DNA of 64,000 nt, taken from assembly GCF_003268635.1 (NCBI RefSeq), contig NZ_CP029639.1, positions 3,173,501 through 3,237,500 of the forward strand, written 5' to 3'. Of the stretch, positions 1 through 64,000 are shown in pieces; the first letter of the stretch is position 1; the number at the start of each line of letters is the position of its first letter. The position numbers and the translations under genes are program-made. The notes under the pieces were generated by a model. That model was given only the letters and a program-made list of their open reading frames with translations, was not told the origin of the DNA and made no database searches. The DNA is from Paenibacillus sp. DCT19 (GTDB lineage: Bacteria > Bacillota > Bacilli > Paenibacillales > Paenibacillaceae).

Positions 1-28
1 TATTTACATCATTAGGGGGAGATTGGTT

Positions 29-679
29 ATGCGGAAGCTACGTTGGGAATTTGTTATGGCTATTATCGGATTTTGGTTTGTTTTGTTCATGACTTGGAAT
101 GAATATTCGAAAGTTCTAACGATAGGTGTTGTCTTGACAGGTATATTTATCGCGTTTATTCGGATTCATTGGTATCCATTGGCGTTTGATAAGAACATTG
201 AGCGGGTTGAGTCCTATTTGAGGAATCAGAAAAACACACCCGGGATGTATATCAATTATGTCATGGCAAATAAATTAGATGACGAAGCAGAGGTTGTTAT
301 GGAGCAGGTACGGCTCAAATACAAACGGGAAGTGGCACAAGCCCCGTTCAAGGCAGCTTATGGATTTTATAACCAGGACATGAATGCAATTCGGGAAGCA
401 ATTCCTCATATTCGCTGGTCCGATTACCGGACATATTATGAAACGTATCTTCTGTTAGAGGAGGGTAACAGCGAACAAGCACGAGAACGACTGAAGTCTA
501 TTAAGAAACATTGGATGAGATCTGCGCTACTAGGAGCAATAGAACTCAAAGCGGGTCGAAGAGATCTTGCCATACAGCTTGCGAAGGAAGCCCTTGATGT
601 CTCTAAGGGTGTCCACCATTATGTGCTCTATAAGGAATACGAAAGGTTATATCCAGAAGTTGTTAAGACCGTATCCTAA
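29..679 (+). CDS. Membrane-anchored protein with TPR-like tail, function unknown
   Basis: About 216 residues. Two hydrophobic segments (about residues 8-24 and 31-47) are followed by a soluble, charged alpha-helical region with repeats of short helix pairs that resemble TPR units, ending near residue 205. The ATG at 29 is preferred because AGGGGGA at 14-20 lies 8 bases upstream; an in-frame TTG at 23 is too close to that site. No catalytic motif is visible. I do not recognise a named family. The soluble tail would face the cytoplasm if the two segments form a hairpin. It is the first gene in the window and may belong to an operon that begins outside it. Confidence 0.7.
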   Translation: MRKLRWEFVMAIIGFWFVLFMTWNEYSKVLTIGVVLTGIFIAFIRIHWYPLAFDKNIERVESYLRNQKNTPGMYINYVMANKLDDEAEVVMEQVRLKYKREVAQAPFKAAYGFYNQDMNAIREAIPHIRWSDYRTYYETYLLLEEGNSEQARERLKSIKKHWMRSALLGAIELKAGRRDLAIQLAKEALDVSKGVHHYVLYKEYERLYPEVVKTVS

Positions 680-716
680 ACACGACATTTAAGTACAGAA
701 AGTAGCGTGGTAACTT

Positions 717-1595
717 ATGAACATAGAGCAGATTATGCAAGAGTTAGTAAATCATAAAGTGTTGAACTCTATCGCTATTCCAGCCAAAGCATTAAGTGGA
801 GGCACAGTAAGTAAGCTATATCTTCTAGAGCGTATAGATGGGAATGCATATGTCGTGAAAATGAATGAGCCTAGAGTGGTTAAGTCTGAATCGGTCTTTC
901 TTAACCATTATCAATCATCAAACTTACTCCCGAAGCTTATATTTTTAGAATCCTCCAATACGTATCTCGTGTACTCTTTCATCACCGGTTCAACGGATTA
1001 TCCTGAGGGGAATAAAAGAGAAATACTGCAAACGCTCATTCATGGGCTTGTTAATGATTATAAGCAGGTAAGCACTAAACAAGGTTGGGGATGGGCGGAT
1101 CAGCCGAGCAAATCATGGCGTGATTTTCTTGAAGAGGAACGCTCTGAGAAATCTAAAATGATCGGCATACACCTAGGTGATGAAGATCATAAACTGATAT
1201 GTCATTTGGTACAAACCATGGAGGAAGAGCGGGAAGCATTTTTATTGCATGGGGATTGTGGTGTACATAACTTTATATTTGAGGGTGGGCGACTACAGGG
1301 TGTGATCGACCCTACGCCTGTCATTGGAGATCCTTTGTATGATGTGATTTATGCATTTTGTTCATCACCAGACGAGCTAACGATAGAAACGTTCCATTCA
1401 ATCTTGGATCAGATTCGCTTCAAAGGGGATACACCCGTAACGACGATCTATGAGAAAGTTCTCATCGGCTTATACCTGAGAATCGGAACTGCGATTAAGC
1501 ATCATCCAAGCGATCTGGATTCGTATCTTATATCTTGGCAGTATTGGAGGGAGATTGTACTTCAGTGCAGGAATAAGGGAGGATTGGAATCATGA
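717..1595 (+). CDS. Aminoglycoside phosphotransferase-like small-molecule kinase
   Basis: 292 residues with the APH/choline-kinase fold. The catalytic loop reads HGDCGVHNF around residue 178, giving the Brenner-type HGDxxxxN pattern, and the metal-binding motif is VIDPTP around residue 197, followed by GDPLYDV. The N-terminal lobe has a lysine in YVVKMNEP that fits the ATP-anchoring lysine. Family members phosphorylate aminoglycosides, macrolides, choline, fructosamine or other metabolites, and the substrate here cannot be told from sequence. The stop codon overlaps the next start (ATGA), which indicates translational coupling with the 1592 gene. Confidence 0.8.
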   Translation: MNIEQIMQELVNHKVLNSIAIPAKALSGGTVSKLYLLERIDGNAYVVKMNEPRVVKSESVFLNHYQSSNLLPKLIFLESSNTYLVYSFITGSTDYPEGNKREILQTLIHGLVNDYKQVSTKQGWGWADQPSKSWRDFLEEERSEKSKMIGIHLGDEDHKLICHLVQTMEEEREAFLLHGDCGVHNFIFEGGRLQGVIDPTPVIGDPLYDVIYAFCSSPDELTIETFHSILDQIRFKGDTPVTTIYEKVLIGLYLRIGTAIKHHPSDLDSYLISWQYWREIVLQCRNKGGLES

Positions 1596-1963
1596 TCAAG
1601 TTGACTAGAGATGGGAAATACGCCATGTCGATGAAGTTCGACCTGCATGGCGTTAATTTACTCATTGAAGCGTTTCAAAATGCATTAAATGGCGCTCAGG
1701 GCAACATTGAACTAGACGAACCAGCTATCGTTGGAAATAAGGGAATTAATAAGCTGACCTTCTCCTGTAACAATGAGCGGGATCAACTCAGTTATGCTGT
1801 ATCCAGCCTGATTTTTGAATTGGAAGATGAAGTTATAGAATATAATCTGGGTCGATTGAAAGAGTGTGCCGTGAGTCTGAATTTTGCTCCTGCTGAACTC
1901 TGTGAAGTACGTTTTGGCAAGGTCAATATAACGATTTACGGTATTTTGGAAAACTCTTTGTGA
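1592..1963 (+). CDS. Conserved-looking unknown protein in a coupled trio
   Basis: 123 residues, soluble, no signal peptide or membrane segment, mixed alpha/beta, not recognised. It starts at an ATG inside the stop of the upstream kinase-like gene (ATGA), with a GGAGGATTGG-like ribosome site just before. Its own stop overlaps or abuts the next gene. The tight packing suggests the three genes are translated together, but nothing in the sequence shows a shared pathway. Confidence 0.65.
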   Translation: MIKLTRDGKYAMSMKFDLHGVNLLIEAFQNALNGAQGNIELDEPAIVGNKGINKLTFSCNNERDQLSYAVSSLIFELEDEVIEYNLGRLKECAVSLNFAPAELCEVRFGKVNITIYGILENSL

Positions 1964-1977
1964 AGAGGGTGAGTGAT

Positions 1978-2535
1978 TTGATCAAAGTACATTTGCTTCC
2001 TCATGACATAGGTTATGCTAAACGGATATTCGAACTGGTCTCAGCTCCTCAGATCAAGCATGTACTCGGGATAAAAGATGAGTCCATCGAAGATACCGAA
2101 AGATTCATTCAATGGATCATAGAAGAAGAGCAAATGGGAAAGCAAATTTCAAGAGTAATATGTGATGAACACGGGGAATTAATTGGAATAACAACTCTCA
2201 TGTGTATCAAACCACAACAGAAATTATGCCATATCGGGACATGGATTGGACACGAATTTTGGGGTCAAGGTTATAACCAAGCATCCAAGGTGGAAATATT
2301 AAAAATAGCTTTTTTTGATCTTGGTATGGAATATGTCATGGCAGGTGCAAGACAAACCAATATTCGTTCTCAGAGAGCTCAACAAAAATTACCGTACATC
2401 CGTCTAAACGTTGAGAAGCAGTTCCCGGATGAACTTCATTTTCTTGAGACAAAGGAACGACAGCTCTGTGTTCTTCACGCTTTTTATAAAGAGGATTTTA
2501 TAGCTTATTTTAGCGAGAATAATACTCTGAGTTGA
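1978..2535 (+). CDS. GNAT family N-acetyltransferase (RimJ/RimL-like)
   Basis: About 185 residues of the GNAT fold. The acyl-CoA binding segment GTWIGHEFWGQGYNQ carries the typical W-G-(Q/K)-G-Y signature of motif A, and the layout matches RimJ/RimL-type acetyltransferases acting on protein N-termini or small amines. Two starts are possible. The TTG at 1978 has GAGGGTGAG four bases upstream. The in-frame GTG at 1960 overlaps the previous stop (GTGA) but has only a weak ribosome site. I prefer 1978. Substrate unknown. Confidence 0.75.
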   Translation: MIKVHLLPHDIGYAKRIFELVSAPQIKHVLGIKDESIEDTERFIQWIIEEEQMGKQISRVICDEHGELIGITTLMCIKPQQKLCHIGTWIGHEFWGQGYNQASKVEILKIAFFDLGMEYVMAGARQTNIRSQRAQQKLPYIRLNVEKQFPDELHFLETKERQLCVLHAFYKEDFIAYFSENNTLS

Positions 2536-2613
2536 CCTGTACAGAAAAGCATTTTACAGCCCGAAATTCGTGATAATAAATTAATCATTAATATTAAATG
2601 GTTAAAAATGACA

Positions 2614-2642
2614 TTGACATCTTCAGCATTTTCCAAAATAAT
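2614..2642 (+). promoter_or_regulatory. Sigma-A-like promoter of codBA
   Basis: TTGACA at 2614-2619 and AATAAT at 2637-2642 with a 17-base spacer. Transcription would start near 2650, just before the PyrR-binding leader. Confidence 0.5.
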
Positions 2643-2663
2643 AGAGTTTAATTGAATACTGGT

Positions 2664-2819
2664 ACCTTTAATTCAGTCCAGAGAGGCTGGCAAGGGCAGC
2701 GGATTTTATAATTACGCAGGAATCGGGGCATCCATCAGGGATGCTCTGCGTCTTCGCGCGGATTATAATGCAAGAAGAGGCTACTTGTCGGTGTATAACT
2801 TGACGAGTAGCCTCTTTTT
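2664..2819 (+). promoter_or_regulatory. PyrR-binding attenuation leader of codBA
   Basis: The stretch AGTCCAGAGAGGCTGGCAAGG at about 2675-2695, preceded by CCTTTAAT, matches the PyrR RNA-binding consensus of Bacillus pyr leaders (AGUCCAGAGAGGCU...AAGG in an anti-antiterminator hairpin). It is followed by a hairpin at about 2727-2748 and then a strong intrinsic terminator: GAGGCTACTTGTC pairs with GACGAGTAGCCTC at about 2777-2814 and runs into six T residues. By analogy with the B. subtilis pyr operon, PyrR bound to UMP would stabilise the anti-antiterminator and stop transcription before codB, so salvage of cytosine would be switched on when UMP is low. The competing antiterminator pairing was not folded in detail. 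Confidence 0.88.
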
Positions 2820-2866
2820 TCTGCTTTTTCTATGGTATCAGAACACTTTACTTTGGAGGTATTCTG

Positions 2867-4144
2867 ATGAGCAAACAAGATCAAGAGTTTTCATGGCAAG
2901 AGGTGCCTAAGACGCAACGCAATCATTTTTGGAAGACGTTATCCGTTATGCTGGGGTTCACATTTTTCTCAGCGAGTATGTTGGCAGGGGGAACACTTGG
3001 CGTCAGTCTGACGTTTATGGAATTCATCGGTATTGTACTCGCGGGTAACCTGGTGCTCGGTATTTACACAGGAGCGTTGGCACATATCGCTGCCAAGACA
3101 GGATTGTCCACACACTTGCTTGCAAAATATGCGTTTGGTGCGAAGGGTTCCTACCTTCCATCCTTCCTGCTCGGCTTTACACAGGTTGGTTGGTTCGGTG
3201 TCGGCGTAGCGATGTTCGCCATCCCGGTCGCGAAAGCGATGGACTGGAACGTATATCTGTTGATCATTGTGTTTGGTCTTGCAATGACCGCTTCCGCTAT
3301 TTACGGCATGAAGTCACTGATCATTCTTGGTTATATTGCAGTTCCCGCGATTGCTATTCTGGGTAGCTACTCCATGTTTGAAGGGGCTAGCACGCTAGGT
3401 GGTTTGCAAGGATTACTTGACTACACACCAACACAGACGCTTACTGCGGCAGCAGCATTGACGATCTGCATTGGATCATTTATTAGCGGCGGCACGTTAA
3501 CGCCCGATTTTGCGCGATTCTCCCGTACTTCCAAACAAGCGGTTACGGCGACAGTTATTGCTTTTTTCCTGGGGAATTCACTCATGTTTCTATTTGGTGC
3601 CGTAGGAGCGATGGCTTATAACTTGGCAGATATCTCAGAGGTTATGTTCCTGCAAGGCCTGATCATCCCGGCAATTATCGTTCTGGGTCTGAATATCTGG
3701 ACGACGAATGATAATGCGCTGTATGCTTCTGGACTCGGTTTTGCCAACATCACCAAAATATCGAAGAAATTTTTCGTAATCGTTAATGGTATCGTAGGTA
3801 CAGTGTTTGCGATGTGGATGTATAACAACTTCGTTGGTTTCTTGAATGTACTGGGCGCAGCTGTTCCATCGATCGGAGCTATTATTATTGCAGACTACTT
3901 TATTGTGAAACGCAGATCGTATAAACCTTTTGCTGAAATGAATTTCAAAAATGTAAACTGGATAGCCATGATTGCTTGGGCCATCGGCGTTGCATTTGCA
4001 CAGCTTGCACCAGGGGTAACGCCACTTAACGCATTGCTCGGAACAGCGGTAGCTTATGTCTTGCTCATGCTGATTGTTCCATCAAAAGAAAACAAAGAAA
4101 AGGGGAATTTGAATGATTATACAGAACGCAAAATTGCGGGGTAA
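2867..4144 (+). CDS. codB: Cytosine permease (NCS1 family)
   Basis: 425 residues with about 12 hydrophobic segments and the NCS1 pattern. It imports cytosine, probably with a cation, across the cytoplasmic membrane. It starts at ATG with GGAGG 6-7 bases upstream. The cytosine deaminase gene starts 32 bases before its stop, and the pair matches the codBA arrangement known from E. coli and Bacillales. Expression is predicted to depend on the PyrR attenuator just upstream. Confidence 0.92.
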
Positions 4145-5381
4145 AGAAGGTCTTTGGAATATTGTAGTAAAAGATGGAAAGTTTGTGCAGATCACAGAAA
4201 CGCTGGAGACAACAGCTAATGACGAAGTTATTAACGTCAACGGCTCACTTGTCCTGCCACCATTCATTGAACCACATATTCATCTGGATACAACACTTAC
4301 GGCAGGAGAGCCAGAGTGGAATCTAAGCGGCACACTGTTTGAAGGGATTCAACGTTGGTCTGAACGCAAGGCGTTTTTAACTCATGAGGATGTCAAAACC
4401 CGTTCAAAAACGGCATTGAAATGGCAACTGGCTCAAGGCATCCAGCATGTACGGACGCATGTCGATGTGACTGATCCAAGCTTAATCGCAGTAAAAGCGA
4501 TGCTCGAAGTCAAAGAAGAAATGGCTCCATATATGGACATCCAGCTTGTTGCTTTCCCACAGGAAGGTATTCACTCGTATCCAAACGGCGCGGAATTGCT
4601 GGAAGAGTCACTTAAAATGGGCGTTGATGTGGTTGGCGGTATCCCGCACTTTGAATTCACACGTGAATATGGCGTTGATTCCATGAAAGTTGCGTTTGAT
4701 CTTGCTGAGAAATATGACCGACTGATCGATATACACTGTGATGAGATCGATGATGAGCAATCTCGATTCATAGAGGTTGTGGCGAAGGAAGCTTACGAAC
4801 GAGGACTAGGTTCCCGAACTACGGCTAGCCACACAACCGCGATGGGGTCATATAATGATGCTTATACGTATAAATTGTTCCGTCTATTGAAGATGGCTGA
4901 TCTGAACTTTGTGTCTAACCCACTCGTTAACATTCACTTGCAAGGACGCTTTGACACGTATCCGAAGAGAAGAGGACTGACTCGGGTGAAGGAGCTTCAG
5001 GAGGCGGGCTTGAATGTATGTTTCGGTCATGATGATATCTTCGACCCGTGGTACCCACTTGGTACAGGCAACATGCTTCAGGTGCTGCATATGGGCATCC
5101 ATGCTTCACAATTGCTCGGATATGATCAGATCGTGAATTCAATTGATCTTATTACGAGCAATAGTGCAAGAACATTGCACATTGAGGATGTATACGGTAT
5201 CGAAGAAGGTAAACCAGCCAACTTCATCGTGCTCGAAGCAGAGAATGAATATGAAGCCATTCGCAAACAAGCCGGTGTGCTGTATTCCTTCAGAAATGGT
5301 CGTAAAATCGCAGAGACGAAGCCGCGAGAAACATCCATTCTATTTGACGGTGGTTCGGAAAAGGTTACGTTCAACAAGTAA
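4113..5381 (+). CDS. codA: Cytosine deaminase
   Basis: 422 residues, amidohydrolase TIM barrel. Metal ligands are visible as HIH at residues 55-57, HCDE near residue 209, the SHTT segment near 240 and [12 protein letters not shown] near 305, where the aspartate completes the site. These match E. coli CodA, which hydrolyses cytosine to uracil and ammonia. Together with codB it feeds the pyrimidine salvage pathway. The ATG lies inside the codB reading frame with AAAAGGGG a few bases upstream, so translation is probably coupled. Confidence 0.93.
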
Positions 5382-5449
5382 AAGATATGGTCTAATTGTG
5401 GTTGACCAAGAGTCACCAATAGTTTAGATGATCAGATTCTAATTATTTT

Positions 5450-5519
5450 CCCCTTTGGTAGACAAGAGAAAAGTCACTGTTAAGACGGACTTAATCTTGC
5501 TACGATAAGGGGATTTTTT
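5450..5519 (+). terminator. Possible terminator after codA
   Basis: CCCCTT plus GTAG (5450-5461) pair with CTAC plus AAGGGG (5500-5512), followed by seven T residues. The loop is long (about 38 bases), so this is a moderate call. The rest of 5382-5726 shows no clear gene. Confidence 0.5.
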
Positions 5520-5726
5520 TATGTATTGAACCATGGATTGTGCCCAAAACCGAGCTGCTATACTTAGGAATTAGAATGGGTTATATTGGAACAATAGTCG
5601 ATTGAGGTGATTAAATGACAAACAAGAAGCTTTTGTCATTGTCACGAACAACAAGGTTAGTGTCAAAGAGCAATGTAATTAAATGAATAAAAGTATGATT
5701 TCTTACATGGTTAGTGGGGAAGAACA

Positions 5727-6686
5727 GTGAACAAAACGGAACGGCAGTTCGCAATAACGCTCGAACTTCAGCGCAATAATAAGATGTTGAGGGCGGAGGA
5801 TTTGGCTGCTCAATTCGAGACTAGCGTGAGAACGATATATCGGGATATGCAGGCATTGAGCGAGGTAGGAGTGCCTGTTTTCGGAGCTCCCGGACAAGGT
5901 TATGCCTTGATGGACGGGTATTTTCTCCCGCCAGTTACATTCACCGCAGAAGAGGCTGTAACGCTACTGTTAGGTACGGATTTTATCTCACAGAGGCTTG
6001 ATAACAAATACAGTGATGTAGTTGAACAAGTACAGCGAAAGATTGAAGCGGTTTTACCTGAAGGAGTACGTGAGGAGTCGACTCGTATACGCGAAACGAT
6101 GAAAGTGATTCATGCGGGTGAACCGCAGATTGATGAAAAGGTGAAGAGCTATCTAAGCCAGGTACGCCAAGCCATTTTGGAGAGACGAAAAATACGGATG
6201 ACCTATCTGAAAAAAATAGCTGAGACTGATGGAACTCGTATGAGCATACGAGAGGTCGACCCCTATGGTTTGACACTTGTTCAAGGGAATTGGACGTTGA
6301 TCGGACGTTGTGATACCCGTAAGGATATTCGACACTTTCGTTTGTCACGAATGACAGAGTTGTTTGTCTTGGAATCACATTATGTTATGCCGCTGGAATT
6401 TCACCTTAGTAACTATCGTCCACAGGATAAGAGAAATCAACGAATAACGGTTAGAGCGAATGTTGAAATAGCTGACAAAATTGCGGAGACGGGTCACTTT
6501 TATATCGAGGCTATTGAGAAAAAAGACGATAGTCTTCTGGTAACTTATCGTGTCCACGATCCAGAAGAGTTGGTGCCTTATATTTTAGGCTGGGCAGGTG
6601 ATGTCGAGGTGATTGAACCTCAGTCTTTATGTGAACGAATACAAGAAGAGGCCACTCGGATTCTTAAACGCTACTTACCCATTTGA
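5727..6686 (+). CDS. YafY-type transcriptional regulator with WYL domain
   Basis: 319 residues. An N-terminal DeoR-like winged helix (about residues 5-60, with TSVRTIYRDMQAL as recognition segment) is followed by a WYL ligand-sensing domain (about 145-225; GNWTLIGRCDTR and the DIRHFRLSRM segment) and the WCX C-terminal extension. Proteins of this type bind DNA and respond to nucleic-acid or small ligands. It starts with GTG, and GGGGA lies six bases upstream. It is monocistronic, with no divergent partner, so the target is unknown. Confidence 0.85.
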   Translation: MNKTERQFAITLELQRNNKMLRAEDLAAQFETSVRTIYRDMQALSEVGVPVFGAPGQGYALMDGYFLPPVTFTAEEAVTLLLGTDFISQRLDNKYSDVVEQVQRKIEAVLPEGVREESTRIRETMKVIHAGEPQIDEKVKSYLSQVRQAILERRKIRMTYLKKIAETDGTRMSIREVDPYGLTLVQGNWTLIGRCDTRKDIRHFRLSRMTELFVLESHYVMPLEFHLSNYRPQDKRNQRITVRANVEIADKIAETGHFYIEAIEKKDDSLLVTYRVHDPEELVPYILGWAGDVEVIEPQSLCERIQEEATRILKRYLPI

Positions 6687-6913
6687 TCGAGGCTGGAGTC
6701 ATCCTAATAATTTGAAAATGAAGGGTAACTTGACAGTATATTCGGTGCTAATTTATAGTTTATATAAATCTGGAGTTACAATTTGTACCAAGGAGAGCCT
6801 GCGTTTAAACAGTTATGTTGAACGTTATATCGATAGCATTTCATGATACAACAGGGCTCGCAGATCAGGTTTTATTTTTCAGCATGAGTGATGACGGAAA
6901 GGGGAATAATTCA

Positions 6914-7102
6914 ATGCAAGCATCGGAGAGAACATGTAATGATTGTGGTGGAACTTCGTTCGTTGAAGCGATGGATTTTATTAATCTGCGCCCAGTGAAT
7001 CAAAAGATGTCGCTTGGTTCTGAACGAGTGTACACCATCTGTCTTGATTGCGGTGAGGTTGTATCCATTAAAGTGAAGAACCCGGAAAAGTTGAAAAAAT
7101 AA
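6914..7102 (+). CDS. Small zinc-ribbon protein
   Basis: 62 residues with two knuckles, CNDCGG near residue 8 and CLDCGE near residue 43, which form a typical four-cysteine zinc ribbon. The ATG at 6914 has AAAGGGG upstream and starts the conserved-looking part; an in-frame upstream extension lacks a ribosome site. Such ribbons occur in nucleic-acid binding or protein-interaction modules. No function can be assigned. Confidence 0.7.
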   Translation: MQASERTCNDCGGTSFVEAMDFINLRPVNQKMSLGSERVYTICLDCGEVVSIKVKNPEKLKK

Positions 7103-7165
7103 GATTACATTTACTCGCCTAACCACAGGCAGTTATATTCAGATTGAAATCATAGATTCACCCGA

Positions 7166-7189
7166 AGTCGCTCATGGAGCGGCTTTTTT
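7166..7189 (+). terminator. Terminator after the zinc-ribbon gene
   Basis: AGTCGCTC (7166-7173) pairs with GAGCGGCT (7177-7184) through one G-U pair and is followed by six T residues. The remaining bases to 7395 show only weak inverted repeats. Confidence 0.75.
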
Positions 7190-7395
7190 GCTGCAGATTT
7201 ACAATTTACATAAGAACCACACACCATAGCTTCTATGAAAAGCGGAACGACGAGAAATTCCGTTCTAAGAACGAAAGCTCCCGTCGATCCACAAGCTAGC
7301 AAATGGCTCAAGATCATGCATAAGTTAAATCCTATCCGATCGAGCTACCAATGTATGCCACCATAGAACAGTCATTCGTTCATTTATTCCTTCAT

Positions 7396-8013
7396 TCAAG
7401 TTACCTTTGCGCCCTGCCAGAAAAGGGATACAATCTTTTGGGCGAGAGCGAGGTGGGATTCATACTTTTGCGGGTTGTTTTCACGATTTCCCATTAACAT
7501 TAAGGTCGAGAAGGTCTCCGCCAAGAACATGGGATCTTCTTCACGAAGGATCTGCTGATCCATAGCGAGCTTGAAATGGTTAGCCAGCAATTCATGGATC
7601 TGCTGCTCAGCTTCACGGATTTCCCGAACTTGCTTTTCATCAAGAAAAGACTCAGCTTCTCTCATCATCGTTTCAATCTCCGCATGGGGGTTCGCTAATC
7701 TGGCCTCGGCCAATCGCACCAAACCATGCTCAAGATGCTCGGCTTCGTTCAGCAAATGTGAAGTGACCTTTCGAACATTGTTAAGCATTGTTGTCATGGC
7801 GACCTTGAATAGTTCGGGTTTACTCGCGAAATGATAATAAATAGTAGGTTTGGATACACCGCATTGTTTCCCGATCTGTTGAAGTGAGACCGCTTCATAG
7901 CCGGATTCCTTAAACAGTGTGGAAGCTGTATAAATGATCGTCTGCTGTATGGATATATCATTGTAATCCTGTTTAGGCCTTCCCCGTAAACGTTTTACTG
8001 GTTTCTCTGGCAT
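7396..8013 (-). CDS. TetR family repressor
   Basis: 205 residues. The N-terminal helix-turn-helix spans about residues 15-62 (SLQQIGKQCGVSKPTIYYHF is the classic TetR recognition segment). The C-terminal part is an all-helical ligand domain. A leading RLRGRPK stretch is common in TetR/AcrR proteins. It is divergent from the alpha/beta hydrolase at 8144, and a palindrome fitting a TetR operator lies between the two starts, so it probably represses both itself and that hydrolase. Confidence 0.88.
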   Translation of the reverse strand: MPEKPVKRLRGRPKQDYNDISIQQTIIYTASTLFKESGYEAVSLQQIGKQCGVSKPTIYYHFASKPELFKVAMTTMLNNVRKVTSHLLNEAEHLEHGLVRLAEARLANPHAEIETMMREAESFLDEKQVREIREAEQQIHELLANHFKLAMDQQILREEDPMFLAETFSTLMLMGNRENNPQKYESHLALAQKIVSLFWQGAKVT

Positions 8014-8080
8014 TGCATTCGCTCCTTCACATGAATATTTTATGACAAATTTCGATCATTAGCAAAATTCTCTTGTAATT

Positions 8081-8098
8081 TTACTTACCGGTAAATAT
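8081..8098. promoter_or_regulatory. Likely TetR operator
   Basis: TTACTTACCGGTAAATAT contains the perfect 10-base palindrome TTACCGGTAA (8085-8094) with near-symmetric flanks. It lies between the divergent tetR-like and hydrolase genes, as expected for an autoregulated TetR system. Confidence 0.7.
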
Positions 8099-8143
8099 AA
8101 TTTAAATGTAATGAAATTCGTAACAAGTAAAGGTGGTTATATT

Positions 8144-8908
8144 TTGAAAACGGCGCAACGCATGAGCAGATGGAAAAAAATACTGATATGGACAAGCGTG
8201 ATCGTCGTTGCCCTTGTGGTTGGATTGTTTGTGTACCTATCATCGGTGACATACAGCCCATCCAAACAAGCTGAAGCAGCTATGCAAAGTGACGGACAGG
8301 TATTGGTCACCGAAGTACAACAAGGCTATCGCTTTGAACCTCAGGGAACGGAAGCTGTGGAGCCCAATATCGTTTTTTATCCCGGAGGTCTGGTGGAACC
8401 AACCAGCTATTCCCCGCTAGCAAGAGCAATGGCTGAACACGGTCACAGGGTATATATTGCCAAGATGCCTCTGAACCTGGCCATATTTGGACTAAACAAA
8501 GCAGATACATTCATTGCTGAACATCCAGATGAAGCATATGTAATTGGTGGTCATTCACTTGGTGGCGCATTTGCTTCACGCTATGCTGCGGAGCATGCGG
8601 ATCAGCTTGAGGGAATTTTCTACTTGGCTTCCTACGCTGACGACGGTGGCAGCTTGAATAGTACCAATTTATCTGCATTGCAAATTACAGGAACCGATGA
8701 TGGCGTATTGAACTGGGAAGAATGGGAGAAAACAAAAAACAATCTTCCGAAGGATACGACATTTGTCAGCATAGATGGAGGAAACCACGGACAATTTGGA
8801 TCGTACGGCATGCAAAAGGGAGATCGTACACCTGAAATCACTGAGGATGAGCAGCTCAAACAAGTTGTTCAAGCGCTGGATAACTGGTTCAACTCGTTTA
8901 ACAAGTAA
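8144..8908 (+). CDS. Membrane-anchored alpha/beta hydrolase
   Basis: About 254 residues. One N-terminal membrane segment (about residues 12-32) anchors an extracytoplasmic hydrolase domain of the alpha/beta_hydrolase_5 type. The nucleophile elbow GGHSLGG lies near residue 136, an aspartate in the TGTDDGV segment near 187, and the histidine in GGNHGQFG near 215, together a plausible catalytic triad. The TTG at 8144 is preferred because AAAGGTGG lies six bases upstream. It is predicted to be controlled by the divergent TetR. Confidence 0.8.
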   Translation: MKTAQRMSRWKKILIWTSVIVVALVVGLFVYLSSVTYSPSKQAEAAMQSDGQVLVTEVQQGYRFEPQGTEAVEPNIVFYPGGLVEPTSYSPLARAMAEHGHRVYIAKMPLNLAIFGLNKADTFIAEHPDEAYVIGGHSLGGAFASRYAAEHADQLEGIFYLASYADDGGSLNSTNLSALQITGTDDGVLNWEEWEKTKNNLPKDTTFVSIDGGNHGQFGSYGMQKGDRTPEITEDEQLKQVVQALDNWFNSFNK

Positions 8909-8912
8909 AGCG

Positions 8913-8963
8913 AAAAAGGCCCGAATGAGTGAACCTGCGTGGTTACCATTTGAGCCTTTTTTT
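8913..8963. terminator. Bidirectional terminator between convergent genes
   Basis: AAAAAGGCCCGAATG (8913-8927) pairs with CATTTGAGCCTTTTT (8947-8961). A/T runs on both sides let it serve both the hydrolase and the convergent oxidoreductase. Confidence 0.75.
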
Positions 8964-8977
8964 ATTATAGAAGCTGG

Positions 8978-10195
8978 TTAGTGAGCGATGAGTGGTCTGC
9001 TTTGCAGATAGATATCCCAATCGGGACTTGATCCTGTTACGATTTTATCGGCAACTATTTTGGCTAACACACCGTTATACACCGTGCCATTATCACCGTA
9101 TGCCATAATGACATAACAATGTGGGTATGATTCATATTGACCGATTATAGGTAACCCGTCGTGTGTTCCACCGTAGAAAGCTCCCAAATAATATTCCGGT
9201 TCTGCCGGAATGTCCGGAAACAATTGATTAAACTCATGAATGAGTTTGTCTTTACTTGCTATAAGCTTAGAATCCCTTGTTGTGGCGTAGGCTGTGTCCT
9301 TGTCCATACCCCCGATAATTATTCGATTGTCTGGCGTTGTGCGCATGTAGACATAGGGCCGGGCAGTTTCCCATATTAATGTTCGTTTATACCAGCTCGA
9401 CCAATCTTCAATGGGCTTGGTAATGACAGCATAAGAGCTCGCGAGCGAGGCGTTTTTCTCCACTTTAAACTCACGATCTTCATAACCGGCGGCGATGATA
9501 ACATGTTTTGCCCGAATTTCATGACGCTCCTTGGTGTAGAAAACGGCATAGTCTTGTTCAAAGCGTTTACCTGTTATTTCCGTATTTTCGTACATTAAAC
9601 CGCCATTAGATGTTACTTTCTCAAGCAGCCCATATACAAACTTTAGCGGATTCATCTCAGCATCATCATAATAGTACAGAGCGCCTGCTTTTTGAAAAGG
9701 GTACGCCTGCTTGATGCGATCTTCATCCCACAGATCAACCTTGAATCCGTATTTCTGAAGCAAAGCATATTCTTCGTTTAGAGAAGAGACATCTTCCTTG
9801 TCGCTTGCATAGTACAAGCTGTCACGTCTGATAAAGTCCGGATTAATAGGCAGCTGGCTACTGAGTCGCTCAATGTCATTGATCGATTTTTCACATAGTT
9901 TAAGATGACGAGCAGCCATTTCTTCACCAAAGGAATTACATAGCGATACAAAGCTCTTCTCACCGGCATATTGAATCAGAGCTGTATTGGTGCTGGTGCT
10001 ACCTTCTCCAGCTTTTCTTTTGTCCACGATCACTACTTTTAAACCTTGTTCACTAAGGATGTTCGCGCACTGGGCACCTGAACTGCCAGCACCAATAATG
10101 AGTACATCACAGGATAGGTCTTCTTCTAGCTTAGGATAAGAGGGTGCGTTAACAACCGTTGTTGGCCAGTACAATTTTCCACTTTGCAGATCCAT
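8978..10195 (-). CDS. FAD-dependent amine/amino-acid oxidoreductase (DAO family)
   Basis: 405 residues of the DAO fold. The N-terminal dinucleotide motif GAGSSGAQCA lies near residues 36-45 and ends in VIVDKRKAGEGST. The C-terminal GGTHDGLPIIG and GDNGTVYNGVLA segments match the FAD-binding end of glycine/sarcosine oxidase and gamma-glutamylputrescine oxidase-like proteins. It probably oxidises a secondary amine or D-amino acid. Unlike many relatives it lacks a C-terminal Rieske domain. It stands alone, convergent with the hydrolase. Confidence 0.8.
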   Translation of the reverse strand: MDLQSGKLYWPTTVVNAPSYPKLEEDLSCDVLIIGAGSSGAQCANILSEQGLKVVIVDKRKAGEGSTSTNTALIQYAGEKSFVSLCNSFGEEMAARHLKLCEKSINDIERLSSQLPINPDFIRRDSLYYASDKEDVSSLNEEYALLQKYGFKVDLWDEDRIKQAYPFQKAGALYYYDDAEMNPLKFVYGLLEKVTSNGGLMYENTEITGKRFEQDYAVFYTKERHEIRAKHVIIAAGYEDREFKVEKNASLASSYAVITKPIEDWSSWYKRTLIWETARPYVYMRTTPDNRIIIGGMDKDTAYATTRDSKLIASKDKLIHEFNQLFPDIPAEPEYYLGAFYGGTHDGLPIIGQYESYPHCYVIMAYGDNGTVYNGVLAKIVADKIVTGSSPDWDIYLQSRPLIAH

Positions 10196-10296
10196 ACCAA
10201 GTCTCCCTTATATATAATTCGGTATGTAGTATTAGCATTATGATGCAGCCCGATGCAACGATGTAATAACCATTAACACCTATGAATGGATTGGCT

Positions 10297-11427
10297 TTAG
10301 CCTGAGTTTAAACCAGAGCCTTCATTAGACGATTGCTTACCTCCTTTTTTACGAATGATGCTGATGATCAGCAGCAGTAATGGCATCAGACCAAATAAAA
10401 AGAGGGTCATATTTCCAAGAAAATCACCTAAGGCGAACGTTTCTTCTAGATTTTTCGGTAAATAGGCGATGATATATAGTACAGGCAGCAACGCATATTC
10501 CAGACCTGTGATATTTTTGAGACGAAACAAATCTCGAATACCCACGGCGGCAAAATAGTGCTTAAACGCATACGTTGCAAAAATTTGCATGAGCCAGAAG
10601 ACGATAAAAAGCGATTCGTACCGCTCAAAAAATACGCCTTCAATTTCGAAGCTACGTACCATGTCAAATGTTGGCCAAGTACGAGTCTCAATGCCTGGCA
10701 AAGACAAATTTCCTACGACCATGACAATGGTAACCAGATAAATGATGGTACAGATAAGAATGCTATATATAGCAGCTTTATTGCTGGTTTTGACGTCTGC
10801 CATGAGTGCTGTAATGATCAATAACACTTCATAACCGGAATAAGACAGAAAGGAAGGCTTAATTCCTTTTAGTACAGGCAGAATCCCTTCACCTAGAAGC
10901 GGTCTGAGATTACTAAGCTCAAACATCCTGCTGCTTAGAACAAAAACGACTGCTAACAATAAGAGGGTGACGGGTAATACAATTTCAAAAACACGGATGA
11001 TTACTTTAAGACCACCGCTAATCATGTAAATACCGATCCATAAGCTGACCATAATGGTAACCCAGCTTGGTGTACGTTCAAGAATGTACATGCTTGTAAT
11101 TTCAGCCATCACTCGAACTTCGAATGAACACAGAATAACAAAATACATAATAATCAACAGTCCAATAAGATAGGAAACCCATTTACCTGTAATTTCAGGT
11201 GTAAACTCAAAAACGGATTTGCCAGGAAATCGGCGACAAAGTGTAACGAGTAAAACACTTACTAATGCTACTAATACACCTGACAAGATGATGGAAATCC
11301 ACACATCTGGTGTTTTTACTGCTTTACTAATTGTGCGAGGTAGTGTTAAAATTCCGGCTCCAAGGATCGAATTAATAACGACAATGACTACCCCAGATGT
11401 GCTGATCTTCGATCCGGACTGTTTCAT
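10297..11427 (-). CDS. GerAB/GerKB-type spore germination permease
   Basis: About 376 residues with ten hydrophobic segments and the spore germination APC-type pattern (ILGAGILTLPR near the start). GerAB subunits sit in the inner spore membrane and bind germinants together with the A and C subunits. Here no gerA- or gerC-like gene is adjacent, so this is an orphan B subunit. The ATG at 11427 is preferred over 11463 because GGGGTGAG lies just upstream. Confidence 0.82.
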   Translation of the reverse strand: MKQSGSKISTSGVVIVVINSILGAGILTLPRTISKAVKTPDVWISIILSGVLVALVSVLLVTLCRRFPGKSVFEFTPEITGKWVSYLIGLLIIMYFVILCSFEVRVMAEITSMYILERTPSWVTIMVSLWIGIYMISGGLKVIIRVFEIVLPVTLLLLAVVFVLSSRMFELSNLRPLLGEGILPVLKGIKPSFLSYSGYEVLLIITALMADVKTSNKAAIYSILICTIIYLVTIVMVVGNLSLPGIETRTWPTFDMVRSFEIEGVFFERYESLFIVFWLMQIFATYAFKHYFAAVGIRDLFRLKNITGLEYALLPVLYIIAYLPKNLEETFALGDFLGNMTLFLFGLMPLLLLIISIIRKKGGKQSSNEGSGLNSG

Positions 11428-11584
11428 GATCTCACCCCAAGCTGGAGAATTTTTTAGTAGCATTCCCCAGTGTAGCTTTTTTATGTAAAATGGGGTTTGG
11501 TGATGTACATCGTGATTTACCTTGTAAATTGAAGCTTGATTTTTGCTTTACATTCGGATAATATGTATTTTAATTTAGTAATAG

Positions 11585-11855
11585 TTAGCAATGAATGGAA
11601 AGAGTAATTGCATTGAATCGTCCAAGCGAGCCGGCGAATGGTGAGAGGTCCGGTACGAGAATGTGTAATGAATGGGTCCATTCGCTTCAATCCGAACTTC
11701 GCATGGCGATCAGTAGGCGTTGACGGTATCCCTCCGTTATCCATGGGAACCCTGTTAGTCGTTTTGACAGGTGTGAGTGCAGCCGAGAGGCTGAATTCGG
11801 GTGGTATCGCGGAGTCTAACACTTCGTCCCTTTTAGGGATGGAGTGTTTTTTGTT
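11585..11855 (+). promoter_or_regulatory. T-box leader (tryptophan) of trpS
   Basis: The T-box core GGGTGGTATCGCGG at about 11799-11812 sits just before a strong terminator, with ACACTTCGTCCC pairing to GGGATGGAGTGT (about 11819-11848) and a T-run. Upstream is a stem I region with an AGTA near its 5' side and, on the other arm, GAA-TGG at 11670-11675, which fits the specifier loop with the Trp codon UGG at 11673-11675. Uncharged tRNA-Trp should pair with the specifier and the T-box sequence and prevent termination. The specifier assignment is by pattern and by the downstream gene. Confidence 0.92.
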
Positions 11856-11903
11856 TTTCATCGGTTAGGTAATGAGAATTTCAGTGAACTAGGAGGAATG
11901 ACA

Positions 11904-12890
11904 ATGAAACAGAGAATTTTATCGGGTATTAAGCCGAGCGGTGACTTGAACATTGGAGGGTATGGTGGTGCTTTAAGTCAATTTATTAAGTATCAACATG
12001 AGTTTGAGTGCTTTTTCTTTATTCCTGATCTACATGCGATCACGGTGTATCAAGATCCAGAAGAATTACGGCGGCGGTCACGAGAAATTGCAGCATTTTA
12101 TATTGCGGCAGGTGTAGATCCTGCTAAAGCATGCATATTTCTTCAATCCCAGGTTGCAGCACATCCTGAGCTTTCATGGTTGCTGGAAACGCAGGCTAGC
12201 TTTGGAGAGTTGAGTCGGATGACACAATTCAAGGATAAATCAGAGGGCAAGGATGTTGTCAGCTCTGCGCTGTTTACCTATCCCGTCCTAATGGCCGCGG
12301 ACATTCTACTCTACCAGGCGACACATGTACCCGTAGGGGAAGACCAGAAGCAGCATTTGGAACTAACGCGTGATTTAGCCGAACGGTTCAATCATCGCTT
12401 TGGTGAAACATTCACCCTACCTGAGCCCATTATTCAAGAGATTGGATGCCGGATCATGGGACTGGATAACCCGTCGAAGAAAATGAGTAAAAGCAACCCG
12501 AATCTTAGCAGTTATGTGCTGCTCTTAGACTCACCTGAGATAATCAAGAAGAAATTTGCTCGTGCAGTCACGGATTCTGAAGGAAGCGTATATTACAATT
12601 GGGAGACGAAACCTGCCATTAGCAACTTAATTGAAATCTACTCTGTATTCTCAGACGAATCAATAGAGAACGTTGTGAAAAAGTTCGACGGACAGGGTTA
12701 TGGTACATTCAAAAAAGAATTAGCTGAACTGGTCGTTGAGAAATTAGTCCCGCTTCAGAATCGATTCAAGGAAATCGTGAACTCGGCACAGTTGGATGAG
12801 ATTCTTAAGGATGGTGCTGAACAAGCAGCCATACAGGCGAATATTACACTTACCAAAGCGAAACAGGCGATGGGATTAATCACATTTTAG
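11904..12890 (+). CDS. trpS: Tryptophanyl-tRNA synthetase, divergent form
   Basis: About 328 residues, normal for bacterial TrpRS. It charges tRNA-Trp with tryptophan in the cytoplasm. KMSKS is intact (near residue 197, within KKMSKSNPN), as are RMTQFKDKS, TYPVLMAADILLY and VPVGEDQKQHLELTRDLAERF. The HIGH-equivalent motif is altered: residues 16-19 read NIGG where Bacillus-type TrpRS has TIGN or HLGN. The specificity helix also differs (ETQASFGELSRM). The ATG at 11904 has AGGAGG seven bases upstream. T-box control suggests induction by tryptophan starvation or TrpRS inhibition. It may be a second TrpRS, with a housekeeping copy elsewhere. Confidence 0.92.
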   Translation: MKQRILSGIKPSGDLNIGGYGGALSQFIKYQHEFECFFFIPDLHAITVYQDPEELRRRSREIAAFYIAAGVDPAKACIFLQSQVAAHPELSWLLETQASFGELSRMTQFKDKSEGKDVVSSALFTYPVLMAADILLYQATHVPVGEDQKQHLELTRDLAERFNHRFGETFTLPEPIIQEIGCRIMGLDNPSKKMSKSNPNLSSYVLLLDSPEIIKKKFARAVTDSEGSVYYNWETKPAISNLIEIYSVFSDESIENVVKKFDGQGYGTFKKELAELVVEKLVPLQNRFKEIVNSAQLDEILKDGAEQAAIQANITLTKAKQAMGLITF

Positions 12891-12954
12891 ATAACACATT
12901 GGTTATTTCTATTGCTATATCAATTGAACAAACACGAGGTTCTTTCCATATATC

Positions 12955-14664
12955 CTAAAGTATTCTCCTTTGTATTTTCGGATTTGTGAAGATCGATGGT
13001 AGAACAGACAATAACCTTTCACGGGTGATTGGATCGTCATAGTTCCAACTAGAATCTAACCAGTGAACGTTGTAAGGTGACGATTTTTCTGAAAATAACG
13101 GAGTGATAAATTGCAGGTCTGATGGATTGGACAGTACAAAGTTGCGGTCGCTTAGGTACCGGCTAATTTGATTAAGTTCAATTTGCACCCACAGCATGCC
13201 CTCTTGAATGAAGTGGTTAACAGGTGCAGGGGGACGAAAGCCAAGGGATTCATATAACGTAGCCGCAAACCCGTTTTGCCCCATGACATAGACATTTTTG
13301 CCCAATACAAGATATACCGTAGCGTGTTCTCCCACATGATATTGATCGGATAATTGACGCCGTAGACGCCGTATATTTGCCTCATATCGGTTAATCCACT
13401 GTTCTGCTACTTTATTTCGATTAAAAAGATCGGCGATGTAAAGTAACCGTTCGTAGGTGGTGTTTCTACCAGAATATACAATAGTTGGCGCTATGGCATC
13501 TAATTGTGACAGTTGACGTTCACAATAATTGCCTAACAGCATAAGATCCGGTTTTAACGGTGAAACCTGCTCCGGGGATGCTTGTAATCCGATATCTAAA
13601 ATGCTGTGCAGCTTGTTTTTGTATATAACTTGCGACTTCATCGTAGCAATACCTGCTCCAATTGGCATAATGCCAATGGCAAGCAACTCACCGATTGTAT
13701 TGGTTCCAGTTGCAACGATGCGATTAGTCGTTTCGGGAAGCTGTACCTTCCGACCAAGAGAATCAGTAACAATTCTTAGGTGAGTACGCGAAAAAATATT
13801 GGCAAACTCACGTGGTGCATAGCCTGTGAATTGATGAAAGCGCCGGCTAAAGTAGTATTCATCCTTAAATCCGACTTGCTTCGCGATTTCTCGTAATGTT
13901 TCAGACGAACGAAGCAACAGGTTTTTGGCATGCTTTACGCGTAGTTCTGTCAAATATTCAATCGGTTGTTTACCAGTAATTGTCTTGAATTTTTTGCTGT
14001 ACTGCCATCGAATCATTCCTGTCATCTCGGCTAGGTATTCTACTGTCAATTCTTTGTTATAATGCTGCTCCATGTGCAGCAAGGATTGGTGTACTGCTTT
14101 TTCCTGATCTACTGAAGGGTTAGCTTGCTCCAGTTGAGCCATCATACCAAGGATTAGTTGTAGTTTAGCCTGAAGAATAAGATATTCCGGGGCAAAGGTG
14201 GGAAGTGGCTGCTCTTGTGTGCGAACTTCCCCGTGTTTTTGCACATGGACATTTCGTGGCCAGGAGCATTCCCAATCCTCGCCTACCAGTGTTGTTTTTA
14301 AGATGGACATAGGTAATTTGTACGGATAACCAGAAATAAGCGTAGCATATGGAACTCGACGCAGGATCAGACCGTCTACTTCAAAATTTTTAAAGGTAAA
14401 CCACGCTACTCTTGCTTGAGAATTGTCTGTTTCAAGTCGGTAGATATGCTGATAAGAAAGGATAATACAGCTACCTTGGCGCAAAATTTGGGTAACGTTA
14501 TCGATATGCAGGCGAACACCATGATCCATGATGATGAGTAAGGTACAGCAATCCGCATGATTATTCTCAATACGTATATTCTGAAGGGTACTCTCTGACG
14601 ATAATGGGGTAGGACAAAGTAGAGCATACTTCTGTAATTGTATGTAAGGGGAAATATTGTGCAT
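12955..14664 (-). CDS. Btr-like AraC regulator with siderophore-binding domain
   Basis: 569 residues in three parts: an N-terminal cupin-like sensor region, an AraC double helix-turn-helix at about residues 185-285 (VEYLAEMTGMIRWQYSKKF, then EIAKQVGFKDEYYFSRRF), and a C-terminal periplasmic-binding-type domain at about 300-565. The last part is clearly homologous to the neighbouring lipoprotein (shared EQWI, GK-x-(V/L)YVMG and SxWN segments). This is the Btr (YbbB) layout of B. subtilis, where the cytoplasmic protein senses iron-loaded bacillibactin and activates its uptake genes. A near-consensus Fur box precedes it. Confidence 0.88.
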   Translation of the reverse strand: MHNISPYIQLQKYALLCPTPLSSESTLQNIRIENNHADCCTLLIIMDHGVRLHIDNVTQILRQGSCIILSYQHIYRLETDNSQARVAWFTFKNFEVDGLILRRVPYATLISGYPYKLPMSILKTTLVGEDWECSWPRNVHVQKHGEVRTQEQPLPTFAPEYLILQAKLQLILGMMAQLEQANPSVDQEKAVHQSLLHMEQHYNKELTVEYLAEMTGMIRWQYSKKFKTITGKQPIEYLTELRVKHAKNLLLRSSETLREIAKQVGFKDEYYFSRRFHQFTGYAPREFANIFSRTHLRIVTDSLGRKVQLPETTNRIVATGTNTIGELLAIGIMPIGAGIATMKSQVIYKNKLHSILDIGLQASPEQVSPLKPDLMLLGNYCERQLSQLDAIAPTIVYSGRNTTYERLLYIADLFNRNKVAEQWINRYEANIRRLRRQLSDQYHVGEHATVYLVLGKNVYVMGQNGFAATLYESLGFRPPAPVNHFIQEGMLWVQIELNQISRYLSDRNFVLSNPSDLQFITPLFSEKSSPYNVHWLDSSWNYDDPITRERLLSVLPSIFTNPKIQRRIL

Positions 14665-14682
14665 TCAGATGCCTCCTACTAG

Positions 14683-14697
14683 TGATAATTATTCTCA
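14683..14697. promoter_or_regulatory. Fur box upstream of the Btr-like gene
   Basis: TGATAATTATTCTCA matches the 7-1-7 Fur box TGATAATNATTATCA at all but one position. It lies about 20 bases upstream of the start codon of the AraC-type gene. Confidence 0.82.
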
Positions 14698-14810
14698 ATA
14701 AAAGCATCTTATCATAATTAATCCTATAACGACTATCTATACAATGTTTTATTCTCTTAAAGTGACCTGTAGCTACTTTTTCGGATCTTGAAATATCAAT
14801 AATTTTACTG

Positions 14811-14841
14811 AAAAAAATCCCCATAGCCAAAGAGCGGGGAT
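14811..14841 (-). terminator. Terminator of the siderophore-binding lipoprotein gene
   Basis: On the minus strand ATCCCC pairs with GGGGAT (14836-14841 with 14817-14822) and is followed by a run of T residues. Confidence 0.7.
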
Positions 14842-14864
14842 CCATTCATAATTTTGAATTCAGA

Positions 14865-15812
14865 TTAACGATTCATCCATTTCGGCAATTCTTTAAGTAG
14901 CTGCTCCAGTGCTAAAAGGTTATCTGTATTCCAATCCGCAGAGGCGGTGTAGACATGTCCTGCTTTAACGGCCGGCAAGTTTTTCCAAAGCGGACTCTTC
15001 TGTAAATCATCTGACTCTGTTTTGCTTTCGTTATTGTCCTGAGTGAGGACAAACAGATGGTCACCTGCATATTCAGGTAACAGTTCTTCTGACAACTCGA
15101 TGAAAGTATACTTTTGAGAAATTATATTTTCTTCTACAGCACGCGGAACAGCAAATCCATGTTCCTGATATAGGACTGCACCGAGAGAACGATTACCCAT
15201 CACATAGAGCTGTTTGCCGAGCTGTAAGAACACGGTTGCTGTTTCGGCCTCTGTTAATTTAATTTGATCCCACATCGCTTGAGTTTCTGAATCAAATTTG
15301 CTTATCCATTGCTCCGCTTCATCCTGTTTACTGAAAATGGTACCGAGTTCTTGTACACGTTCTTTGTATGGTAAAGCTGAGTTAAACGGAATGGTAGGCG
15401 CAATCTTGGAGAGTGCCGTGTTTCGTTCAGCATCCTGCGAGTATCCATTCAAAATTAAGTCAGGTTGTAAAGAAGCAATTTTTTCAAGATCGCCAGGATT
15501 CCCGACATCTTGAATATCTGTCAATAGACCTTCAGAAAAAATGTTATTCACATTGACAAGATTAGCTCCCACTACCGGTATTTTCATCGCTAACAGATCT
15601 TCAAGTGTAGAGCCTAGGTAGATAACCCGTTGTGGATGAGTGGGAATTTCGATCTGTTCATCTGTTTGGGTTGTATAGCTTTTTATTGCTGGAGTGGCTT
15701 GCTCCGCTGGTTGCGGATCAGTATTCTCTGACTGGCTGCACGCAGCCAATGTCGTTAACAGAAGAAGCAATCCCACCCATAACATTATATTTTTTTTAAA
15801 TGCGTTATTCAT
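14865..15812 (-). CDS. Iron-siderophore ABC transporter substrate-binding lipoprotein
   Basis: About 315 residues. A lipoprotein signal peptide ends in the lipobox LAAC near residue 24, followed by a low-complexity linker and a FeuA/FepB-type TroA fold with the RVIYLGSTLEDLLA and QPDLILNGY segments typical of siderophore binders. It would be tethered outside the membrane and deliver a ferric siderophore to a permease not encoded here. An in-frame start at 15860 overlaps a perfect Fur box, so the ATG at 15812 is preferred. Confidence 0.88.
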   Translation of the reverse strand: MNNAFKKNIMLWVGLLLLLTTLAACSQSENTDPQPAEQATPAIKSYTTQTDEQIEIPTHPQRVIYLGSTLEDLLAMKIPVVGANLVNVNNIFSEGLLTDIQDVGNPGDLEKIASLQPDLILNGYSQDAERNTALSKIAPTIPFNSALPYKERVQELGTIFSKQDEAEQWISKFDSETQAMWDQIKLTEAETATVFLQLGKQLYVMGNRSLGAVLYQEHGFAVPRAVEENIISQKYTFIELSEELLPEYAGDHLFVLTQDNNESKTESDDLQKSPLWKNLPAVKAGHVYTASADWNTDNLLALEQLLKELPKWMNR

Positions 15813-15844
15813 ATCTGCTGCCCTGCTTTCTTTTTTTTTGATAT

Positions 15845-15859
15845 TGATAATGATTATCA
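15845..15859. promoter_or_regulatory. Perfect Fur box upstream of the lipoprotein gene
   Basis: TGATAATGATTATCA is identical to the 15-base Fur consensus and extends symmetrically (ATTGATAAT/ATTATCAAT). It lies 33 bases upstream of the start codon and implies repression by Fur when iron is plentiful. Confidence 0.93.
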
Positions 15860-15947
15860 ATTACATTTTTTATTATAGACAGCAGTAAGAAGCGTTACAA
15901 TGAACAAATAGCTACGATTTTATTTGGACAAATGTCAACATTTTATC

Positions 15948-16577
15948 TTAAGAGGAGTGGATAATCTGCTGAAAACTAAAATTTGTAATTGGATGATTAC
16001 TCACTCCAATATTGTATTCACTAAAAACGCTAAAGCCGTTCTTCTCATAGAACCGTTTGTTTAGTTCAGTATGAGTGACGAGTGTGATACGACCTCCTCC
16101 TTGCTTGCTGATATGAGGGAAAATAAAGGAATGGAACAATGAGCTTCCTAGCCTTTGCCCCTGAAAACCATTAGCAACAGCTAGCGAATCAATGTACCAG
16201 GTATCTTTGCCGTAACGCTGACAGGCTTCTTTCATTTTATTTAATGTCCTCAGAATATAAATCAGTTTTCTTACCCCAACCTGGGCGGTCAGTTCTATTC
16301 CACCATTAAAGAAATATTGGAAAAAGTTTGGTCCATGTTCACCTCTTTTTTTTAGCAAAACAGCAGCAACGATTTTTCCTTCTAATACACAGACAAAGCA
16401 ACTGTTCTGTTGATAGTATGATTTGGTATTTATATAATTCAGTTGATACAATAGCTTCTTATAGTCCTTATCAGACTTCAACATAAGTGGAAATAATGGA
16501 TAATCCAGAAATGATTCGGTAAACAATGAAGCGACTTCGTGTAATTCATTTTTAGTAGCTAAGCGATATAATTTCAT
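15948..16577 (-). CDS. GNAT family N-acetyltransferase
   Basis: About 209 residues. The acetyl-CoA segment IDSLAVANGFQGQRLGSSLF carries the Q-x-x-R/G-x-G/S motif A, and the C-terminal FYEKNGFSVF is typical of motif B. The start at 16577 is chosen because AAGGAG lies six bases upstream; the longer reading frame to 16634 has none. It is divergent from a TetR gene with a perfect palindrome between them, so it may be the TetR target. Substrate unknown. Confidence 0.8.
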   Translation of the reverse strand: MKLYRLATKNELHEVASLFTESFLDYPLFPLMLKSDKDYKKLLYQLNYINTKSYYQQNSCFVCVLEGKIVAAVLLKKRGEHGPNFFQYFFNGGIELTAQVGVRKLIYILRTLNKMKEACQRYGKDTWYIDSLAVANGFQGQRLGSSLFHSFIFPHISKQGGGRITLVTHTELNKRFYEKNGFSVFSEYNIGVSNHPITNFSFQQIIHSS

Positions 16578-16656
16578 GGGCATCTCCTTTTTATTGAGTG
16601 ATCTTATTGTTATTGTAATGAGCCAACACACCATAAAATATAGTGAATTTTAAGGT

Positions 16657-16678
16657 TTCTGTTCAATAATGAACAGAA
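16657..16678. promoter_or_regulatory. Palindromic operator between GNAT and TetR genes
   Basis: TTCTGTTCA and TGAACAGAA form a perfect 9-base inverted repeat around ATAA, 35 bases upstream of the tetR start. A further copy of the half site (TGTTCAGAA) lies at about 16689-16697. This fits an autoregulated TetR operator. Confidence 0.75.
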
Positions 16679-16712
16679 GGATTCTAAATGTTCAGAAAAT
16701 GAGGTTATCTAT

Positions 16713-17273
16713 ATGGGAGATCGACGATCAAAGAAAACGAAAGCAGCCATTAAACAAGCTTTTCTAACACTTTTGAACCATAAGATGTTTACCAAAATAA
16801 CCATATCTGAAATCTCGGAGCTTGCCGACATTGGTAGAGGTACATTTTATTTGCATTATGAAGACATTTACGCCCTGTTTAGCGAAATTGAAGGTGAGAT
16901 GTTTACTCAGCTTGATCAGTTTTACAACGATTCGTTCCCATATCAAGATCATCAAGATGTTCTACATTTTATTAACAAATTAACAGCGTACATTTATCAG
17001 AACAAAACCTTATTTCTTGTTCTGACTAATTCAGAAGATAGACTTATGACCTCTGCAAAATTCAAGTATTTTTTCAAAGATAAAATTCTGCAAGAAATGC
17101 TCGAACGCGACAGAGCTAAAAGTAATAGGACGTTGTTTGGGGAAACGGAAAGTTTGTTTATTGCATCTGGTGTTCAAGGAGTTATAGAGGATTGGATCAT
17201 ACGCGGGATGAAGGAGAACCCCACAGATATGTCAATTGCGATCCAGAAGTTGTTGCTCAAATTAGAAGAGTGA
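16713..17273 (+). CDS. TetR family regulator
   Basis: 186 residues. The helix-turn-helix lies at about residues 10-55 (ISEISELADIGRGTFYLHY), with a TetR_C-type helical C-terminal domain. It is divergent from the GNAT gene and sits next to a perfect palindrome. This TetR subgroup (GRGTFYLHY) includes DhaS-like and efflux-controlling proteins, but the ligand cannot be inferred. Confidence 0.85.
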   Translation: MGDRRSKKTKAAIKQAFLTLLNHKMFTKITISEISELADIGRGTFYLHYEDIYALFSEIEGEMFTQLDQFYNDSFPYQDHQDVLHFINKLTAYIYQNKTLFLVLTNSEDRLMTSAKFKYFFKDKILQEMLERDRAKSNRTLFGETESLFIASGVQGVIEDWIIRGMKENPTDMSIAIQKLLLKLEE

Positions 17274-17294
17274 ATCTGTTTGTAGTGGAACCTA

Positions 17295-17338
17295 AAAAAC
17301 GAATAATATTACAAAATTAATCTAAATAGTTCGTAAAT
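17295..17338. promoter_or_regulatory. PurR box pair
   Basis: AAAAACGAATAAT (17295-17307) and, inverted, ATTTACGAACTAT (17326-17338 on the complement) each resemble the Bacillus PurBox AWWWCCGAACWWT. They face each other across 18 bases, close to the 16-17 base spacing known for PurR. They lie just upstream of the promoter of the purine permease gene, which is a known type of PurR target. Confidence 0.7.
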
Positions 17339-17362
17339 AATGTGAACAAATCGATTAATTCA

Positions 17363-17391
17363 TTGACAATGACTGTTAAATTTATTAATAT
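17363..17391 (+). promoter_or_regulatory. Promoter of the purine permease gene
   Basis: TTGACA at 17363-17368 and TAATAT at 17386-17391 with a 17-base spacer; predicted transcription start near 17398. Confidence 0.55.
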
Positions 17392-17439
17392 TCGAAATGG
17401 ACATCAGGTTAACACAGAGATGGGTAAGATTATTTTTGG

Positions 17440-17520
17440 TTAAAAGCTTAGCTTTTAAATCCTAATGACGAATATAGGAGCGAATAGTTAACAATCCTAT
17501 ACGAAGATTAGGATTTTTTG
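17440..17520 (+). promoter_or_regulatory. Hairpin and terminator-like structure in the permease leader
   Basis: Two structures overlap. TTAAAAGC-TTA-GCTTTTAA forms a perfect small hairpin at 17440-17458. AATCCTAAT (17458-17466) pairs with ATTAGGATT (17507-17515), enclosing an inner stem TATAGGA/TCCTATA and ending in a T-run, as in a terminator. This resembles a transcription attenuator. The conserved core of the purine riboswitch was looked for and not found. Confidence 0.55.
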
Positions 17521-17567
17521 ATGTGTGGCTTAGGTTAATACTATGAAGGTTGGAGGCTGGCTTTACC

Positions 17568-18866
17568 ATGGACAACTGGTTCAAACTGAAAGAAAGAGGC
17601 ACGACTGTTTCAACAGAAATTATTGCAGGGATTACGACATTCTTCACGATGGTATACATAGTGATTGTAAACCCAGGAATTCTAAGCAGCACGGGTATGG
17701 ACTTTAATGGTGTATTTATTGCGACTATTCTGGCAAGTATTGTTGCAACTCTAATTATGGGAATCTGGTCTAACTACCCGATTGTCTTGGCACCAGGAAT
17801 GGGTCTTAATGCATTCTTTGCCTACAGTGTCGTTTCTGGATATGGCGTTTCTTGGCAGGTTGCACTTGGAGCGGTATTCATTGCGGGGATTTTGTTCATT
17901 ATTTTATCAATCACTTCGTTCCGTTACATGTTGCTGGATGCTATTCCAGCGAGCTTAAAACATGCAATCACAGCAGGGATTGGTTTGTTTATTACAACGG
18001 TGGGTTTGCAAAATTCGGGCATCATTACCGATTCTGAATCGAATCTGATTACAATCGGAAACTTAGCAGAGCCAATGACGTATCTGACGATTATCGGATT
18101 AATTATCACGGTTGTTCTGATGGCTTACAATGTTAAAGGCTATTTATTCATCGGTATGGTGGTTACCGCGATACTTGCCTGGATCTTAGGACTATTTCAG
18201 ATGCCAGAAACGATCGTATCCATGCCGCAAGGACTTGGGACGACAGCATTCCAACTCGATCTGGCAGGGGTCTTCTCGAATGGCTTGTACACGATTATAT
18301 TCACATTCCTATTGATCACGTTGTTTGATACAACGGGTACGATGCTTGGTGTGGCTGAACAAGCAGGTCTGCTCAAGGATGGCAAATTTCCACGTTCTCG
18401 TGGAGCGTTACTGGCAGATGCGGTTGGTACAACAACGGGTTCATTGTTGGGAACAAGTCCAACATCCGCATATATTGAGTCCAGCACAGGGGTAGCGGCA
18501 GGAGGCAGAACGGGATTAACCGCAATTACAGTGAGTGTGTTGCTTGCCGTGACGTTGTTCTTCGCACCAATCGTAAGTGTGATCTCCGGCATTCCGGCGA
18601 TTACTTCGCCAGCACTCATTATTGTCGGATACTTTATGATTAATGTTATCAGTAAAATTGATTGGAAGGATCTCGAAGAAGCATTCCCGGCCTTCCTCAT
18701 TATCATTTTGACTCCGCTAACGCATAGTATTGCGACAGGTATCGGTATTGGTTTTATCTTCTATCCAGTGCTCAAGCTGCTTCGTGGCAAAGGCAAAGAC
18801 GTACACCCGATATTCTACATTTTTGCAGTCTTGTTCTTCATCCAGCTCGTGTTCCTCGATCACTAA
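17568..18866 (+). CDS. NCS2 purine permease (AzgA/PbuG type)
   Basis: About 432 residues with 12 or more membrane segments. The motifs GITTFFTMVYIVIVNP, LAPGMGLNAFFAY and GTSPTSAYIESSTGVAAGGRTG are hallmarks of the adenine/guanine/hypoxanthine permease branch (AzgA, PbuG, PbuO). It would import purine bases by proton symport for salvage. The start used here is the ATG at 17568; a TTG-type extension to 17550 is possible. Two PurR boxes and an attenuator-like leader precede it. Confidence 0.9.
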   Translation: MDNWFKLKERGTTVSTEIIAGITTFFTMVYIVIVNPGILSSTGMDFNGVFIATILASIVATLIMGIWSNYPIVLAPGMGLNAFFAYSVVSGYGVSWQVALGAVFIAGILFIILSITSFRYMLLDAIPASLKHAITAGIGLFITTVGLQNSGIITDSESNLITIGNLAEPMTYLTIIGLIITVVLMAYNVKGYLFIGMVVTAILAWILGLFQMPETIVSMPQGLGTTAFQLDLAGVFSNGLYTIIFTFLLITLFDTTGTMLGVAEQAGLLKDGKFPRSRGALLADAVGTTTGSLLGTSPTSAYIESSTGVAAGGRTGLTAITVSVLLAVTLFFAPIVSVISGIPAITSPALIIVGYFMINVISKIDWKDLEEAFPAFLIIILTPLTHSIATGIGIGFIFYPVLKLLRGKGKDVHPIFYIFAVLFFIQLVFLDH

Positions 18867-18880
18867 ACGATGTCATGCTT

Positions 18881-18918
18881 AAGGAGAATTGCTTGTACAC
18901 AGGCAGTTCTCCTTTTTT
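18881..18918 (+). terminator. Terminator after the purine permease gene
   Basis: AAGGAGAATTGC pairs with GCAGTTCTCCTT (18881-18892 and 18903-18914), followed by T residues. Confidence 0.85.
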
Positions 18919-19038
18919 ATATGCATTTTTTGGCTTGTTCATATTCAGTTCATATTCCCGTCACGAAGGGGACATCTTGCGTAAGTATACTTTGAAATGT
19001 GGATTCAAAATACTCTTTTTGAACCAATTCTTTACATA

Positions 19039-19056
19039 ATGTTGCCATGGTAACAT
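19039..19056. promoter_or_regulatory. Palindrome upstream of tandem hydrolases
   Basis: ATGTTGCCATGGTAACAT is an 18-base palindrome with one mismatched pair, 23 bases before the start of the first hydrolase and close to its presumed promoter. It resembles a repressor operator; no regulator gene is adjacent. Confidence 0.5.
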
Positions 19057-19079
19057 GACAGATATAAGGACAGGAGAAG

Positions 19080-20063
19080 ATGAACGTGGCAGAAACAGTA
19101 GAAAACAAAGCAGGAACAAAAGGTCGTAAGAAACGGAAATTATGGTTGAAAATCATTGGAGGTATTGTCGGAGCGTTCGTACTGTTCTTGGGCATTACGT
19201 TTATCGTAAATATGATCAGTACCAGTATGGAGAAAGATAAAATTGAATCATATGGTCAATATGTTGAAGTGGATGGAAAGAAAATGAATGTATCTATTCA
19301 AGGCAGCGGTGAGCAAACCATCGTACTCCTGCCAGGTCAAGGAACGCCGTCACCGGTACTTGATTTCAAATTGTTGATTGATGAATTAACACCGAGCTAC
19401 AAAGTGGTGGCAATCGAGCCTTTTGGTTATGGATTGAGTGATAAAACCGAGAAGGAGCGGACGACAGCGAATATCGTTAGTGAAATTCACGAGGCAGTGC
19501 AACAGCTCGGCATTGACCGTTATGTATTGATGGGGCATTCCATCACGGGATTATACGGAGTTACTTATGTGAACAATTATCCGGATGAGGTGCTTGCTTT
19601 TATTGGTATCGATAGCAGTGTACCCAATCAACCCGGTATGGATGTCAAATTGCCTCTGAAATCGATGCAGTTTCTTCAAACATCAGGTCTGATGAGATTA
19701 ATCAAAAAAGTGAGCGGGGATTCATATAAATCGCTTGCATATGATGAGCATACCAAAGAGCAGATGAACCTAATCTCTAATCAAGTCTCAAGTAATGATA
19801 CGATGATCGATGAGCTCAAGCATCTGGGTTCCAATTTCAAAAATAGCGAAAAACTCACCTATCCGAGTGATCTGCCTGTGCTACTCTTCGTGCAATCCAA
19901 TAACGAACATAATCCACAGTGGATTCCGCTACACGAGGAGCAGGCCAAACATTCTGTACAGGGCAAAATGATTCCAATGGAGGGTTCTCATTACCTGCAT
20001 CATACGAAATTCAAAGAGATCGCTACAGAATTCAAAGCGTATATGAAAGAAATCTCACTATAA
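19080..20063 (+). CDS. Membrane-anchored alpha/beta hydrolase, copy 1
   Basis: 327 residues. A basic N-terminus and one membrane segment (about 24-46) precede an alpha/beta hydrolase fold. The nucleophile elbow is GHSITG (near residue 156) and the late histidine is in EGSHYLHH (near 302). The hydrolase domain should face outside the membrane. It is followed by a close paralog after 73 bases (both share ESYGQ/EPYGQ, EPFGYGLSD and the YVNxYPxEV region), so the two arose by tandem duplication. Substrate unknown; proline iminopeptidase-like or esterase activity is possible. Confidence 0.8.
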   Translation: MNVAETVENKAGTKGRKKRKLWLKIIGGIVGAFVLFLGITFIVNMISTSMEKDKIESYGQYVEVDGKKMNVSIQGSGEQTIVLLPGQGTPSPVLDFKLLIDELTPSYKVVAIEPFGYGLSDKTEKERTTANIVSEIHEAVQQLGIDRYVLMGHSITGLYGVTYVNNYPDEVLAFIGIDSSVPNQPGMDVKLPLKSMQFLQTSGLMRLIKKVSGDSYKSLAYDEHTKEQMNLISNQVSSNDTMIDELKHLGSNFKNSEKLTYPSDLPVLLFVQSNNEHNPQWIPLHEEQAKHSVQGKMIPMEGSHYLHHTKFKEIATEFKAYMKEISL

Positions 20064-20136
20064 GTGGAAGCATAAATTATAGGAATCCTGACCGTTGATC
20101 GTATGTATGCGATTAGCGGTTTCTTTAGAGGAGTTG

Positions 20137-21132
20137 ATGAGTTTGAAACCATCCGTAGTGAAGGAAGGAAGACAACGCAGTAAAACCAAGAGAGTGTTAT
20201 ATATTTTACTTAAAATATTCGCTGCAATCCTTATAGCCATAGTACTGTTTATCGCTGGTGTGTACACGTATAATCAAATCGCTAGTCATTCAGAACAGAA
20301 GAGGATTGAACCCTATGGACAACAAGTGTCTGTGGACGGAAAACAGATGAATGTACTCATTCAAGGAGAAGGTGAGGAGACCGTAGTCATCCTCCCTGGT
20401 TATGGCAATGCGGCACCTGGACTTGATTTTGAGCCACTGTTATCAGAGTTAACACCTTATTATAAAGTTGTTGTTCTTGAGCCCTTTGGCTATGGACTGA
20501 GCGATCAGACGGATAAGGAACGTTCCACGGAACAGATCGTAAGTGAAATTCATCAAGCTTTACAAAGCCTTCAGATTAATCGTTATATTCTAATGGCTCA
20601 CTCCATTTCTGGGCTATACAGTCTGGATTATGTGAACCAATATCCTGAGGAAGTAAGTGCGTACATCGGCCTGGATAGCAGTGTTCCAACACTGAGCGAA
20701 CAGAAAATTGATTCATCCGTGACTCAGCAGATTAAATGGTTCCGTAATTTGGGCTTTCCCCGCATCCAATTGATGCTGAGCGATGACCCATATGAAGATC
20801 TGCCTTATGATGAAGAAACGAAAGAACAATTGCAAATATTGAGACAAAAAAATATGTATAACACGACGCAATTAAATGAAGCTGTGAGTATGTATTCGAA
20901 CTTTCAATCAGCAGCACAATTATCTTTTCCACCCAATCTACCTGTCCAGCTCTTCGTTCAAGCCAATCATCCGGTAGTGCCGGAGTGGGTACCTGAACAT
21001 GAGAAGCAGTTAGCGAATTCTGTTCATGCAGAGATGGTGTTATTGGAGGCAGGGCATTATTTATATCGAACCCATGCCAAAGAGATTGCTGCAAAAGTAA
21101 GAGAGTTTACAGGAGCATTAACGGTACAATGA
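20137..21132 (+). CDS. Membrane-anchored alpha/beta hydrolase, copy 2
   Basis: About 331 residues, same layout as the upstream paralog: basic start, one membrane segment (about 22-44), hydrolase domain. The nucleophile elbow is AHSISG instead of GHSITG, so the first glycine is replaced by alanine; the late histidine is kept in EAGHYLYR. The ATG at 20137 is chosen because AGAGGAG lies 5-6 bases upstream. It is probably cotranscribed with copy 1, since no terminator lies between them. Confidence 0.8.
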   Translation: MSLKPSVVKEGRQRSKTKRVLYILLKIFAAILIAIVLFIAGVYTYNQIASHSEQKRIEPYGQQVSVDGKQMNVLIQGEGEETVVILPGYGNAAPGLDFEPLLSELTPYYKVVVLEPFGYGLSDQTDKERSTEQIVSEIHQALQSLQINRYILMAHSISGLYSLDYVNQYPEEVSAYIGLDSSVPTLSEQKIDSSVTQQIKWFRNLGFPRIQLMLSDDPYEDLPYDEETKEQLQILRQKNMYNTTQLNEAVSMYSNFQSAAQLSFPPNLPVQLFVQANHPVVPEWVPEHEKQLANSVHAEMVLLEAGHYLYRTHAKEIAAKVREFTGALTVQ

Positions 21133-21173
21133 TTTTGAGCATGTGATCCCAGATGAATAGGCAACAAAACAGG

Positions 21174-21218
21174 AACGGACGGCTCGCATGTCTTCACTTG
21201 CGGCTCGTTCGTTTTTTA
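21174..21218 (+). terminator. Terminator after the hydrolase pair
   Basis: AACGGACG...CGCA (21174-21188) pairs with TGCG...CGTTCGTT (about 21199-21213), followed by six T residues. Confidence 0.65.
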
Positions 21219-21321
21219 TATTTAAAATTAATGATTGTAATTTTCATAGGTTCAACTTTAAAATATAACGATGTGTATCAATTTATTTAAAAATATAGAT
21301 GAAGTGGAGACTCTAGGAATC

Positions 21322-22533
21322 ATGACAAAAAGAAAGCAATGGAATGTGATTGGTCTAGCTCTATTATTGGGCGTATTTTCAACGTTAGGACCATTTACAA
21401 TCGATATGTATTTACCGGCGTTTCCCGAAATTGCAGCCATGTTCAACACCAATGCATCGCTGGTTCAATTCAGTCTTACGGCTTGTTTGTTGGGGTTAGG
21501 TGTAGGACAGCTCGTTGTGGGGCCGATCAGTGATGCTCATGGTAGACGTAAACCTTTATTGATCTCAATGGCAGCTTATATTATCTGCTCGTTAGCATGT
21601 GCGTACTCTCCTAGCATTGGCATGTTAATTTTGTTCCGTTTCACACAAGGATTTGCTGCTTCCGCAGGGATCGTTATTTCTCGCGCTATTGCTCGTGACT
21701 TGTATAGTGGTCATGAACTGACTAAATTTTTCTCTCTATTATTGCTCGTAGGAAATCTCGGCCCTTTGGCAGCTCCAATTGCAGGTAGTGGGGTGCTCAC
21801 GTTCACATCGTGGCCGGGTGTGTTTATTTCCCTCGCGATCCTCGGCGTTTTCTTGTACATCATGACGCAATGGCGTCTTAAAGAGACGAATCCACCTGAA
21901 AAGCGCGTCGCGCCTAATTTTAAACTTCAACTTCGTGGTTATGGTACAATGCTGCGTGATCGCAAGTTTGTTGGTTACATGCTGGCACAAGGTATTATGA
22001 CCGCTGGGGTATTCGCATATGTGGCAGGTACACCGTTTATTTACCAGAACATATACGGCGTAAGCCCGACCGTATTCTCCATATTGTTCGCATCGAATGG
22101 AATTAGCTTAATCATTGGCTCGCAGATTGTGGGACGCATGTCACACCGTATTCCTGAGCAGACGCTTCTATTATCCGGACTGTGGCTTGCGCTCATATCA
22201 AGTGTTGTCGTTGTTGCGGTAACGATTGCTCAAGGGCCACTGTTTGCTCTGGTTATCCCATTGTTCTTCTTCGTATGTTCGATAGGTATTACGTCAACTG
22301 CAGCATTCCCGCTCGCTATGGAAAGCCAATCCAAAATGGCTGGTAGTGCAGCAGCGCTTCTAGGTGTCGTACCTTTTGTATTAGGAGCTTTGGTTGCTCC
22401 AATCGTGGGTATTGCGGGAGAGGACACGGCTGTTCCGCTCGGACTTACGTTGTTAGGAACGAGTATTGTCGCAGTTGTTACTTACTTTGTGCTAGTAGCG
22501 AAAAAAGGCCAGGACTCCGCTCAAACCCATTAA
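21322..22533 (+). CDS. Bcr/CflA-type multidrug efflux MFS transporter
   Basis: About 403 residues and 12 membrane segments. The DHA1 Bcr/CflA signature is clear: FTIDMYLPAFPEI in the first segment, VGPISDAHGRRKPLL in loop 2-3 and RFTQGFAASAGIVISRAIARDL in segment 4-5. Such pumps export drugs (bicyclomycin, chloramphenicol) or dipeptides using the proton gradient. The ATG at 21322 starts the conserved part; the longer frame from 21271 adds a hydrophilic extension without a ribosome site. Confidence 0.88.
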   Translation: MTKRKQWNVIGLALLLGVFSTLGPFTIDMYLPAFPEIAAMFNTNASLVQFSLTACLLGLGVGQLVVGPISDAHGRRKPLLISMAAYIICSLACAYSPSIGMLILFRFTQGFAASAGIVISRAIARDLYSGHELTKFFSLLLLVGNLGPLAAPIAGSGVLTFTSWPGVFISLAILGVFLYIMTQWRLKETNPPEKRVAPNFKLQLRGYGTMLRDRKFVGYMLAQGIMTAGVFAYVAGTPFIYQNIYGVSPTVFSILFASNGISLIIGSQIVGRMSHRIPEQTLLLSGLWLALISSVVVVAVTIAQGPLFALVIPLFFFVCSIGITSTAAFPLAMESQSKMAGSAAALLGVVPFVLGALVAPIVGIAGEDTAVPLGLTLLGTSIVAVVTYFVLVAKKGQDSAQTH

Positions 22534-22734
22534 GCATTATTTGTGAATTGTACTAATTTTCAATTGTAAAATTTGTCTTTGGATAGTGTAATAGTGCGGA
22601 TAAATGAATCAAGCATGAGTGATCTGCTGATTCTTAATCCGCACTCATTTTCATTAAAGCTTAAGTATAGACTGATGAATCAACTCGTATCCCTCTAAAA
22701 CTCTCCCATACATATGATAGATTAACAACTTCAT

Positions 22735-23682
22735 TTAAACTGATTCTCCACGAACACGCGTCTTACTCACAGATTTACGCTGGAAAAGGTTATTTTGGAT
22801 TAATGCAAAAATGACCAGCAATGCACCATAAAATTCGTTAAGACTGACCGAATAGCCTTGAAACGACATCACGACAAAAGTGGTCACAGGAACCAAGCTG
22901 ATAAACAAGATGCCGTTAACAGGTGAGAGCATTTTCATTCCTGCATTCCAGCTTAATAAAGCGATCGTTCCAGGGAAAAAAATCATAAATAACATCTCGT
23001 ATTTAATGGACAACAAGTCATTCCAGTGGGGCGCGGGAAGCCATTGCAACAGCGTGGCCGATGTTACGATGACGAACGAAACGACCGTTCCCAGCAGGCA
23101 AGTCAGTGTAGAATATCTCAGTACAGACCACTGGGGAAAGGAACCCCCTCCGAGTGAATAAACAACCCAGCCTATCGCTCCCATAAAGATCAGTAATACA
23201 GGAAGAAGATGATCTCGTGCCATCATGAAAAATGAAAGATTGCCATTGGTGATCACAAGTAAAGCTCCGATCAGAGCAATGGTCATGCTGGTCAGTGTGG
23301 CTTTAGCTGGTGTGCTTTTGGTTCGATACCAGAGGATCACAATCGTAATCATTGGCATTAGCGCTTCCATAATTGAGGCTACAATTGTACCTGACTCTCC
23401 CATCAGATCTTGTCCAGAGAAAATCATGAAATTATATAATGTGAATCCCATCGTTCCATAAAACAACAGCTTGCGGCTGAGACCCTCAAACCGAAATGCC
23501 TGCTTTCCTTCCTTAAAATACAGCAATACAACAAGAATAATGGTGACAAATAAATAGCGGTAAAACGAAAAATATAGTGGGTCCATTCGTTGTAATGCAC
23601 TGTGTGCCACTGGAAACATAGCTCCCCATGACATACTGGCAATCAGACATAACAACGTCCCTATTCCAACCTTCTTACTCAT
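22735..23682 (-). CDS. EamA/DMT family exporter
   Basis: About 315 residues with ten membrane segments in two EamA repeats. Members export amino acids, metabolites or drugs. The start at 23682 is supported by GGGAGGAT six bases upstream; the frame extends to 23775 without a ribosome site. It is divergent from a LysR gene at 23850, the usual arrangement for a LysR-controlled exporter. Confidence 0.85.
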   Translation of the reverse strand: MSKKVGIGTLLCLIASMSWGAMFPVAHSALQRMDPLYFSFYRYLFVTIILVVLLYFKEGKQAFRFEGLSRKLLFYGTMGFTLYNFMIFSGQDLMGESGTIVASIMEALMPMITIVILWYRTKSTPAKATLTSMTIALIGALLVITNGNLSFFMMARDHLLPVLLIFMGAIGWVVYSLGGGSFPQWSVLRYSTLTCLLGTVVSFVIVTSATLLQWLPAPHWNDLLSIKYEMLFMIFFPGTIALLSWNAGMKMLSPVNGILFISLVPVTTFVVMSFQGYSVSLNEFYGALLVIFALIQNNLFQRKSVSKTRVRGESV

Positions 23683-23849
23683 TTGTATCCTCCCTAATGC
23701 TATCAATTCAACGTGATTTATGTTACGTGACAGGCGAGAAGGAGTAAAATGATTGTAAATGCTATTTATCATCATTTAAAATGATACTTATACGAGCTTG
23801 ATATGATCGATAAATACAAGATGGACGAGACTGAGATGGGGGAAGAGCA

Positions 23850-24692
23850 ATGGACATCAATGACCTACGAATCTTCAAAACGGTCGCAACGCGAGGGAGT
23901 GTAAGTCAGGCCGCCTTGGACTTGAACTATGTTCAGTCTAATGTTACCGCCAGAATCAAACAGCTTGAAGCTGAATTACAGACGGCATTATTTGTTAGAC
24001 ACAAACGCGGAATGATCTTAAACTCAGAAGGCAAGCGATTGATGGAATATACGGAAGAGATTCTGACGAAGTTCGACGAAATCCAATATGCTTTTCAAAC
24101 TACGGAAGACCCTCGGGGGATTCTTAACATCGGGATTGTGGATACGTTGACGAATTTACCTGGCATATTGTCGCCATACATTGATAGATATCCTCGTGTT
24201 GAACTCTCCTTACATGCAGGCGTTAGCGAAAATCTGTTTCAAGATGTGTTGAATTCCAGGCTGGATGGTGCATTTATGACGGGGCCAGTCAATCATCCGT
24301 TGATTGAAACACATCATGTTTTTGATGAAGAATTAATTATCGTTAGCAAAAGTGATCAATTTGATATCGAACACGCTTCAACCATACCATTGTTGTTATT
24401 CAACCAAGGCTGTGGTTATCGAGAAAGGCTGGAAAGCTGGTTAAGATCAGAGGGCATTATGCCTCGTAAAGTGATGTCATTTGGCACCTTCGAAACGATC
24501 ATGGGAAGTGTTGCTGCCGGCATTGGCATCACTATCGCCCCCAAATCGTCAACTCGTACATGGATTGATGCTGGAAAGTTGTATGGGTACGATATCCCTG
24601 AAGAATTTAATAAGATCTCTACCGTATTCATCCGAAGAAACGATATTTATTACACGAATACACTCCAATCGTTTGTTCAGACATTGCCGTAA
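23850..24692 (+). CDS. LysR family transcriptional regulator
   Basis: 280 residues. The N-terminal winged helix covers residues 1-60 (TRGSVSQAALDLNYVQSNVTARIKQLE is split by the usual LysR spacing), followed by a two-lobed inducer-binding domain. A GGGGGAAG ribosome site precedes the ATG. It is divergent from the EamA exporter and probably controls it. It resembles the CzcR/YwfK-like group of Bacillus LysR proteins, but the inducer is unknown. Confidence 0.87.
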   Translation: MDINDLRIFKTVATRGSVSQAALDLNYVQSNVTARIKQLEAELQTALFVRHKRGMILNSEGKRLMEYTEEILTKFDEIQYAFQTTEDPRGILNIGIVDTLTNLPGILSPYIDRYPRVELSLHAGVSENLFQDVLNSRLDGAFMTGPVNHPLIETHHVFDEELIIVSKSDQFDIEHASTIPLLLFNQGCGYRERLESWLRSEGIMPRKVMSFGTFETIMGSVAAGIGITIAPKSSTRTWIDAGKLYGYDIPEEFNKISTVFIRRNDIYYTNTLQSFVQTLP

Positions 24693-24762
24693 TGAGCAAG
24701 GGCGGTGGTTCATTGTGCCATACACTCGAACCAGAGGACCTTTCTGCTGTCAGATTATTGTC

Positions 24763-24792
24763 TTTACTTACATATGGAATGAGGCGTATAAT
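24763..24792 (+). promoter_or_regulatory. Promoter of the rarD-like gene
   Basis: TTTACT (24763-24768) and TATAAT (24787-24792) with an 18-base spacer, 41 bases before the start codon. Confidence 0.5.
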
Positions 24793-24833
24793 CCGTTCAG
24801 ACATCATAGAGAGAAAAGAGGAATTCATTCGTT

Positions 24834-25711
24834 ATGAACAACGGTTTGGTTAACGCTATTATTGCGTATATCATGTGGGGGTTCTCCCGCTTTATTGGAA
24901 GTTGTTTAATCATGTGCCGGCAGGTGAGATTCTGTCGCATCGGGTAGTCTGGTCATTTGTATTCATGGGTATTCTTGTCGCGATTCAGCGCCGCTGGGGC
25001 GAGATGAAACGGATTATGGCTAATCGTTCGCAACTGTTAGCACTCACCGCCAGCGGGTTGTTGATCGCTGCCAACTGGCTGATCTTCATCTGGGCAGTTA
25101 ACAACGGGCATGTGGTGGAGACAAGCCTAGGTTACTACTTGAACCCGCTATTGAACGTGCTGTTAGCGGTGTTGTTCCTTCGTGAGAAGCCCAATCGGGG
25201 TCAATGGCTCGCCATTGCTATTGCTGGAATAGCAGTGCTCATCATTGCGATCGACTACGGGCGCTTCCCGTGGGTTGCAATCTCCTTAGCTGTATCCTTT
25301 GGGTTATATGGCCTAGCGAAGAAGAAAATCAAGCAAGATGCTTCAGTTGGTTTGCTTTCAGAGACGGCTGTCGTTCTACCCATTGCACTGGGTTACTGGA
25401 TTTACTTGGGGATTGTCGAGAAGACAACGGCTTGGACGCTGCCGACACCGATGTTCCTTGAATTACTTCTTTCTGGAATCGTAACGGCGTTGCCGTTGTT
25501 GTTCTTTGCCCGGGCAGCTGCACGGTTGTCACTATCTACACTTGGATTCGTGCAATACATTGGACCAACGATCATGCTGGTACTCAGCGTATTTGTGTTT
25601 AAAGAAGCCGTATCACCGGTTCTACTTGTTGGCTTCGGATTCATTTGGATTGCACTCATCGTTTATGCTACGGCATCGATTCGTGCCACTAAACTCGCTA
25701 AGGTAAACTAA
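24834..25711 (+). pseudogene. rarD: RarD-like EamA transporter with a frameshift near the start
   Basis: The ATG at 24834 opens a frame encoding the expected RarD N-terminus (AAYxxWG-type: AIIAYIMWG), but after the run of five G residues at 24877-24881 the protein continues in another frame (GVLPLYWKLFNHVPAGEILSHR and on to 25711). One additional G would restore a continuous protein of about 292 residues with ten membrane segments. RarD proteins are predicted permeases of the DMT superfamily. The rest of the gene is intact and shows no decay, so a base-calling error or a very recent mutation is likely. Confidence 0.8.
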
Positions 25712-25734
25712 GACTAGATGCATCATAACATCTC

Positions 25735-25775
25735 AATGGCTCACTCCGCATAATCAGCGAAGTGAGTCATTTTTT
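25735..25775 (+). terminator. Terminator after the rarD-like gene
   Basis: AATGGCTCACTCCGC pairs with GCGAAGTGAGTCATT (25735-25749 and 25757-25771), followed by T residues. Confidence 0.85.
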
Positions 25776-25929
25776 GTTGTAAGCCCCTGTTAGTCTAAAT
25801 AGGACTAATAGGTAAAGTACGTTTTTTATCATTATAAGAAATTGTTGAGATGGGCAATCCAACAAAAATTGAGATGTGTACTTTATATTATAATCTACTT
25901 TATAAAATTGTTCTAAAGGTGGGACAGCT

Positions 25930-26212
25930 ATGCTTCATAATATAGAAAAAGTACAAATAACAGTTTCCAAAATTAACACACTTTGTGTAATTAACGGTTG
26001 GCATTCAATACCCCGTATACAAGTTTGAGACAAGGATGTTTCATTCGACGGGCACATGATGTGTTTCTGAAAATATGAAAAACAAAAGTAAAATTTCCTC
26101 GGGAAAGTTCCTACTCAAGTTAAGTCAACAGGAGTGCAAGAATTTAGTAGAGAAAATATTACATACACCTTTGTCTACTTTCTTTAATACCGGCGGTGTT
26201 CTCTTTAAGTAG
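25930..26212 (+). pseudogene. Remnant of an unrecognised small gene
   Basis: An ATG at 25930 with AAGGTGG upstream opens a 32-codon frame that stops at 26026-26028. Readable coding sense continues past the stop (DKDVSFDGHMMCF), and from 26075 a 45-codon stretch in another frame (ending HTPLSTFFNTGGVLFK at 26212) looks like a genuine C-terminus. Read together they suggest a protein of about 95 residues broken by a stop and a frameshift. The family is not recognised. The region is AT-rich compared with its surroundings. Confidence 0.4.
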
Positions 26213-26227
26213 GAGAGGTAAAAAATA

Positions 26228-26618
26228 GTGGAGACGTTAAATTATATTATAAGTCCCTTTTACCATTGGAGATCGGTGGAATCCTGAAAATTATGGTGAA
26301 CAATAGACTAGAATTGATCGACTGCGACGACTTGACGAAACTATGATCTGTTCACAGGACTTGAGATTCAATTCTTAGGTCAGGAGTTCAAATCACCTGT
26401 TTTTTTCAGAAGTGGTTAACGAGTGGGAAACACATCAAGATTTCTTAGATGAATTACAATCTACATTCAGCATTTTAAGTCTCGGTCCTGACTTATAACT
26501 CACATTTGTTGGCATTGAAAAATTGGAGGATAGTGATGCAGACTTGTGAGAGTAGCTTAGCGAATATTGGCTAGAAAACTTTTTTATTATTGATCAGTTT
26601 ATCGTTAGTACCTTTTGA
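26228..26618 (+). pseudogene. Multiply broken gene remnant, possibly a small immunity-like protein
   Basis: A GTG at 26228 with GGAGAGG upstream starts METLNYIISPFYHW, after which coding sense jumps among frames: DRWNPENYGEQ, GLEIQFLGQEFKSPVFF, EVVNEWETHQDFLDELQ with STFSILSLGPDL, and finally EYWLENFFIIDQFIVSTF ending at 26618. At least four frame changes or stops are present, so this is true decay and not one base-call error. Size and composition resemble small acidic immunity proteins of polymorphic toxin systems, but I do not recognise the family. Confidence 0.5.
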
Positions 26619-26686
26619 ATTCGAGTTGACTATATTATTTATGATATAATATTTTTATTGGCGTAGGGGAAAGAGGTGAAATCGCT

Positions 26687-26971
26687 TTGAATGAACCAGT
26701 TGCAACGGATGAGCTCATGATACTCATTCCGAATCTAGCATCACAAGGTAACATCGAGTTATCTTTCCATGCTGAACAGAGGCTTAATCAGCCAGATAGA
26801 AATTTCACTTTTGAAAAATTGTTATTGATACTTAAAAATCCCAAGACAATTACGACTGAATGGGATGAGAAAAGGGGGGAATACAAGTATAAAGTAAAAG
26901 GAAGAAGACGCCACGCTGTAGTAACGCTTATTGTCAGCAATACATATATCAATGTGGTCACGGTGTTTTAA
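26687..26971 (+). CDS. DUF4258-like small protein
   Basis: 94 residues starting at TTG with AAGAGGTG upstream. The pattern ELSFHAEQRL near residue 25, then LKNPKTITTEWDEKRGEYKYKVKGRRRHAVVTLI and a terminal beta-strand VNVVTVF-like end, fits the DUF4258 fold (segments quoted here are broken up in the family alignment). The fold is related to the RelE/BrnT toxin superfamily, so a toxin role is possible but unproven. A small acidic protein follows at 27076. It lies in the AT-rich decay zone. Confidence 0.6.
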   Translation: MNEPVATDELMILIPNLASQGNIELSFHAEQRLNQPDRNFTFEKLLLILKNPKTITTEWDEKRGEYKYKVKGRRRHAVVTLIVSNTYINVVTVF

Positions 26972-27075
26972 AGCCGTGACTGCAATTTTCTTAATTATTA
27001 CATAACTGTAGGGTATAATATAAGATGGTTGTTAGGTTTGATTCTAATCAAGGTACATATCAGGAGGTAGGAATC

Positions 27076-27327
27076 ATGTCAGATTTCAAAGAGGCTCATA
27101 ATAATGACAAGCTATTCAAGCAAAATTTAATTAGTGAGTTCATTTCAACTGAAAAACAGAATGATTATAATAAAGCAGTGGAATATTCAATTGATGACTT
27201 AATGGAAGTAATAGAGGCAGTAAAGGATAAAAGCGGTATATTTGACACTGATCAAAAAATAGAAGATCAACTCAAAATTTTCTTAGAAGAACATACTGTA
27301 AGATTATTAAATATAATTAAAAAATAG
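27076..27327 (+). CDS. Small acidic helical protein, unknown
   Basis: 83 residues, strongly helical and acidic, with GGAGGTAGG upstream of the ATG at 27076 (an in-frame extension to 27025 lacks a ribosome site). No known family recognised. It follows the DUF4258 gene by 104 bases. A promoter-like TATAAT (about 27016-27021) lies between the two, so they may be separate units. Confidence 0.5.
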   Translation: MSDFKEAHNNDKLFKQNLISEFISTEKQNDYNKAVEYSIDDLMEVIEAVKDKSGIFDTDQKIEDQLKIFLEEHTVRLLNIIKK

Positions 27328-27705
27328 ATATTACATATTTTTTTGAGAGGCATCTTTCACTCCGGTAATGGACTTATTAAATAGATTAAAAAATAACGTA
27401 TGTATAAAATTAATGGACGTGTTCAAATTGTTACAATTAGCGTAGTTGATTTAATTAAGGTAGTGGTAAGACAGGTGTGCTAATGAACTTACAATCAAAT
27501 TAATTGAGAACAAGTACATCTTATTTTACTCCATACCTAGACGAAGCAACACATATTAATCAATTATGTGAAGCTCAAAAGTTCTATGAACCATGAGTAC
27601 GAACAATCTTGATAGTGAGACTTATTATGAATTGGCAACGGATGTTGCTTTTCATCATCCTTAAATAAACTATTTTCAAAACCTCATGAAAGGAATTGTG
27701 TAATA
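27328..27705. other. AT-rich gap without a clear gene
   Basis: About 380 bases, AT-rich, with only short broken frames. It looks like eroded coding DNA of unknown origin. No terminator or structured RNA stands out. Confidence 0.4.
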
Positions 27706-27966
27706 TTGAGTCGTGAAAATAACATCATTATTTCACCATTAAATAATGACTTAATAGAGGATATCAATACGACAAATGATTATTTTGAGTTATGTGGTAG
27801 AGTCGTCCCCAGCTTCCAATCAGGAAAGTGGTCATATACTGAAGTTCTTTTTGACGAAGCCAGAAAATACGTTTTCCAGATGAGAAGCTTGAATGGAACC
27901 AATAAATAAACCAAGACGATAAAGCTTTGTTTTTAGCTTATATGAACAATACTTGCATCGGATACA
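27706..27966 (+). pseudogene. Remnant of a SatA-like GNAT acetyltransferase
   Basis: A TTG at 27706 starts a frame whose text matches the N-terminal half of streptothricin acetyltransferase-like GNAT proteins of Bacillus (DINTTNDYFELCGRVVPSF, then GKWSYTEVLF). It stops at 27909, but the same protein continues in another frame (INQDDKALFLAYMNNTCIGY), after which the sequence runs into a terminator. The acetyl-CoA binding half is absent, so the gene is truncated and frameshifted and cannot be active. Confidence 0.6.
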
Positions 27967-27970
27967 CCGT

Positions 27971-28006
27971 ACAGTCGTTCCAACATCGGAATGGCTGTTT
28001 TTTTTT
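27971..28006 (+). terminator. Terminator at the end of the SatA-like remnant
   Basis: ACAGTCGTTCC pairs with GGAATGGCTGT (27971-27981 and 27988-27998, two G-U pairs), followed by nine T residues. Confidence 0.8.
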
Positions 28007-28153
28007 ATATGTATCTTCTTGAAATCCATCACCTTGTATAAGAAATGTTATCATATTGTAATTTTTTTGCAGATGTGTTGTGAGAGCTTATTCGTATATG
28101 TTAGCATCCCATATAGACATGAAATAAGTAGAGAAAGAGTGGTTAACCCAACC

Positions 28154-29347
28154 ATGAAGAAGCGAGGTTTACTTACATCGTTACTTGAGATCTTATGGGT
28201 ATCAACGAAGTTAGGTTTGACATCATTTGGTGGACCTGTTGCCCATTTAGGTTATTTTCATCAAGAATATGTTCGAAAACGAAAATTGATGGACGAAAAA
28301 AGTTATGCTGACCTCGTTGCTTTGTGTCAATTTTTGCCGGGGCCTGCCAGTAGCCAGGTAGGGATTGGGATGGGAGTTATGCGGGCTGGAGTATTGGGAG
28401 GCATTGTTTCATTTCTTGGTTTCACCTTCCCCTCGGTCATCATGTTAATTCTATTTGCATTAATTCTTCAAGGGATGGATGTAAGTGGTACGGGTTGGAT
28501 TCATGGATTGAAAATCGTTGCTGTCGCCGTCGTTGCACATGCAATTATAGGCATGGCTCAGAATTTAACACCGGATCTCAAAAGAAAAGCTATTGCCTTA
28601 CTCGCTATGGTCATTACATTATTGTGGCAAACCGCGTATTCTCAAGTCGTCATTATTATTGGAGCGGCGGTCATTGGTTTCCTAGTATACAGAGAACATC
28701 ATCAACATGAAGTGGATTCAGAGGATCGGGTTCGCTTTCCGATTAAACGCAGCGTTGCAGTGGTCTGTTTAGTGTTATTTGTGGGCTTATTAATTCTACT
28801 TCCTATTCTAAGAGAAGTGACTTCGATAAAGTGGATTGCAATGTTGGACAGCTTCTACCGCTCCGGATCTCTCGTATTTGGCGGCGGTCATGTTGTCCTA
28901 CCCCTACTTGAACGTGAGTTTGTATCCACAGGTTGGATTAGCGAGGAAGCCTTTCTCGCAGGTTACGGCGCAACTCAAGCCGTTCCCGGACCGCTGTTTA
29001 CCTTTGCCTCTTATCTAGGTGCAGTGATGTATGGATGGGGTGGAGGGTTGTTAGCAACCGGTGCTATTTTCCTACCTGCATTTCTATTAATCGTAGGAAC
29101 CCTTCCTTTCTGGGACGCAATGCGTCGTAATCCCAAAGCAAAAGCAGCTTTTGTGGGGGTAAACGCAGCAGTAGTTGGTATCTTAATTGCAGCATTTTAT
29201 CAGCCCATATGGACAAGTACGATTGTGAACCCGCTTGATTTTGCGTTTGCAGCGATCTTATTTAGCATGTTAGTCTACTGGAAGTTGCCACCATGGGTGA
29301 TCGTGTTGGCAGGTGCGGTAGGTGGAACTCTGATTACTATGTTCTAG
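28154..29347 (+). CDS. chrA: Chromate transporter (two-domain CHR family)
   Basis: About 397 residues carrying two homologous CHR halves. The first has FGGPVAHLGYFHQEYV and CQFLPGPASSQVGIGMG; the second has FGGGHVVLPLLEREFV and TQAVPGPLFTFASYLG. This is the long ChrA form that exports chromate (or a related anion) across the membrane. ATG 28154 is chosen because homology begins there. GTG 28139 is in frame and also possible. The long upstream extension runs through the preceding terminator and is not coding. Confidence 0.88.
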   Translation: MKKRGLLTSLLEILWVSTKLGLTSFGGPVAHLGYFHQEYVRKRKLMDEKSYADLVALCQFLPGPASSQVGIGMGVMRAGVLGGIVSFLGFTFPSVIMLILFALILQGMDVSGTGWIHGLKIVAVAVVAHAIIGMAQNLTPDLKRKAIALLAMVITLLWQTAYSQVVIIIGAAVIGFLVYREHHQHEVDSEDRVRFPIKRSVAVVCLVLFVGLLILLPILREVTSIKWIAMLDSFYRSGSLVFGGGHVVLPLLEREFVSTGWISEEAFLAGYGATQAVPGPLFTFASYLGAVMYGWGGGLLATGAIFLPAFLLIVGTLPFWDAMRRNPKAKAAFVGVNAAVVGILIAAFYQPIWTSTIVNPLDFAFAAILFSMLVYWKLPPWVIVLAGAVGGTLITMF

Positions 29348-29507
29348 GTATGGATGCAGGCATTACAAATGCGTGCTGGGACAACCATCAAATCTACCTT
29401 GAATCTAAACGGGAGATAAGTCTCTCGTGTGGGCTGAAGTCACATGTTATACTTGGAGGAAAATGATTCCAAATGATCTTCCGTATTCATATTAGGAGGC
29501 GGTTATA

Positions 29508-29885
29508 TTGACGACGGTTGTCATACTGATCATTGTTGCATCTTCATTAGTTACGAGTGGTATTGTGGTAGGTGTCGTTGTAACGCAATTGAAAGCTCAG
29601 CGTGGTGCGATTCATAAACGTAAACAAATTCTGTTAGAGGGGATTCCAGCGAAGGCTTTGATCCGTGCTGTGCATCCGACATCATCCTCTATGGACGATA
29701 ACCCAGCAGTTACTCTTGAACTAACCGTTACGCAACAGGATGGACAGACCTTTCCAGTGGTTATTAAGACGTACATTCCCTTAATACATATTCCTCAATT
29801 TCAAGAGGGTAAAGAGATTGATGTTAAATATATGGAAGGGGAAAATGGACGAAACGTTGAGGTCGTAGGTGCTTACATTCCATAA
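29508..29885 (+). CDS. Small membrane-anchored beta-domain protein, unknown
   Basis: 125 residues with TTG start and AGGAGGCGG upstream. One N-terminal membrane segment (about 3-25) is followed by a short basic linker and a beta-rich domain with the pattern of small OB-like or DUF3592-like domains (GIPAKALIRAV... then DVKYMEGENGRNVEV). Function unknown. Confidence 0.6.
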   Translation: MTTVVILIIVASSLVTSGIVVGVVVTQLKAQRGAIHKRKQILLEGIPAKALIRAVHPTSSSMDDNPAVTLELTVTQQDGQTFPVVIKTYIPLIHIPQFQEGKEIDVKYMEGENGRNVEVVGAYIP

Positions 29886-29941
29886 CTTGATTGATATATA
29901 TGAAGCATAGAGTGCTGTGAAGCAAGGGGGTTGGGGCGAGG

Positions 29942-30583
29942 ATGAAAAGTGAAATTGCAAAGGAACCGGCTGTTCCAAACCTAACTCAGGATCAGATCAC
30001 TAAGATTACAGAAGCAGTGTTCATGCATAACGTTGATGAGAATATCTCGTGTGATGTTATTTTTGTTTTTGGCGGTACACATTCTGGTCACTGGACGAGA
30101 ACGATCGCTGCATATAATAAAGGGCTAGGGAAACAGATTGTCGTTACAGGAAGGTGCAGTTGGGCTAGCCTTCAGAGAGGAATAGAGAACCAGATTCCAG
30201 AGTCACATGTAATTAGGCAGCATTTAATCGAGGCAGGCATTCCGTCCGAAGTTATTTTTGTAGAAACGAAGTCGGTTAATACACTAGAGAATGTATTATT
30301 CGCGAAGGAAGTCTTTGATTTCTCCAAAACTCGCTCGGTACTCGTGGTATGTAAGAGTCATGCTGCCGGACGACAATTTCGTACGTTGAAAAAACATCTT
30401 CATCCTGACATCGCCTATATGCCCGCACTTTTTGACACGGTATACAAGAACGTTGAGATCAATAGGCAAAATTGGGCGAATACTGAGATCGGAAGGTCTC
30501 GTGTGTACGGGGAGTATCTGCGAATCTGTAAGTACGGTGACCGAGGTGACATCGAAACGTTAGAAGAACGACTTAGGATTTGA
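29942..30583 (+). CDS. YdcF family protein (DUF218)
   Basis: 213 residues. VIFVFGGTHSGHWTRTIAAY near residue 37 and the TKSVNTLENVLFAKEVF segment near 115 are typical of the DUF218/YdcF fold, which resembles S-adenosylmethionine-dependent methyltransferases and includes SanA/ElyC. The protein lacks the membrane anchor of SanA/ElyC, so it is cytoplasmic. Biochemical role unknown. A tandem repeat and terminator follow directly. Confidence 0.75.
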   Translation: MKSEIAKEPAVPNLTQDQITKITEAVFMHNVDENISCDVIFVFGGTHSGHWTRTIAAYNKGLGKQIVVTGRCSWASLQRGIENQIPESHVIRQHLIEAGIPSEVIFVETKSVNTLENVLFAKEVFDFSKTRSVLVVCKSHAAGRQFRTLKKHLHPDIAYMPALFDTVYKNVEINRQNWANTEIGRSRVYGEYLRICKYGDRGDIETLEERLRI

Positions 30584-30590
30584 ACAGGTG

Positions 30591-30629
30591 AAGTAAAAAG
30601 AGAAGTAAAAAGAGAAGTAAAAAGAGAAG
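30591..30629. repeat. Three-copy 12-base tandem repeat
   Basis: AAGTAAAAAGAG is repeated perfectly at 30591-30602, 30603-30614 and 30615-30626, followed by AAG. The last copy is part of the 5' arm of the terminator below, so the repeat appears to have expanded from that arm. Confidence 0.9.
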
Positions 30630-30660
30630 GTAAACCTTATTGGGGTTTCCTTCTCTTTAT
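30621..30660 (+). terminator. Terminator after the YdcF gene
   Basis: AAAGAGAAGGTAAACC (30621-30636) pairs with GGTTTCCTTCTCTTT (30644-30658). Confidence 0.8.
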
Positions 30661-30679
30661 TATTAACGACTATTAATGT

Positions 30680-30870
30680 CTAACACGCAGTTTTTTCTTG
30701 TTCAACAAAGAAGTTATACAATGCGCCGTATAGGTTAGCATCGCTTCAGAAAGTACTAATGCCGCCACCTATGGCGAATAACTTAGGATCAAGAATGTAC
30801 TGAAGGTTCATCATTTGCGCAGCTACCATGAGACAGTACGCATTGGGAGCAATTTCAACATTAAGCCTGA
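30680..30870 (-). pseudogene. Remnant of a ROK family sugar kinase (C-terminal end)
   Basis: On the minus strand MNLQYILDPKLFAIGGGIS is readable, the conserved C-terminal segment of ROK kinases such as NagK or BglK. It is followed after a stop and a frame change by ANLYGALYNFF and a final stop at 30680-30682, matching the last helix of those kinases. The sequence between these two segments is deleted. Only about 60 codons remain next to the hxlR-like gene, so this is a relic. Confidence 0.6.
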
Positions 30871-31208
30871 TCTACGTCCGAGTTTTGTAAATAATTCGTT
30901 CCCCAATTCTGCAATTGCATGAGAATCGGCACCAAGCTTTTACCCGTATCTGTTAACATATATTCAACTTTGGGTGGAACTTCAGGATGAATGATCCGGC
31001 GGATCAGACGATCTTCCTCAAGCTCACGCAATTGTCGTGTTAGCGTTCGGTGAGTAATGGTTGAAAGTGTTTTCTGAAGTTCATTAAATCGTCTCGACTT
31101 ATCCGAGATCAAGTGATACAAGATCAAGATTTTCCACTTACCACCAATCAAATTAATACTAGCCTCGACTGGACATCGGTCATCAGAAGCGTTAACGTGC
31201 TGTTTCAT
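30861..31208 (-). CDS. HxlR family transcriptional regulator
   Basis: 115 residues of the HxlR winged-helix family. It begins with the usual cysteine region (DDRCPVEASINLIGGKWK), where a redox-sensing Cys is typical, followed by RFNELQKTLSTITHRTLTRQL and RRIIHPEVPPKVEYMLT. HxlR proteins such as YodB and HypR respond to electrophiles or disulfide stress. It is divergent from an NmrA-like gene with a perfect inverted repeat between them, so it probably represses that gene. Confidence 0.88.
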   Translation of the reverse strand: MKQHVNASDDRCPVEASINLIGGKWKILILYHLISDKSRRFNELQKTLSTITHRTLTRQLRELEEDRLIRRIIHPEVPPKVEYMLTDTGKSLVPILMQLQNWGTNYLQNSDVDQA

Positions 31209-31219
31209 TTTGTCCCTCC

Positions 31220-31243
31220 TTAAGTATCTTATGGGATACTTAA
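31220..31243. promoter_or_regulatory. Operator between hxlR- and nmrA-like genes
   Basis: TTAAGTATC and GATACTTAA form a perfect 9-base inverted repeat with a six-base spacer, 12 bases upstream of the hxlR start. It fits the GTATC-type half sites reported for some HxlR proteins. Confidence 0.7.
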
Positions 31244-31353
31244 TATCTCAAATGTGCGTACTTATGCGGTCTAATTGGATTTGCTATATTGATAGTATCA
31301 TTAGAAAGTCTAATGGTTCAATGTTAATTTGACCACGAAGGGGACTCACCATA

Positions 31354-32238
31354 ATGAAACAAAATCATCTTTATTTAGTATATGGCGCATCGGGAGCACA
31401 AGGCGGAGCGGTGGCGAATCGTTTGCTTGCAAGTGGTAAGAAGGTAAGAAGCATTACGCGTAAGCCTGAAGCAGCAGAACGTCTACAGAGTATAGGGATT
31501 GAAGCTGTAGTAGGCGACATGTCAGATACTAAAGTTCTGGCTCAAGCTCACGCAGACGTAGATCGTGTGTTCTTAAACATTCCTGTTGAGTTTGATTCAG
31601 CCAAAGTTCAAACCTATATTGATAATGCTATTGAAGCAGCGGTTAACGCAAAAGTAGAATTGCTTGTTGTAAACACAGGTGGATTTGTCCCTCAACATGA
31701 TACAACAAATACACTAGCCGTAGAGCTTAATCGGCAATTAATTGAAGATGTTAAGAAAAGTGGACTGCCTTACATCATTGTTGAGCCTATCGTTTATCTG
31801 GAGAACTTCATGATCCCTGGCGTGCTAAACGAAGGAGTATTGGCTTATCCAGTGCCTGCAGATCAAAAAATAAGCTGGATTAGTTTAGATGATGCTGCGC
31901 AGTATCATGTGTACGCACTGACTCATCCTGAATTAGCGGGAAGCATTTACGCTGCTCCTGGTCTCGAAGCCTACACGGGGAATGAAATCGCAGCGAAATT
32001 CAGCGAAGTGCTGGGACAAGAGATTCAATTTGTTTCCCTGCCTTTTGAACACTTTGAGGCAGCGATTAGTCCAATGTTAGGATCACAAAATGCAGAAGGA
32101 CTTAAGGGGCTTTATCAATGGATAAGCAGTAACATCGACAAGCTTCCTACATTTAACGAAGTAGATGAGTCATTAAAAGATAATCTGAACCTTTCCAGCA
32201 TATCGGACTGGATTCGTGTTTCCTTTTTGAAGAATTAA
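31354..32238 (+). CDS. NmrA-like NAD(P)-binding protein
   Basis: 294 residues. The N-terminal Rossmann motif YGASGAQGGAVANRLL is the GxxGxxG variant of atypical short-chain dehydrogenases (NmrA/QorB type). The Tyr-Lys catalytic pair of classic SDRs is not evident, so it may act as a quinone or NAD(P)H sensor/reductase. Divergent location from an HxlR regulator suggests induction by quinones or electrophiles, as for azoreductase and QorB-like genes in Bacillus. Confidence 0.85.
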   Translation: MKQNHLYLVYGASGAQGGAVANRLLASGKKVRSITRKPEAAERLQSIGIEAVVGDMSDTKVLAQAHADVDRVFLNIPVEFDSAKVQTYIDNAIEAAVNAKVELLVVNTGGFVPQHDTTNTLAVELNRQLIEDVKKSGLPYIIVEPIVYLENFMIPGVLNEGVLAYPVPADQKISWISLDDAAQYHVYALTHPELAGSIYAAPGLEAYTGNEIAAKFSEVLGQEIQFVSLPFEHFEAAISPMLGSQNAEGLKGLYQWISSNIDKLPTFNEVDESLKDNLNLSSISDWIRVSFLKN

Positions 32239-32756
32239 TCATAGTGATTGAACGTTTATAAAAATGATCTGCTTGCATATCACAAGTTTACGCATGAATT
32301 AGCGTGGCTAATGATGATGTACAAGTGGGTCTTTTTTTTTGTAGCTGGATCTACCTCGTCAGTGAACTCTGCGAATCTTTCAAATTAATGAACCATTTCA
32401 ATAGGTGTGAAATGCTTATGAGGTATTTCATGATATCAGTTATAGGTATTTGAAATATATGATATATCACATAAAATAGATATACAGGAGGTACGTTATT
32501 CGGCTGTACAGCAACGAATGCATAACAAGATACTTCCATCATACATGCTGATCACTTTATTAAGTTTTGAAGGTTGATGTCTGCTTATAATGAGTACTTT
32601 AGCTGGGGGAGAGGAACTCGGCTCGGTTTTGAACTGCCATTTTTGAAAACAAGTGAAATGTTACAAATGATTTTCATGCTATTTCACTGTATTGGATAGA
32701 AGGGGTGGCTAATCGCCTGATTTAACAATTTTACAATAACGACAGGAGAGATTTTT
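32239..32756. other. Intergenic region with terminator and inverted repeat
   Basis: GATCTGCTTG (32265-32274) pairs with CAAGTGGGTC (32322-32331) and nine T residues follow, a plausible terminator with three G-U pairs. Further on, AGTGAAAT (32652-32659) and ATTTCACT (32681-32688) form an inverted repeat 69 bases before the MFS gene, a possible operator. Nothing coding is seen between them. Confidence 0.5.
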
Positions 32757-33934
32757 TTGCTTAGAAATAATAAATTATTAATATTTATACTTACGGTAGG
32801 TGTTTTTGGGATACTGAACACGGAGATGGGGGTTATAGGCATATTACCTACCATTGCTGAGAATTTTGGTGTGAGTGTTACACAAGCGGGCTTGCTTGTA
32901 AGCTTATTTGCACTAGGTATTGCTGTCTCGGGACCTATTCTACCGTTAGTATTCTCCGGCATGAACCGTAGAAACGTGATGTTGCTCGTGTTAGGTATTT
33001 TCGTGATAGGAAATATAGTGTCCATATTCACTTCAAGCTTTACAGTGTTGCTGATCGCCCGGATTATACCGGCTTTGTTCCACCCAATTTATATGTCACT
33101 GGCATTTACTGTTGCAGGATCATCTGTCAGTCCAGAAGAAGCGCCAAAAGCGGTAGCCAAAGTATTTATCGGAGTTTCAGCCGGCATGGTAGCTGGTGTA
33201 CCGATCGTAAGTTTTATTGATACGGCGTTCTCATATGAAATGGCGATGACGTTTATTGCAGTCGTAAATATTATTGTATTTGTGGCTACATTGATATTTG
33301 TACCTTCTATGCCTGTGAAGGAAAAACAGTCGTATGGCGCTCAATTTTCGGTGCTGAGAAGACCTGTATTATGGGTTTCGATGTTCGCAGTGTTGTTGCT
33401 AAATGCATCTGTATTTGGCGTGTACAGTTATGTATCTGAATATTTATACACAGTGACGCAGATGACGCCACAATGGACTAGCACGACGCTTTTACTATTT
33501 GGTGGGGCTAATATGCTTGGGAACATTATCGCTGGTAAAGTACTGACAGATTATCCCGCCAAGTCGATCTTGTTGTTCCCACTTTTGTTGGGCGTCGTTT
33601 ATATCGTACTATTCACCATTGGTGAGTATCAAGTACCTGTGATGTTGCTGACCATTGTATGGGGAATCCTGGCTGGTGGAATTATGGCCAATGTGAATCA
33701 ATACCTGATCTCATCCGTGGCGCTTGAGGCACCTGACTTTGCTAATGGTTTATTTGTAACATCATGTAATGTGGGTACTACTGTGGGGTCAGCTCTTGGG
33801 GCGTATTGATCTCCACGATGGGTTTAAAATACATCATACTGGTCGGTATCCTTAGCGTTGTACTAGGATTGGTGATGATTGTGATTAGAAGTGCCTTGAA
33901 GAGCTCAGCCGCGCAAACATCAGCTTCATTATAA
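32757..33934 (+). pseudogene. DHA1-type MFS exporter with a late frameshift
   Basis: A TTG at 32757, with AGGAGAG six bases upstream, starts an MFS protein of the AraJ/YdhP-like DHA1 group (NTEMGVIGILPTIAENFG, then SGMNRRNVMLL). The frame stops at 33807-33809 within the last repeat, but the final 42 residues follow in another frame (ISTMGLKYIILVG... to a stop at 33932-33934). One missing T in the TATTGATC stretch at 33804-33809 explains this. The total would be about 392 residues, normal for the family. It may be functional if the lesion is a sequencing error. Confidence 0.8.
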
Positions 33935-33942
33935 AACAGTGG

Positions 33943-33980
33943 ACCACCTCGCTGAACGCAAATACGGACGGGGTGGTTAT
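33943..33980. terminator. Terminator between MFS and LysR genes
   Basis: ACCACCTCG (33943-33951) pairs with CGGGGTGGT (33969-33977); convergent genes flank it. Confidence 0.6.
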
Positions 33981-34003
33981 TCTATGTTGTGACACATGAC
34001 ACA

Positions 34004-34900
34004 TTAAGATTCTGAGAAGCTTGCCTGTATTTCTTCAAGAAATTGTTCAGCGGCAGCGGAGAATAGTTGATGTTTTTTCCACACAATATTTAAACCAGAT
34101 TCAAGCTTAGGCTCTAATGGTCTAAAGCATAGATTACTGTCTGAAGAGGTGTTCACAATCTTATGTAGTGTTATGGCGTAACCGACACCTTCTTCGACCA
34201 TAATCGCTGCGTTATAAGCAAGATTAAACGTAGTGACCACGTTAAGCTTATCGAAATGATCACCAAACCAGTTGCGGAATTCATTGGTAGTAAAGGTCTG
34301 TTTCATCGCCTGACGTGAGCAGATGAGGGGTAAATCCAGTAGGTCTTCCACTTGGATGATCGATTTCTCAGCCAGAGGGCTGTCTTTTCTCATGACTACA
34401 CCCCAGACATCCTTGGCCGGAATATTGACATAGTTGTATTTGGATAGATCAGCGGGTTGTATTAAGATTCCAAAGTCGATTAAACCTTTATCCAGTCTCT
34501 CCGTAACATCTTCTTCATTGCCACTATAGAGATGGTAACGAATTTCGGGATAGGAAGCCTGTATCTTCCGCACGATCCGTGCAATCTGCTTCATGGCATC
34601 AGTCTCACCGCCGCCAATGTAGACGTCTCCACGAATTGTTTCTTCAATCGATTGAAATTCGGACTCTAGCTTTTCCATCATATCCACGATTTCTTCGGCT
34701 CTTTTGCGGAGTAGCTGCCCCTCCTCTGTAAGAAGGATACTGTGACTGCTTCGGACGAATAGTTTCTTTCCCAGTTGCATCTCAAGCTCTTTGATCTGTC
34801 TGGAGAGAGTAGGCTGTGTCAGGTGAAGTAGTGTGGCTGCCTTCGTCATATTGCCTTCTCTTGCGATGGCTAAAAAATAACGTAATACTCAAATGTCCAT
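34004..34900 (-). pseudogene. LysR family regulator with a stop at codon 4
   Basis: The natural start appears to be the ATG at 34900 (AAAAGGAG upstream), giving MDI-stop-VLRYFLAIAREGNM. The in-frame TGA lies at 34889-34891, where related LysR proteins usually have MDIRVLRYF, so CGA to TGA is the likely change. The rest is intact to 34004 (TKAATLLHLTQPTLSRQIKEL helix-turn-helix region, then the inducer domain). Translation might restart at the internal ATG at 34849, but this would lack the first DNA-binding helix. It is divergent from the aldo/keto reductase. Confidence 0.75.
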
Positions 34901-35177
34901 GTTGTTCTCCTTTTAGTCATTCCATAGGGCGTACCCAGAATAATCTCAGCGAGATTTATAGTTGATACTTCATAGTGATATAGATAATGAACATCTTTCA
35001 TGAATGTGTTAATAAATCGACAGATCCCAATACTTTAACTATTGAACGTGAGAATCTAACTTATATAATAATAGACGTGAGTCGATTAAACAAACTGATT
35101 TGAATTAATTCATTATAGCTGATGCATCTTAAGCTGATGCAAGCGAGTAAGGATCATCTAGAAAAGGAGAATATGAT

Positions 35178-36035
35178 ATGTACACAGAAACGTTCCAACT
35201 ATCCAACGGTTTAACCATTCCTCAATTAGGACTTGGTACCTGGCTACTGAATGATGAACAAGCTCAGCAGGCTGTGCATGACGCGATATCGATCGGGTAT
35301 CGTCATATTGATACAGCTCAGGCATATAACAATGAGACGGGTGTAGGGGAAGGTATTCGAGCCGCTGGTGTCGCAAGAGAAGAGCTGTTCATTACAACGA
35401 AGATTATAGCTGAAGCCAAAACCTATGATGAGGCTACGCAATCAATTGATGAATCTTTAGCCAAAATGGGTCTGGATTACATTGATCTCATGATCATTCA
35501 TAGCCCGCAACCGTGGAAGGAATTCCGCGAGCAGAAGCGTTATTTTGATGAGAATAGAGACGTATGGAGAGCCTTAGAGGACGCATATGAAGCAGGCAAA
35601 GTAAAAGCGATTGGCCTCTCTAACTTTCTTCAGGATGATATCGAGAATATTCTTGCCAGCAGTAAGATCAAGCCCATGGTCAACCAGATCTTGGCGCATG
35701 TAAGCAATACGCCTCTGGAGCTCATTGAATTCTGTCAGCAATATGACATTCTGGTTGAAGCTTATTCTCCGATTGCCCACGGAGCCGTTCTTCATCATCC
35801 AGAGGTCAAAGTGATGTCTGAGAAGTACGGCGTATCTGTTGCGCAACTCTGTCTACGTTACTGTATCCAGCTTGGTTTAGTCGTAATCCCGAAGACAGCC
35901 AACCCAGATCATATGAGAATGAACGCCGAGCTTGATTTTGTAATCAGTGATGAGCATATGGAAAATCTTAAAAATGTAGCACACATTCAGGATTATGGTG
36001 AGCATAGTTACTTCCCTGTATTCAGTGGGAAATAG
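35178..36035 (+). CDS. Aldo/keto reductase
   Basis: 285 residues, the (alpha/beta)8 AKR fold. The catalytic tetrad is visible: Asp in YRHIDTAQAY near residue 42, Tyr of the same segment, Lys in FITTKI near residue 75 and His in LMIIHSPQPW near residue 109. IPKTANPDHMRMN near residue 240 is the NADPH-binding segment. It belongs to the AKR5-like YtbE/YvgN group that reduces methylglyoxal and other aldehydes. It has AAAAGGAG upstream and is divergent from the broken LysR gene, which probably regulated it. Confidence 0.9.
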   Translation: MYTETFQLSNGLTIPQLGLGTWLLNDEQAQQAVHDAISIGYRHIDTAQAYNNETGVGEGIRAAGVAREELFITTKIIAEAKTYDEATQSIDESLAKMGLDYIDLMIIHSPQPWKEFREQKRYFDENRDVWRALEDAYEAGKVKAIGLSNFLQDDIENILASSKIKPMVNQILAHVSNTPLELIEFCQQYDILVEAYSPIAHGAVLHHPEVKVMSEKYGVSVAQLCLRYCIQLGLVVIPKTANPDHMRMNAELDFVISDEHMENLKNVAHIQDYGEHSYFPVFSGK

Positions 36036-36081
36036 GACTCGTTGTGTTGAATTTCATACGTGAAAAGTGTAATTATTTACA

Positions 36082-36105
36082 AGCCGCTGCAATGCGGCTT
36101 TTTTG
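36082..36105 (+). terminator. Terminator after the aldo/keto reductase gene
   Basis: AGCCGC pairs with GCGGCT around TGCAAT, followed by six T residues. The rest of 36106-36437 shows no clear gene. Confidence 0.8.
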
Positions 36106-36437
36106 CTTTTGTTTGGGTACCGTCATCTCAAATAATCAATCATCAGATTTTCATTTTATGTATTATAAACATTTTTGTATAATGAATATGCCACTACAGA
36201 ATGTAAACGATGTTTATAGTTATAGCGTAATTACACTTATCGTGTTATTTTGGTAGCTGGAGCAGAAGCGACTGTGGATTCGATCATAAACTTCTTCAGA
36301 TGAATTGCGATGATCGCGGTATATTTATCAATAAAATTTCATACTGAAATATGAGGGAATACAGTTGCTGTTATACATGTACACAGAATGTTTAAAGTCT
36401 CATCTAAAAAACCAGTCAGTAGTAGGGAGAACGTTAT

Positions 36438-37328
36438 ATGGACATTTTTGAAAATGTAATACCTAGAGAAAAGCTTAGATCAAATGAACCCTTGAAAGAC
36501 CACACTTATGTAAAAGTAGGTGGTTATGCGGATACACTGATCCATCCAACATCGACAGAAGAGATCGTAAACGTTGTACAAATTGCCAAATCACATCAGA
36601 TTCCACTCACGATTATTGGAAAAGGGTCGAATGTAATCATAAAAGATAAGGGCATACGAGGCGTAACCATGTCTTTGAGTCATTTTGATCAAATTAAAGT
36701 ACAAGAGGACACCATTATTGCTCAAAGCGGTGCCAATATTATCGATGTCTCACGAGCTGCGTTGGAACACGGCTTCACGGGTCTAGAGTTTGCATGTGGA
36801 ATCCCTGGTAGCACAGGAGGCGCCATTTACATGAATGCAGGTGCTTATGGTGGCCAGGTGGATGATGTGGTTGAAAGTGCAGATGTCATTACTCGAGATG
36901 GACAGCGAATGACGATGTCTCGCGAAGAGATGAAGCTGAGTTATCGTAACAGTATCTTTAAGGATAATGAATACATTATTCTTGAGGTTACCTTTAAACT
37001 GCAAAAGGGTGATAAAGAAGCTATTGCTGCGAAGATGAAGGAATTAACGATGTTGAGAGAAGCCAAACAGCCTCTTGAATATCCTTCGTGTGGTAGCGTA
37101 TTTAAACGTCCGGAGGGTCATTTTGTTGGAAAGCTCATTCAAGACTGCAACCTACAAGGAACTCGCATAGGCGGGGCGGAAATCTCATTGAAGCATGCGG
37201 GTTTTATTATTAATGCGGATCATGCTACTGCTCAGGATTATTTAGATTTAATCAACCTGATCAAAGAGACGGTGTACGCTAAATTTAATGTGCAGTTGGA
37301 GACGGAAGTTATCTTTTTAGGAGAGTAA
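36438..37328 (+). CDS. murB: UDP-N-acetylenolpyruvoylglucosamine reductase
   Basis: 296 residues of type IIb MurB. FAD-binding motifs are clear: IGKGSNVIIKDKGIRGV near residue 62, GIPGSTGGAIYMNAGAYGG near residue 121 and YRNSIFKD near 178. SCGSVFKRP near residue 220 has the catalytic position, occupied by Ser as usual. It reduces UDP-GlcNAc-enolpyruvate with NADPH to UDP-MurNAc in peptidoglycan synthesis. It stands alone, outside a division cluster, so it may be the sole or a second copy. Confidence 0.93.
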   Translation: MDIFENVIPREKLRSNEPLKDHTYVKVGGYADTLIHPTSTEEIVNVVQIAKSHQIPLTIIGKGSNVIIKDKGIRGVTMSLSHFDQIKVQEDTIIAQSGANIIDVSRAALEHGFTGLEFACGIPGSTGGAIYMNAGAYGGQVDDVVESADVITRDGQRMTMSREEMKLSYRNSIFKDNEYIILEVTFKLQKGDKEAIAAKMKELTMLREAKQPLEYPSCGSVFKRPEGHFVGKLIQDCNLQGTRIGGAEISLKHAGFIINADHATAQDYLDLINLIKETVYAKFNVQLETEVIFLGE

Positions 37329-37379
37329 ACTTCATTATTGAAAAAAAGTGAAAAATGAAAGTATGTTCAACGTATAAAT

Positions 37380-37420
37380 AGGATGTATCCTAGCATAACG
37401 CTACGGAGCATCCTTTTTTT
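37380..37420 (+). terminator. Terminator after murB
   Basis: AGGATG pairs with CATCCT around an inner stem (TCC-TAGC with GCTA-GGA), followed by seven T residues. Confidence 0.8.
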
Positions 37421-37514
37421 GTGCTTTTCCAGCATGAAAAGTTAAGATGACTCTTTAGAAAAGATGTGCTAGAATTACTTTTTTACTAATATGGAAAAAG
37501 ATAGGGGGAGCGAA

Positions 37515-38717
37515 TTGAATACATCTCCTACGCGCATCAGGCTCATTGATGGATTGCGTGGTTTTAGTTTGGCTGGCATATTAATGGCCAATATGTTGGC
37601 GTTCCAATACGGGATATATGGTCAGAATGAACTTCAATTGTTCGGTGTTGAAGGCTTAGATCGAGCCGTCTACTCATTGTTAAAGATTGCTGTGGTGGGC
37701 AGCTTCATGCCGATTTTTGCATTTATGTTTGGCTTCGGTATGATTAAACTGACAGAAAGCCTGCAATCCCGAGAATTACGACCAAAGTGTCATCTGTCTC
37801 GCCGTTTTTTGCTCTTGTTCGTTATCGGATTGTTACATATGAATTATGTCTGGGAAGGAGACATCCTTGCGTTTTACGGTGTACTTGGCTTCTTCTTATT
37901 AATGTTTCTGAATCGAAAGCCGAAGACATTACTGATCTGGGCAATTATGCTATTGGTTGTAGCTGGTTTATCGGGTCTGCCAGCTTCCAATCCCATGAAT
38001 CCTTTAGCCAACCCAACCTCTCAGATGGAAAGCTATGTCTTACAGAGTAAGGAAGTCTTCGGAAGTGGCAGTTATGCAGAGATTAAGGATTTCAATAATC
38101 ATGGTGATCCGTTTGGCGATGAATTGAATCCGGCTTTGATTCTCCTGCTGCTGGTGTTTACTCCACTTATGACCATCCCGATGTTTCTTCTAGGTATGCA
38201 CGCCGCAAGAATAGGCACCTTTGAAGATCCACAAGCTATGCGACAAGTTTATATACGTCGTGCTAAGCTGCTCATACCTGTCGGATTGGTGCTCAAAGCC
38301 TACAGCGTAATCGTGCAACTCATTCGTGGGGAAGAGGAATGGTTCGCGATCGGGATCGGAGAAGCAATTGGGGGCTCTTTGTTAGCCCTTGGTTATATTT
38401 ACGCTTTTGCACTATTATATACGAGAGATAGCCGCGTGAATCTGCTGAATAGGTTCGAAGCCGTGGGTCGTTTATCTTTAACGAACTACCTAATGCAGAG
38501 CATCATCTGCACGATGATTTTTTATGGTTATGGTCTAGGCCTCTTTGGCCGTGCTGGCGTATTTGTAGGTGTGCTAATTGCCCTTGCAGTCTATGGTTTA
38601 CAATTGTGGATTAGTCCACTTTATCTCAAGAGGTTTCGTAGCGGTCCTGTGGAACACATTCTACGGATATGGACATACCTGTCATGGAAAGGGCAGCCGA
38701 GGAAGAAGAAAAGCTAA
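37515..38717 (+). CDS. DUF418 family membrane protein
   Basis: About 400 residues with ten or so membrane segments. The start RIRLIDGLRGFSLAGILMANM and the C-terminal DUF418 region (GRLSLTNYLMQSIICTMIFYGYG) identify the YeiB/DUF418 family, which is related to acyltransferase-3-like membrane proteins and of unknown function. TTG at 37515 is preferred because AGGGGGAG lies four bases upstream; the ATG at 37491 has no ribosome site. Confidence 0.82.
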   Translation: MNTSPTRIRLIDGLRGFSLAGILMANMLAFQYGIYGQNELQLFGVEGLDRAVYSLLKIAVVGSFMPIFAFMFGFGMIKLTESLQSRELRPKCHLSRRFLLLFVIGLLHMNYVWEGDILAFYGVLGFFLLMFLNRKPKTLLIWAIMLLVVAGLSGLPASNPMNPLANPTSQMESYVLQSKEVFGSGSYAEIKDFNNHGDPFGDELNPALILLLLVFTPLMTIPMFLLGMHAARIGTFEDPQAMRQVYIRRAKLLIPVGLVLKAYSVIVQLIRGEEEWFAIGIGEAIGGSLLALGYIYAFALLYTRDSRVNLLNRFEAVGRLSLTNYLMQSIICTMIFYGYGLGLFGRAGVFVGVLIALAVYGLQLWISPLYLKRFRSGPVEHILRIWTYLSWKGQPRKKKS

Positions 38718-38769
38718 GCTAGAATTTATATTATAAATAAACTTAAATGTCGTAAACTTTAGTAGCCTT

Positions 38770-38802
38770 AAAACCGCTGATCATCATGATCGCGGTTTTT
38801 TT
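38770..38802 (+). terminator. Terminator after the DUF418 gene
   Basis: AAACCGC pairs with GCGGTTT around an inner GATCAT/ATGATC stem, followed by T residues. The following 300 bases hold an AT-rich promoter-like stretch and an 11-codon reading frame at about 38974-39009, with GAGGGGTGA upstream, that I cannot interpret. Confidence 0.8.
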
Positions 38803-39113
38803 GTTGTGTGGGCGTAAGGATAGAAGGTTAGACATTGCTACAGCCATGCGAACAAGATAAGAGAAGTGAAGCACGCTCTGATAATAAAATTAGAAATTTG
38901 ATTTGAGTGTATTTATGATATATTATACTATCAAAAGATATAATTAACTATACTTTAATAGAGGGGTGATTAGTATGTATGTAATCTATAGAAAAGAAAT
39001 GAAGTCGTGATGACATTTCTCCAGATGGAGCAAATACAAATCTATCCTTTAATGCATATTTTCATAGTAGTCAGCCCTACTAACAAATTAGTGAAAATAA
39101 GAGGAGGAAGGTT

Positions 39114-40286
39114 ATGAATCATAAAGTCATCATTATCGGAGCAGGAATAAGTGGTCTTGCATTAGCAATTTTCTTAAAGAAGACAGGCATTGAATGCGCG
39201 GTCTATGAGAATTTTCCTTACAAAAGAGTAGCTGGATCTAGCTTCCGTATTAACAAGAGCGGTGTGCACGTAATGAAGGAGCTAGGCATAGAAGACCAAG
39301 TTCAAGAGAACAGTCACTCTGCAGATCGCATGAGGATCTTAACGACTGACGACATAGAGATTGCCTCAATTAATCTGATGCAGAATTCTGTTTTTAGCAG
39401 ACGATCTATATACATGCAACGGTCTGACTTGGTTGAAATACTGATGAGACAAGCTGAATTGGTTGGCGTTGAGATACACTATAATAAAAAGCTTACCTAC
39501 TTCACCCAGGATGCTTCGAACATCACCGCATACTTTGAAGATGGTCATCAGGAGACGGGGACGTTATTGGTCGGTGCAGATGGGTTACATTCAACGGTAA
39601 GAAACCAGCTATTTCCTAGTCATGTGTTGAGTTATGCAAAATCCTGGGCGTTGTATGGAATTGCCTCATTCAAGGATATGAATAGTGATCCGATCCGTCA
39701 GCTGATGGAGGGCAATGAACTGTTTTATTTTACACAAAATGCGAATTTTCTTGCTTCCAAAAGTCATCCCACGCATGAACTGAATCTCTCATGGCAAGCA
39801 TCTGGACACCAGGAGAGAAAACGTTCAAAAGAGGAATTTGACTTCAGAAATCTAGATGAAATTAAATCAGATCTAATCCAGCAATATGGTGAACATGGAG
39901 CGTTATCAGAGATCATTCAAAATTCGGTTCAGATTATCCCGAAGCAAATATATTGCGTGGAGCCGATTCCGAGTTGGTCTAAAGGACGAGCGGTTGTCAT
40001 CGGAGATGCTGCACATACCATCAACCCGAATACGGGCTATGGATGCTCGGTTGCGTTAGAAGATGCCATGTACTTAGCTTTAATGTTACAGAAACATCAT
40101 TATGCGGACGCACTATATTACCTGGAGGCTGATCGTAAAGAGCGTATACGTGCTATTCAGAGCAGCTTAGATATTTTTGACGTAAGTAAGGGGTTTGATT
40201 TTAGTAGTGGTTTTGATATTGGACTATTTAGCGGATCTAAGATTGATGCAGATTATACGATTCATTGGGAAACAGAGCATCAATAA
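39114..40286 (+). CDS. FAD-dependent aromatic monooxygenase
   Basis: 390 residues of the PHBH-type flavin monooxygenase fold. The N-terminal dinucleotide motif is GAGISGLALAIFLKK (residues 8-22), the middle DG motif is LLVGADGLHSTVRNQL near residue 157, and the FAD ribityl motif is GDAAHTINPNTGYGCSVALEDA near residue 298. It would hydroxylate an aromatic or polyketide-like substrate using NAD(P)H and oxygen. Members include salicylate hydroxylases and tetracycline-inactivating TetX, but nothing here identifies the substrate. AGAGGAGG precedes the ATG. Confidence 0.87.
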   Translation: MNHKVIIIGAGISGLALAIFLKKTGIECAVYENFPYKRVAGSSFRINKSGVHVMKELGIEDQVQENSHSADRMRILTTDDIEIASINLMQNSVFSRRSIYMQRSDLVEILMRQAELVGVEIHYNKKLTYFTQDASNITAYFEDGHQETGTLLVGADGLHSTVRNQLFPSHVLSYAKSWALYGIASFKDMNSDPIRQLMEGNELFYFTQNANFLASKSHPTHELNLSWQASGHQERKRSKEEFDFRNLDEIKSDLIQQYGEHGALSEIIQNSVQIIPKQIYCVEPIPSWSKGRAVVIGDAAHTINPNTGYGCSVALEDAMYLALMLQKHHYADALYYLEADRKERIRAIQSSLDIFDVSKGFDFSSGFDIGLFSGSKIDADYTIHWETEHQ

Positions 40287-40294
40287 ACGAATCC

Positions 40295-40338
40295 AAAAAC
40301 ACCCCATTGGTTTAAAATTGCTTTAAACAATGGGGTGT
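40295..40338. terminator. Bidirectional terminator between convergent genes
   Basis: ACACCCCATTG...TTTAAA (40299-40316) pairs with TTTAAACAATGGGGTGT (40322-40338), with a T-run on the minus strand side. Confidence 0.75.
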
Positions 40339-40377
40339 AATCTATAAGGCTATACCGTTAATTCTGTTGCCATTTGT

Positions 40378-41529
40378 TTAACCGTCAATCTCCGAAGGGT
40401 TATCCCACCAAGAAGGCAACGCAGGAGTAAGTTCTGCAATGGGGAGGGTTTCACCTATTTGAGGAACGACAATATCGACGTCTTTTTCTTTTGCTGCTTT
40501 AATAGCTCGTTGCACTGGATCTCTCCAGTCATGACTGGCTAAAGTAAATGCGCCCCAATGACTAAGCATCATTTTGGTGCTGTTAACGTCCAGGCTAGCT
40601 TGAATGGACTGTTCAGGAACCATATGAATATCAGACCATCTCTTGTCATACTGTCCACCCTCAATGACAGCTAGGTTGAAAGGGCCATATTTCCGGCCAA
40701 TCTCCTCGAAATGTGCTCCATATCCACCGTCACCACTAATAAACAAGCGATTCTCCGTACCTGAAATTACCCAGCCTCCCCATAACGTACTGTTCATATT
40801 GAACAAGCTTCGACCAGAAAAATGTCTGGCTGGCGCTAACGCAAGATGGATTCCTTCAAAATCTAGTTCGTCCCACCAGTTTAATTCTGTGATTTGACTT
40901 GCAGGGACTCCCCAGCGTATTAGATGGCCACCAACGCCAAGCGGTACAATGAAGCGGGATACCTTGTCTTTTAGTTCTACAACTGTTGCGTAATCTAAAT
41001 GGTCGTAGTGATCATGTGTGATTAACACCGCATCGATGGCGGGCAATTCAGAAACAATGTTGCTGTAAATGTCTGATGAATACGGATATCGCTTCGAACC
41101 TACAAATGACACAGGAGACGCTACCGATTCCAACATAGGATCGACCAGCATTTTGCGGTTATCGACACTTAACAGGTATGTCGAATGCCCCAACCAAGTG
41201 ATACTGTCTTCGTTATTGTTAATTGTATTCCAATCGATCTCTACAACTGGCTGTGGGCTGGAAGGTTTCTTCTCTTTCCGTCCCGCACCATCTGTTGTAG
41301 CTTCAAACAAGGTTTTCCAGGAATCCAAGTCAGATTTGCCACTTACTTCATTCACAAATTTGCCGTTCGTGTAATTTTCAAGCTGCTCATAGCTTTCCTT
41401 TTGTTCTTTGGATGGATTGCCGCCAAAGCTCGGGTAAAGTAGCATAAATAATAGCGCTGCAACGATGACGAAGAGTATAAAGCTTGATATGTAGATAATC
41501 ATTTTTTTAAATCTTCCTTTTCTTTTCAT
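40378..41529 (-). CDS. MBL-fold hydrolase, NAPE-PLD-like
   Basis: 383 residues. One N-terminal membrane segment (about 10-32) anchors a metallo-beta-lactamase fold. The metal motif THDHYDHLD lies near residue 172, preceded by WLGHSTYLLSVDNRKMLVDP and followed by SGDGGYGAHF and MLSHWGAF-type ligands. This is the arrangement of N-acyl-phosphatidylethanolamine phospholipase D and RomA-like outer proteins, so a phosphodiesterase acting on membrane lipids is plausible. Confidence 0.82.
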   Translation of the reverse strand: MKRKGRFKKMIIYISSFILFVIVAALLFMLLYPSFGGNPSKEQKESYEQLENYTNGKFVNEVSGKSDLDSWKTLFEATTDGAGRKEKKPSSPQPVVEIDWNTINNNEDSITWLGHSTYLLSVDNRKMLVDPMLESVASPVSFVGSKRYPYSSDIYSNIVSELPAIDAVLITHDHYDHLDYATVVELKDKVSRFIVPLGVGGHLIRWGVPASQITELNWWDELDFEGIHLALAPARHFSGRSLFNMNSTLWGGWVISGTENRLFISGDGGYGAHFEEIGRKYGPFNLAVIEGGQYDKRWSDIHMVPEQSIQASLDVNSTKMMLSHWGAFTLASHDWRDPVQRAIKAAKEKDVDIVVPQIGETLPIAELTPALPSWWDNPSEIDG

Positions 41530-41690
41530 ATTCGCCTCCTGACGTAACGATCATACTTCTAACCTTGTTATTCCGCAAAATTAGACAGGAATCGGAAGTG
41601 ATCTTAGCATAGACATTTGTGAAAGTAAAGATAGGAACCTTGTGATGCTGGTTAATCTCAGCAGAGAATCAATCCAAAAAGCAAACAAGT

Positions 41691-42086
41691 TTGCCTCATT
41701 TAATAGGTAGTAAAGCGATAGAATTTTATACTCAAAAGTTGAATTTCACATTAATTGAAGATACGTATCAATCAGAGCAAGATAAACGATGGGTCGTGAT
41801 TTCTCCTCCTGGTTCTGTAGGGACAACGATATTATTAGCCAGAGCTTCAACACCTGTGCAAGAACAGTTTATTGGCAACCAAACTGGCGGGCGCGTATTC
41901 TTATTTTTAAATACCGATGACTTTTGGAGAGATTATAATGAAATGGTATCTAGAGGAATAGAGTTTGTTAGAGAGCCGAAAGAACAACCTTACGGGATCG
42001 TTGCAGTATTCAAAGATTTATACGGTAATCTATGGGATCTACTAGAAATGAACGAAGATCATCCCATCTCCCAGAGAGTTATGTGA
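41691..42086 (+). CDS. VOC/glyoxalase-like protein with an abnormal N-terminus
   Basis: 131 residues if it starts at the TTG at 41691. The core (IEFYTQKLNFTLIEDTYQSE, RVFLFLNTDDFWRDY, GIVAVFKDLYGNLWDLLE) is a typical vicinal-oxygen-chelate domain. The N-terminal beta strand that normally brings the first metal ligand is absent: related proteins have about ten more residues between the initiator and AIEFYTxKL. There is no ribosome site before 41691, and the frame is open without ATG back to a stop at 41643. Either an internal deletion removed the strand or the gene is decaying. Confidence 0.55.
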   Translation: MPHLIGSKAIEFYTQKLNFTLIEDTYQSEQDKRWVVISPPGSVGTTILLARASTPVQEQFIGNQTGGRVFLFLNTDDFWRDYNEMVSRGIEFVREPKEQPYGIVAVFKDLYGNLWDLLEMNEDHPISQRVM

Positions 42087-42126
42087 CTCGTTAGCTTAAA
42101 CGGTTACCAAGAGAACAGGATAACAA

Positions 42127-42212
42127 CAAAAACAGCCGATCAACCTATGACTGAACCCCATTTGTTAAATACCACTAACAATGAGGTATAGTCAGGTGTC
42201 TGGCTGTTTTTG
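42127..42212. terminator. Extended hairpin terminator between convergent genes
   Basis: CAAAAACAGCC (42127-42137) pairs with GGCTGTTTTTG (42202-42212), with an inner stem CATTTGTTA/TAACAATG. Runs of A or T on both sides allow termination in both directions. Confidence 0.65.
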
Positions 42213-42252
42213 TGTTTAACTTAAACGAAATTCCCAAGTCGATGCGAACCTT

Positions 42253-42711
42253 CTAATCATCGGAGTAGAGGGTTGCATTAAAGCTTTCAGGTCCTAGTCG
42301 AATACCGTTCACATTATACAAAGGATTATAGCTGAACGTAGCATATACGGAGTAGATGATCTGACTACTACCAGCAGTTGGCACATTGTATTCAGAGCCG
42401 GTAAAGCTGAATACACATGGGCTGAAAAATTGATCTGCTACCACGATGGTGCCTGCACGATAAACCAGTTGCTGTGAAGCACCCAATCCTCGGTATACAT
42501 CAACAACCAGATTTCCATTCACAGGCAGCACATTGGCTGTCAGCTCAACTATTCCACCGAAAAGTGTTCGTACGAATGGGCCAGGATTATTCACTTGTAG
42601 TGCAACCTGTGCAAATAAGATTGGAACCCCATTCGTGAAACTGGGAGTTAAGCTGTACAGCCCATTAGAGCCTTGGGAGGTTCGTGCGTCTAACGTTCTG
42701 ACCATAGTCAC
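42253..42711 (-). CDS. 'MVRTLD' protein 1, spore-surface-like beta-sandwich, unknown
   Basis: 152 residues with a strong AAAGGAGGGTGA ribosome site. No signal peptide. The sequence is rich in beta strands, G, N, S and V (NGNLVVDVYRG, FSFTGSEYNVPTAG, IIYSVYATFSY), resembling jelly-roll domains of exosporium proteins such as the BclA C-terminus. It shares its first residues MVRTLDARTS, the VYRG and EYNVP segments and the SDD ending with the adjacent gene, so they are paralogs. Association with the spore surface is inference only. Confidence 0.65.
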   Translation of the reverse strand: MTMVRTLDARTSQGSNGLYSLTPSFTNGVPILFAQVALQVNNPGPFVRTLFGGIVELTANVLPVNGNLVVDVYRGLGASQQLVYRAGTIVVADQFFSPCVFSFTGSEYNVPTAGSSQIIYSVYATFSYNPLYNVNGIRLGPESFNATLYSDD

Positions 42712-42749
42712 CCTCCTTTCTCATTCATCATAGTTAGGATCTAATTGAT

Positions 42750-43195
42750 CTAATCATCACTGTATGTGACTGCATTGAAACATTCTGGCCCTACACGGGT
42801 GGCTATCTCTGATGGCGAAGCCGGAACATATGTTACATAACAGGAATAGATCAGTTGTCCTGATGGGGAGCAGGCACATTGTAATCCGAACCTTCAAAGC
42901 TGGCTATAATGCTTCCAACCGTAGGAAATATCGGATTTTGAACGACATAGATCGGTGATCCTGTATTCGTGGAGCCTCTATAGATTTCAAATCGAACGGC
43001 AGAAGGGATCGAGGATAAGTTAGCCACAGAAATGCGGTAAGTTCCATTAAACTGTGTGCGGATTAATAGTCCTGGATTGATAATGTTTAGTCCGAGGATA
43101 CCAACGAGCGTAGGCGTATTGGCAGGCAGATTAATGTTGAGTGGAGTAGTACCGTTTGACCCCAGAGAAGTACGAGCATCGAGCGTACGAACCAT
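42750..43195 (-). pseudogene. 'MVRTLD' protein 2, frameshifted paralog
   Basis: It starts at the ATG at 43195 (GGAGG upstream) and reads MVRTLDARTSLGSNG... to SDYNVPA, where the frame goes off after the CCCC run (minus strand) at 42865-42868 and stops at 42851. In the next frame the family ending continues (GQLIYSCYVTYVPA... FNAVTYSDD) to a stop at 42750-42752. One more C restores a 148-residue protein aligned end to end with paralog 1. No further lesions are seen. Confidence 0.7.
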
Positions 43196-43277
43196 GATAA
43201 TTCCTCCAATCTATACTATTTTCTTGATATAATCCGAATGAGGATACATGTGGTGATGACACGAGAGTTTGTCCCAA

Positions 43278-43317
43278 TCTCAACAGTCCATAGCCCGGGC
43301 TAGCGGAGCAGTTGAGA
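43278..43317. repeat. Imperfect long palindrome with a GC-rich core
   Basis: TCTCAAC (43278-43284) pairs with GTTGAGA (43311-43317) around the perfect palindrome AGCCCGGGCT (43292-43301). It lies about 80 bases upstream of the second 'MVRTLD' gene. No T-run follows, so it is not an obvious terminator. The remaining sequence up to 43521 shows nothing else. Confidence 0.55.
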
Positions 43318-43521
43318 CTCGTTAATCGACTTAAATCTGCACAGAACTAGAGTTGGCCAAACTTCCGTTCTGTATTTTCGAGAATCCTTAAATGATAGAG
43401 TTGCTCCACCTCCAAATCTAAGAGATAACATAATATATGTGATACTATATACAAAGTATGGATGTTGTTACTGTAAAACGAAAAAAAGGCATAAATACTA
43501 AGTGTTAAAGGGATGTGTAGT

Positions 43522-44160
43522 ATGGCAGTTGTGGGGATATTAGGCGTTGTGCACGATGATGAATTGCGAATTCGGCATCATTTAACACTGGATATTATAA
43601 AAGAGTTGATTTTAGATTTTGATCCAGACGTCATATGTGGCGAGGTGTTACCTACTAGTTTTGAGAAATATACGATCAATCCAGCAGAAAAGGGGTACTG
43701 GGGTGAGCCTCCGAGCGAATATTATGATCTTATATTTCCATTATGCGAGGAGCAAAACTATACATTTGTTCCTATCGATTGGGTTGAATTGGATGTCTGG
43801 AATGATTTTGATCCGCTGCGGAATTATACTGATTCACACAAAGAAGAATTAGAACATGAATTCGAGAACTGGTGGCAGAAACAGCTTGCAGCTTCAAGTC
43901 AAGGGGCAATCCCGTTTAATAATCAAGCGTTTGATGATGTCACGAAGCTTAAGTATCAGTGGATCGCGCAATTGGATACAAGATCACATGCGGTGAGGTG
44001 GGAATGCAGGCATGAACTCATGCTGCAACGTATCAAAAATGCAATCAAAGACAATGCCAACGCACGTATTCTATGTATTGTCGGCGCTGACCATAACCAT
44101 GCACTTTACGAGGGATTACAATCCGTACATAACATTCAGATCAGATATCCGCTTAATTAG
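43522..44160 (+). CDS. TraB/ChaN-like protein, unknown function
   Basis: About 212 residues, cytoplasmic. It begins VVGILGVVHDDELR, contains DPDVICGEVLP near residue 36 and ends with ILCIVGADHNHALYEGL near residue 190. This GxxH ... E ... VGxxH pattern is that of the TraB/PrgY/TIKI/ChaN/EreA superfamily, whose members are proteases, haem-binding or esterase-type enzymes. The order fits but I cannot assign a branch. The ATG at 43522 is preferred over 43513 on ribosome-site spacing. Confidence 0.55.
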   Translation: MAVVGILGVVHDDELRIRHHLTLDIIKELILDFDPDVICGEVLPTSFEKYTINPAEKGYWGEPPSEYYDLIFPLCEEQNYTFVPIDWVELDVWNDFDPLRNYTDSHKEELEHEFENWWQKQLAASSQGAIPFNNQAFDDVTKLKYQWIAQLDTRSHAVRWECRHELMLQRIKNAIKDNANARILCIVGADHNHALYEGLQSVHNIQIRYPLN

Positions 44161-44201
44161 AACCTTTACATTCTCTAAAATTTGAGGAGGTACATCTATT
44201 C

Positions 44202-45133
44202 ATGATCCAATCGTACCTAGTTCAGAGAAAGCGAAAATGGATGGTCTGGTTGTTAGCTATTGTTCTAATTATTGCTGTTCCAGTAACCATTTTCTTGAAG
44301 ATCATTATCCACTCCAATGTACCGGAGCTTGCAGAAGGCAGCATTGAGCAGCATTATGCGCAGCAGGGGAGTCATCTTGTAAAGATAGAAGAAGTGAAGA
44401 ATGCACTGGGAGAGCCTGCATATCGAATCTACTATCCCGAATTTCAAGGAGATGAGGCCTATCCTGTAATCTCTTGGGGAATGGGACAGGTGCTAATCCA
44501 GATCGTTATGATGGGCTCTTGAAGCATCTTGCTAGCTGGGGATTTGTTGTCATCGACTCCTATAGCATGACGACAGGAACAGGCCAAGAGATCGTGGAAG
44601 CGATTGATTATTTAACACAGGAGAACGAACGATCCGGCAGTATCTTTTACGAGAAAATACAAATCGAACATGTTGGTGTAGCGGGACATTCGCAAGGTTC
44701 TACGGGAGTTATTAATGCGCATACCAACTATACAAGTGGTTCACTGATCAAGACGATTGTATCTATCGCTCTTCCGGACTTGAAGCACTGTGATCCAGAA
44801 GATGTATACGACACATCGCGGATTACGGTTCCTTTCTTCATCATGGGTGGTACACGAGATTTTCTAATCTCACCTGTATCCACGAATCAATTGGCTCTAC
44901 AACATACGGACAGCAGCACAGCTGTAATGATGGGAATGGCCAAAGGCGCAGCGCATACAGCGATTGAAGGGAATGGTGGCAATCACAGAGGTTATCTGAC
45001 GGCTTGGATGAGCTATCGTCTGCTCAATGATCAGGAAGCGATGAAGGCATTTCAAGGAGAGGCTGCCGAGATGATGCATAATACCAATTGGAAACATGTT
45101 GAACAAGCGAATATGGCGGATACGTTTAAGTGA
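44202..45133 (+). pseudogene. Alpha/beta hydrolase (lipase/chlorophyllase-like), frameshifted
   Basis: It starts at the ATG at 44202 (GAGGAGG upstream) with a membrane segment (about 12-34). The first frame runs off after YPVISWG, at GGGGA (44476-44480), and the second continues NGTGANPDRYDGLLKHLASWG to 45133. The joined protein of about 310 residues has the nucleophile elbow GHSQGS, an acid in GGTRDFL and a histidine near NHRGYLT, as in dienelactone/PET-hydrolase-like secreted lipases. One base added at the G/A run would restore it. Confidence 0.8.
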
Positions 45134-45208
45134 TGAAACTTTTTTGTACACAGATGGTTGCGATACGAAACGTGGGTACACCTATACTTTGAATAAGAGG
45201 AGGATCAG

Positions 45209-46093
45209 ATGGATTGGCTTATGAGGATGAATCGGGCATTGGACTACATTGAAGTTAATTTGAGCGGCGAGATTGAACTGAAGGAAGTCGCTAAGCAGGC
45301 TTGTTGTTCTTCGCATCAGTTTCAGCGGATGTTCTCATTCATTACCAATGTATCACTAGCAGAATATATCAGAAGAAGACGGCTTACACTTGCTGCAATT
45401 GATTTGCAAAATAACAAAATAAAAGTTGTAGATATTGCCCTCAAATATGGATACGAATCACCGGTTTCATTCGCGAGGGCGTTCCAATCGCTGCATGGTG
45501 TTAATCCGGCAATGGCTCGTGAAGAAGGAACTGCCCTCAAGGCCTATCCGCGGTTATCCTTCCTCATTTCAATTAAAGGGGAGACGGCTATGAACTATCG
45601 TATCGAAACCAAAGAGGCTTTTCCAATATTCGGAATGGAGAAGGTATTTCAAGTTAACGGGGTAGACACCCCAGCTAACCTATGGAAGCAAAGTCATGAA
45701 CATGGGGAGGTTAAGCGACTCGCAGCAAATGCCGGTGATCAGCCTCATTTCTTGAATGAGCAATACCACAAAGTACATGCTGTCTGTAGCTACAAAAAAA
45801 CTGGAGAAGACACCTTTCCATACATGTTATGTGCCTTCAAAAATGAAACAAGTAAAACGGATGGATACACCAGCGTGATGATTCCAGCTCATACCTGGGC
45901 GATTTTCTCATCCGATCTATTTACATGGGATCAATTTAATGAAACGATTGAAACCTTATACAAACGATTCTACTCGGAGTGGCTTCCTACTACAGGCTAT
46001 GAACAAGTGGAAGGATTGGAGTTCGAAATTACGGGTGAAAGAGATGGTTTGAACTTTGTAGAGCTGTGGTTTGCTGTTAGAAAGGTATCTTAG
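45209..46093 (+). CDS. AraC family regulator with GyrI-like effector domain
   Basis: 294 residues. The AraC double helix-turn-helix is at about residues 8-105 (LKEVAKQACCSSHQFQRMF, then VVDIALKYGYESPVSFARAF), and the C-terminal half (about 130-294) is a GyrI-like/AraC_E_bind effector domain (PIFGMEKVFQVNG..., EGLEFEITGERDG, VELWFAVRK). This is the Rob/BmrR-like layout; ligands are hydrophobic cations or peptides. AGGAGGA precedes the ATG. Confidence 0.88.
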   Translation: MDWLMRMNRALDYIEVNLSGEIELKEVAKQACCSSHQFQRMFSFITNVSLAEYIRRRRLTLAAIDLQNNKIKVVDIALKYGYESPVSFARAFQSLHGVNPAMAREEGTALKAYPRLSFLISIKGETAMNYRIETKEAFPIFGMEKVFQVNGVDTPANLWKQSHEHGEVKRLAANAGDQPHFLNEQYHKVHAVCSYKKTGEDTFPYMLCAFKNETSKTDGYTSVMIPAHTWAIFSSDLFTWDQFNETIETLYKRFYSEWLPTTGYEQVEGLEFEITGERDGLNFVELWFAVRKVS

Positions 46094-46111
46094 TACGCAT
46101 TAGGATTGAAC

Positions 46112-46135
46112 GCCGCTGAATTGAGCGGCTTTTTC
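46112..46135 (+). terminator. Terminator after the AraC-GyrI gene
   Basis: GCCGCT pairs with AGCGGC (46112-46117 and 46124-46129), followed by T residues. Confidence 0.75.
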
Positions 46136-46220
46136 TATTGGCATGAACCTGATCGTCAGATGAAAAAGGAACATGTGTTATTATATACAATGATCGTACG
46201 AGTTGAACAAGAGGAGACTA

Positions 46221-46668
46221 GTGAACAGCATTGGAAACAATATATGTGGAAGTCCGACATTGGAATTTTTGGTATGGGATATACGGATTCTGTAACCATA
46301 GCCGCAACGATGAAATTACACTCTATTTGGATAAAGATAAGAATCATTTTCTAGGACATTTTGATTTGTTGACAGAGCCATGTCTGGTTCACCTTTTAAC
46401 CAATGAACTTGATCGAGTAGAAGACCGAGAGTTCTGCGAAGAAATTGAAGCGTTTCTTGAAAATCAGCATGATGTCGTTTATAGCTACATATACCCGCGA
46501 GATGAGGAGGATCTGGCAGATCAAGTAAATCATTTTGCACCTTTTAATGAAAAAGGCCACAAACCCATATACATAAATGTCATGTCCAAACGTTCTGCCT
46601 ACTGGGATGTAACAAGTATTAAAGATATAACTCGAAGACTCACTTCTGATTTTTGCAAGAAGAAATAA
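46221..46668 (+). CDS. Unknown protein with a possible N-terminal frameshift
   Basis: The longest frame runs from a TTG at 46231 to 46668 (145 residues, acidic, NDEITLYLDKDKNHFLGHF then FDLLTEPCLVHLL). The ribosome site GAGGAG at 46211-46216 fits a GTG at 46221 instead, in another frame, which reads SIGNNICGSPTLEFLVWDI before stopping. That text looks like real coding sequence, so the true protein may start there and switch frame near 46281. A short coding-like tail of 24 codons follows (46674-46751), perhaps the remains of another gene. I do not recognise the family. Confidence 0.45.
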
Positions 46669-46762
46669 TAAAGGTGGAGTTCATCAATGTTCCTACATAT
46701 GGAGAGAGCCAAGCAACGTATGAACAGGACTATAAACGATTCGTAAAGTGAATAAAAATAAG

Positions 46763-46785
46763 AAAAAAGCCGCAAGCCGCGGCTT
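46763..46785 (-). terminator. Terminator of the 46.9 kb minus-strand gene
   Basis: On the minus strand AAGCCGC pairs with GCGGCTT, followed by T residues (46763-46785). Confidence 0.7.
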
Positions 46786-46857
46786 AAATCATAGATAACC
46801 TGATCCTACAAAGAAGTTCATTCGATATAACCTATAAACGATGGGAACGGATGATGA

Positions 46858-47376
46858 TCAAAAGTTAAGATGGGTTAGTGGTTTGATATGCTGAGCTGCT
46901 GCATTGAATTGATCCGAAAATGGTGTAGAATCCTCGTATTCTTTAGGTAATTCGTCTAGAAAAAGCTTGATCTGATGGGCTACTTTTAATTGTGTCTCAG
47001 CATTTTGTTGATTACTTCCTAACTGTTCTCTCACAACATAGCCGTATTCATCTCTGAATATTGTGAAATCATTTCGTAACGTATCTAGATTTGGAAAGCC
47101 ATTTGTTTGTTCTTTTATGCGAGTAAAGTGGTCATTTACAAAATTAATATCAAGAAGCACATCAAATTCCGGCACAGCATTACCGTTTGCCTCTGACTCT
47201 TTAATCTTATCGAGTGTCTGATCCAACTTCTGTACTCTCGAAACCAGACCTTGATAATACCGTGAATTAATCTCAAGGTTTTTATTGTTGTTATAATTAT
47301 TAATGAGTACAACAATTGTGGCAATTGACAGTATAGCGGCAACCCAAATGATGAGTTTAGGATATCTTTTCTTCAT
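46858..47376 (-). CDS. Membrane-anchored helical protein, unknown
   Basis: 172 residues. A basic start and one membrane segment (about 8-25), then a soluble helical region with heptad-like stretches (YYQGLVSRVQKLDQTLDKI). No known domain recognised. The domain probably faces outward. Monocistronic, with a terminator of its own. Confidence 0.6.
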   Translation of the reverse strand: MKKRYPKLIIWVAAILSIATIVVLINNYNNNKNLEINSRYYQGLVSRVQKLDQTLDKIKESEANGNAVPEFDVLLDINFVNDHFTRIKEQTNGFPNLDTLRNDFTIFRDEYGYVVREQLGSNQQNAETQLKVAHQIKLFLDELPKEYEDSTPFSDQFNAAAQHIKPLTHLNF

Positions 47377-47641
47377 AAAATTGACCCCCAGTTGTTATGT
47401 ATGCACAAGTAGCGATATTACCATGACCATTGGTATTTTTTCTATATGAACAATTTACCAACTTAACTCGGCGAATATAGTAATGATTTATCTAAGTAGT
47501 TCGTTTAGAGAAAACTATTTCGAATGATACTCTAGTGGAATCAAGTTCTTCTATGCTTGCTTTTGCAGGTGCAATTCTTATATTCTTTATTAAACTGAAC
47601 GTACACCAAAGAATGAAATATACATTATTGGGGGATTACAG

Positions 47642-49078
47642 ATGATAAGATGGGGAATTCTCGGCGCAGGGTATATCGCAACTCGTTTTGCCACTGCACT
47701 ACAACACGAACCTAGCAGTAAATTATATGCTATTAGTGGTCGCAGTGAATCGAAGTTAAAAGATTTTGCAGATAAGTACGCAACAGATCGACAGTATGTA
47801 TCACATGATGAGATGTTGTTAGACCCTAATGTGGATGCGATCTATCTCGCATTACCTCATCACTTGCACCATGAATGGGCAATTAAGGCGTTGCATGCAG
47901 GCAAGGCTGTGTTGTGTGAAAAGCCTGCATCGTTGAATCTGAAAGAAATGCAAGATATCGTAGAAGTGGCTAGAAGCAAAAACGTTCTCTTTATGGAAGC
48001 TATGAAACAACGCTTTGTGCCACTATACATAGATCTGCGGCGCAGAGTAGAAGCGGGTGAAATAGGAGCGATCACTTCTATACAAGCGAGCTTATGCAAC
48101 CAAATGCCTGATGGAATGAACACGTATCATGTTCAACAAGGGCCTGGAGGTTCATTGTTAGATGTAGGTACGTATTGTGCGAGTTGGATTGAGGACTTCT
48201 CGAACGGCAACATTAAACTTGAAACTGTGGCGGCATCTCAAAAAGATTCCATTGATTATTATATTGATGCCAAGCTGCATGTGGGTCATGTGAAAGCACA
48301 ATTAGAGTGTGCATTTGATCGTCAAAAGGAACGGAAAGTAGTGTTACAGGGAGAACGTGGCAGTATTATTGTCGAGGATCTCCATCGGCCTGTGAGAATG
48401 TTCATTCTTCGGGATGGATATGAACTGGAAAAGGTTGAAATCCCATATGAGTTTGATGATTTCTACAGTGAGATTCATCATTTCGTAGAATGTCTTAAGA
48501 ATGGACAGACTGAGAGCGACATCATGTCACTGACTGCTTCCCTGCGTTGTGCTGAGATTCTGGATACGATCCGTGCTGGTCTAACGTACACTCCAGAATG
48601 CTTAGACGTTTTGAAAGAACAAGAAGAAATTCTTCAATATAATCACTTCGGAGCTGCGGAAGCATTAAAGCTAGGCAATATCATTGCAGAACTTGCGAAG
48701 GAATATGATCGCGAAATTGCTGTGTCCATCATCAGAGAGAGTGACGAGCTTGTATTATTCCAATATATGATGGATAGCAAAGCTCAGAAAAATATTAGTT
48801 ACATGGAGGGCAAACGCAGAGCGGCTAAGTTAGTTGGGCACTCAAGTCTGTGGATGCATGTTGACCATGTCTTGAACAATAAATGGAATGTAGAGATGGA
48901 GAATATTCCCCATTATATTCCTTCTGGTGGAGCGTTCCCGATCCGGGTACTCAATGAGTGGGTCGCAACGCTTGCGCTAAGTGGACTGCACGAAGGTAGA
49001 GACCATGAGATTGTCGTTCGGGCTTTGAGTCAAGCGCTTGAGAAGGAAGTCTCTGTTTTTCCAAGTGCAGCAATTTGA
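47642..49078 (+). CDS. Gfo/Idh/MocA oxidoreductase fused to a UPF0303 (HbpS-like) domain
   Basis: 478 residues in two parts. Residues 1-320 are a Gfo/Idh/MocA dehydrogenase: Rossmann start WGILGAGYIATRF, the substrate/NAD lysine in CEKPASLN near 94 and the C-terminal fold with GPGGSLLDVGTYC near 168, as in trans-dihydrodiol dehydrogenase-like members. Residues 325-478 resemble UPF0303 proteins (EEILQYNHFGAAEALKLGN, KRRAAKLVGHSSLWM, GGAFPIRV, VATLALSGLHEGRDHEIVV), whose fold is that of HbpS/GlcG. These are normally separate proteins of about 160 residues. The reading frame is continuous. GGGGGA precedes the ATG. Confidence 0.82.
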   Translation: MIRWGILGAGYIATRFATALQHEPSSKLYAISGRSESKLKDFADKYATDRQYVSHDEMLLDPNVDAIYLALPHHLHHEWAIKALHAGKAVLCEKPASLNLKEMQDIVEVARSKNVLFMEAMKQRFVPLYIDLRRRVEAGEIGAITSIQASLCNQMPDGMNTYHVQQGPGGSLLDVGTYCASWIEDFSNGNIKLETVAASQKDSIDYYIDAKLHVGHVKAQLECAFDRQKERKVVLQGERGSIIVEDLHRPVRMFILRDGYELEKVEIPYEFDDFYSEIHHFVECLKNGQTESDIMSLTASLRCAEILDTIRAGLTYTPECLDVLKEQEEILQYNHFGAAEALKLGNIIAELAKEYDREIAVSIIRESDELVLFQYMMDSKAQKNISYMEGKRRAAKLVGHSSLWMHVDHVLNNKWNVEMENIPHYIPSGGAFPIRVLNEWVATLALSGLHEGRDHEIVVRALSQALEKEVSVFPSAAI

Positions 49079-49140
49079 ATTTGGAGCGGTAGAGAAGCAT
49101 TAGACCTTGACTAGATACAAATAGGTTCATAACAAGGAGT

Positions 49141-49683
49141 TTGCAAATGAACGAAATCACAATAACGCCGCTTGTTGGGATCGGTCCTTTTCGACTAGGA
49201 ATGAGTAGGGAAGAGGTAGAGCAGAAATTTCAGGAATTGGATCATTGGAGAGCAGATGATGGCATTCCCATAAATCCAAGCTATATGGAGATGTTATTTG
49301 TCCGTGAACATTTCGAATATGATGCCGATGGTCGAGTGAAATTTATTCAACTGATCAATCCACAGTATTCGGGAGAGTTTCACGTTCCTTGCTTGTTTCA
49401 GGGTGTGGATGTATTCAAGGCGAAAGCTGAGGCGTTGATTTATTCCCTTAGGGAAGATTATCCCACGGTCGGAGATCATGATCCAAAGACAGGATTTTCC
49501 TTTGCAATTCGAGCATTGGAACTGAGCTTCTGGCGAGAAGGAATTATGAATGATGACATCTTGAGAGATCCGGAGTTTCTGGAGATGAGTGAAGAGAATC
49601 AGGAGCTTGAGAAGAGGTATTTCCATTTTACGACTATCTCGATTGGAGCACCAGGGTATTTCGAGTTTTTAGATAACGATTAG
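49141..49683 (+). CDS. Unknown soluble protein, 180 residues
   Basis: 180 residues, ATG with AAGGAG 5-6 bases upstream. The N-terminus (PLVGIGPFRLGMSREEVEQKF) resembles small SMI1/KNR4-like or DUF-type bacterial proteins that often act in toxin-immunity contexts, but no firm family is recognised. It is acidic, without signal peptide, and lies 60 bases after the fusion dehydrogenase, so cotranscription is possible. Confidence 0.6.
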   Translation: MQMNEITITPLVGIGPFRLGMSREEVEQKFQELDHWRADDGIPINPSYMEMLFVREHFEYDADGRVKFIQLINPQYSGEFHVPCLFQGVDVFKAKAEALIYSLREDYPTVGDHDPKTGFSFAIRALELSFWREGIMNDDILRDPEFLEMSEENQELEKRYFHFTTISIGAPGYFEFLDND

Positions 49684-49769
49684 TAGAAATGTGAGATTAG
49701 AGAGTGAACATCCAAAACTGAATTTACCTGATCATGATTAGAAAATGTAGACGTACAAAACAAGTGGTA

Positions 49770-49799
49770 AGGGCGTTCCAATATGGAACGCTCTTTTTG
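49770..49799 (+). terminator. Terminator after the 49.1 kb gene
   Basis: AGGGCGTTCCA pairs with TGGAACGCTCT (49770-49780 and 49784-49794), followed by T residues. Confidence 0.85.
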
Positions 49800-50018
49800 G
49801 TTAACTTGCAGAACATGTGTGATCTATTTATAAGTTATATACATGATTGAGTGAATGAAGTCCCTAAGACTCAGTCGATGATACGAAAATAGTCCTGCTA
49901 TAGTATGTACCTTTTACGTAACAATGCTATCTATGCTCCATATATGACAATATAATCATGTTAAATACAAACTAAATAGGGAAAATACACCTATTAATAA
50001 GCTTCCTGTTAATCACGA

Positions 50019-50107
50019 TATAATATTGGAGTTGCCAAACGGGATGAGGGAGGTATGGGAGTCACCCTTTTTATTGAACGTGGATAGGAAGGGCGAGAAG
50101 GCAACTC
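50019..50107 (+). promoter_or_regulatory. Structured leader RNA upstream of the pectate lyase
   Basis: A TATAAT box at 50019-50024 places the transcription start near 50030, directly at the 5' arm of a perfect 8-base stem: GAGTTGCC (50029-50036) pairs with GGCAACTC (50100-50107). The 63 enclosed bases contain a further stem candidate CCCTT/AAGGG (about 50064-50094) and purine-rich unpaired segments. No known riboswitch consensus (c-di-GMP, c-di-AMP, SAM, purine, TPP, THF, fluoride, guanidine) was recognised by eye. It may be a regulatory element or an mRNA-protecting 5' structure. Confidence 0.45.
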
Positions 50108-50143
50108 TAAATACATAATTAAATATTGTGAGGAGAAAATAGA

Positions 50144-51408
50144 GTGAAAAAAGGTATTCGTTTATTATTAATTAGTTGTATTTTTGCAGCGCTGTCTATG
50201 ACTCTATCTGTTTATGCAGATGGAGGGTGAGTGCTTATTATGTCTCTCCTACGGGCAGTGATTCCAATCCGGGAACCAAACGTGAACCTTTTAAGAGTAT
50301 TATGAGGGCACAATCTGCCGTCTCTTCTGGGGATACAGTGTACATCCGAGGTGGGGTATATGATGAGTTTGACATTGCGAGAACAGGGAACAATTATAAT
50401 TACGTCCATGACATCTCGAAAAGCGGGATAACCTATGAGGCATACCCTGGGGAGAGACCTATATTTGATTTTAGACATGTACCCACGGATTTGCGCGTAG
50501 CAGCTTTTTATGTTGGTAATAGCACTACGGGCATCACATTCAAAGGCTTTGATGTTATCGGCGTCAAGGTCGGAGAACAAGCACAATCGGAAGCCTTCCA
50601 GATTAGAGGACAAGCTGATTTTATAAACATGGCTGCCCATGATAATGAAGCGATTGGCTTTTATTATACAGGGTATGGGACAGGTACGGTACTGAATTCA
50701 GACGCATATAACAACATCGGGCCAACTCCGCTATCGGCTGGAAACATAGATGGGTTTGGTGCTCACGGAGGAAATGTTTCTTTCATTAATTCCCGTGCTT
50801 GGAACAATAGTGATGATGGGTTTGACAGCATTAGTTCAAAAGGAAATGTTACCTATGATCACTGCTGGTCATTTGACCACCGGGGCAACCAGAACAAGAT
50901 CGGAGACAAGAACGGTTTCAAAGTTGGTGGCTACGCTAGAAAAACCAGCGGTTTGCCAGATCCGTTGCCAGTTCATACTGTGAAATTTTCTCTCGCTGTT
51001 AATAATGGGGCAAATGGTTTTTACGCGAACCATCAGCCTGGTCAATCGGCTATTTGGACGAACAATACAGCATACAATAACAGTAGAGCCAATTTTGATA
51101 TGTTGGAACGTGTTAGTTCGACAGATACAGCGGATATTCCGGGATATAGAGAGGTACTGCATCATAACATCGCGTTTATGGGGCAGGCGATTGTTAACGA
51201 CAATCATGCCGCGGAGAATGTAACCCATAATTCTTGGTCGATTAACGGGGGGATTGAGCTCACGGCAGATGATTTTGTCAGTCTGGATACGTCTCAGCTA
51301 TCTGCACCTAGGAAACCGGACGGTAGTTTACCAGATGTTACATTTATGAAGATTGCATCTTCTAGTCCGCTGTATGCTTATCAACTTGGGTATCTTGCTG
51401 ATAAGTAA
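50144..51408 (+). pseudogene. Secreted PL9 pectate lyase-like protein, frameshift at the signal peptide
   Basis: A GTG at 50144 with AGGAG upstream encodes a signal peptide ending about SVYADGG, but that frame stops at 50228-50230. The mature protein, beginning SAYYVSPTGSDSNPGT, continues in another frame to 51408. One more G in the run at 50225-50227 joins them, giving about 421 residues. The mature part is a right-handed parallel beta-helix; NNSDDGFDSIS and DKNGFKVGG match the calcium-binding aspartates and catalytic lysine region of family 9 pectate lyases (PelL/Pel9A). It would cleave pectate outside the cell. Confidence 0.8.
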
Positions 51409-51421
51409 AATGAAACCTGTC

Positions 51422-51462
51422 AAAAAACCGTTGGTCTTATCTCAGGAGATCAACGGTTTTTC
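51422..51462 (+). terminator. Terminator after the pectate lyase gene
   Basis: AAACCGTTG pairs with CAACGGTTT (about 51424-51433 and 51451-51460), followed by T residues. The rest of the gap to 51689 shows no gene. Confidence 0.8.
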
Positions 51463-51689
51463 TTATTCTTTCTTATTAACACATTTATCCATGCGAAATG
51501 AGATAATCCCCGAGATCGGTACTTTATAAAAAGTATATTTATCCATATGAATTGTAATGAATATACTCTCTGTCTACATGTTGGCATGATCATATAACAT
51601 CGGTGAAAATATATGAGCTTAATGGTAAATCATGATCCGAAAAGTTAGAATGGTGAGATAGTACGAATTCCGAAAAAGAGGTAATGAAG

Positions 51690-51989
51690 ATGGATGCACT
51701 TACATGGATTCAAAAGTGGTACGCTCAACACTGCAACGGGGACTGGGAACACTCATATGGTGTGAAAATCGAAACAGTGGATAATCCGGGCTGGTCTGTT
51801 GAAATAGATTTAACGGATACTTATTTAGAAGATGTACCTTTTGATGAAATTGAAGAAGAGAGAAATGAAGAAGATTGGTTTTATTGTATTGTGAGAGATG
51901 GAATATTTCACGGTGCAGGAGGAGCAATGAATTTAAGAGAAATACTAGATGGTTTTAAGAATTGGGCAGCTCATGTGGATCAAGATTAA
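51690..51989 (+). CDS. Imm53-like immunity protein
   Basis: About 99 residues. WIQKWYAQHCNGDWEHSYG at the start, then KIETVDNPGWSVEIDL and GIFHGAGGAMNLREILDGF match the Imm53 family, found in polymorphic toxin loci, which protects against the paired nuclease-type toxin. The ATG at 51690 has AAAGAGG eight bases upstream (an in-frame ATG at 51684 is too close). No toxin gene is adjacent, so it is an orphan immunity gene, possibly guarding against neighbours' toxins. Confidence 0.75.
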   Translation: MDALTWIQKWYAQHCNGDWEHSYGVKIETVDNPGWSVEIDLTDTYLEDVPFDEIEEERNEEDWFYCIVRDGIFHGAGGAMNLREILDGFKNWAAHVDQD

Positions 51990-52084
51990 CAAGGTTGCTA
52001 ATGGGTGGAAACAAATTCAAATAAATGTCGGGAATATGTTAATCTGTATTAAGTAGACAACAAGTAGAGAGAGAGGAATGTTAC

Positions 52085-52765
52085 TTGAAGAAAAGAAGCA
52101 TATTATATATTGAAGATAATGAGAAAATAGGCAGTTGGGTAAAGGAAGAATTGGAACAGCGAGATTTTGCGGTTCAGTGGCTTCTTTCTGGTGAAGGAGC
52201 TGAAGAAGCAGTGAGTCAGCATGAAGTTGTTCTTTTAGATATCATGTTACCTGGTTTAGATGGATTTACTGTGGGAAAACGATTAAAAAAGGCAGCACCT
52301 ACGGTTCCTATTATGCTATTATCCGCTCGAACATCGATCGATGATAAGGTAGATGGTTTGCAATTTGCGGATGACTATTTGACTAAGCCATTCCATACGG
52401 ATGAATTAGTTGCAAGATTAGAAGTGTTAATCCGTCGAGGCGGGAGAACGCATTCCGAACGAATTCAATTAGGTCATCATATTGAAGTCGATTCAGCAGG
52501 CCAAATGGTATTTAACAAAGACACGGGGGAAGAAATTATACTGACAGGAAGGCAACATCAAATTTTAATGTATTTCTTACGCCATCCCAATCAGGTGTTA
52601 CCAAAAGAACAAATCTATGAAGCAGTATGGCAAGAAGCATACATAACAGGTGATAAAACACTAATGGTACATATCCGTCGACTACGTCAAAAGTTGGAAC
52701 GTAATCCAGATTCCCCAGAGATTATTGAAACGCTGAAGGGGATAGGCTACCGGGTGAAACAATGA
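52085..52765 (+). CDS. OmpR-type response regulator
   Basis: 226 residues. REC domain with acidic pocket at EDN (residues 10-12), phosphoacceptor Asp52 in VLLDIMLPGLDG, switch residue in LSARTS and Lys in TKPFHTDEL. The C-terminal OmpR winged helix ends KLERNPDSPEIIETLKGIGYRV. It overlaps the histidine kinase start by four bases (ATGA), so the two form an operon. Start is TTG at 52085 with AGAGAGGAA upstream. Regulated genes unknown. Confidence 0.9.
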   Translation: MKKRSILYIEDNEKIGSWVKEELEQRDFAVQWLLSGEGAEEAVSQHEVVLLDIMLPGLDGFTVGKRLKKAAPTVPIMLLSARTSIDDKVDGLQFADDYLTKPFHTDELVARLEVLIRRGGRTHSERIQLGHHIEVDSAGQMVFNKDTGEEIILTGRQHQILMYFLRHPNQVLPKEQIYEAVWQEAYITGDKTLMVHIRRLRQKLERNPDSPEIIETLKGIGYRVKQ

Positions 52766-53778
52766 AACAGAATAGATCATTATTTCGCCATTACCTAAGA
52801 GGACATTTTCTCTTTATTTTTTTGCCTCCCATGCTGCTTTTATTCTTCTCTATGTTCTTTAACTTATCTATCGATGGTGAGGAGTTTAATACTCTAAATC
52901 CAATGTTCGCAATGCTCTTTATTTTTGGTTTCATTATTGTCGCATTTGTTGCCATTTCGTGGCTGTTCTTCTTGCGACTTCGCAAACGTCTCACCCGCTT
53001 ACAGGAACTTATGTCATATGCAGCGAATCATAATTCATTCCCTAAACCGATATCTGTTCAACTAGATCGTATGGATGAAATAGACCAGCTAGGAAGTTCT
53101 TTTAATTGGATGATTGAGCAGCTTGAAGAAAGTCGTAAGCGAGAATATGAAGAGCAGTTATTACGTCAAAGACTCATTGCCAATTTATCTCACGATTTAC
53201 GTACACCCCTGACGATTTTGAGAGGACATGTCACTAGATTAAATAAAGAATCCATAACTAAAGAAGGGCAACAGTCGTTAACAGAGATGAATCAGACGAT
53301 TACAAGAGTTGGCGTACTTATGGATGATTTGCTTTCCTACACGTTGCTAACTTCAGAGAAATATCCTTTTGAGCCCGCTTCAACAGATATTGTACGTTTA
53401 GTTAGAGCGTCTGTTGCTGCGTGGTATCCTGCATTTGAAGAAAATGAGATTCAGCTTAATGTTGATTTACCGACGGAGCAAACTTTTTATTGGGATGCAG
53501 ATCCGAAGTGGATGTCACGGGTTCTGGATAATTTGTTTCAGAATATTCTTCGCCATGCTGCAGAGGGAAAATATGCGCACATTGTGGTTAATGTAGATCA
53601 AGAACAAATCATTGTAGCTGACAGAGGTCCAGGTATGGCTAACTCTTCATATGAGGGGGGAGCGGGTATTGGTGTATCCACTGCAAATTATATGTTGAAC
53701 AAAATGAATCTAAAAGCGGAATTTGTATCTAATGAGGGTTATGGCACAAGAGTCATCATTGGTAGAACTAAGCAATAA
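52762..53778 (+). CDS. Sensor histidine kinase
   Basis: 338 residues. Two membrane segments (about 15-33 and 48-70) with almost no external loop between them, a HAMP-like linker, the HisKA H-box NLSHDLRTPL with His144, the N-box DNLFQNILRHA near 256, and G-boxes DRGPGM and GIGVSTANYML near 290-310. The short extracytoplasmic loop suggests that it senses membrane-embedded signals, like intramembrane-sensing kinases of Firmicutes (BceS-type). No BceAB-like exporter is adjacent. Confidence 0.88.
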   Translation: MKQNRSLFRHYLRGHFLFIFLPPMLLLFFSMFFNLSIDGEEFNTLNPMFAMLFIFGFIIVAFVAISWLFFLRLRKRLTRLQELMSYAANHNSFPKPISVQLDRMDEIDQLGSSFNWMIEQLEESRKREYEEQLLRQRLIANLSHDLRTPLTILRGHVTRLNKESITKEGQQSLTEMNQTITRVGVLMDDLLSYTLLTSEKYPFEPASTDIVRLVRASVAAWYPAFEENEIQLNVDLPTEQTFYWDADPKWMSRVLDNLFQNILRHAAEGKYAHIVVNVDQEQIIVADRGPGMANSSYEGGAGIGVSTANYMLNKMNLKAEFVSNEGYGTRVIIGRTKQ

Positions 53779-53803
53779 GGCGAACTATTTGCGTATGGAA
53801 CAT

Positions 53804-53846
53804 AAAAGAAGAGGCCCCTGTGATCATTCAAGGAGCCTCTTCTTTG
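53804..53846 (+). terminator. Terminator after the two-component operon
   Basis: AAAGAAGAGGC pairs with GCCTCTTCTTT (53805-53815 and 53835-53845). Confidence 0.8.
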
Positions 53847-53890
53847 CATGGTATTTTATTAAAGTGAGATTTCCACAAGAAAAAAATAAA

Positions 53891-53919
53891 TTGAACGTAA
53901 AAAAACGCTGTGATATAAT
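53891..53919 (+). promoter_or_regulatory. Strong promoter of helD
   Basis: TTGAAC (53891-53896) and TATAAT (53914-53919) with a 17-base spacer. This gives an AT-rich leader of about 120 bases before the helD start. No rifampicin-associated element was recognised in it. Confidence 0.65.
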
Positions 53920-54046
53920 CAAGAGCGCGTTTTATAAATTTATAAAAATATTATTATGTATTATCTCTAATCTTAGTATACCTCTGGCATTTGGATTTGT
54001 CAATGCTCTTTTTTGGACTAAAAAATGGGAAAAGGGTGGTTAAGGA

Positions 54047-56479
54047 ATGATGGAAACGAATAATAATTGGCAACAAGAACAGGAACGACTGGTGTTAGTC
54101 AGAAACAAATTGCAGGATAGGCTCTCTGAGTTGGAGCCGGAAGTTGCCGGATTACATGATCAGGCGACGGATATCCGCAAGCGGTTCTGGGAAGAAGTTA
54201 CGATGAACACAGGTACCAATGAAGATTTTGAAGAGTCATTCTACACCATTAACCAACAGTCCGCAGTATTGGCTGAACGAGAGCGTGGCCATCAGCGATT
54301 GAAGCAGCAGTGGAAAAATTTAAAGCGTCTGCTCCCATCTCCGTATTTTGGACGAATCGACTTTCGGGAGAAGGGACTGAGCTTCAGCGAGAGAATCTAC
54401 ATCGGTGTATCTTCCTTCGTCGATCAGGACGGCTTGAGCTTTCTGATCTATGACTGGCGTACGCCGATAGCTAGCCTCTATTATGACGCTTCTCCTGGAG
54501 TTGCTTCATATGTTACTCCATCTGGAACCATCGATGGTACGATGGAGCTTAAAAGGCAATTTCAGATTCAAAACGGAAAAATAAACAATATGTTTGATGC
54601 CAATGAAACCATTGGAGACGACTTGCTACAGCATGTGCTTGGCTCTGGTGCAGACTCGCAAATGAAGAGTATTGTAGCAACGATTCAGAAAGAACAAAAC
54701 GCAATTATTCGTAATGATACAAGTCGAATGTTAATTGTACAGGGGGCTGCCGGCAGTGGTAAAACTTCAGCAGCTTTGCAGCGGGTAGCATACTTACTCT
54801 ATAAGCACCGTCAGACTATTAAGGCTGATCAGATCGTTCTTTTTTCACCGAATCCGATGTTTGCCAGCTATATTTCCACCGTTCTTCCTGAGCTTGGTGA
54901 AGAGAATATGCAGCAGACAACATTTCAAGAATATCTCGACTATTGGTTAGATTCCACACTACGATCGGAGGATGTGTTTGATCAGATTGAATATGTGCTG
55001 ACAGAGCATAGAACGCCAGGCTACGAGGCTCGTCTTAAAGGAATTGAATACAAAACTTCCGAATCTTTCTTACAAGCTCTACAGAACTATGGATTATGGC
55101 TGGGAAGTGAAGGCATGCAATTCCATGGGATTCGGATACAGGAACGTGATCTGATTACGGCAGAACAGATGAAGGAGCAATTTTACGGATATGATCGGAA
55201 ATTGCCTCTGATAAATCGGGTTGCTCTCTTGCAAGAATGGCTACTGAAAGAACTGGCTTCGCTGGAACGCGCGGAACGGGAAGCTTCTTGGGTGCAGGAA
55301 GAATTAAATTATCTGGATACGGAGCAATACGTTGAAGCATTCGGGATGCTGCATAAGGAAAAAGAGATATTCGACGTTGCAGAGCGTTATCCAGCCATTC
55401 TTAGAGACGGCAAGAGCAAGCGACGTGGGGATGAAGGAGACTTTGATTTCACGCAGCGAGAGGAAGAACTGCTCCGTCAGAAGATTGTCAAAGCATACTT
55501 TAAACCGCTGAGGAAAAGTGTGAAAAACTTCTCTTTTGTCAATCTCCAAGCGATATACGGTCAACTGTTTGTCGACGAAACAGCATACAAAGATAGAACG
55601 AATGGAGCCCCTGTTCCTACATTATGGTCAGATATCTGTACGGGAACGAAGGAAATGTTGGATCAAAGCAAGTTGTTTTATGAGGATGTAACACCGTATT
55701 TATATGTCAAAGAGTTGATTGAAGGTGTTCGGACGAACACGGAAATTCGATATGTTTTTGTCGATGAGGGTCAGGATTATTCTGCGTTTCAATATGAATA
55801 TTTGAAAAAACTGTTTCCTCGTGCCCGCATGACGGTGCTCGGTGATTTTGGGCAAGCCATCTTCATACAATCTACGAGTCTGGTTGGGGATCATTCGCCG
55901 CTGGTTCGCCTTTTTGGAGAAACGGACACAAGTCTATTCTGCCTTTTGCGTAGCTATCGCTCAACTAGAGAAATTGTTGAATTCACCAAAGCGATGCTAC
56001 CAGGTGGTGAGGAGATTATACCATTTGACCGCAAAGGATCGAAACCTCGTTTGACCAGGTTAGTTAGTAGAGAGGAACGTGACACTAAGATGCTGGCAGA
56101 CATTGCTACACTTCGAGATCAAGGATATGAATCTATCGCGATCATCACCAAAACGGCAGCCGAGAGCCGTGAAGTCTATGCCCGGTTACATTCTCAAGGA
56201 AACGAAACGATGCAGCTTATCACAAAAGAGACCAACCATTTTGAAAAAGGATTGATGGTGATTCCCGTTTATCTTGCCAAAGGAGTCGAATTTGACGCTG
56301 TTCTAATCTATGATGCTTCATCAAAAACGTATGGTGAGGAAAATGAACGCAAGTTACTCTACACCGCTTGTACACGTGCAATGCACGAACTTCATCTGTA
56401 TACGTTTGAGGATTGGTCACCTTTTGTTCAGGCGCTACCTACAGATTTATATGAGAAATCATCCTTTATAGCTCAATGA
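54047..56479 (+). CDS. helD: RNA polymerase recycling helicase HelD
   Basis: 810 residues, close to the 774 of B. subtilis HelD (YvgS). An N-terminal coiled coil (about 1-110) is followed by the split UvrD-like helicase core with Walker A GAAGSGKTSA near residue 235, the motif II segment DEGQDYSAFQ near 575 and the terminal motifs KGVEFDAVLIYD and LLYTACTRAMHELHLY near 750-780. HelD binds RNA polymerase and removes it from DNA after transcription or on stalling. AAGGGTGG precedes the ATG. A single-gene unit with its own promoter and terminator. Confidence 0.92.
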   Translation: MMETNNNWQQEQERLVLVRNKLQDRLSELEPEVAGLHDQATDIRKRFWEEVTMNTGTNEDFEESFYTINQQSAVLAERERGHQRLKQQWKNLKRLLPSPYFGRIDFREKGLSFSERIYIGVSSFVDQDGLSFLIYDWRTPIASLYYDASPGVASYVTPSGTIDGTMELKRQFQIQNGKINNMFDANETIGDDLLQHVLGSGADSQMKSIVATIQKEQNAIIRNDTSRMLIVQGAAGSGKTSAALQRVAYLLYKHRQTIKADQIVLFSPNPMFASYISTVLPELGEENMQQTTFQEYLDYWLDSTLRSEDVFDQIEYVLTEHRTPGYEARLKGIEYKTSESFLQALQNYGLWLGSEGMQFHGIRIQERDLITAEQMKEQFYGYDRKLPLINRVALLQEWLLKELASLERAEREASWVQEELNYLDTEQYVEAFGMLHKEKEIFDVAERYPAILRDGKSKRRGDEGDFDFTQREEELLRQKIVKAYFKPLRKSVKNFSFVNLQAIYGQLFVDETAYKDRTNGAPVPTLWSDICTGTKEMLDQSKLFYEDVTPYLYVKELIEGVRTNTEIRYVFVDEGQDYSAFQYEYLKKLFPRARMTVLGDFGQAIFIQSTSLVGDHSPLVRLFGETDTSLFCLLRSYRSTREIVEFTKAMLPGGEEIIPFDRKGSKPRLTRLVSREERDTKMLADIATLRDQGYESIAIITKTAAESREVYARLHSQGNETMQLITKETNHFEKGLMVIPVYLAKGVEFDAVLIYDASSKTYGEENERKLLYTACTRAMHELHLYTFEDWSPFVQALPTDLYEKSSFIAQ

Positions 56480-56503
56480 GCAGATAATTGTAAATCCTAC
56501 GAG

Positions 56504-56533
56504 CCTTGGTTGTATACAACCAAGGTTTTTTTG
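56504..56533 (+). terminator. Terminator after helD
   Basis: CCTTGGTTGTA (56504-56514) pairs with TACAACCAAGG (56515-56525), followed by seven T residues. Confidence 0.9.
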
Positions 56534-56657
56534 GTTCTAGAGAAGGTAGGCTCGTTGCCTCTGCAATGGTAGAATAGCTACAGAATGGCGCACATTTTTC
56601 ATTCAACTTCAGCGTAAGATGCTGTAATCTATGAAACATTCCGATTGGAGGATTCTT

Positions 56658-58280
56658 ATGTATAAACTGATGATCGTAGAAGACGAGTTACTCATGCGAG
56701 TTGGAATCCGTTCCATGCTTAACTGGGAGGAGTTCGGATTTCATATGGTAGGCGAGGCGGGGAATGGAAAAGAAGCCTTGGAGCTTGCTTTACAAGTTTC
56801 GCCTGATCTCATCATTACGGATATTAAAATGCCTGTGATGGATGGACTAAAGCTGATCCAAGAGGCATCTTGCGTACTTAAAACGTGTAAGTTTGTCATA
56901 CTAAGTAACTTTGACGAATTTCATTATGTAAAAGAAGCATTGAAGCTTGGTGCATCAGATTATTTAATCAAGAGTGAGATTACAGAAACAACTCTGATCG
57001 AACTCCTGACTACTATCGCGGAGAAACTACAAATTGAACAGATCAACCCGGTCAACGTAGCATCTGTGACACTTGATTATTCCAAGAGCTTACGGCACTT
57101 GAAGGATAGCTTTTTCCAAGATATTGTAAGCGGATTCATAAATGAGAAAGAGATCGTAGCCAAAGCGGAGGAACTGCAGTTTCGCATCCAATCGGATCAG
57201 CTCGTCGTGATCAAGTTCTTCGTTAATTATTACGAGAAAGCGAAGAAAAAGTATATCGAGAAGGGGGAGAAACTACTTCGATTTTCACTCCTGAATATTA
57301 TGGAAGAGATCATCCCATCCAAATGGGAGAAGGAGATTTTTGTGGAAAGCTCCTCTGAATATTGGATTATCGTCAATGTACATCCTGAGACTGGCTCGAT
57401 CTACGATGATCTGAATAAGTTATGCTCTAAACTCTTAACCTCTGTAAAGGATTTTATGAATCTATCACTCACAGCAGCTGTAAGTAGTATCGTTCCTGAC
57501 TTCCGTTACATTAGAAAGGCATGTGAAGAAGCAGAATTCGCTCTACATCAAGGTTTCTTCATGGGTAGCAACCAGGTGCTGCACTATAATGATGTACTTC
57601 AAGCCCCGGCTCGGCAAGAGGTAGATGAAATGTTAAGCCCGGAGCAGGAACGAGATTTTCTCAAATTGTGGGTAAGCAAGGACTACAACAGCGCGAAGGA
57701 TTTCCTTGAAGCAATAAGATCAAATCTGGAGGCGCAACGAGCGAATGAGACCAGTGTACGGAAGCAATATATTTTACTGATGGAAACGATACACTCGCAT
57801 CTGTCTCGTGGGACAGAACGAGGTAAACGTAACGTTACAGAGAAATCACCTTATGAAATTGTACTCAAAGGAGAGTGTTGGGAAGATATTCATCAAGATA
57901 TGTTGGAGCACATCGCTTATTATTTCAGGAACAATTCTCAGGACATGCAGGAACATACCCATGCAGACGTTGCGATCGAGATCATTAATAAGTACTATGC
58001 TGAGGATATATCGCTCCAAGGCGTAGCAAACCAGATTAACGTTAATCCATCGTATCTTAGCCGATTGTTCAAGCAGGAAAAAGGGGAGAATTTTATCGCA
58101 TATTTAACGCGAGTTCGAATGGAACATGCGAAGAATTACCTTTTGAGCAAAGAGCTAAGAGTGTATGAAATCGCAGAAAAGGTAGGTTACCATAACTACA
58201 CGTACTTCAGTAAAATTTTCAAAAGATCTGTAGGGCATACCCCTGAAGAATATCGAGATCTACAGCAGGAATCCTTGTAA
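56658..58280 (+). CDS. YesN-type response regulator (REC plus AraC)
   Basis: About 540 residues. REC domain at 1-120 with Asp55 in DLIITDIKMPVMDGLKLI, a linker of about 300 residues, and an AraC double helix-turn-helix in the last 100 (ISLQGVANQINVNPSYLSRLF, then VYEIAEKVGYHNYTYFSKIF). The ATG at 56658 is preferred because TTGGAGGA lies upstream; the frame from 56631 has no ribosome site. It is followed by a YesM-like kinase, and the pair probably activates the converging ABC importer operon. Confidence 0.9.
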   Translation: MYKLMIVEDELLMRVGIRSMLNWEEFGFHMVGEAGNGKEALELALQVSPDLIITDIKMPVMDGLKLIQEASCVLKTCKFVILSNFDEFHYVKEALKLGASDYLIKSEITETTLIELLTTIAEKLQIEQINPVNVASVTLDYSKSLRHLKDSFFQDIVSGFINEKEIVAKAEELQFRIQSDQLVVIKFFVNYYEKAKKKYIEKGEKLLRFSLLNIMEEIIPSKWEKEIFVESSSEYWIIVNVHPETGSIYDDLNKLCSKLLTSVKDFMNLSLTAAVSSIVPDFRYIRKACEEAEFALHQGFFMGSNQVLHYNDVLQAPARQEVDEMLSPEQERDFLKLWVSKDYNSAKDFLEAIRSNLEAQRANETSVRKQYILLMETIHSHLSRGTERGKRNVTEKSPYEIVLKGECWEDIHQDMLEHIAYYFRNNSQDMQEHTHADVAIEIINKYYAEDISLQGVANQINVNPSYLSRLFKQEKGENFIAYLTRVRMEHAKNYLLSKELRVYEIAEKVGYHNYTYFSKIFKRSVGHTPEEYRDLQQESL

Positions 58281-58302
58281 ACCATGAATAGGGGTGCATC
58301 CG

Positions 58303-60054
58303 ATGAAGCAAGTCCGATTCGTTCGAATCCAGCACAAAATCATGGTGATCTGCATAACGGTTATTATCCTTCCGGTACTTGTGATGACCATCAATTCCTA
58401 TTATTCTTCTGAACGATTATTGACACAGAATTATACGAACGTGCTGAACGATCTATCCAAGCAGACCAATATTCGAATAGATGAGTTTCTAAAAGAAATC
58501 GAAAAAATTACACTCCTCGCGAGCAATGGACTTAGTAATGATCTATCTGCGACGCCTGAAGGCAGTTTTCCAATTCAAGACTTTCTACGAAATAGTGATG
58601 AGCAGCGAGAGATTGCAGCATACAATATTCTGATGAACTATATTATGATGAAGGATCGCGTATTCTCCATATATCTCTATAACCTGAACGGAGGACAAGA
58701 TCTGTTTGTCAGTCCTCACCAGCCTATTGATCCAAACTACAAAGTAGCGAACGAATTGTGGTTCAAAAGGTTTTTGCATAGGAATGATCGAACCATCACC
58801 TTGACTACCCGAATTGATGAGCAATTGCAGAATAAAATCTTAGCAGTCTCACATGCGCGGAAAATTCATGATGTCTCTACGGGCAAACTGCTTGGTGTAA
58901 TCGTCGTTAGCATTGATATTAAATTTATTGAAATCGTTAATCGTAACTTGCAGGAGGGGCTGCGCTCCAGATTCATGATCGTAGATGAGGACGATAAGAT
59001 TGTATATAACGTGGATGAGCGCTTGATTGGTACGTTGTTTCGGGGAAACGTGCGTCCACCTGAAGCAACGAATGTTGTAGTGACCAGTCCTTTAAGTCAG
59101 CAAAAGTGGACAAGTTATCTTTATATGCCTTTGGATGAGTTAACAGCTGACGGTAAAATTTTGGGTCGTAACTTGGTAACGCTTGCCGTCGTCATGTTTC
59201 TTTTTGCAGTCGTGTTATCTGTCTTTCTATCTCATGTCATTACAACGCCAATTAAGAGACTGTTACGTAATATATCCCTTGTAGAGAAGGGGCAATTCGA
59301 ACAAGTTGAGCATATTCGCTCACGAGATGAGATAGGGCATTTGTCAGTAAGGTTTAACAAGATGTCCCATGAGCTAAAACGGATGGTTGAGCGTATGCAG
59401 CAAGAAGAGATGGAGAAGGCTCAAGCCGAGATGCGTGCACTCCATCATCAGATCAACCCCCATTTTCTGTATAACACACTTGGATCAGTCAAATGGATTG
59501 CCTCCATGCAGCAGGCTGACAAAATTGTGGAAATGACAGATGCACTAATCTCTATGCTCCGTTACGCCACAAGATCAGATAATAGTCTAGTAACCATTCG
59601 TGAGGAGTTAGACAACATTAAGAATTATGTAACCATTCAGAATGTGAGATACTACGGCTGTATTCAGATGAACTATGAAATTGAAGATCGACTAATGGAC
59701 TACCGGATGCCCAAAATGATTCTACAGCCCATTGTTGAAAATGCGATTTTTCACGGTCTTGCCGAACGTGAGGATGATGGTGTCATAACGATACGGATTC
59801 AAATGAAGGGGAGTGATATTACAATCGAAGTTTGTGATAATGGAGTAGGTATGGAAGAGCATATGATCCAGAGCTTTATGACTGAGAAGTTAAGAGCAAG
59901 TGATGGCACAAAAGGGATTGGTGTCCACAATGTGCAGCGTCGCATTCAGCTTCATTTTGGAAAGTCTTACGGGATCCAGGTGGAAAGTGCAGTAGGGGAG
60001 GGCACGATTTTTACCATTCTTCTACCGGCTATATCTGATGACGATTATATATAA
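58303..60054 (+). CDS. YesM-type sensor histidine kinase
   Basis: About 583 residues. Two membrane segments (about 12-30 and 288-308) enclose a large external sensor domain, followed by HAMP and the His_kinase domain: HQINPHFLYNTLGSVKW carries the phosphoacceptor, His387, and the ATPase has IVENAIFHGL and DNGVGM. YesM kinases sense extracellular sugars or their binding protein. It starts 22 bases after the yesN-like stop with ATAGGGGTG upstream. Confidence 0.9.
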   Translation: MKQVRFVRIQHKIMVICITVIILPVLVMTINSYYSSERLLTQNYTNVLNDLSKQTNIRIDEFLKEIEKITLLASNGLSNDLSATPEGSFPIQDFLRNSDEQREIAAYNILMNYIMMKDRVFSIYLYNLNGGQDLFVSPHQPIDPNYKVANELWFKRFLHRNDRTITLTTRIDEQLQNKILAVSHARKIHDVSTGKLLGVIVVSIDIKFIEIVNRNLQEGLRSRFMIVDEDDKIVYNVDERLIGTLFRGNVRPPEATNVVVTSPLSQQKWTSYLYMPLDELTADGKILGRNLVTLAVVMFLFAVVLSVFLSHVITTPIKRLLRNISLVEKGQFEQVEHIRSRDEIGHLSVRFNKMSHELKRMVERMQQEEMEKAQAEMRALHHQINPHFLYNTLGSVKWIASMQQADKIVEMTDALISMLRYATRSDNSLVTIREELDNIKNYVTIQNVRYYGCIQMNYEIEDRLMDYRMPKMILQPIVENAIFHGLAEREDDGVITIRIQMKGSDITIEVCDNGVGMEEHMIQSFMTEKLRASDGTKGIGVHNVQRRIQLHFGKSYGIQVESAVGEGTIFTILLPAISDDDYI

Positions 60055-60070
60055 TGAGAGTGAATAAACA

Positions 60071-60103
60071 AAAGGACTTGCAGTTCAGCCTGCAAGTCCT
60101 TTT
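60071..60103. terminator. Bidirectional terminator between yesM and the ABC operon
   Basis: AAAGGACTTGCA pairs with TGCAAGTCCTTT (60071-60082 and 60091-60102), flanked by A and T runs. Confidence 0.85.
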
Positions 60104-60150
60104 GATATCGTTATAGCCAGCTCAGAGCATGAAATGCACGAATCATTTGC

Positions 60151-61041
60151 TTATCCTTTGACACTACCAAGCACCAATCCTTTAGTAAAGTACTTCTGTA
60201 GAAATGGATATACAAGCAGGATCGGTATGGCTCCTAAGAACATTTGAGCAGCGCGTCCCGTTCTGGCGTTCATCATGGATAACAGCTGGGTATAATCCGA
60301 TCCAGATTTCAGCATGATTTGTTCAAAGCTCTGCAGGAGGGTCTGTAAATAACTTTGTAATGGATAATTGGCTGGATTGTTCATATAGATAATGCCATCA
60401 AACCAAGAATTCCAGTGGGCGACGATGCTGAACAAGCCGACTGTTGCAAGGGCTGGTTTGAGGAGTGGAAGTAAAATACGCAGCAAGACTTGCACAGGCC
60501 CAGCCCCGTCAATGATGGCGGATTCCTCAATCTCTTCAGGTAAGCCTCTAATGAAATTCATGAGAATAATCATACTGAACACGGGTAGAGCACCGGGCAG
60601 AATCAGCGACCAGATGGAATCGATCAGCCCCATTTTGACGACCACCAGATACGTTGGAATTAACCCTCCATTAAATAACATGGTGACGATGAAAAAGCCC
60701 ATATAGATATTACGGCCCATCACTTTGTCCTTCGATTTGGATAGTGGGTAGGCAGTGAGAACAATCAATACAAGATTTACTAACGTTCCGAGTATCGTTC
60801 GTTTAACGGCGATCCAGAGAGAGGAGAAAAACGCTCCGCCTGTTAAGGCAAACTCATATGCTTTCGTATTGAATTCGACTGGCCAGAATGTAACACTACC
60901 TGCAGATACGGCTGAACTACTGCTGAACGATACAGCGAGCAAATTGATAAACGGCAGGATACAGAGTAGAGAGATGACCAGCAGTATCGTATAGTTCACA
61001 ATATGAAACAGACGCCTGCTCAAACTTTTATCATAGACCAT
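60151..61041 (-). CDS. Sugar ABC transporter permease, LplC/YtcP-like
   Basis: 296 residues, six membrane segments, CUT1 family (MalG type). The EAA loop (EEIEESAIIDGAGPVQVLLRILLP) near residue 180 docks the ATPase. It starts with ATG and GGAGGAAC upstream, 16 bases after the lplB-like stop. It is the last gene of the operon. As usual for this group, the ATPase is not encoded here and would be a shared MsmX-type protein. Confidence 0.9.
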   Translation of the reverse strand: MVYDKSLSRRLFHIVNYTILLVISLLCILPFINLLAVSFSSSSAVSAGSVTFWPVEFNTKAYEFALTGGAFFSSLWIAVKRTILGTLVNLVLIVLTAYPLSKSKDKVMGRNIYMGFFIVTMLFNGGLIPTYLVVVKMGLIDSIWSLILPGALPVFSMIILMNFIRGLPEEIEESAIIDGAGPVQVLLRILLPLLKPALATVGLFSIVAHWNSWFDGIIYMNNPANYPLQSYLQTLLQSFEQIMLKSGSDYTQLLSMMNARTGRAAQMFLGAIPILLVYPFLQKYFTKGLVLGSVKG

Positions 61042-61056
61042 AATGAGAGTTCCTCC

Positions 61057-61946
61057 TTAGAAGATACGATAACCGGCCACCCTGTATGCCAGAATGTACG
61101 AGACCGCAACCAGAATACTGGAGATGATGGATTTGAATAATCCGACAGCTGTACCAATCGAATATTGAGCTTGCTGAATCCCTAGTCGGTATACATAGGT
61201 GTCAATAATATCTCCCGTCTGATAGACAACAGGGGAATACAGGTTATAGATTTGGTCAAATCCAGCATTGAGCACATTACCGAGAGATAACACAGTCATT
61301 AAAACGATGGTTGGCATGAGCAGGGCAGCGTAATGTAGATCGTTTGCTTCCATCGTTTGGCTCCATCAATCACTGCGGCTTCATATAGCCCGGGGTCAAT
61401 GCTCGTAAGAGCTGCTAAGTAAACGACTGTTCCGAATCCGAATCCTTTCCAGATGTCACTTACAATCATAGTCCAAGGGAACAGGGACGGTGTGCCAAGA
61501 AAGGAAATAGGCTGAATCCCGAACACACCAAGGAATGTATTAACGATGCCGTTGGCACTAAGGATATCTAGCATGATACCGGCCATGATGACCCAGGATA
61601 AGAAATTTGGGATATATACGAGGGTTTGAAATGTACGTTTGATTCCACTATGGAGCACCTCGTTAAGCAGTAATGCGAAGATAACAGGGACGACGATCCC
61701 ACCGATGATTTTGAACACAGACATGTACAATGTATTCCAGATCGTTCTTACGAAGTTGGGCTGATTAAATATGTGTGCGAAGTTGTCCCATCCAACCCAA
61801 GGTGAGTTGAAGCCCAGACCAGGATTGTATTTCTGAAAAGCAATAACAAGCCCGTAAAAGGGGATATAGCTGAAAATAAACACCAAGACCAGACTCGGGA
61901 TCAACATGAGATGGTAGGGACTCTGCTGTTTCCATTTTCGCAGCAT
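61057..61946 (-). pseudogene. Sugar ABC transporter permease, LplB/YteP-like, frameshifted
   Basis: The ATG at 61946 starts an LplB-type permease (IPFYGLVIAFQKYNPGLG). The frame breaks just after the EAA loop, DGAKRWKQTIYITLP, at the CCC run (minus strand; 61323-61325). The protein continues in the next frame as LMPTIVLMTVLSLGNVLNAGF to 61057. One more C (ITLPLLMPTI) restores about 296 residues. Since the partner genes are intact, the lesion is either recent or a base-calling error. Confidence 0.85.
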
Positions 61947-61992
61947 TCCAATTCCTCCGTTCTAGATGTGTTACATTTGTAACCGCTATCAA

Positions 61993-62022
61993 AAAGAGGG
62001 GTGAGACGAATCTCATCCCCTC
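61993..62022 (-). terminator. Partial terminator between lplA-like and lplB-like genes
   Basis: On the minus strand GAGGGGATGAGA pairs with TCTCACCCCTC around TTCG, followed by five T residues. Such an element after the binding-protein gene usually lets the lipoprotein be made in excess over the permeases. Confidence 0.75.
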
Positions 62023-62038
62023 ACTGTAACCGACCGAT

Positions 62039-63643
62039 TTATTTGCCGTAGGTGTCATTGACCGCTTGAGTGGCTTCATCGCCTCCGGCAGCACGCCAAT
62101 TCTGGACAAGAACATCGAAGTAATCAATATTCTCGCTACCCATAATAATCTTCGTGAAGCCTTCAGTCAGAATATCATCCAGTGTGGAGCCGTAATTTGA
62201 CAGTACTTCTGGAGAAACTCCCCATAACGCTGTTTTGATATAGTTCTCGCTGTCCAACACCTTCTTGGCAAGACTATAGGCATTCTTCGGCGCTCCTTGC
62301 TGCAAATAATCACCGACGGATCCTGGCGTTGCATTCTCCATAAACTCGACACTGTTGTTGTATTTCTGCCACATGCCCGAAGTGGTTAATCCGCTAGTGT
62401 CTTTGGATTGAAGAGCTGCGGATACAGCCTCGTACTGCTCATAATCGGAGTTAGGATTAAGTACGCGGAACGCACCTACAACATGTGCAATATCGTTGTC
62501 CAACAAGTCGGACAAGGTTTCATCAGATTCTTTACCACTGCCTTCGTCCACGATGTATGCGTAGTCGTTCAGGATTTTGATCACTTCTTGTGGGTTAGCG
62601 AATCCTTTTTTCATGACAATATAACTGTTGTTAGCGAAGAAGATGGATTGCTTCGCTTCTTGCCCATCAATCGTAGGGATAAGATAAGGATAGAAGATGG
62701 CGTCTTTGCCCAAATTGGATACCGTATCTACCCCAGGATTGTAACCCCACCATTGGTAGAAAGGCTGTATCCCCACTTTGCCTGCAACGATATCGGCATT
62801 CATAGCATTAAAGTCTTTGATGGCGAACTCTGGATCAATGATGCCTTGTTTATACCAATCTGCCCAGTCAGCAAGTGCCTTCTTCATTTCCGGCTGGATT
62901 GAGCCATAAGCCAGTTTTCCGGTGGAATCCTCAATCCACATATCTGGATGTGCGCCCCATCCAATTGCGAGCAGGTTCAAGTAATCTAGACTTTGATCTA
63001 CCGCGATGCCATAACCGCCGTGCTTCTCCATAAACTTCAATGCGATATCCTTGACATCACCCATTGAAGTAGGGTCTTTAAGACCAAGTTCTTCTTTCCA
63101 ATCGTTCCGAATCCAGACAAAGTCAGGTTGTTCAATTAATCCCCAGTGCATCTGAGGTATCCCGTACAATTTGCCGTCCTTCTTACCAGATTCGTAACTG
63201 TCCTTGTCCATTTCCATATAACTTTTAACTCGGTCTGAAGCGTGTTGATCAAACACTTCGGTTAGATCCATGACCATATCCGCTTCGATCAGCTGCTTCA
63301 ATTGAGAGGGGTTAACTCTGAATACGTCTGGTAGGTCATTGGATGCAATTGCGAGATTTAATTTGGTATTGTACTCATCACTAACCCAGTCCGTTTTGAC
63401 ATTAATATTGAACTTTTCCTGGTAGCGCCGTATCCATACATTGTTTGTAATATCGTCACCCTGCGGATATTTCGCAGCCGTGTGCTCAGATGTTACGGTA
63501 TGAATCGTTATGGTTCCTGAATCGCTGGTATCTGTGTCCGGATTCGTTGGATTTTGACCTACGCCGCTATCATTCGAGCAAGCTGCGAGTAGTACGGTTG
63601 ACATGAGTAAAGACAAAACCACAGATCTCGTTTTCTTGTTCAT
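62039..63643 (-). CDS. Sugar ABC transporter substrate-binding lipoprotein, LplA/YtcQ-like
   Basis: 534 residues. The signal peptide ends at the lipobox LLAAC (Cys near residue 22), followed by a Ser/Thr/Asp-rich linker and a long CUT1-type binding domain (NIKTDWVSDEYNTKLNLAI..., DLPDVFRVNPSQLKQL). The length, over 500, is typical of binding proteins paired with LplB/YteP and LplC/YtcP permeases for oligosaccharides such as rhamnogalacturonan fragments. First gene of the operon; AAGGGGGAAAG precedes the ATG. It is probably under YesN control. Confidence 0.9.
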   Translation of the reverse strand: MNKKTRSVVLSLLMSTVLLAACSNDSGVGQNPTNPDTDTSDSGTITIHTVTSEHTAAKYPQGDDITNNVWIRRYQEKFNINVKTDWVSDEYNTKLNLAIASNDLPDVFRVNPSQLKQLIEADMVMDLTEVFDQHASDRVKSYMEMDKDSYESGKKDGKLYGIPQMHWGLIEQPDFVWIRNDWKEELGLKDPTSMGDVKDIALKFMEKHGGYGIAVDQSLDYLNLLAIGWGAHPDMWIEDSTGKLAYGSIQPEMKKALADWADWYKQGIIDPEFAIKDFNAMNADIVAGKVGIQPFYQWWGYNPGVDTVSNLGKDAIFYPYLIPTIDGQEAKQSIFFANNSYIVMKKGFANPQEVIKILNDYAYIVDEGSGKESDETLSDLLDNDIAHVVGAFRVLNPNSDYEQYEAVSAALQSKDTSGLTTSGMWQKYNNSVEFMENATPGSVGDYLQQGAPKNAYSLAKKVLDSENYIKTALWGVSPEVLSNYGSTLDDILTEGFTKIIMGSENIDYFDVLVQNWRAAGGDEATQAVNDTYGK

Positions 63644-64000
63644 GTACTTTCCCCCTTAATAGCCATAATGGAGTGAATGGTGCCTTGAAAATATTGTAAT
63701 CGAGAACGGAATATCGGGATATAAACGTTATTGACGAAAAGCACTAAGTTTTTTTACTTTATCAAATCACAGAGGAAAAGTGAATCGAAGGTACCATGCA
63801 CTAATTTTACTAATGTCTGATCTTATTTTTACTTCGAAGGAAAATCAATATTTAGATGAACATTTCAACATATGAAAAATTCACAATAGAAAAAACATAT
63901 CTCCGCTGATCATATTGCGTATACCTCACATCCGCACACGCACCTTGAAAAACAACAAAAAGTAGCACATCTCAACGTCGAATACTACTATTTTTTCAGT
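63644..64000. other. Upstream region of the ABC operon
   Basis: About 350 AT-rich bases that should hold the promoter and the YesN-type activator site of the importer operon. No convincing gene or structured RNA is seen. The next gene lies beyond the window. Confidence 0.4.

Follow-up and report, generated by a model that had tools for sequence, protein, structure and literature searches.

In the window (the whole stretch of 64,000 nucleotides of the Paenibacillus sp. DCT19 genome that was analysed), one frame (47642-49078, + strand) encodes both a complete dehydrogenase of the Gfo/Idh/MocA (GFO) family and a UPF0303 domain (HbpS-like, PF03928), separated by some five residues. The fusion is real, old and common to many gut and soil bacteria of the Bacillota and Actinomycetota. 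With a probability of about 0.45, the protein is a sugar-type dehydrogenase with an attached carbonyl-ligand-binding UPF0303 domain, which would hold the substrate or product, or tune the activity to its level. The architecture is already in databases, as precomputed Pfam strings and under the JGI name "predicted dehydrogenase/uncharacterized protein (UPF0303 family)"; also known already are both families and the attachment of a C-terminal HbpS-like domain to an enzyme, as in PduO. No paper on a GFO-UPF0303 fusion was found by title and abstract start in a literature search that left out most subscription papers. The features of the gene and its downstream region are as follows.

47642-49078, + strand: complete fusion gene, a single intact frame of 478 codons and a stop
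47645-47998, + strand: Rossmann NAD(P)-binding domain, residues 2-119 (PF01408, E 7.1e-28)
47921-47923, + strand: Lys94 of the EKP motif, presumed catalytic, present in 44/44 fused and 41/41 unfused rows
48032-48367, + strand: dehydrogenase C-terminal domain, residues 131-242 (PF22725, E 1.3e-9)
48161-48175, + strand: Asp174-Tyr178 (D-x-G-x-Y), presumed catalytic pair of the Tyr type, like that of dihydrodiol dehydrogenase and KijD10, both residues in 85/85 rows
48578-48592, + strand: inter-domain linker, residues 313-317, between helices in the AlphaFold2 secondary structure
48602-49048, + strand: UPF0303 domain, residues 321-469 (NF002696); PF03928 covers 337-462
48812-48814, + strand: Lys391, aligned with Lys57 of the EfgA formaldehyde pocket
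48980-48982, + strand: Ser447, aligned with EfgA Ser114
49001-49003, + strand: Asp454, aligned with EfgA Asp121
49147-49683, + strand: downstream gene with no Pfam match, possibly cotranscribed, also a neighbour in Root52 (L033) and G113 (L143)
49769-49795, + strand: terminator-like hairpin after the downstream gene, a pattern match only (2 in the stretch versus 1.8 expected in shuffles)

The initial annotation had described a continuous frame of 478 residues joining a dehydrogenase to UPF0303, and this was borne out: the frame is intact and its Pfam domains score above their curated cut-offs, both in the GFO part (98.2 bits for PF01408, cut-off 24; 38.6 for PF22725, cut-off 27) and in the C-domain (57.7 for PF03928, cut-off 25; profile positions 2-127 of 128). 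Its assignment of the C-terminal ~150 residues to the UPF0303 family is upheld by the PF03928 match together with a predicted fold like that of yeast Ybr137w. The C-domain misses the equivalog cut-off of NCBIfam NF002696 (82 bits versus 146), so it is a member of the wider family and not of that equivalog. AlphaFold2 prediction of the full chain from 32 sequences gives two folded domains joined by the linker (mean pLDDT 95.5, no residue below 70, whole-chain pTM 0.93).

Distribution and history of the fused gene

Both domains are detected by two profiles in 116 of the 120 best-listed proteins (the best 120 of 2528 past the threshold), and the spacing of the domain profiles differs by at most 3 residues across these 116; each of the 4 exceptions is 315-320 residues long. 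A genome scan found relatives encoded at 428 places, the best 80 comprising 42 fused and 38 unfused loci (only this split is used; the neighbour counts of the 80-locus scan were set aside, 12 of the 80 loci having been lost where the main frame apparently overlaps a longer one). The fused loci belong to Paenibacillaceae, Lachnospiraceae, Clostridiaceae and Erysipelotrichaceae and, among the Actinomycetota, to Coriobacteriaceae and Atopobiaceae. Restriction of the fusion to one assembly, a concern of the initial annotation, is contradicted by these counts. The full-length gene is rare in the genus of the window (2 of 39 genomes in the search for relatives, its own genome counted), and in a sample of the class it is found in 2 of 299 genomes, its own and G113, where the genes flanking the fusion match those in the window.

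Purifying selection acts on both halves: among seven Paenibacillaceae sequences, the 10 of 21 pairs for which both values were computable give dN/dS of 0.05-0.16 in the dehydrogenase half and 0.03-0.10 in the C-domain, with dS above 1 (saturated) in several of the 10. A frameshift, assembly or annotation artefact is ruled out by the intact full-length copies in several genera and by this selection.

Degraded copies were also observed. The genome G013, of the same genus, has fragments only, decayed remnants that match the gene start at 72% and 92% identity (L145 and L146), the latter with a C-domain piece as well. An 86-residue protein of Paenibacillus tundrae named as a heme-binding protein (P0138) has the end of the dehydrogenase part joined to the final portion of the C-domain, and is apparently what is left of the fusion after an internal deletion. 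The window copy itself has a synonymous divergence from Root52 (L033) and G113 (L143) of ~1.0-1.1 in the C-half (48614-49075) and 0.42-0.47 in the N half, the divergence between Root52 and G113 being 0.14-0.17 in both halves; this inequality points to possible recombination in the window copy.

Trees favour one old fusion followed by several clean losses of the C-domain. In the dehydrogenase tree (85 domains and six outgroup rows, the latter on very long branches), fused and unfused sequences are intermixed, with 11 changes, 6 of them forced by starred branches; a single clade of fused dehydrogenases was rejected on a quick tree (AU p 1.2e-45). In the C-domain tree, a single branch (SH-aLRT 93, unstarred) divides 44 fused domains and 13 metagenomic orphans from the 24 standalone rows chosen, and since one branch sets the fused C-domains apart, we prefer a single fusion followed by losses to fusion several times over. 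The N-terminal and C-terminal distances of the 44 fused genes are correlated (r 0.83 over 946 pairs; the best of 2000 label shuffles, which ignore relatedness, reached 0.16). No C-domain remnant was detected in the 38 unfused loci, either among frames of at least 60 aa (E <1e-4) or by tblastn with five fused C-domains (E <=1e-2), in stretches of up to 8 kb on each side, shorter at contig ends. L074 is unfused and free of such a remnant, and its nearest kin (L038, L039) are fused. Close unfused relatives might also have shown the two adjacent genes from which the fusion formed, but no such arrangement was seen at the 38 unfused loci. The 13 orphan C-domains (of 18 such metagenomic proteins) fall within the fused group, and P0122, P0123, P0125 and P0126 start at or before the linker, with no dehydrogenase; as far as their sequences go, these four are fragments or resplit genes.

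Conserved residues of the two halves

The nearest solved structure to the dehydrogenase half, by sequence and by fold, is mammalian dimeric dihydrodiol dehydrogenase (2o48, E 7.1e-37 over residues 2-315; Foldseek rank 1), and the next by fold is the sugar 3-ketoreductase KijD10. K94 and D174-x-G-x-Y178 align with both, and we take K94, D174 and Y178 to be the catalytic residues of the Gfo/Idh/MocA family. An arginine after the second strand (R34) is invariant in 32 fused sequences, that of the window included; a basic residue at this position presumably fits NADP, and the dehydrogenase is probably NADP-dependent. Of the 19 NCBIfam families listed for named GFO equivalogs (inositol, xylose and levoglucosan dehydrogenase and others), none reaches its cut-off, the window dehydrogenase being placed only as dihydrodiol-dehydrogenase-like. 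It would thus be a Tyr-type GFO enzyme of the dihydrodiol/xylose dehydrogenase and sugar-3-ketoreductase kind, with a small sugar or a related polyol or ketosugar as its likely substrate. Natural relatives in which the C-domain is deleted, such as P0012, P0016, P0063 and P0079, have 315-320 residues and are ready-made controls.

The C-domain is closest, in sequence and in fold, to yeast Ybr137w, followed by DESPIG_02683, PduOC, EfgA, HbpS, OrfY and NahX, and its predicted structure has the fold shared by Ybr137w, HbpS and OrfY. In EfgA, Lys57, Ser114 and Asp121 are reported to contact formaldehyde-derived ligands (PMC8153426). These positions were mapped to Lys391, Ser447 and Asp454 by aligning a Bacilli GlcG-type protein (L129) to EfgA (6bws) and then to the window domain, with the 6bws numbering checked by count against the EfgA mutations T60, G65, G49 and S75 (offset 20; PMC8153426 Table 1). 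All three residues are kept in 44/44 fused C-domains, and the standalone UPF0303 rows have the lysine and aspartate in 24/24 and the serine in 21/24 (alanine in 3); Lys391 is also kept in 13/13 orphans. Three GlcG-type proteins aligned have the same Lys/Ser/Asp pocket, so it marks the superfamily and not a specific ligand. K380 and H400 are more typical of the fused form, being found in 44/44 fused sequences versus 0/24 and 11/24 standalone ones, respectively.

Genomic context of fused and separate genes

The neighbourhoods of fused genes lean towards sugar metabolism: the 62 same-strand neighbour proteins include 8 GFO, 5 RpiB/LacAB, 4 RpiR-type regulator, 3 glyoxalase-fold and 2 ROK matches (3 SIS matches may be the RpiR-type proteins) and, from non-sugar families, 4 HAD, 3 methyltransferase and 2 peptidase M20, in a list of 25 of 112 families that covers fused genes only, and with 15 of 77 neighbour ORFs left out of the scan (12 under 120 aa and three of 134, 180 and 193 aa). 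No recognisable sugar operon surrounds the window gene. About 1.1 kb downstream, the window encodes a Pel9A-like right-handed beta-helix protein of the pectate-lyase type (50176-51408). An alpha/beta-hydrolase-like gene of the window (44202-45133) lies in two overlapping frames of 106 and 219 aa and looks frameshifted, its syntenic counterpart in G113 (L143:7758-8696) being one frame of 312 aa.

Separate genes of the two families adjoin in several genomes. Agrobacterium larrymoorei has overlapping UPF0303 and GFO genes (4 nt) in a sugar-acid locus with a mandelate racemase (dehydratase-family) gene beside them; Azotobacter has DeoR-GFO-UPF0303 and Vibrio has PTS-GFO-UPF0303-SIS-PfkB, each with a 4-nt overlap; in Ligilactobacillus salivarius and Lactiplantibacillus plantarum, two pairs that are not independent, IolG is followed by UPF0303; and Agrobacterium sp. 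13-2099-1-2 has GH3-UPF0303-GFO. In Rhizobium acidisoli, GFO and UPF0303 genes are immediate neighbours on opposite strands, with a separate gluconolactonase-family gene nearby. A UPF0303 gene also adjoins a GFO gene in the Bacilli genomes G199, G239 and G113 (L149, L161 and L144). The paired dehydrogenases fall into four groups: PRK11579-like (cut-off 330; Azotobacter above, Vibrio at 329.2 and G199 at 322.5 just below), IolG (L. salivarius above the cut-off), an unassigned group containing the Agrobacterium/Rhizobium pair (35% alike), and a group of ~380 residues containing G113 and Agrobacterium 13-2099-1-2 (35% alike). Because these groups differ, the GFO-UPF0303 pairing seems to have arisen repeatedly.

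Immediate adjacency is nevertheless found at a minority of the loci examined. On plasmids, a GFO gene is the immediate annotated neighbour of UPF0303 in 5 of 19 loci, on the same strand in 4, these loci having been hand-picked across genera from 60 of 80 matching PLSDB records, whose gene table is incomplete; two A. larrymoorei records, which also figure among those listed, and the Azotobacter record were found first with the fusion as query and stand outside this count. Per gene, GFO accounts for 5 of 38 immediate neighbours versus 5 of the 97 remaining genes annotated on those plasmid stretches, which indicates that UPF0303 sits in GFO-rich sugar loci and that its immediate adjacency to GFO is only modestly above the local level. 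Among 11 Bacilli loci, the window's own genome included, that have an unbroken UPF0303-type frame (L031, L144, L147, L149, L151, L152, L156, L157, L158, L160 and L161; L154, with a broken frame, was left out), an adjacent GFO gene is present in 3, of which two belong to the same genus. A strict rule of adjacency was rejected, GFO being non-adjacent in 14 of 19 plasmid and 8 of 11 Bacilli loci.

Other partners of UPF0303 were noted. In four of the 11 Bacilli loci the neighbour instead resembles the major-facilitator transporters annotated in L186 and L187, and in L147, L151, L152, L158, L186 and L187 the standalone UPF0303 gene is preceded by one for a major-facilitator transporter, in some cases with an IclR-type regulator. 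Judged by annotation in L186 and L187 and by resemblance in the others, this transporter is a second recurrent UPF0303 partner in Bacilli. On rhizobial and Agrobacterium plasmids (L185, L188, L190 and L193), UPF0303 lies near a TolB family or biopolymer transporter Tol gene, sometimes with GH3, DUF1080 or GFO genes as well. The UPF0303 sequence of L196, on a plasmid labelled Comamonas, has a tree distance of zero to its counterpart in Lactiplantibacillus plantarum (L195), and is probably mislabelled or a contaminant.

The functional link between dehydrogenase and UPF0303 suggested by the initial annotation thus gains support from the conserved fusion and from separate neighbouring genes of different GFO groups in Pseudomonadota and Bacillota. 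The check it proposed, for adjacent genes in other genomes, gives a mixed picture: there are pairs with four other GFO groups, but at the majority of the standalone UPF0303 loci examined no GFO gene adjoins. These GFO-free loci and the several clean C-domain losses oppose a strict coupling.

Possible roles of the UPF0303 domain and related systems

The best explanation is that the UPF0303 domain most likely uses the Lys391/Ser447/Asp454 pocket to bind a small carbonyl compound, which would be a substrate or product of its dehydrogenase, and that a rigid contact with the dehydrogenase would allow a reactive intermediate to be held or the activity to be tuned to its level. The initial annotation had supposed that UPF0303 perhaps acts on the product or cofactor of such dehydrogenases; the pocket shared with EfgA favours a small carbonyl ligand over the cofactor, although its presence in GlcG-type relatives means that a carbonyl ligand is not singled out for the window domain. 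EfgA, which binds formaldehyde weakly (Kd 8 mM) and acetaldehyde not at all (PMC8153426), speaks against the carbonyl ligand, as does the binding of heme or cobalamin by other members (PduOC, HbpS). Also against the explanation are the repeated loss of the C-domain, the position of the window gene outside any recognisable sugar operon, and the scarcity of adjacent GFO genes at standalone loci.

Alternatively, UPF0303 may itself be an enzyme and convert what the dehydrogenase produces (in a lactonase-, epimerase- or retro-aldol-like step, for instance, with Lys391 as Schiff base or general base), making the protein bifunctional; we consider this unlikely, yet put it ahead of the remaining alternatives. 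Consecutive pathway enzymes are commonly fused, the lysine is kept in every fused, orphan and standalone row, and the A. larrymoorei gene overlaps its GFO partner in a sugar-acid locus beside the mandelate racemase gene. HbpS-like proteins, however, are not described as sugar enzymes in the available portions of PMC8153426 and PMC4923194, R. acidisoli has a gluconolactonase-family gene of its own in addition to UPF0303 near GFO, and the domain has been lost repeatedly. It is more doubtful that UPF0303 as a whole is an unrecognised catalytic module of sugar metabolism, its invariant lysine acting on the carbonyl products of GFO enzymes, with the fusion as a bifunctional version and the separate pairs as two-subunit versions; if so, "heme-degrading" would be the wrong name for the entire UPF0303 branch. 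Ranking between these two ideas, and likewise improbable, is a mainly structural role in which the domain determines how the protein oligomerises and lends the dehydrogenase stability, no ligand being needed. Those relatives whose assembly is reported are oligomers (the EfgA tetramer, the Ybr137w decamer, and the PduOC, HbpS and OrfY octamers; PMC8153426, PMC5641545, PMC4923194), the high whole-chain pTM suggests a fixed arrangement of the predicted domains, and loss of the C-domain is tolerated; the invariance of the pocket residues in the 44 fused rows argues the other way, and pairing with separate genes would go unexplained.

Binding of heme or another tetrapyrrole, as in HbpS and PduOC, would make the dehydrogenase redox- or heme-responsive, and is distinctly unlikely. 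Pfam and NCBI call the family heme-degrading, and heme is bound by PduOC (PMC4923194) and HbpS (PMC8153426); but the nearest fold, that of Ybr137w, has Phe in place of the heme-ligating His of PduOC, tetrapyrrole binding there was judged unlikely by the PduOC authors (PMC4923194), and no heme-related family is among the 25 of 112 neighbour families listed. In our alignment of PduOC with a GlcG-type query, the match starts at chain residue 21, past the heme-ligating His18. A neutral fusion of functionally uncoupled halves accords with the many standalone UPF0303 loci that have no adjacent GFO gene and with the repeated loss of the C-domain, but is very improbable given the strong purifying selection on both halves, their conservation across two phyla and the pairs of separate genes, which involve several GFO groups.

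Bacteria and fungi both have UPF0303 proteins; these are annotated as heme-degrading, and an established chemistry for them was not found in the literature searched. Covalent linkage to a dehydrogenase makes the question of the UPF0303 ligand an ordinary enzyme assay, through NAD(P)H absorbance.

Among known systems, dihydrodiol dehydrogenase (2o48) and KijD10 (3rbv, 3rc1, 3rc2, 3rc7, 3rc9 and 3rcb) have the same GFO fold as the N-terminal part, with the EKP lysine and D-x-G-x-Y aligned at ~26-29% identity, but their matches stop at residue 314-315, where UPF0303 starts. Ybr137w (4clc, 23-26% identical to the window C-domain) is, unlike the fused domain, a stand-alone decamer, and its C-terminal end is reported to bind the co-chaperone Sgt2 (PMC5641545). 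EfgA, an HbpS-like formaldehyde sensor (6bws, 6c0z; 16-18% identical), has the equivalents of K391, S447 and D454, but is described as a stand-alone tetramer found almost exclusively in methylotrophs, where it arrests growth and modulates translation (PMC8153426); the window protein is not claimed to be an EfgA. PduO resembles the fusion as a metabolic enzyme (adenosyltransferase) with a C-terminal HbpS-like domain, and differs in that the enzyme is unrelated and the heme-binding domain is nearer to GlcG-type proteins than to the window C-domain. The separate pairs of A. larrymoorei, Azotobacter, Vibrio, Ligilactobacillus, Lactiplantibacillus and Agrobacterium sp. 13-2099-1-2 consist of the same two families, adjacent on one strand and in three cases overlapping by 4 nt, but their dehydrogenases belong to other groups (PRK11579-like, IolG and two unassigned) and the UPF0303 sequences do not group with the fused ones.
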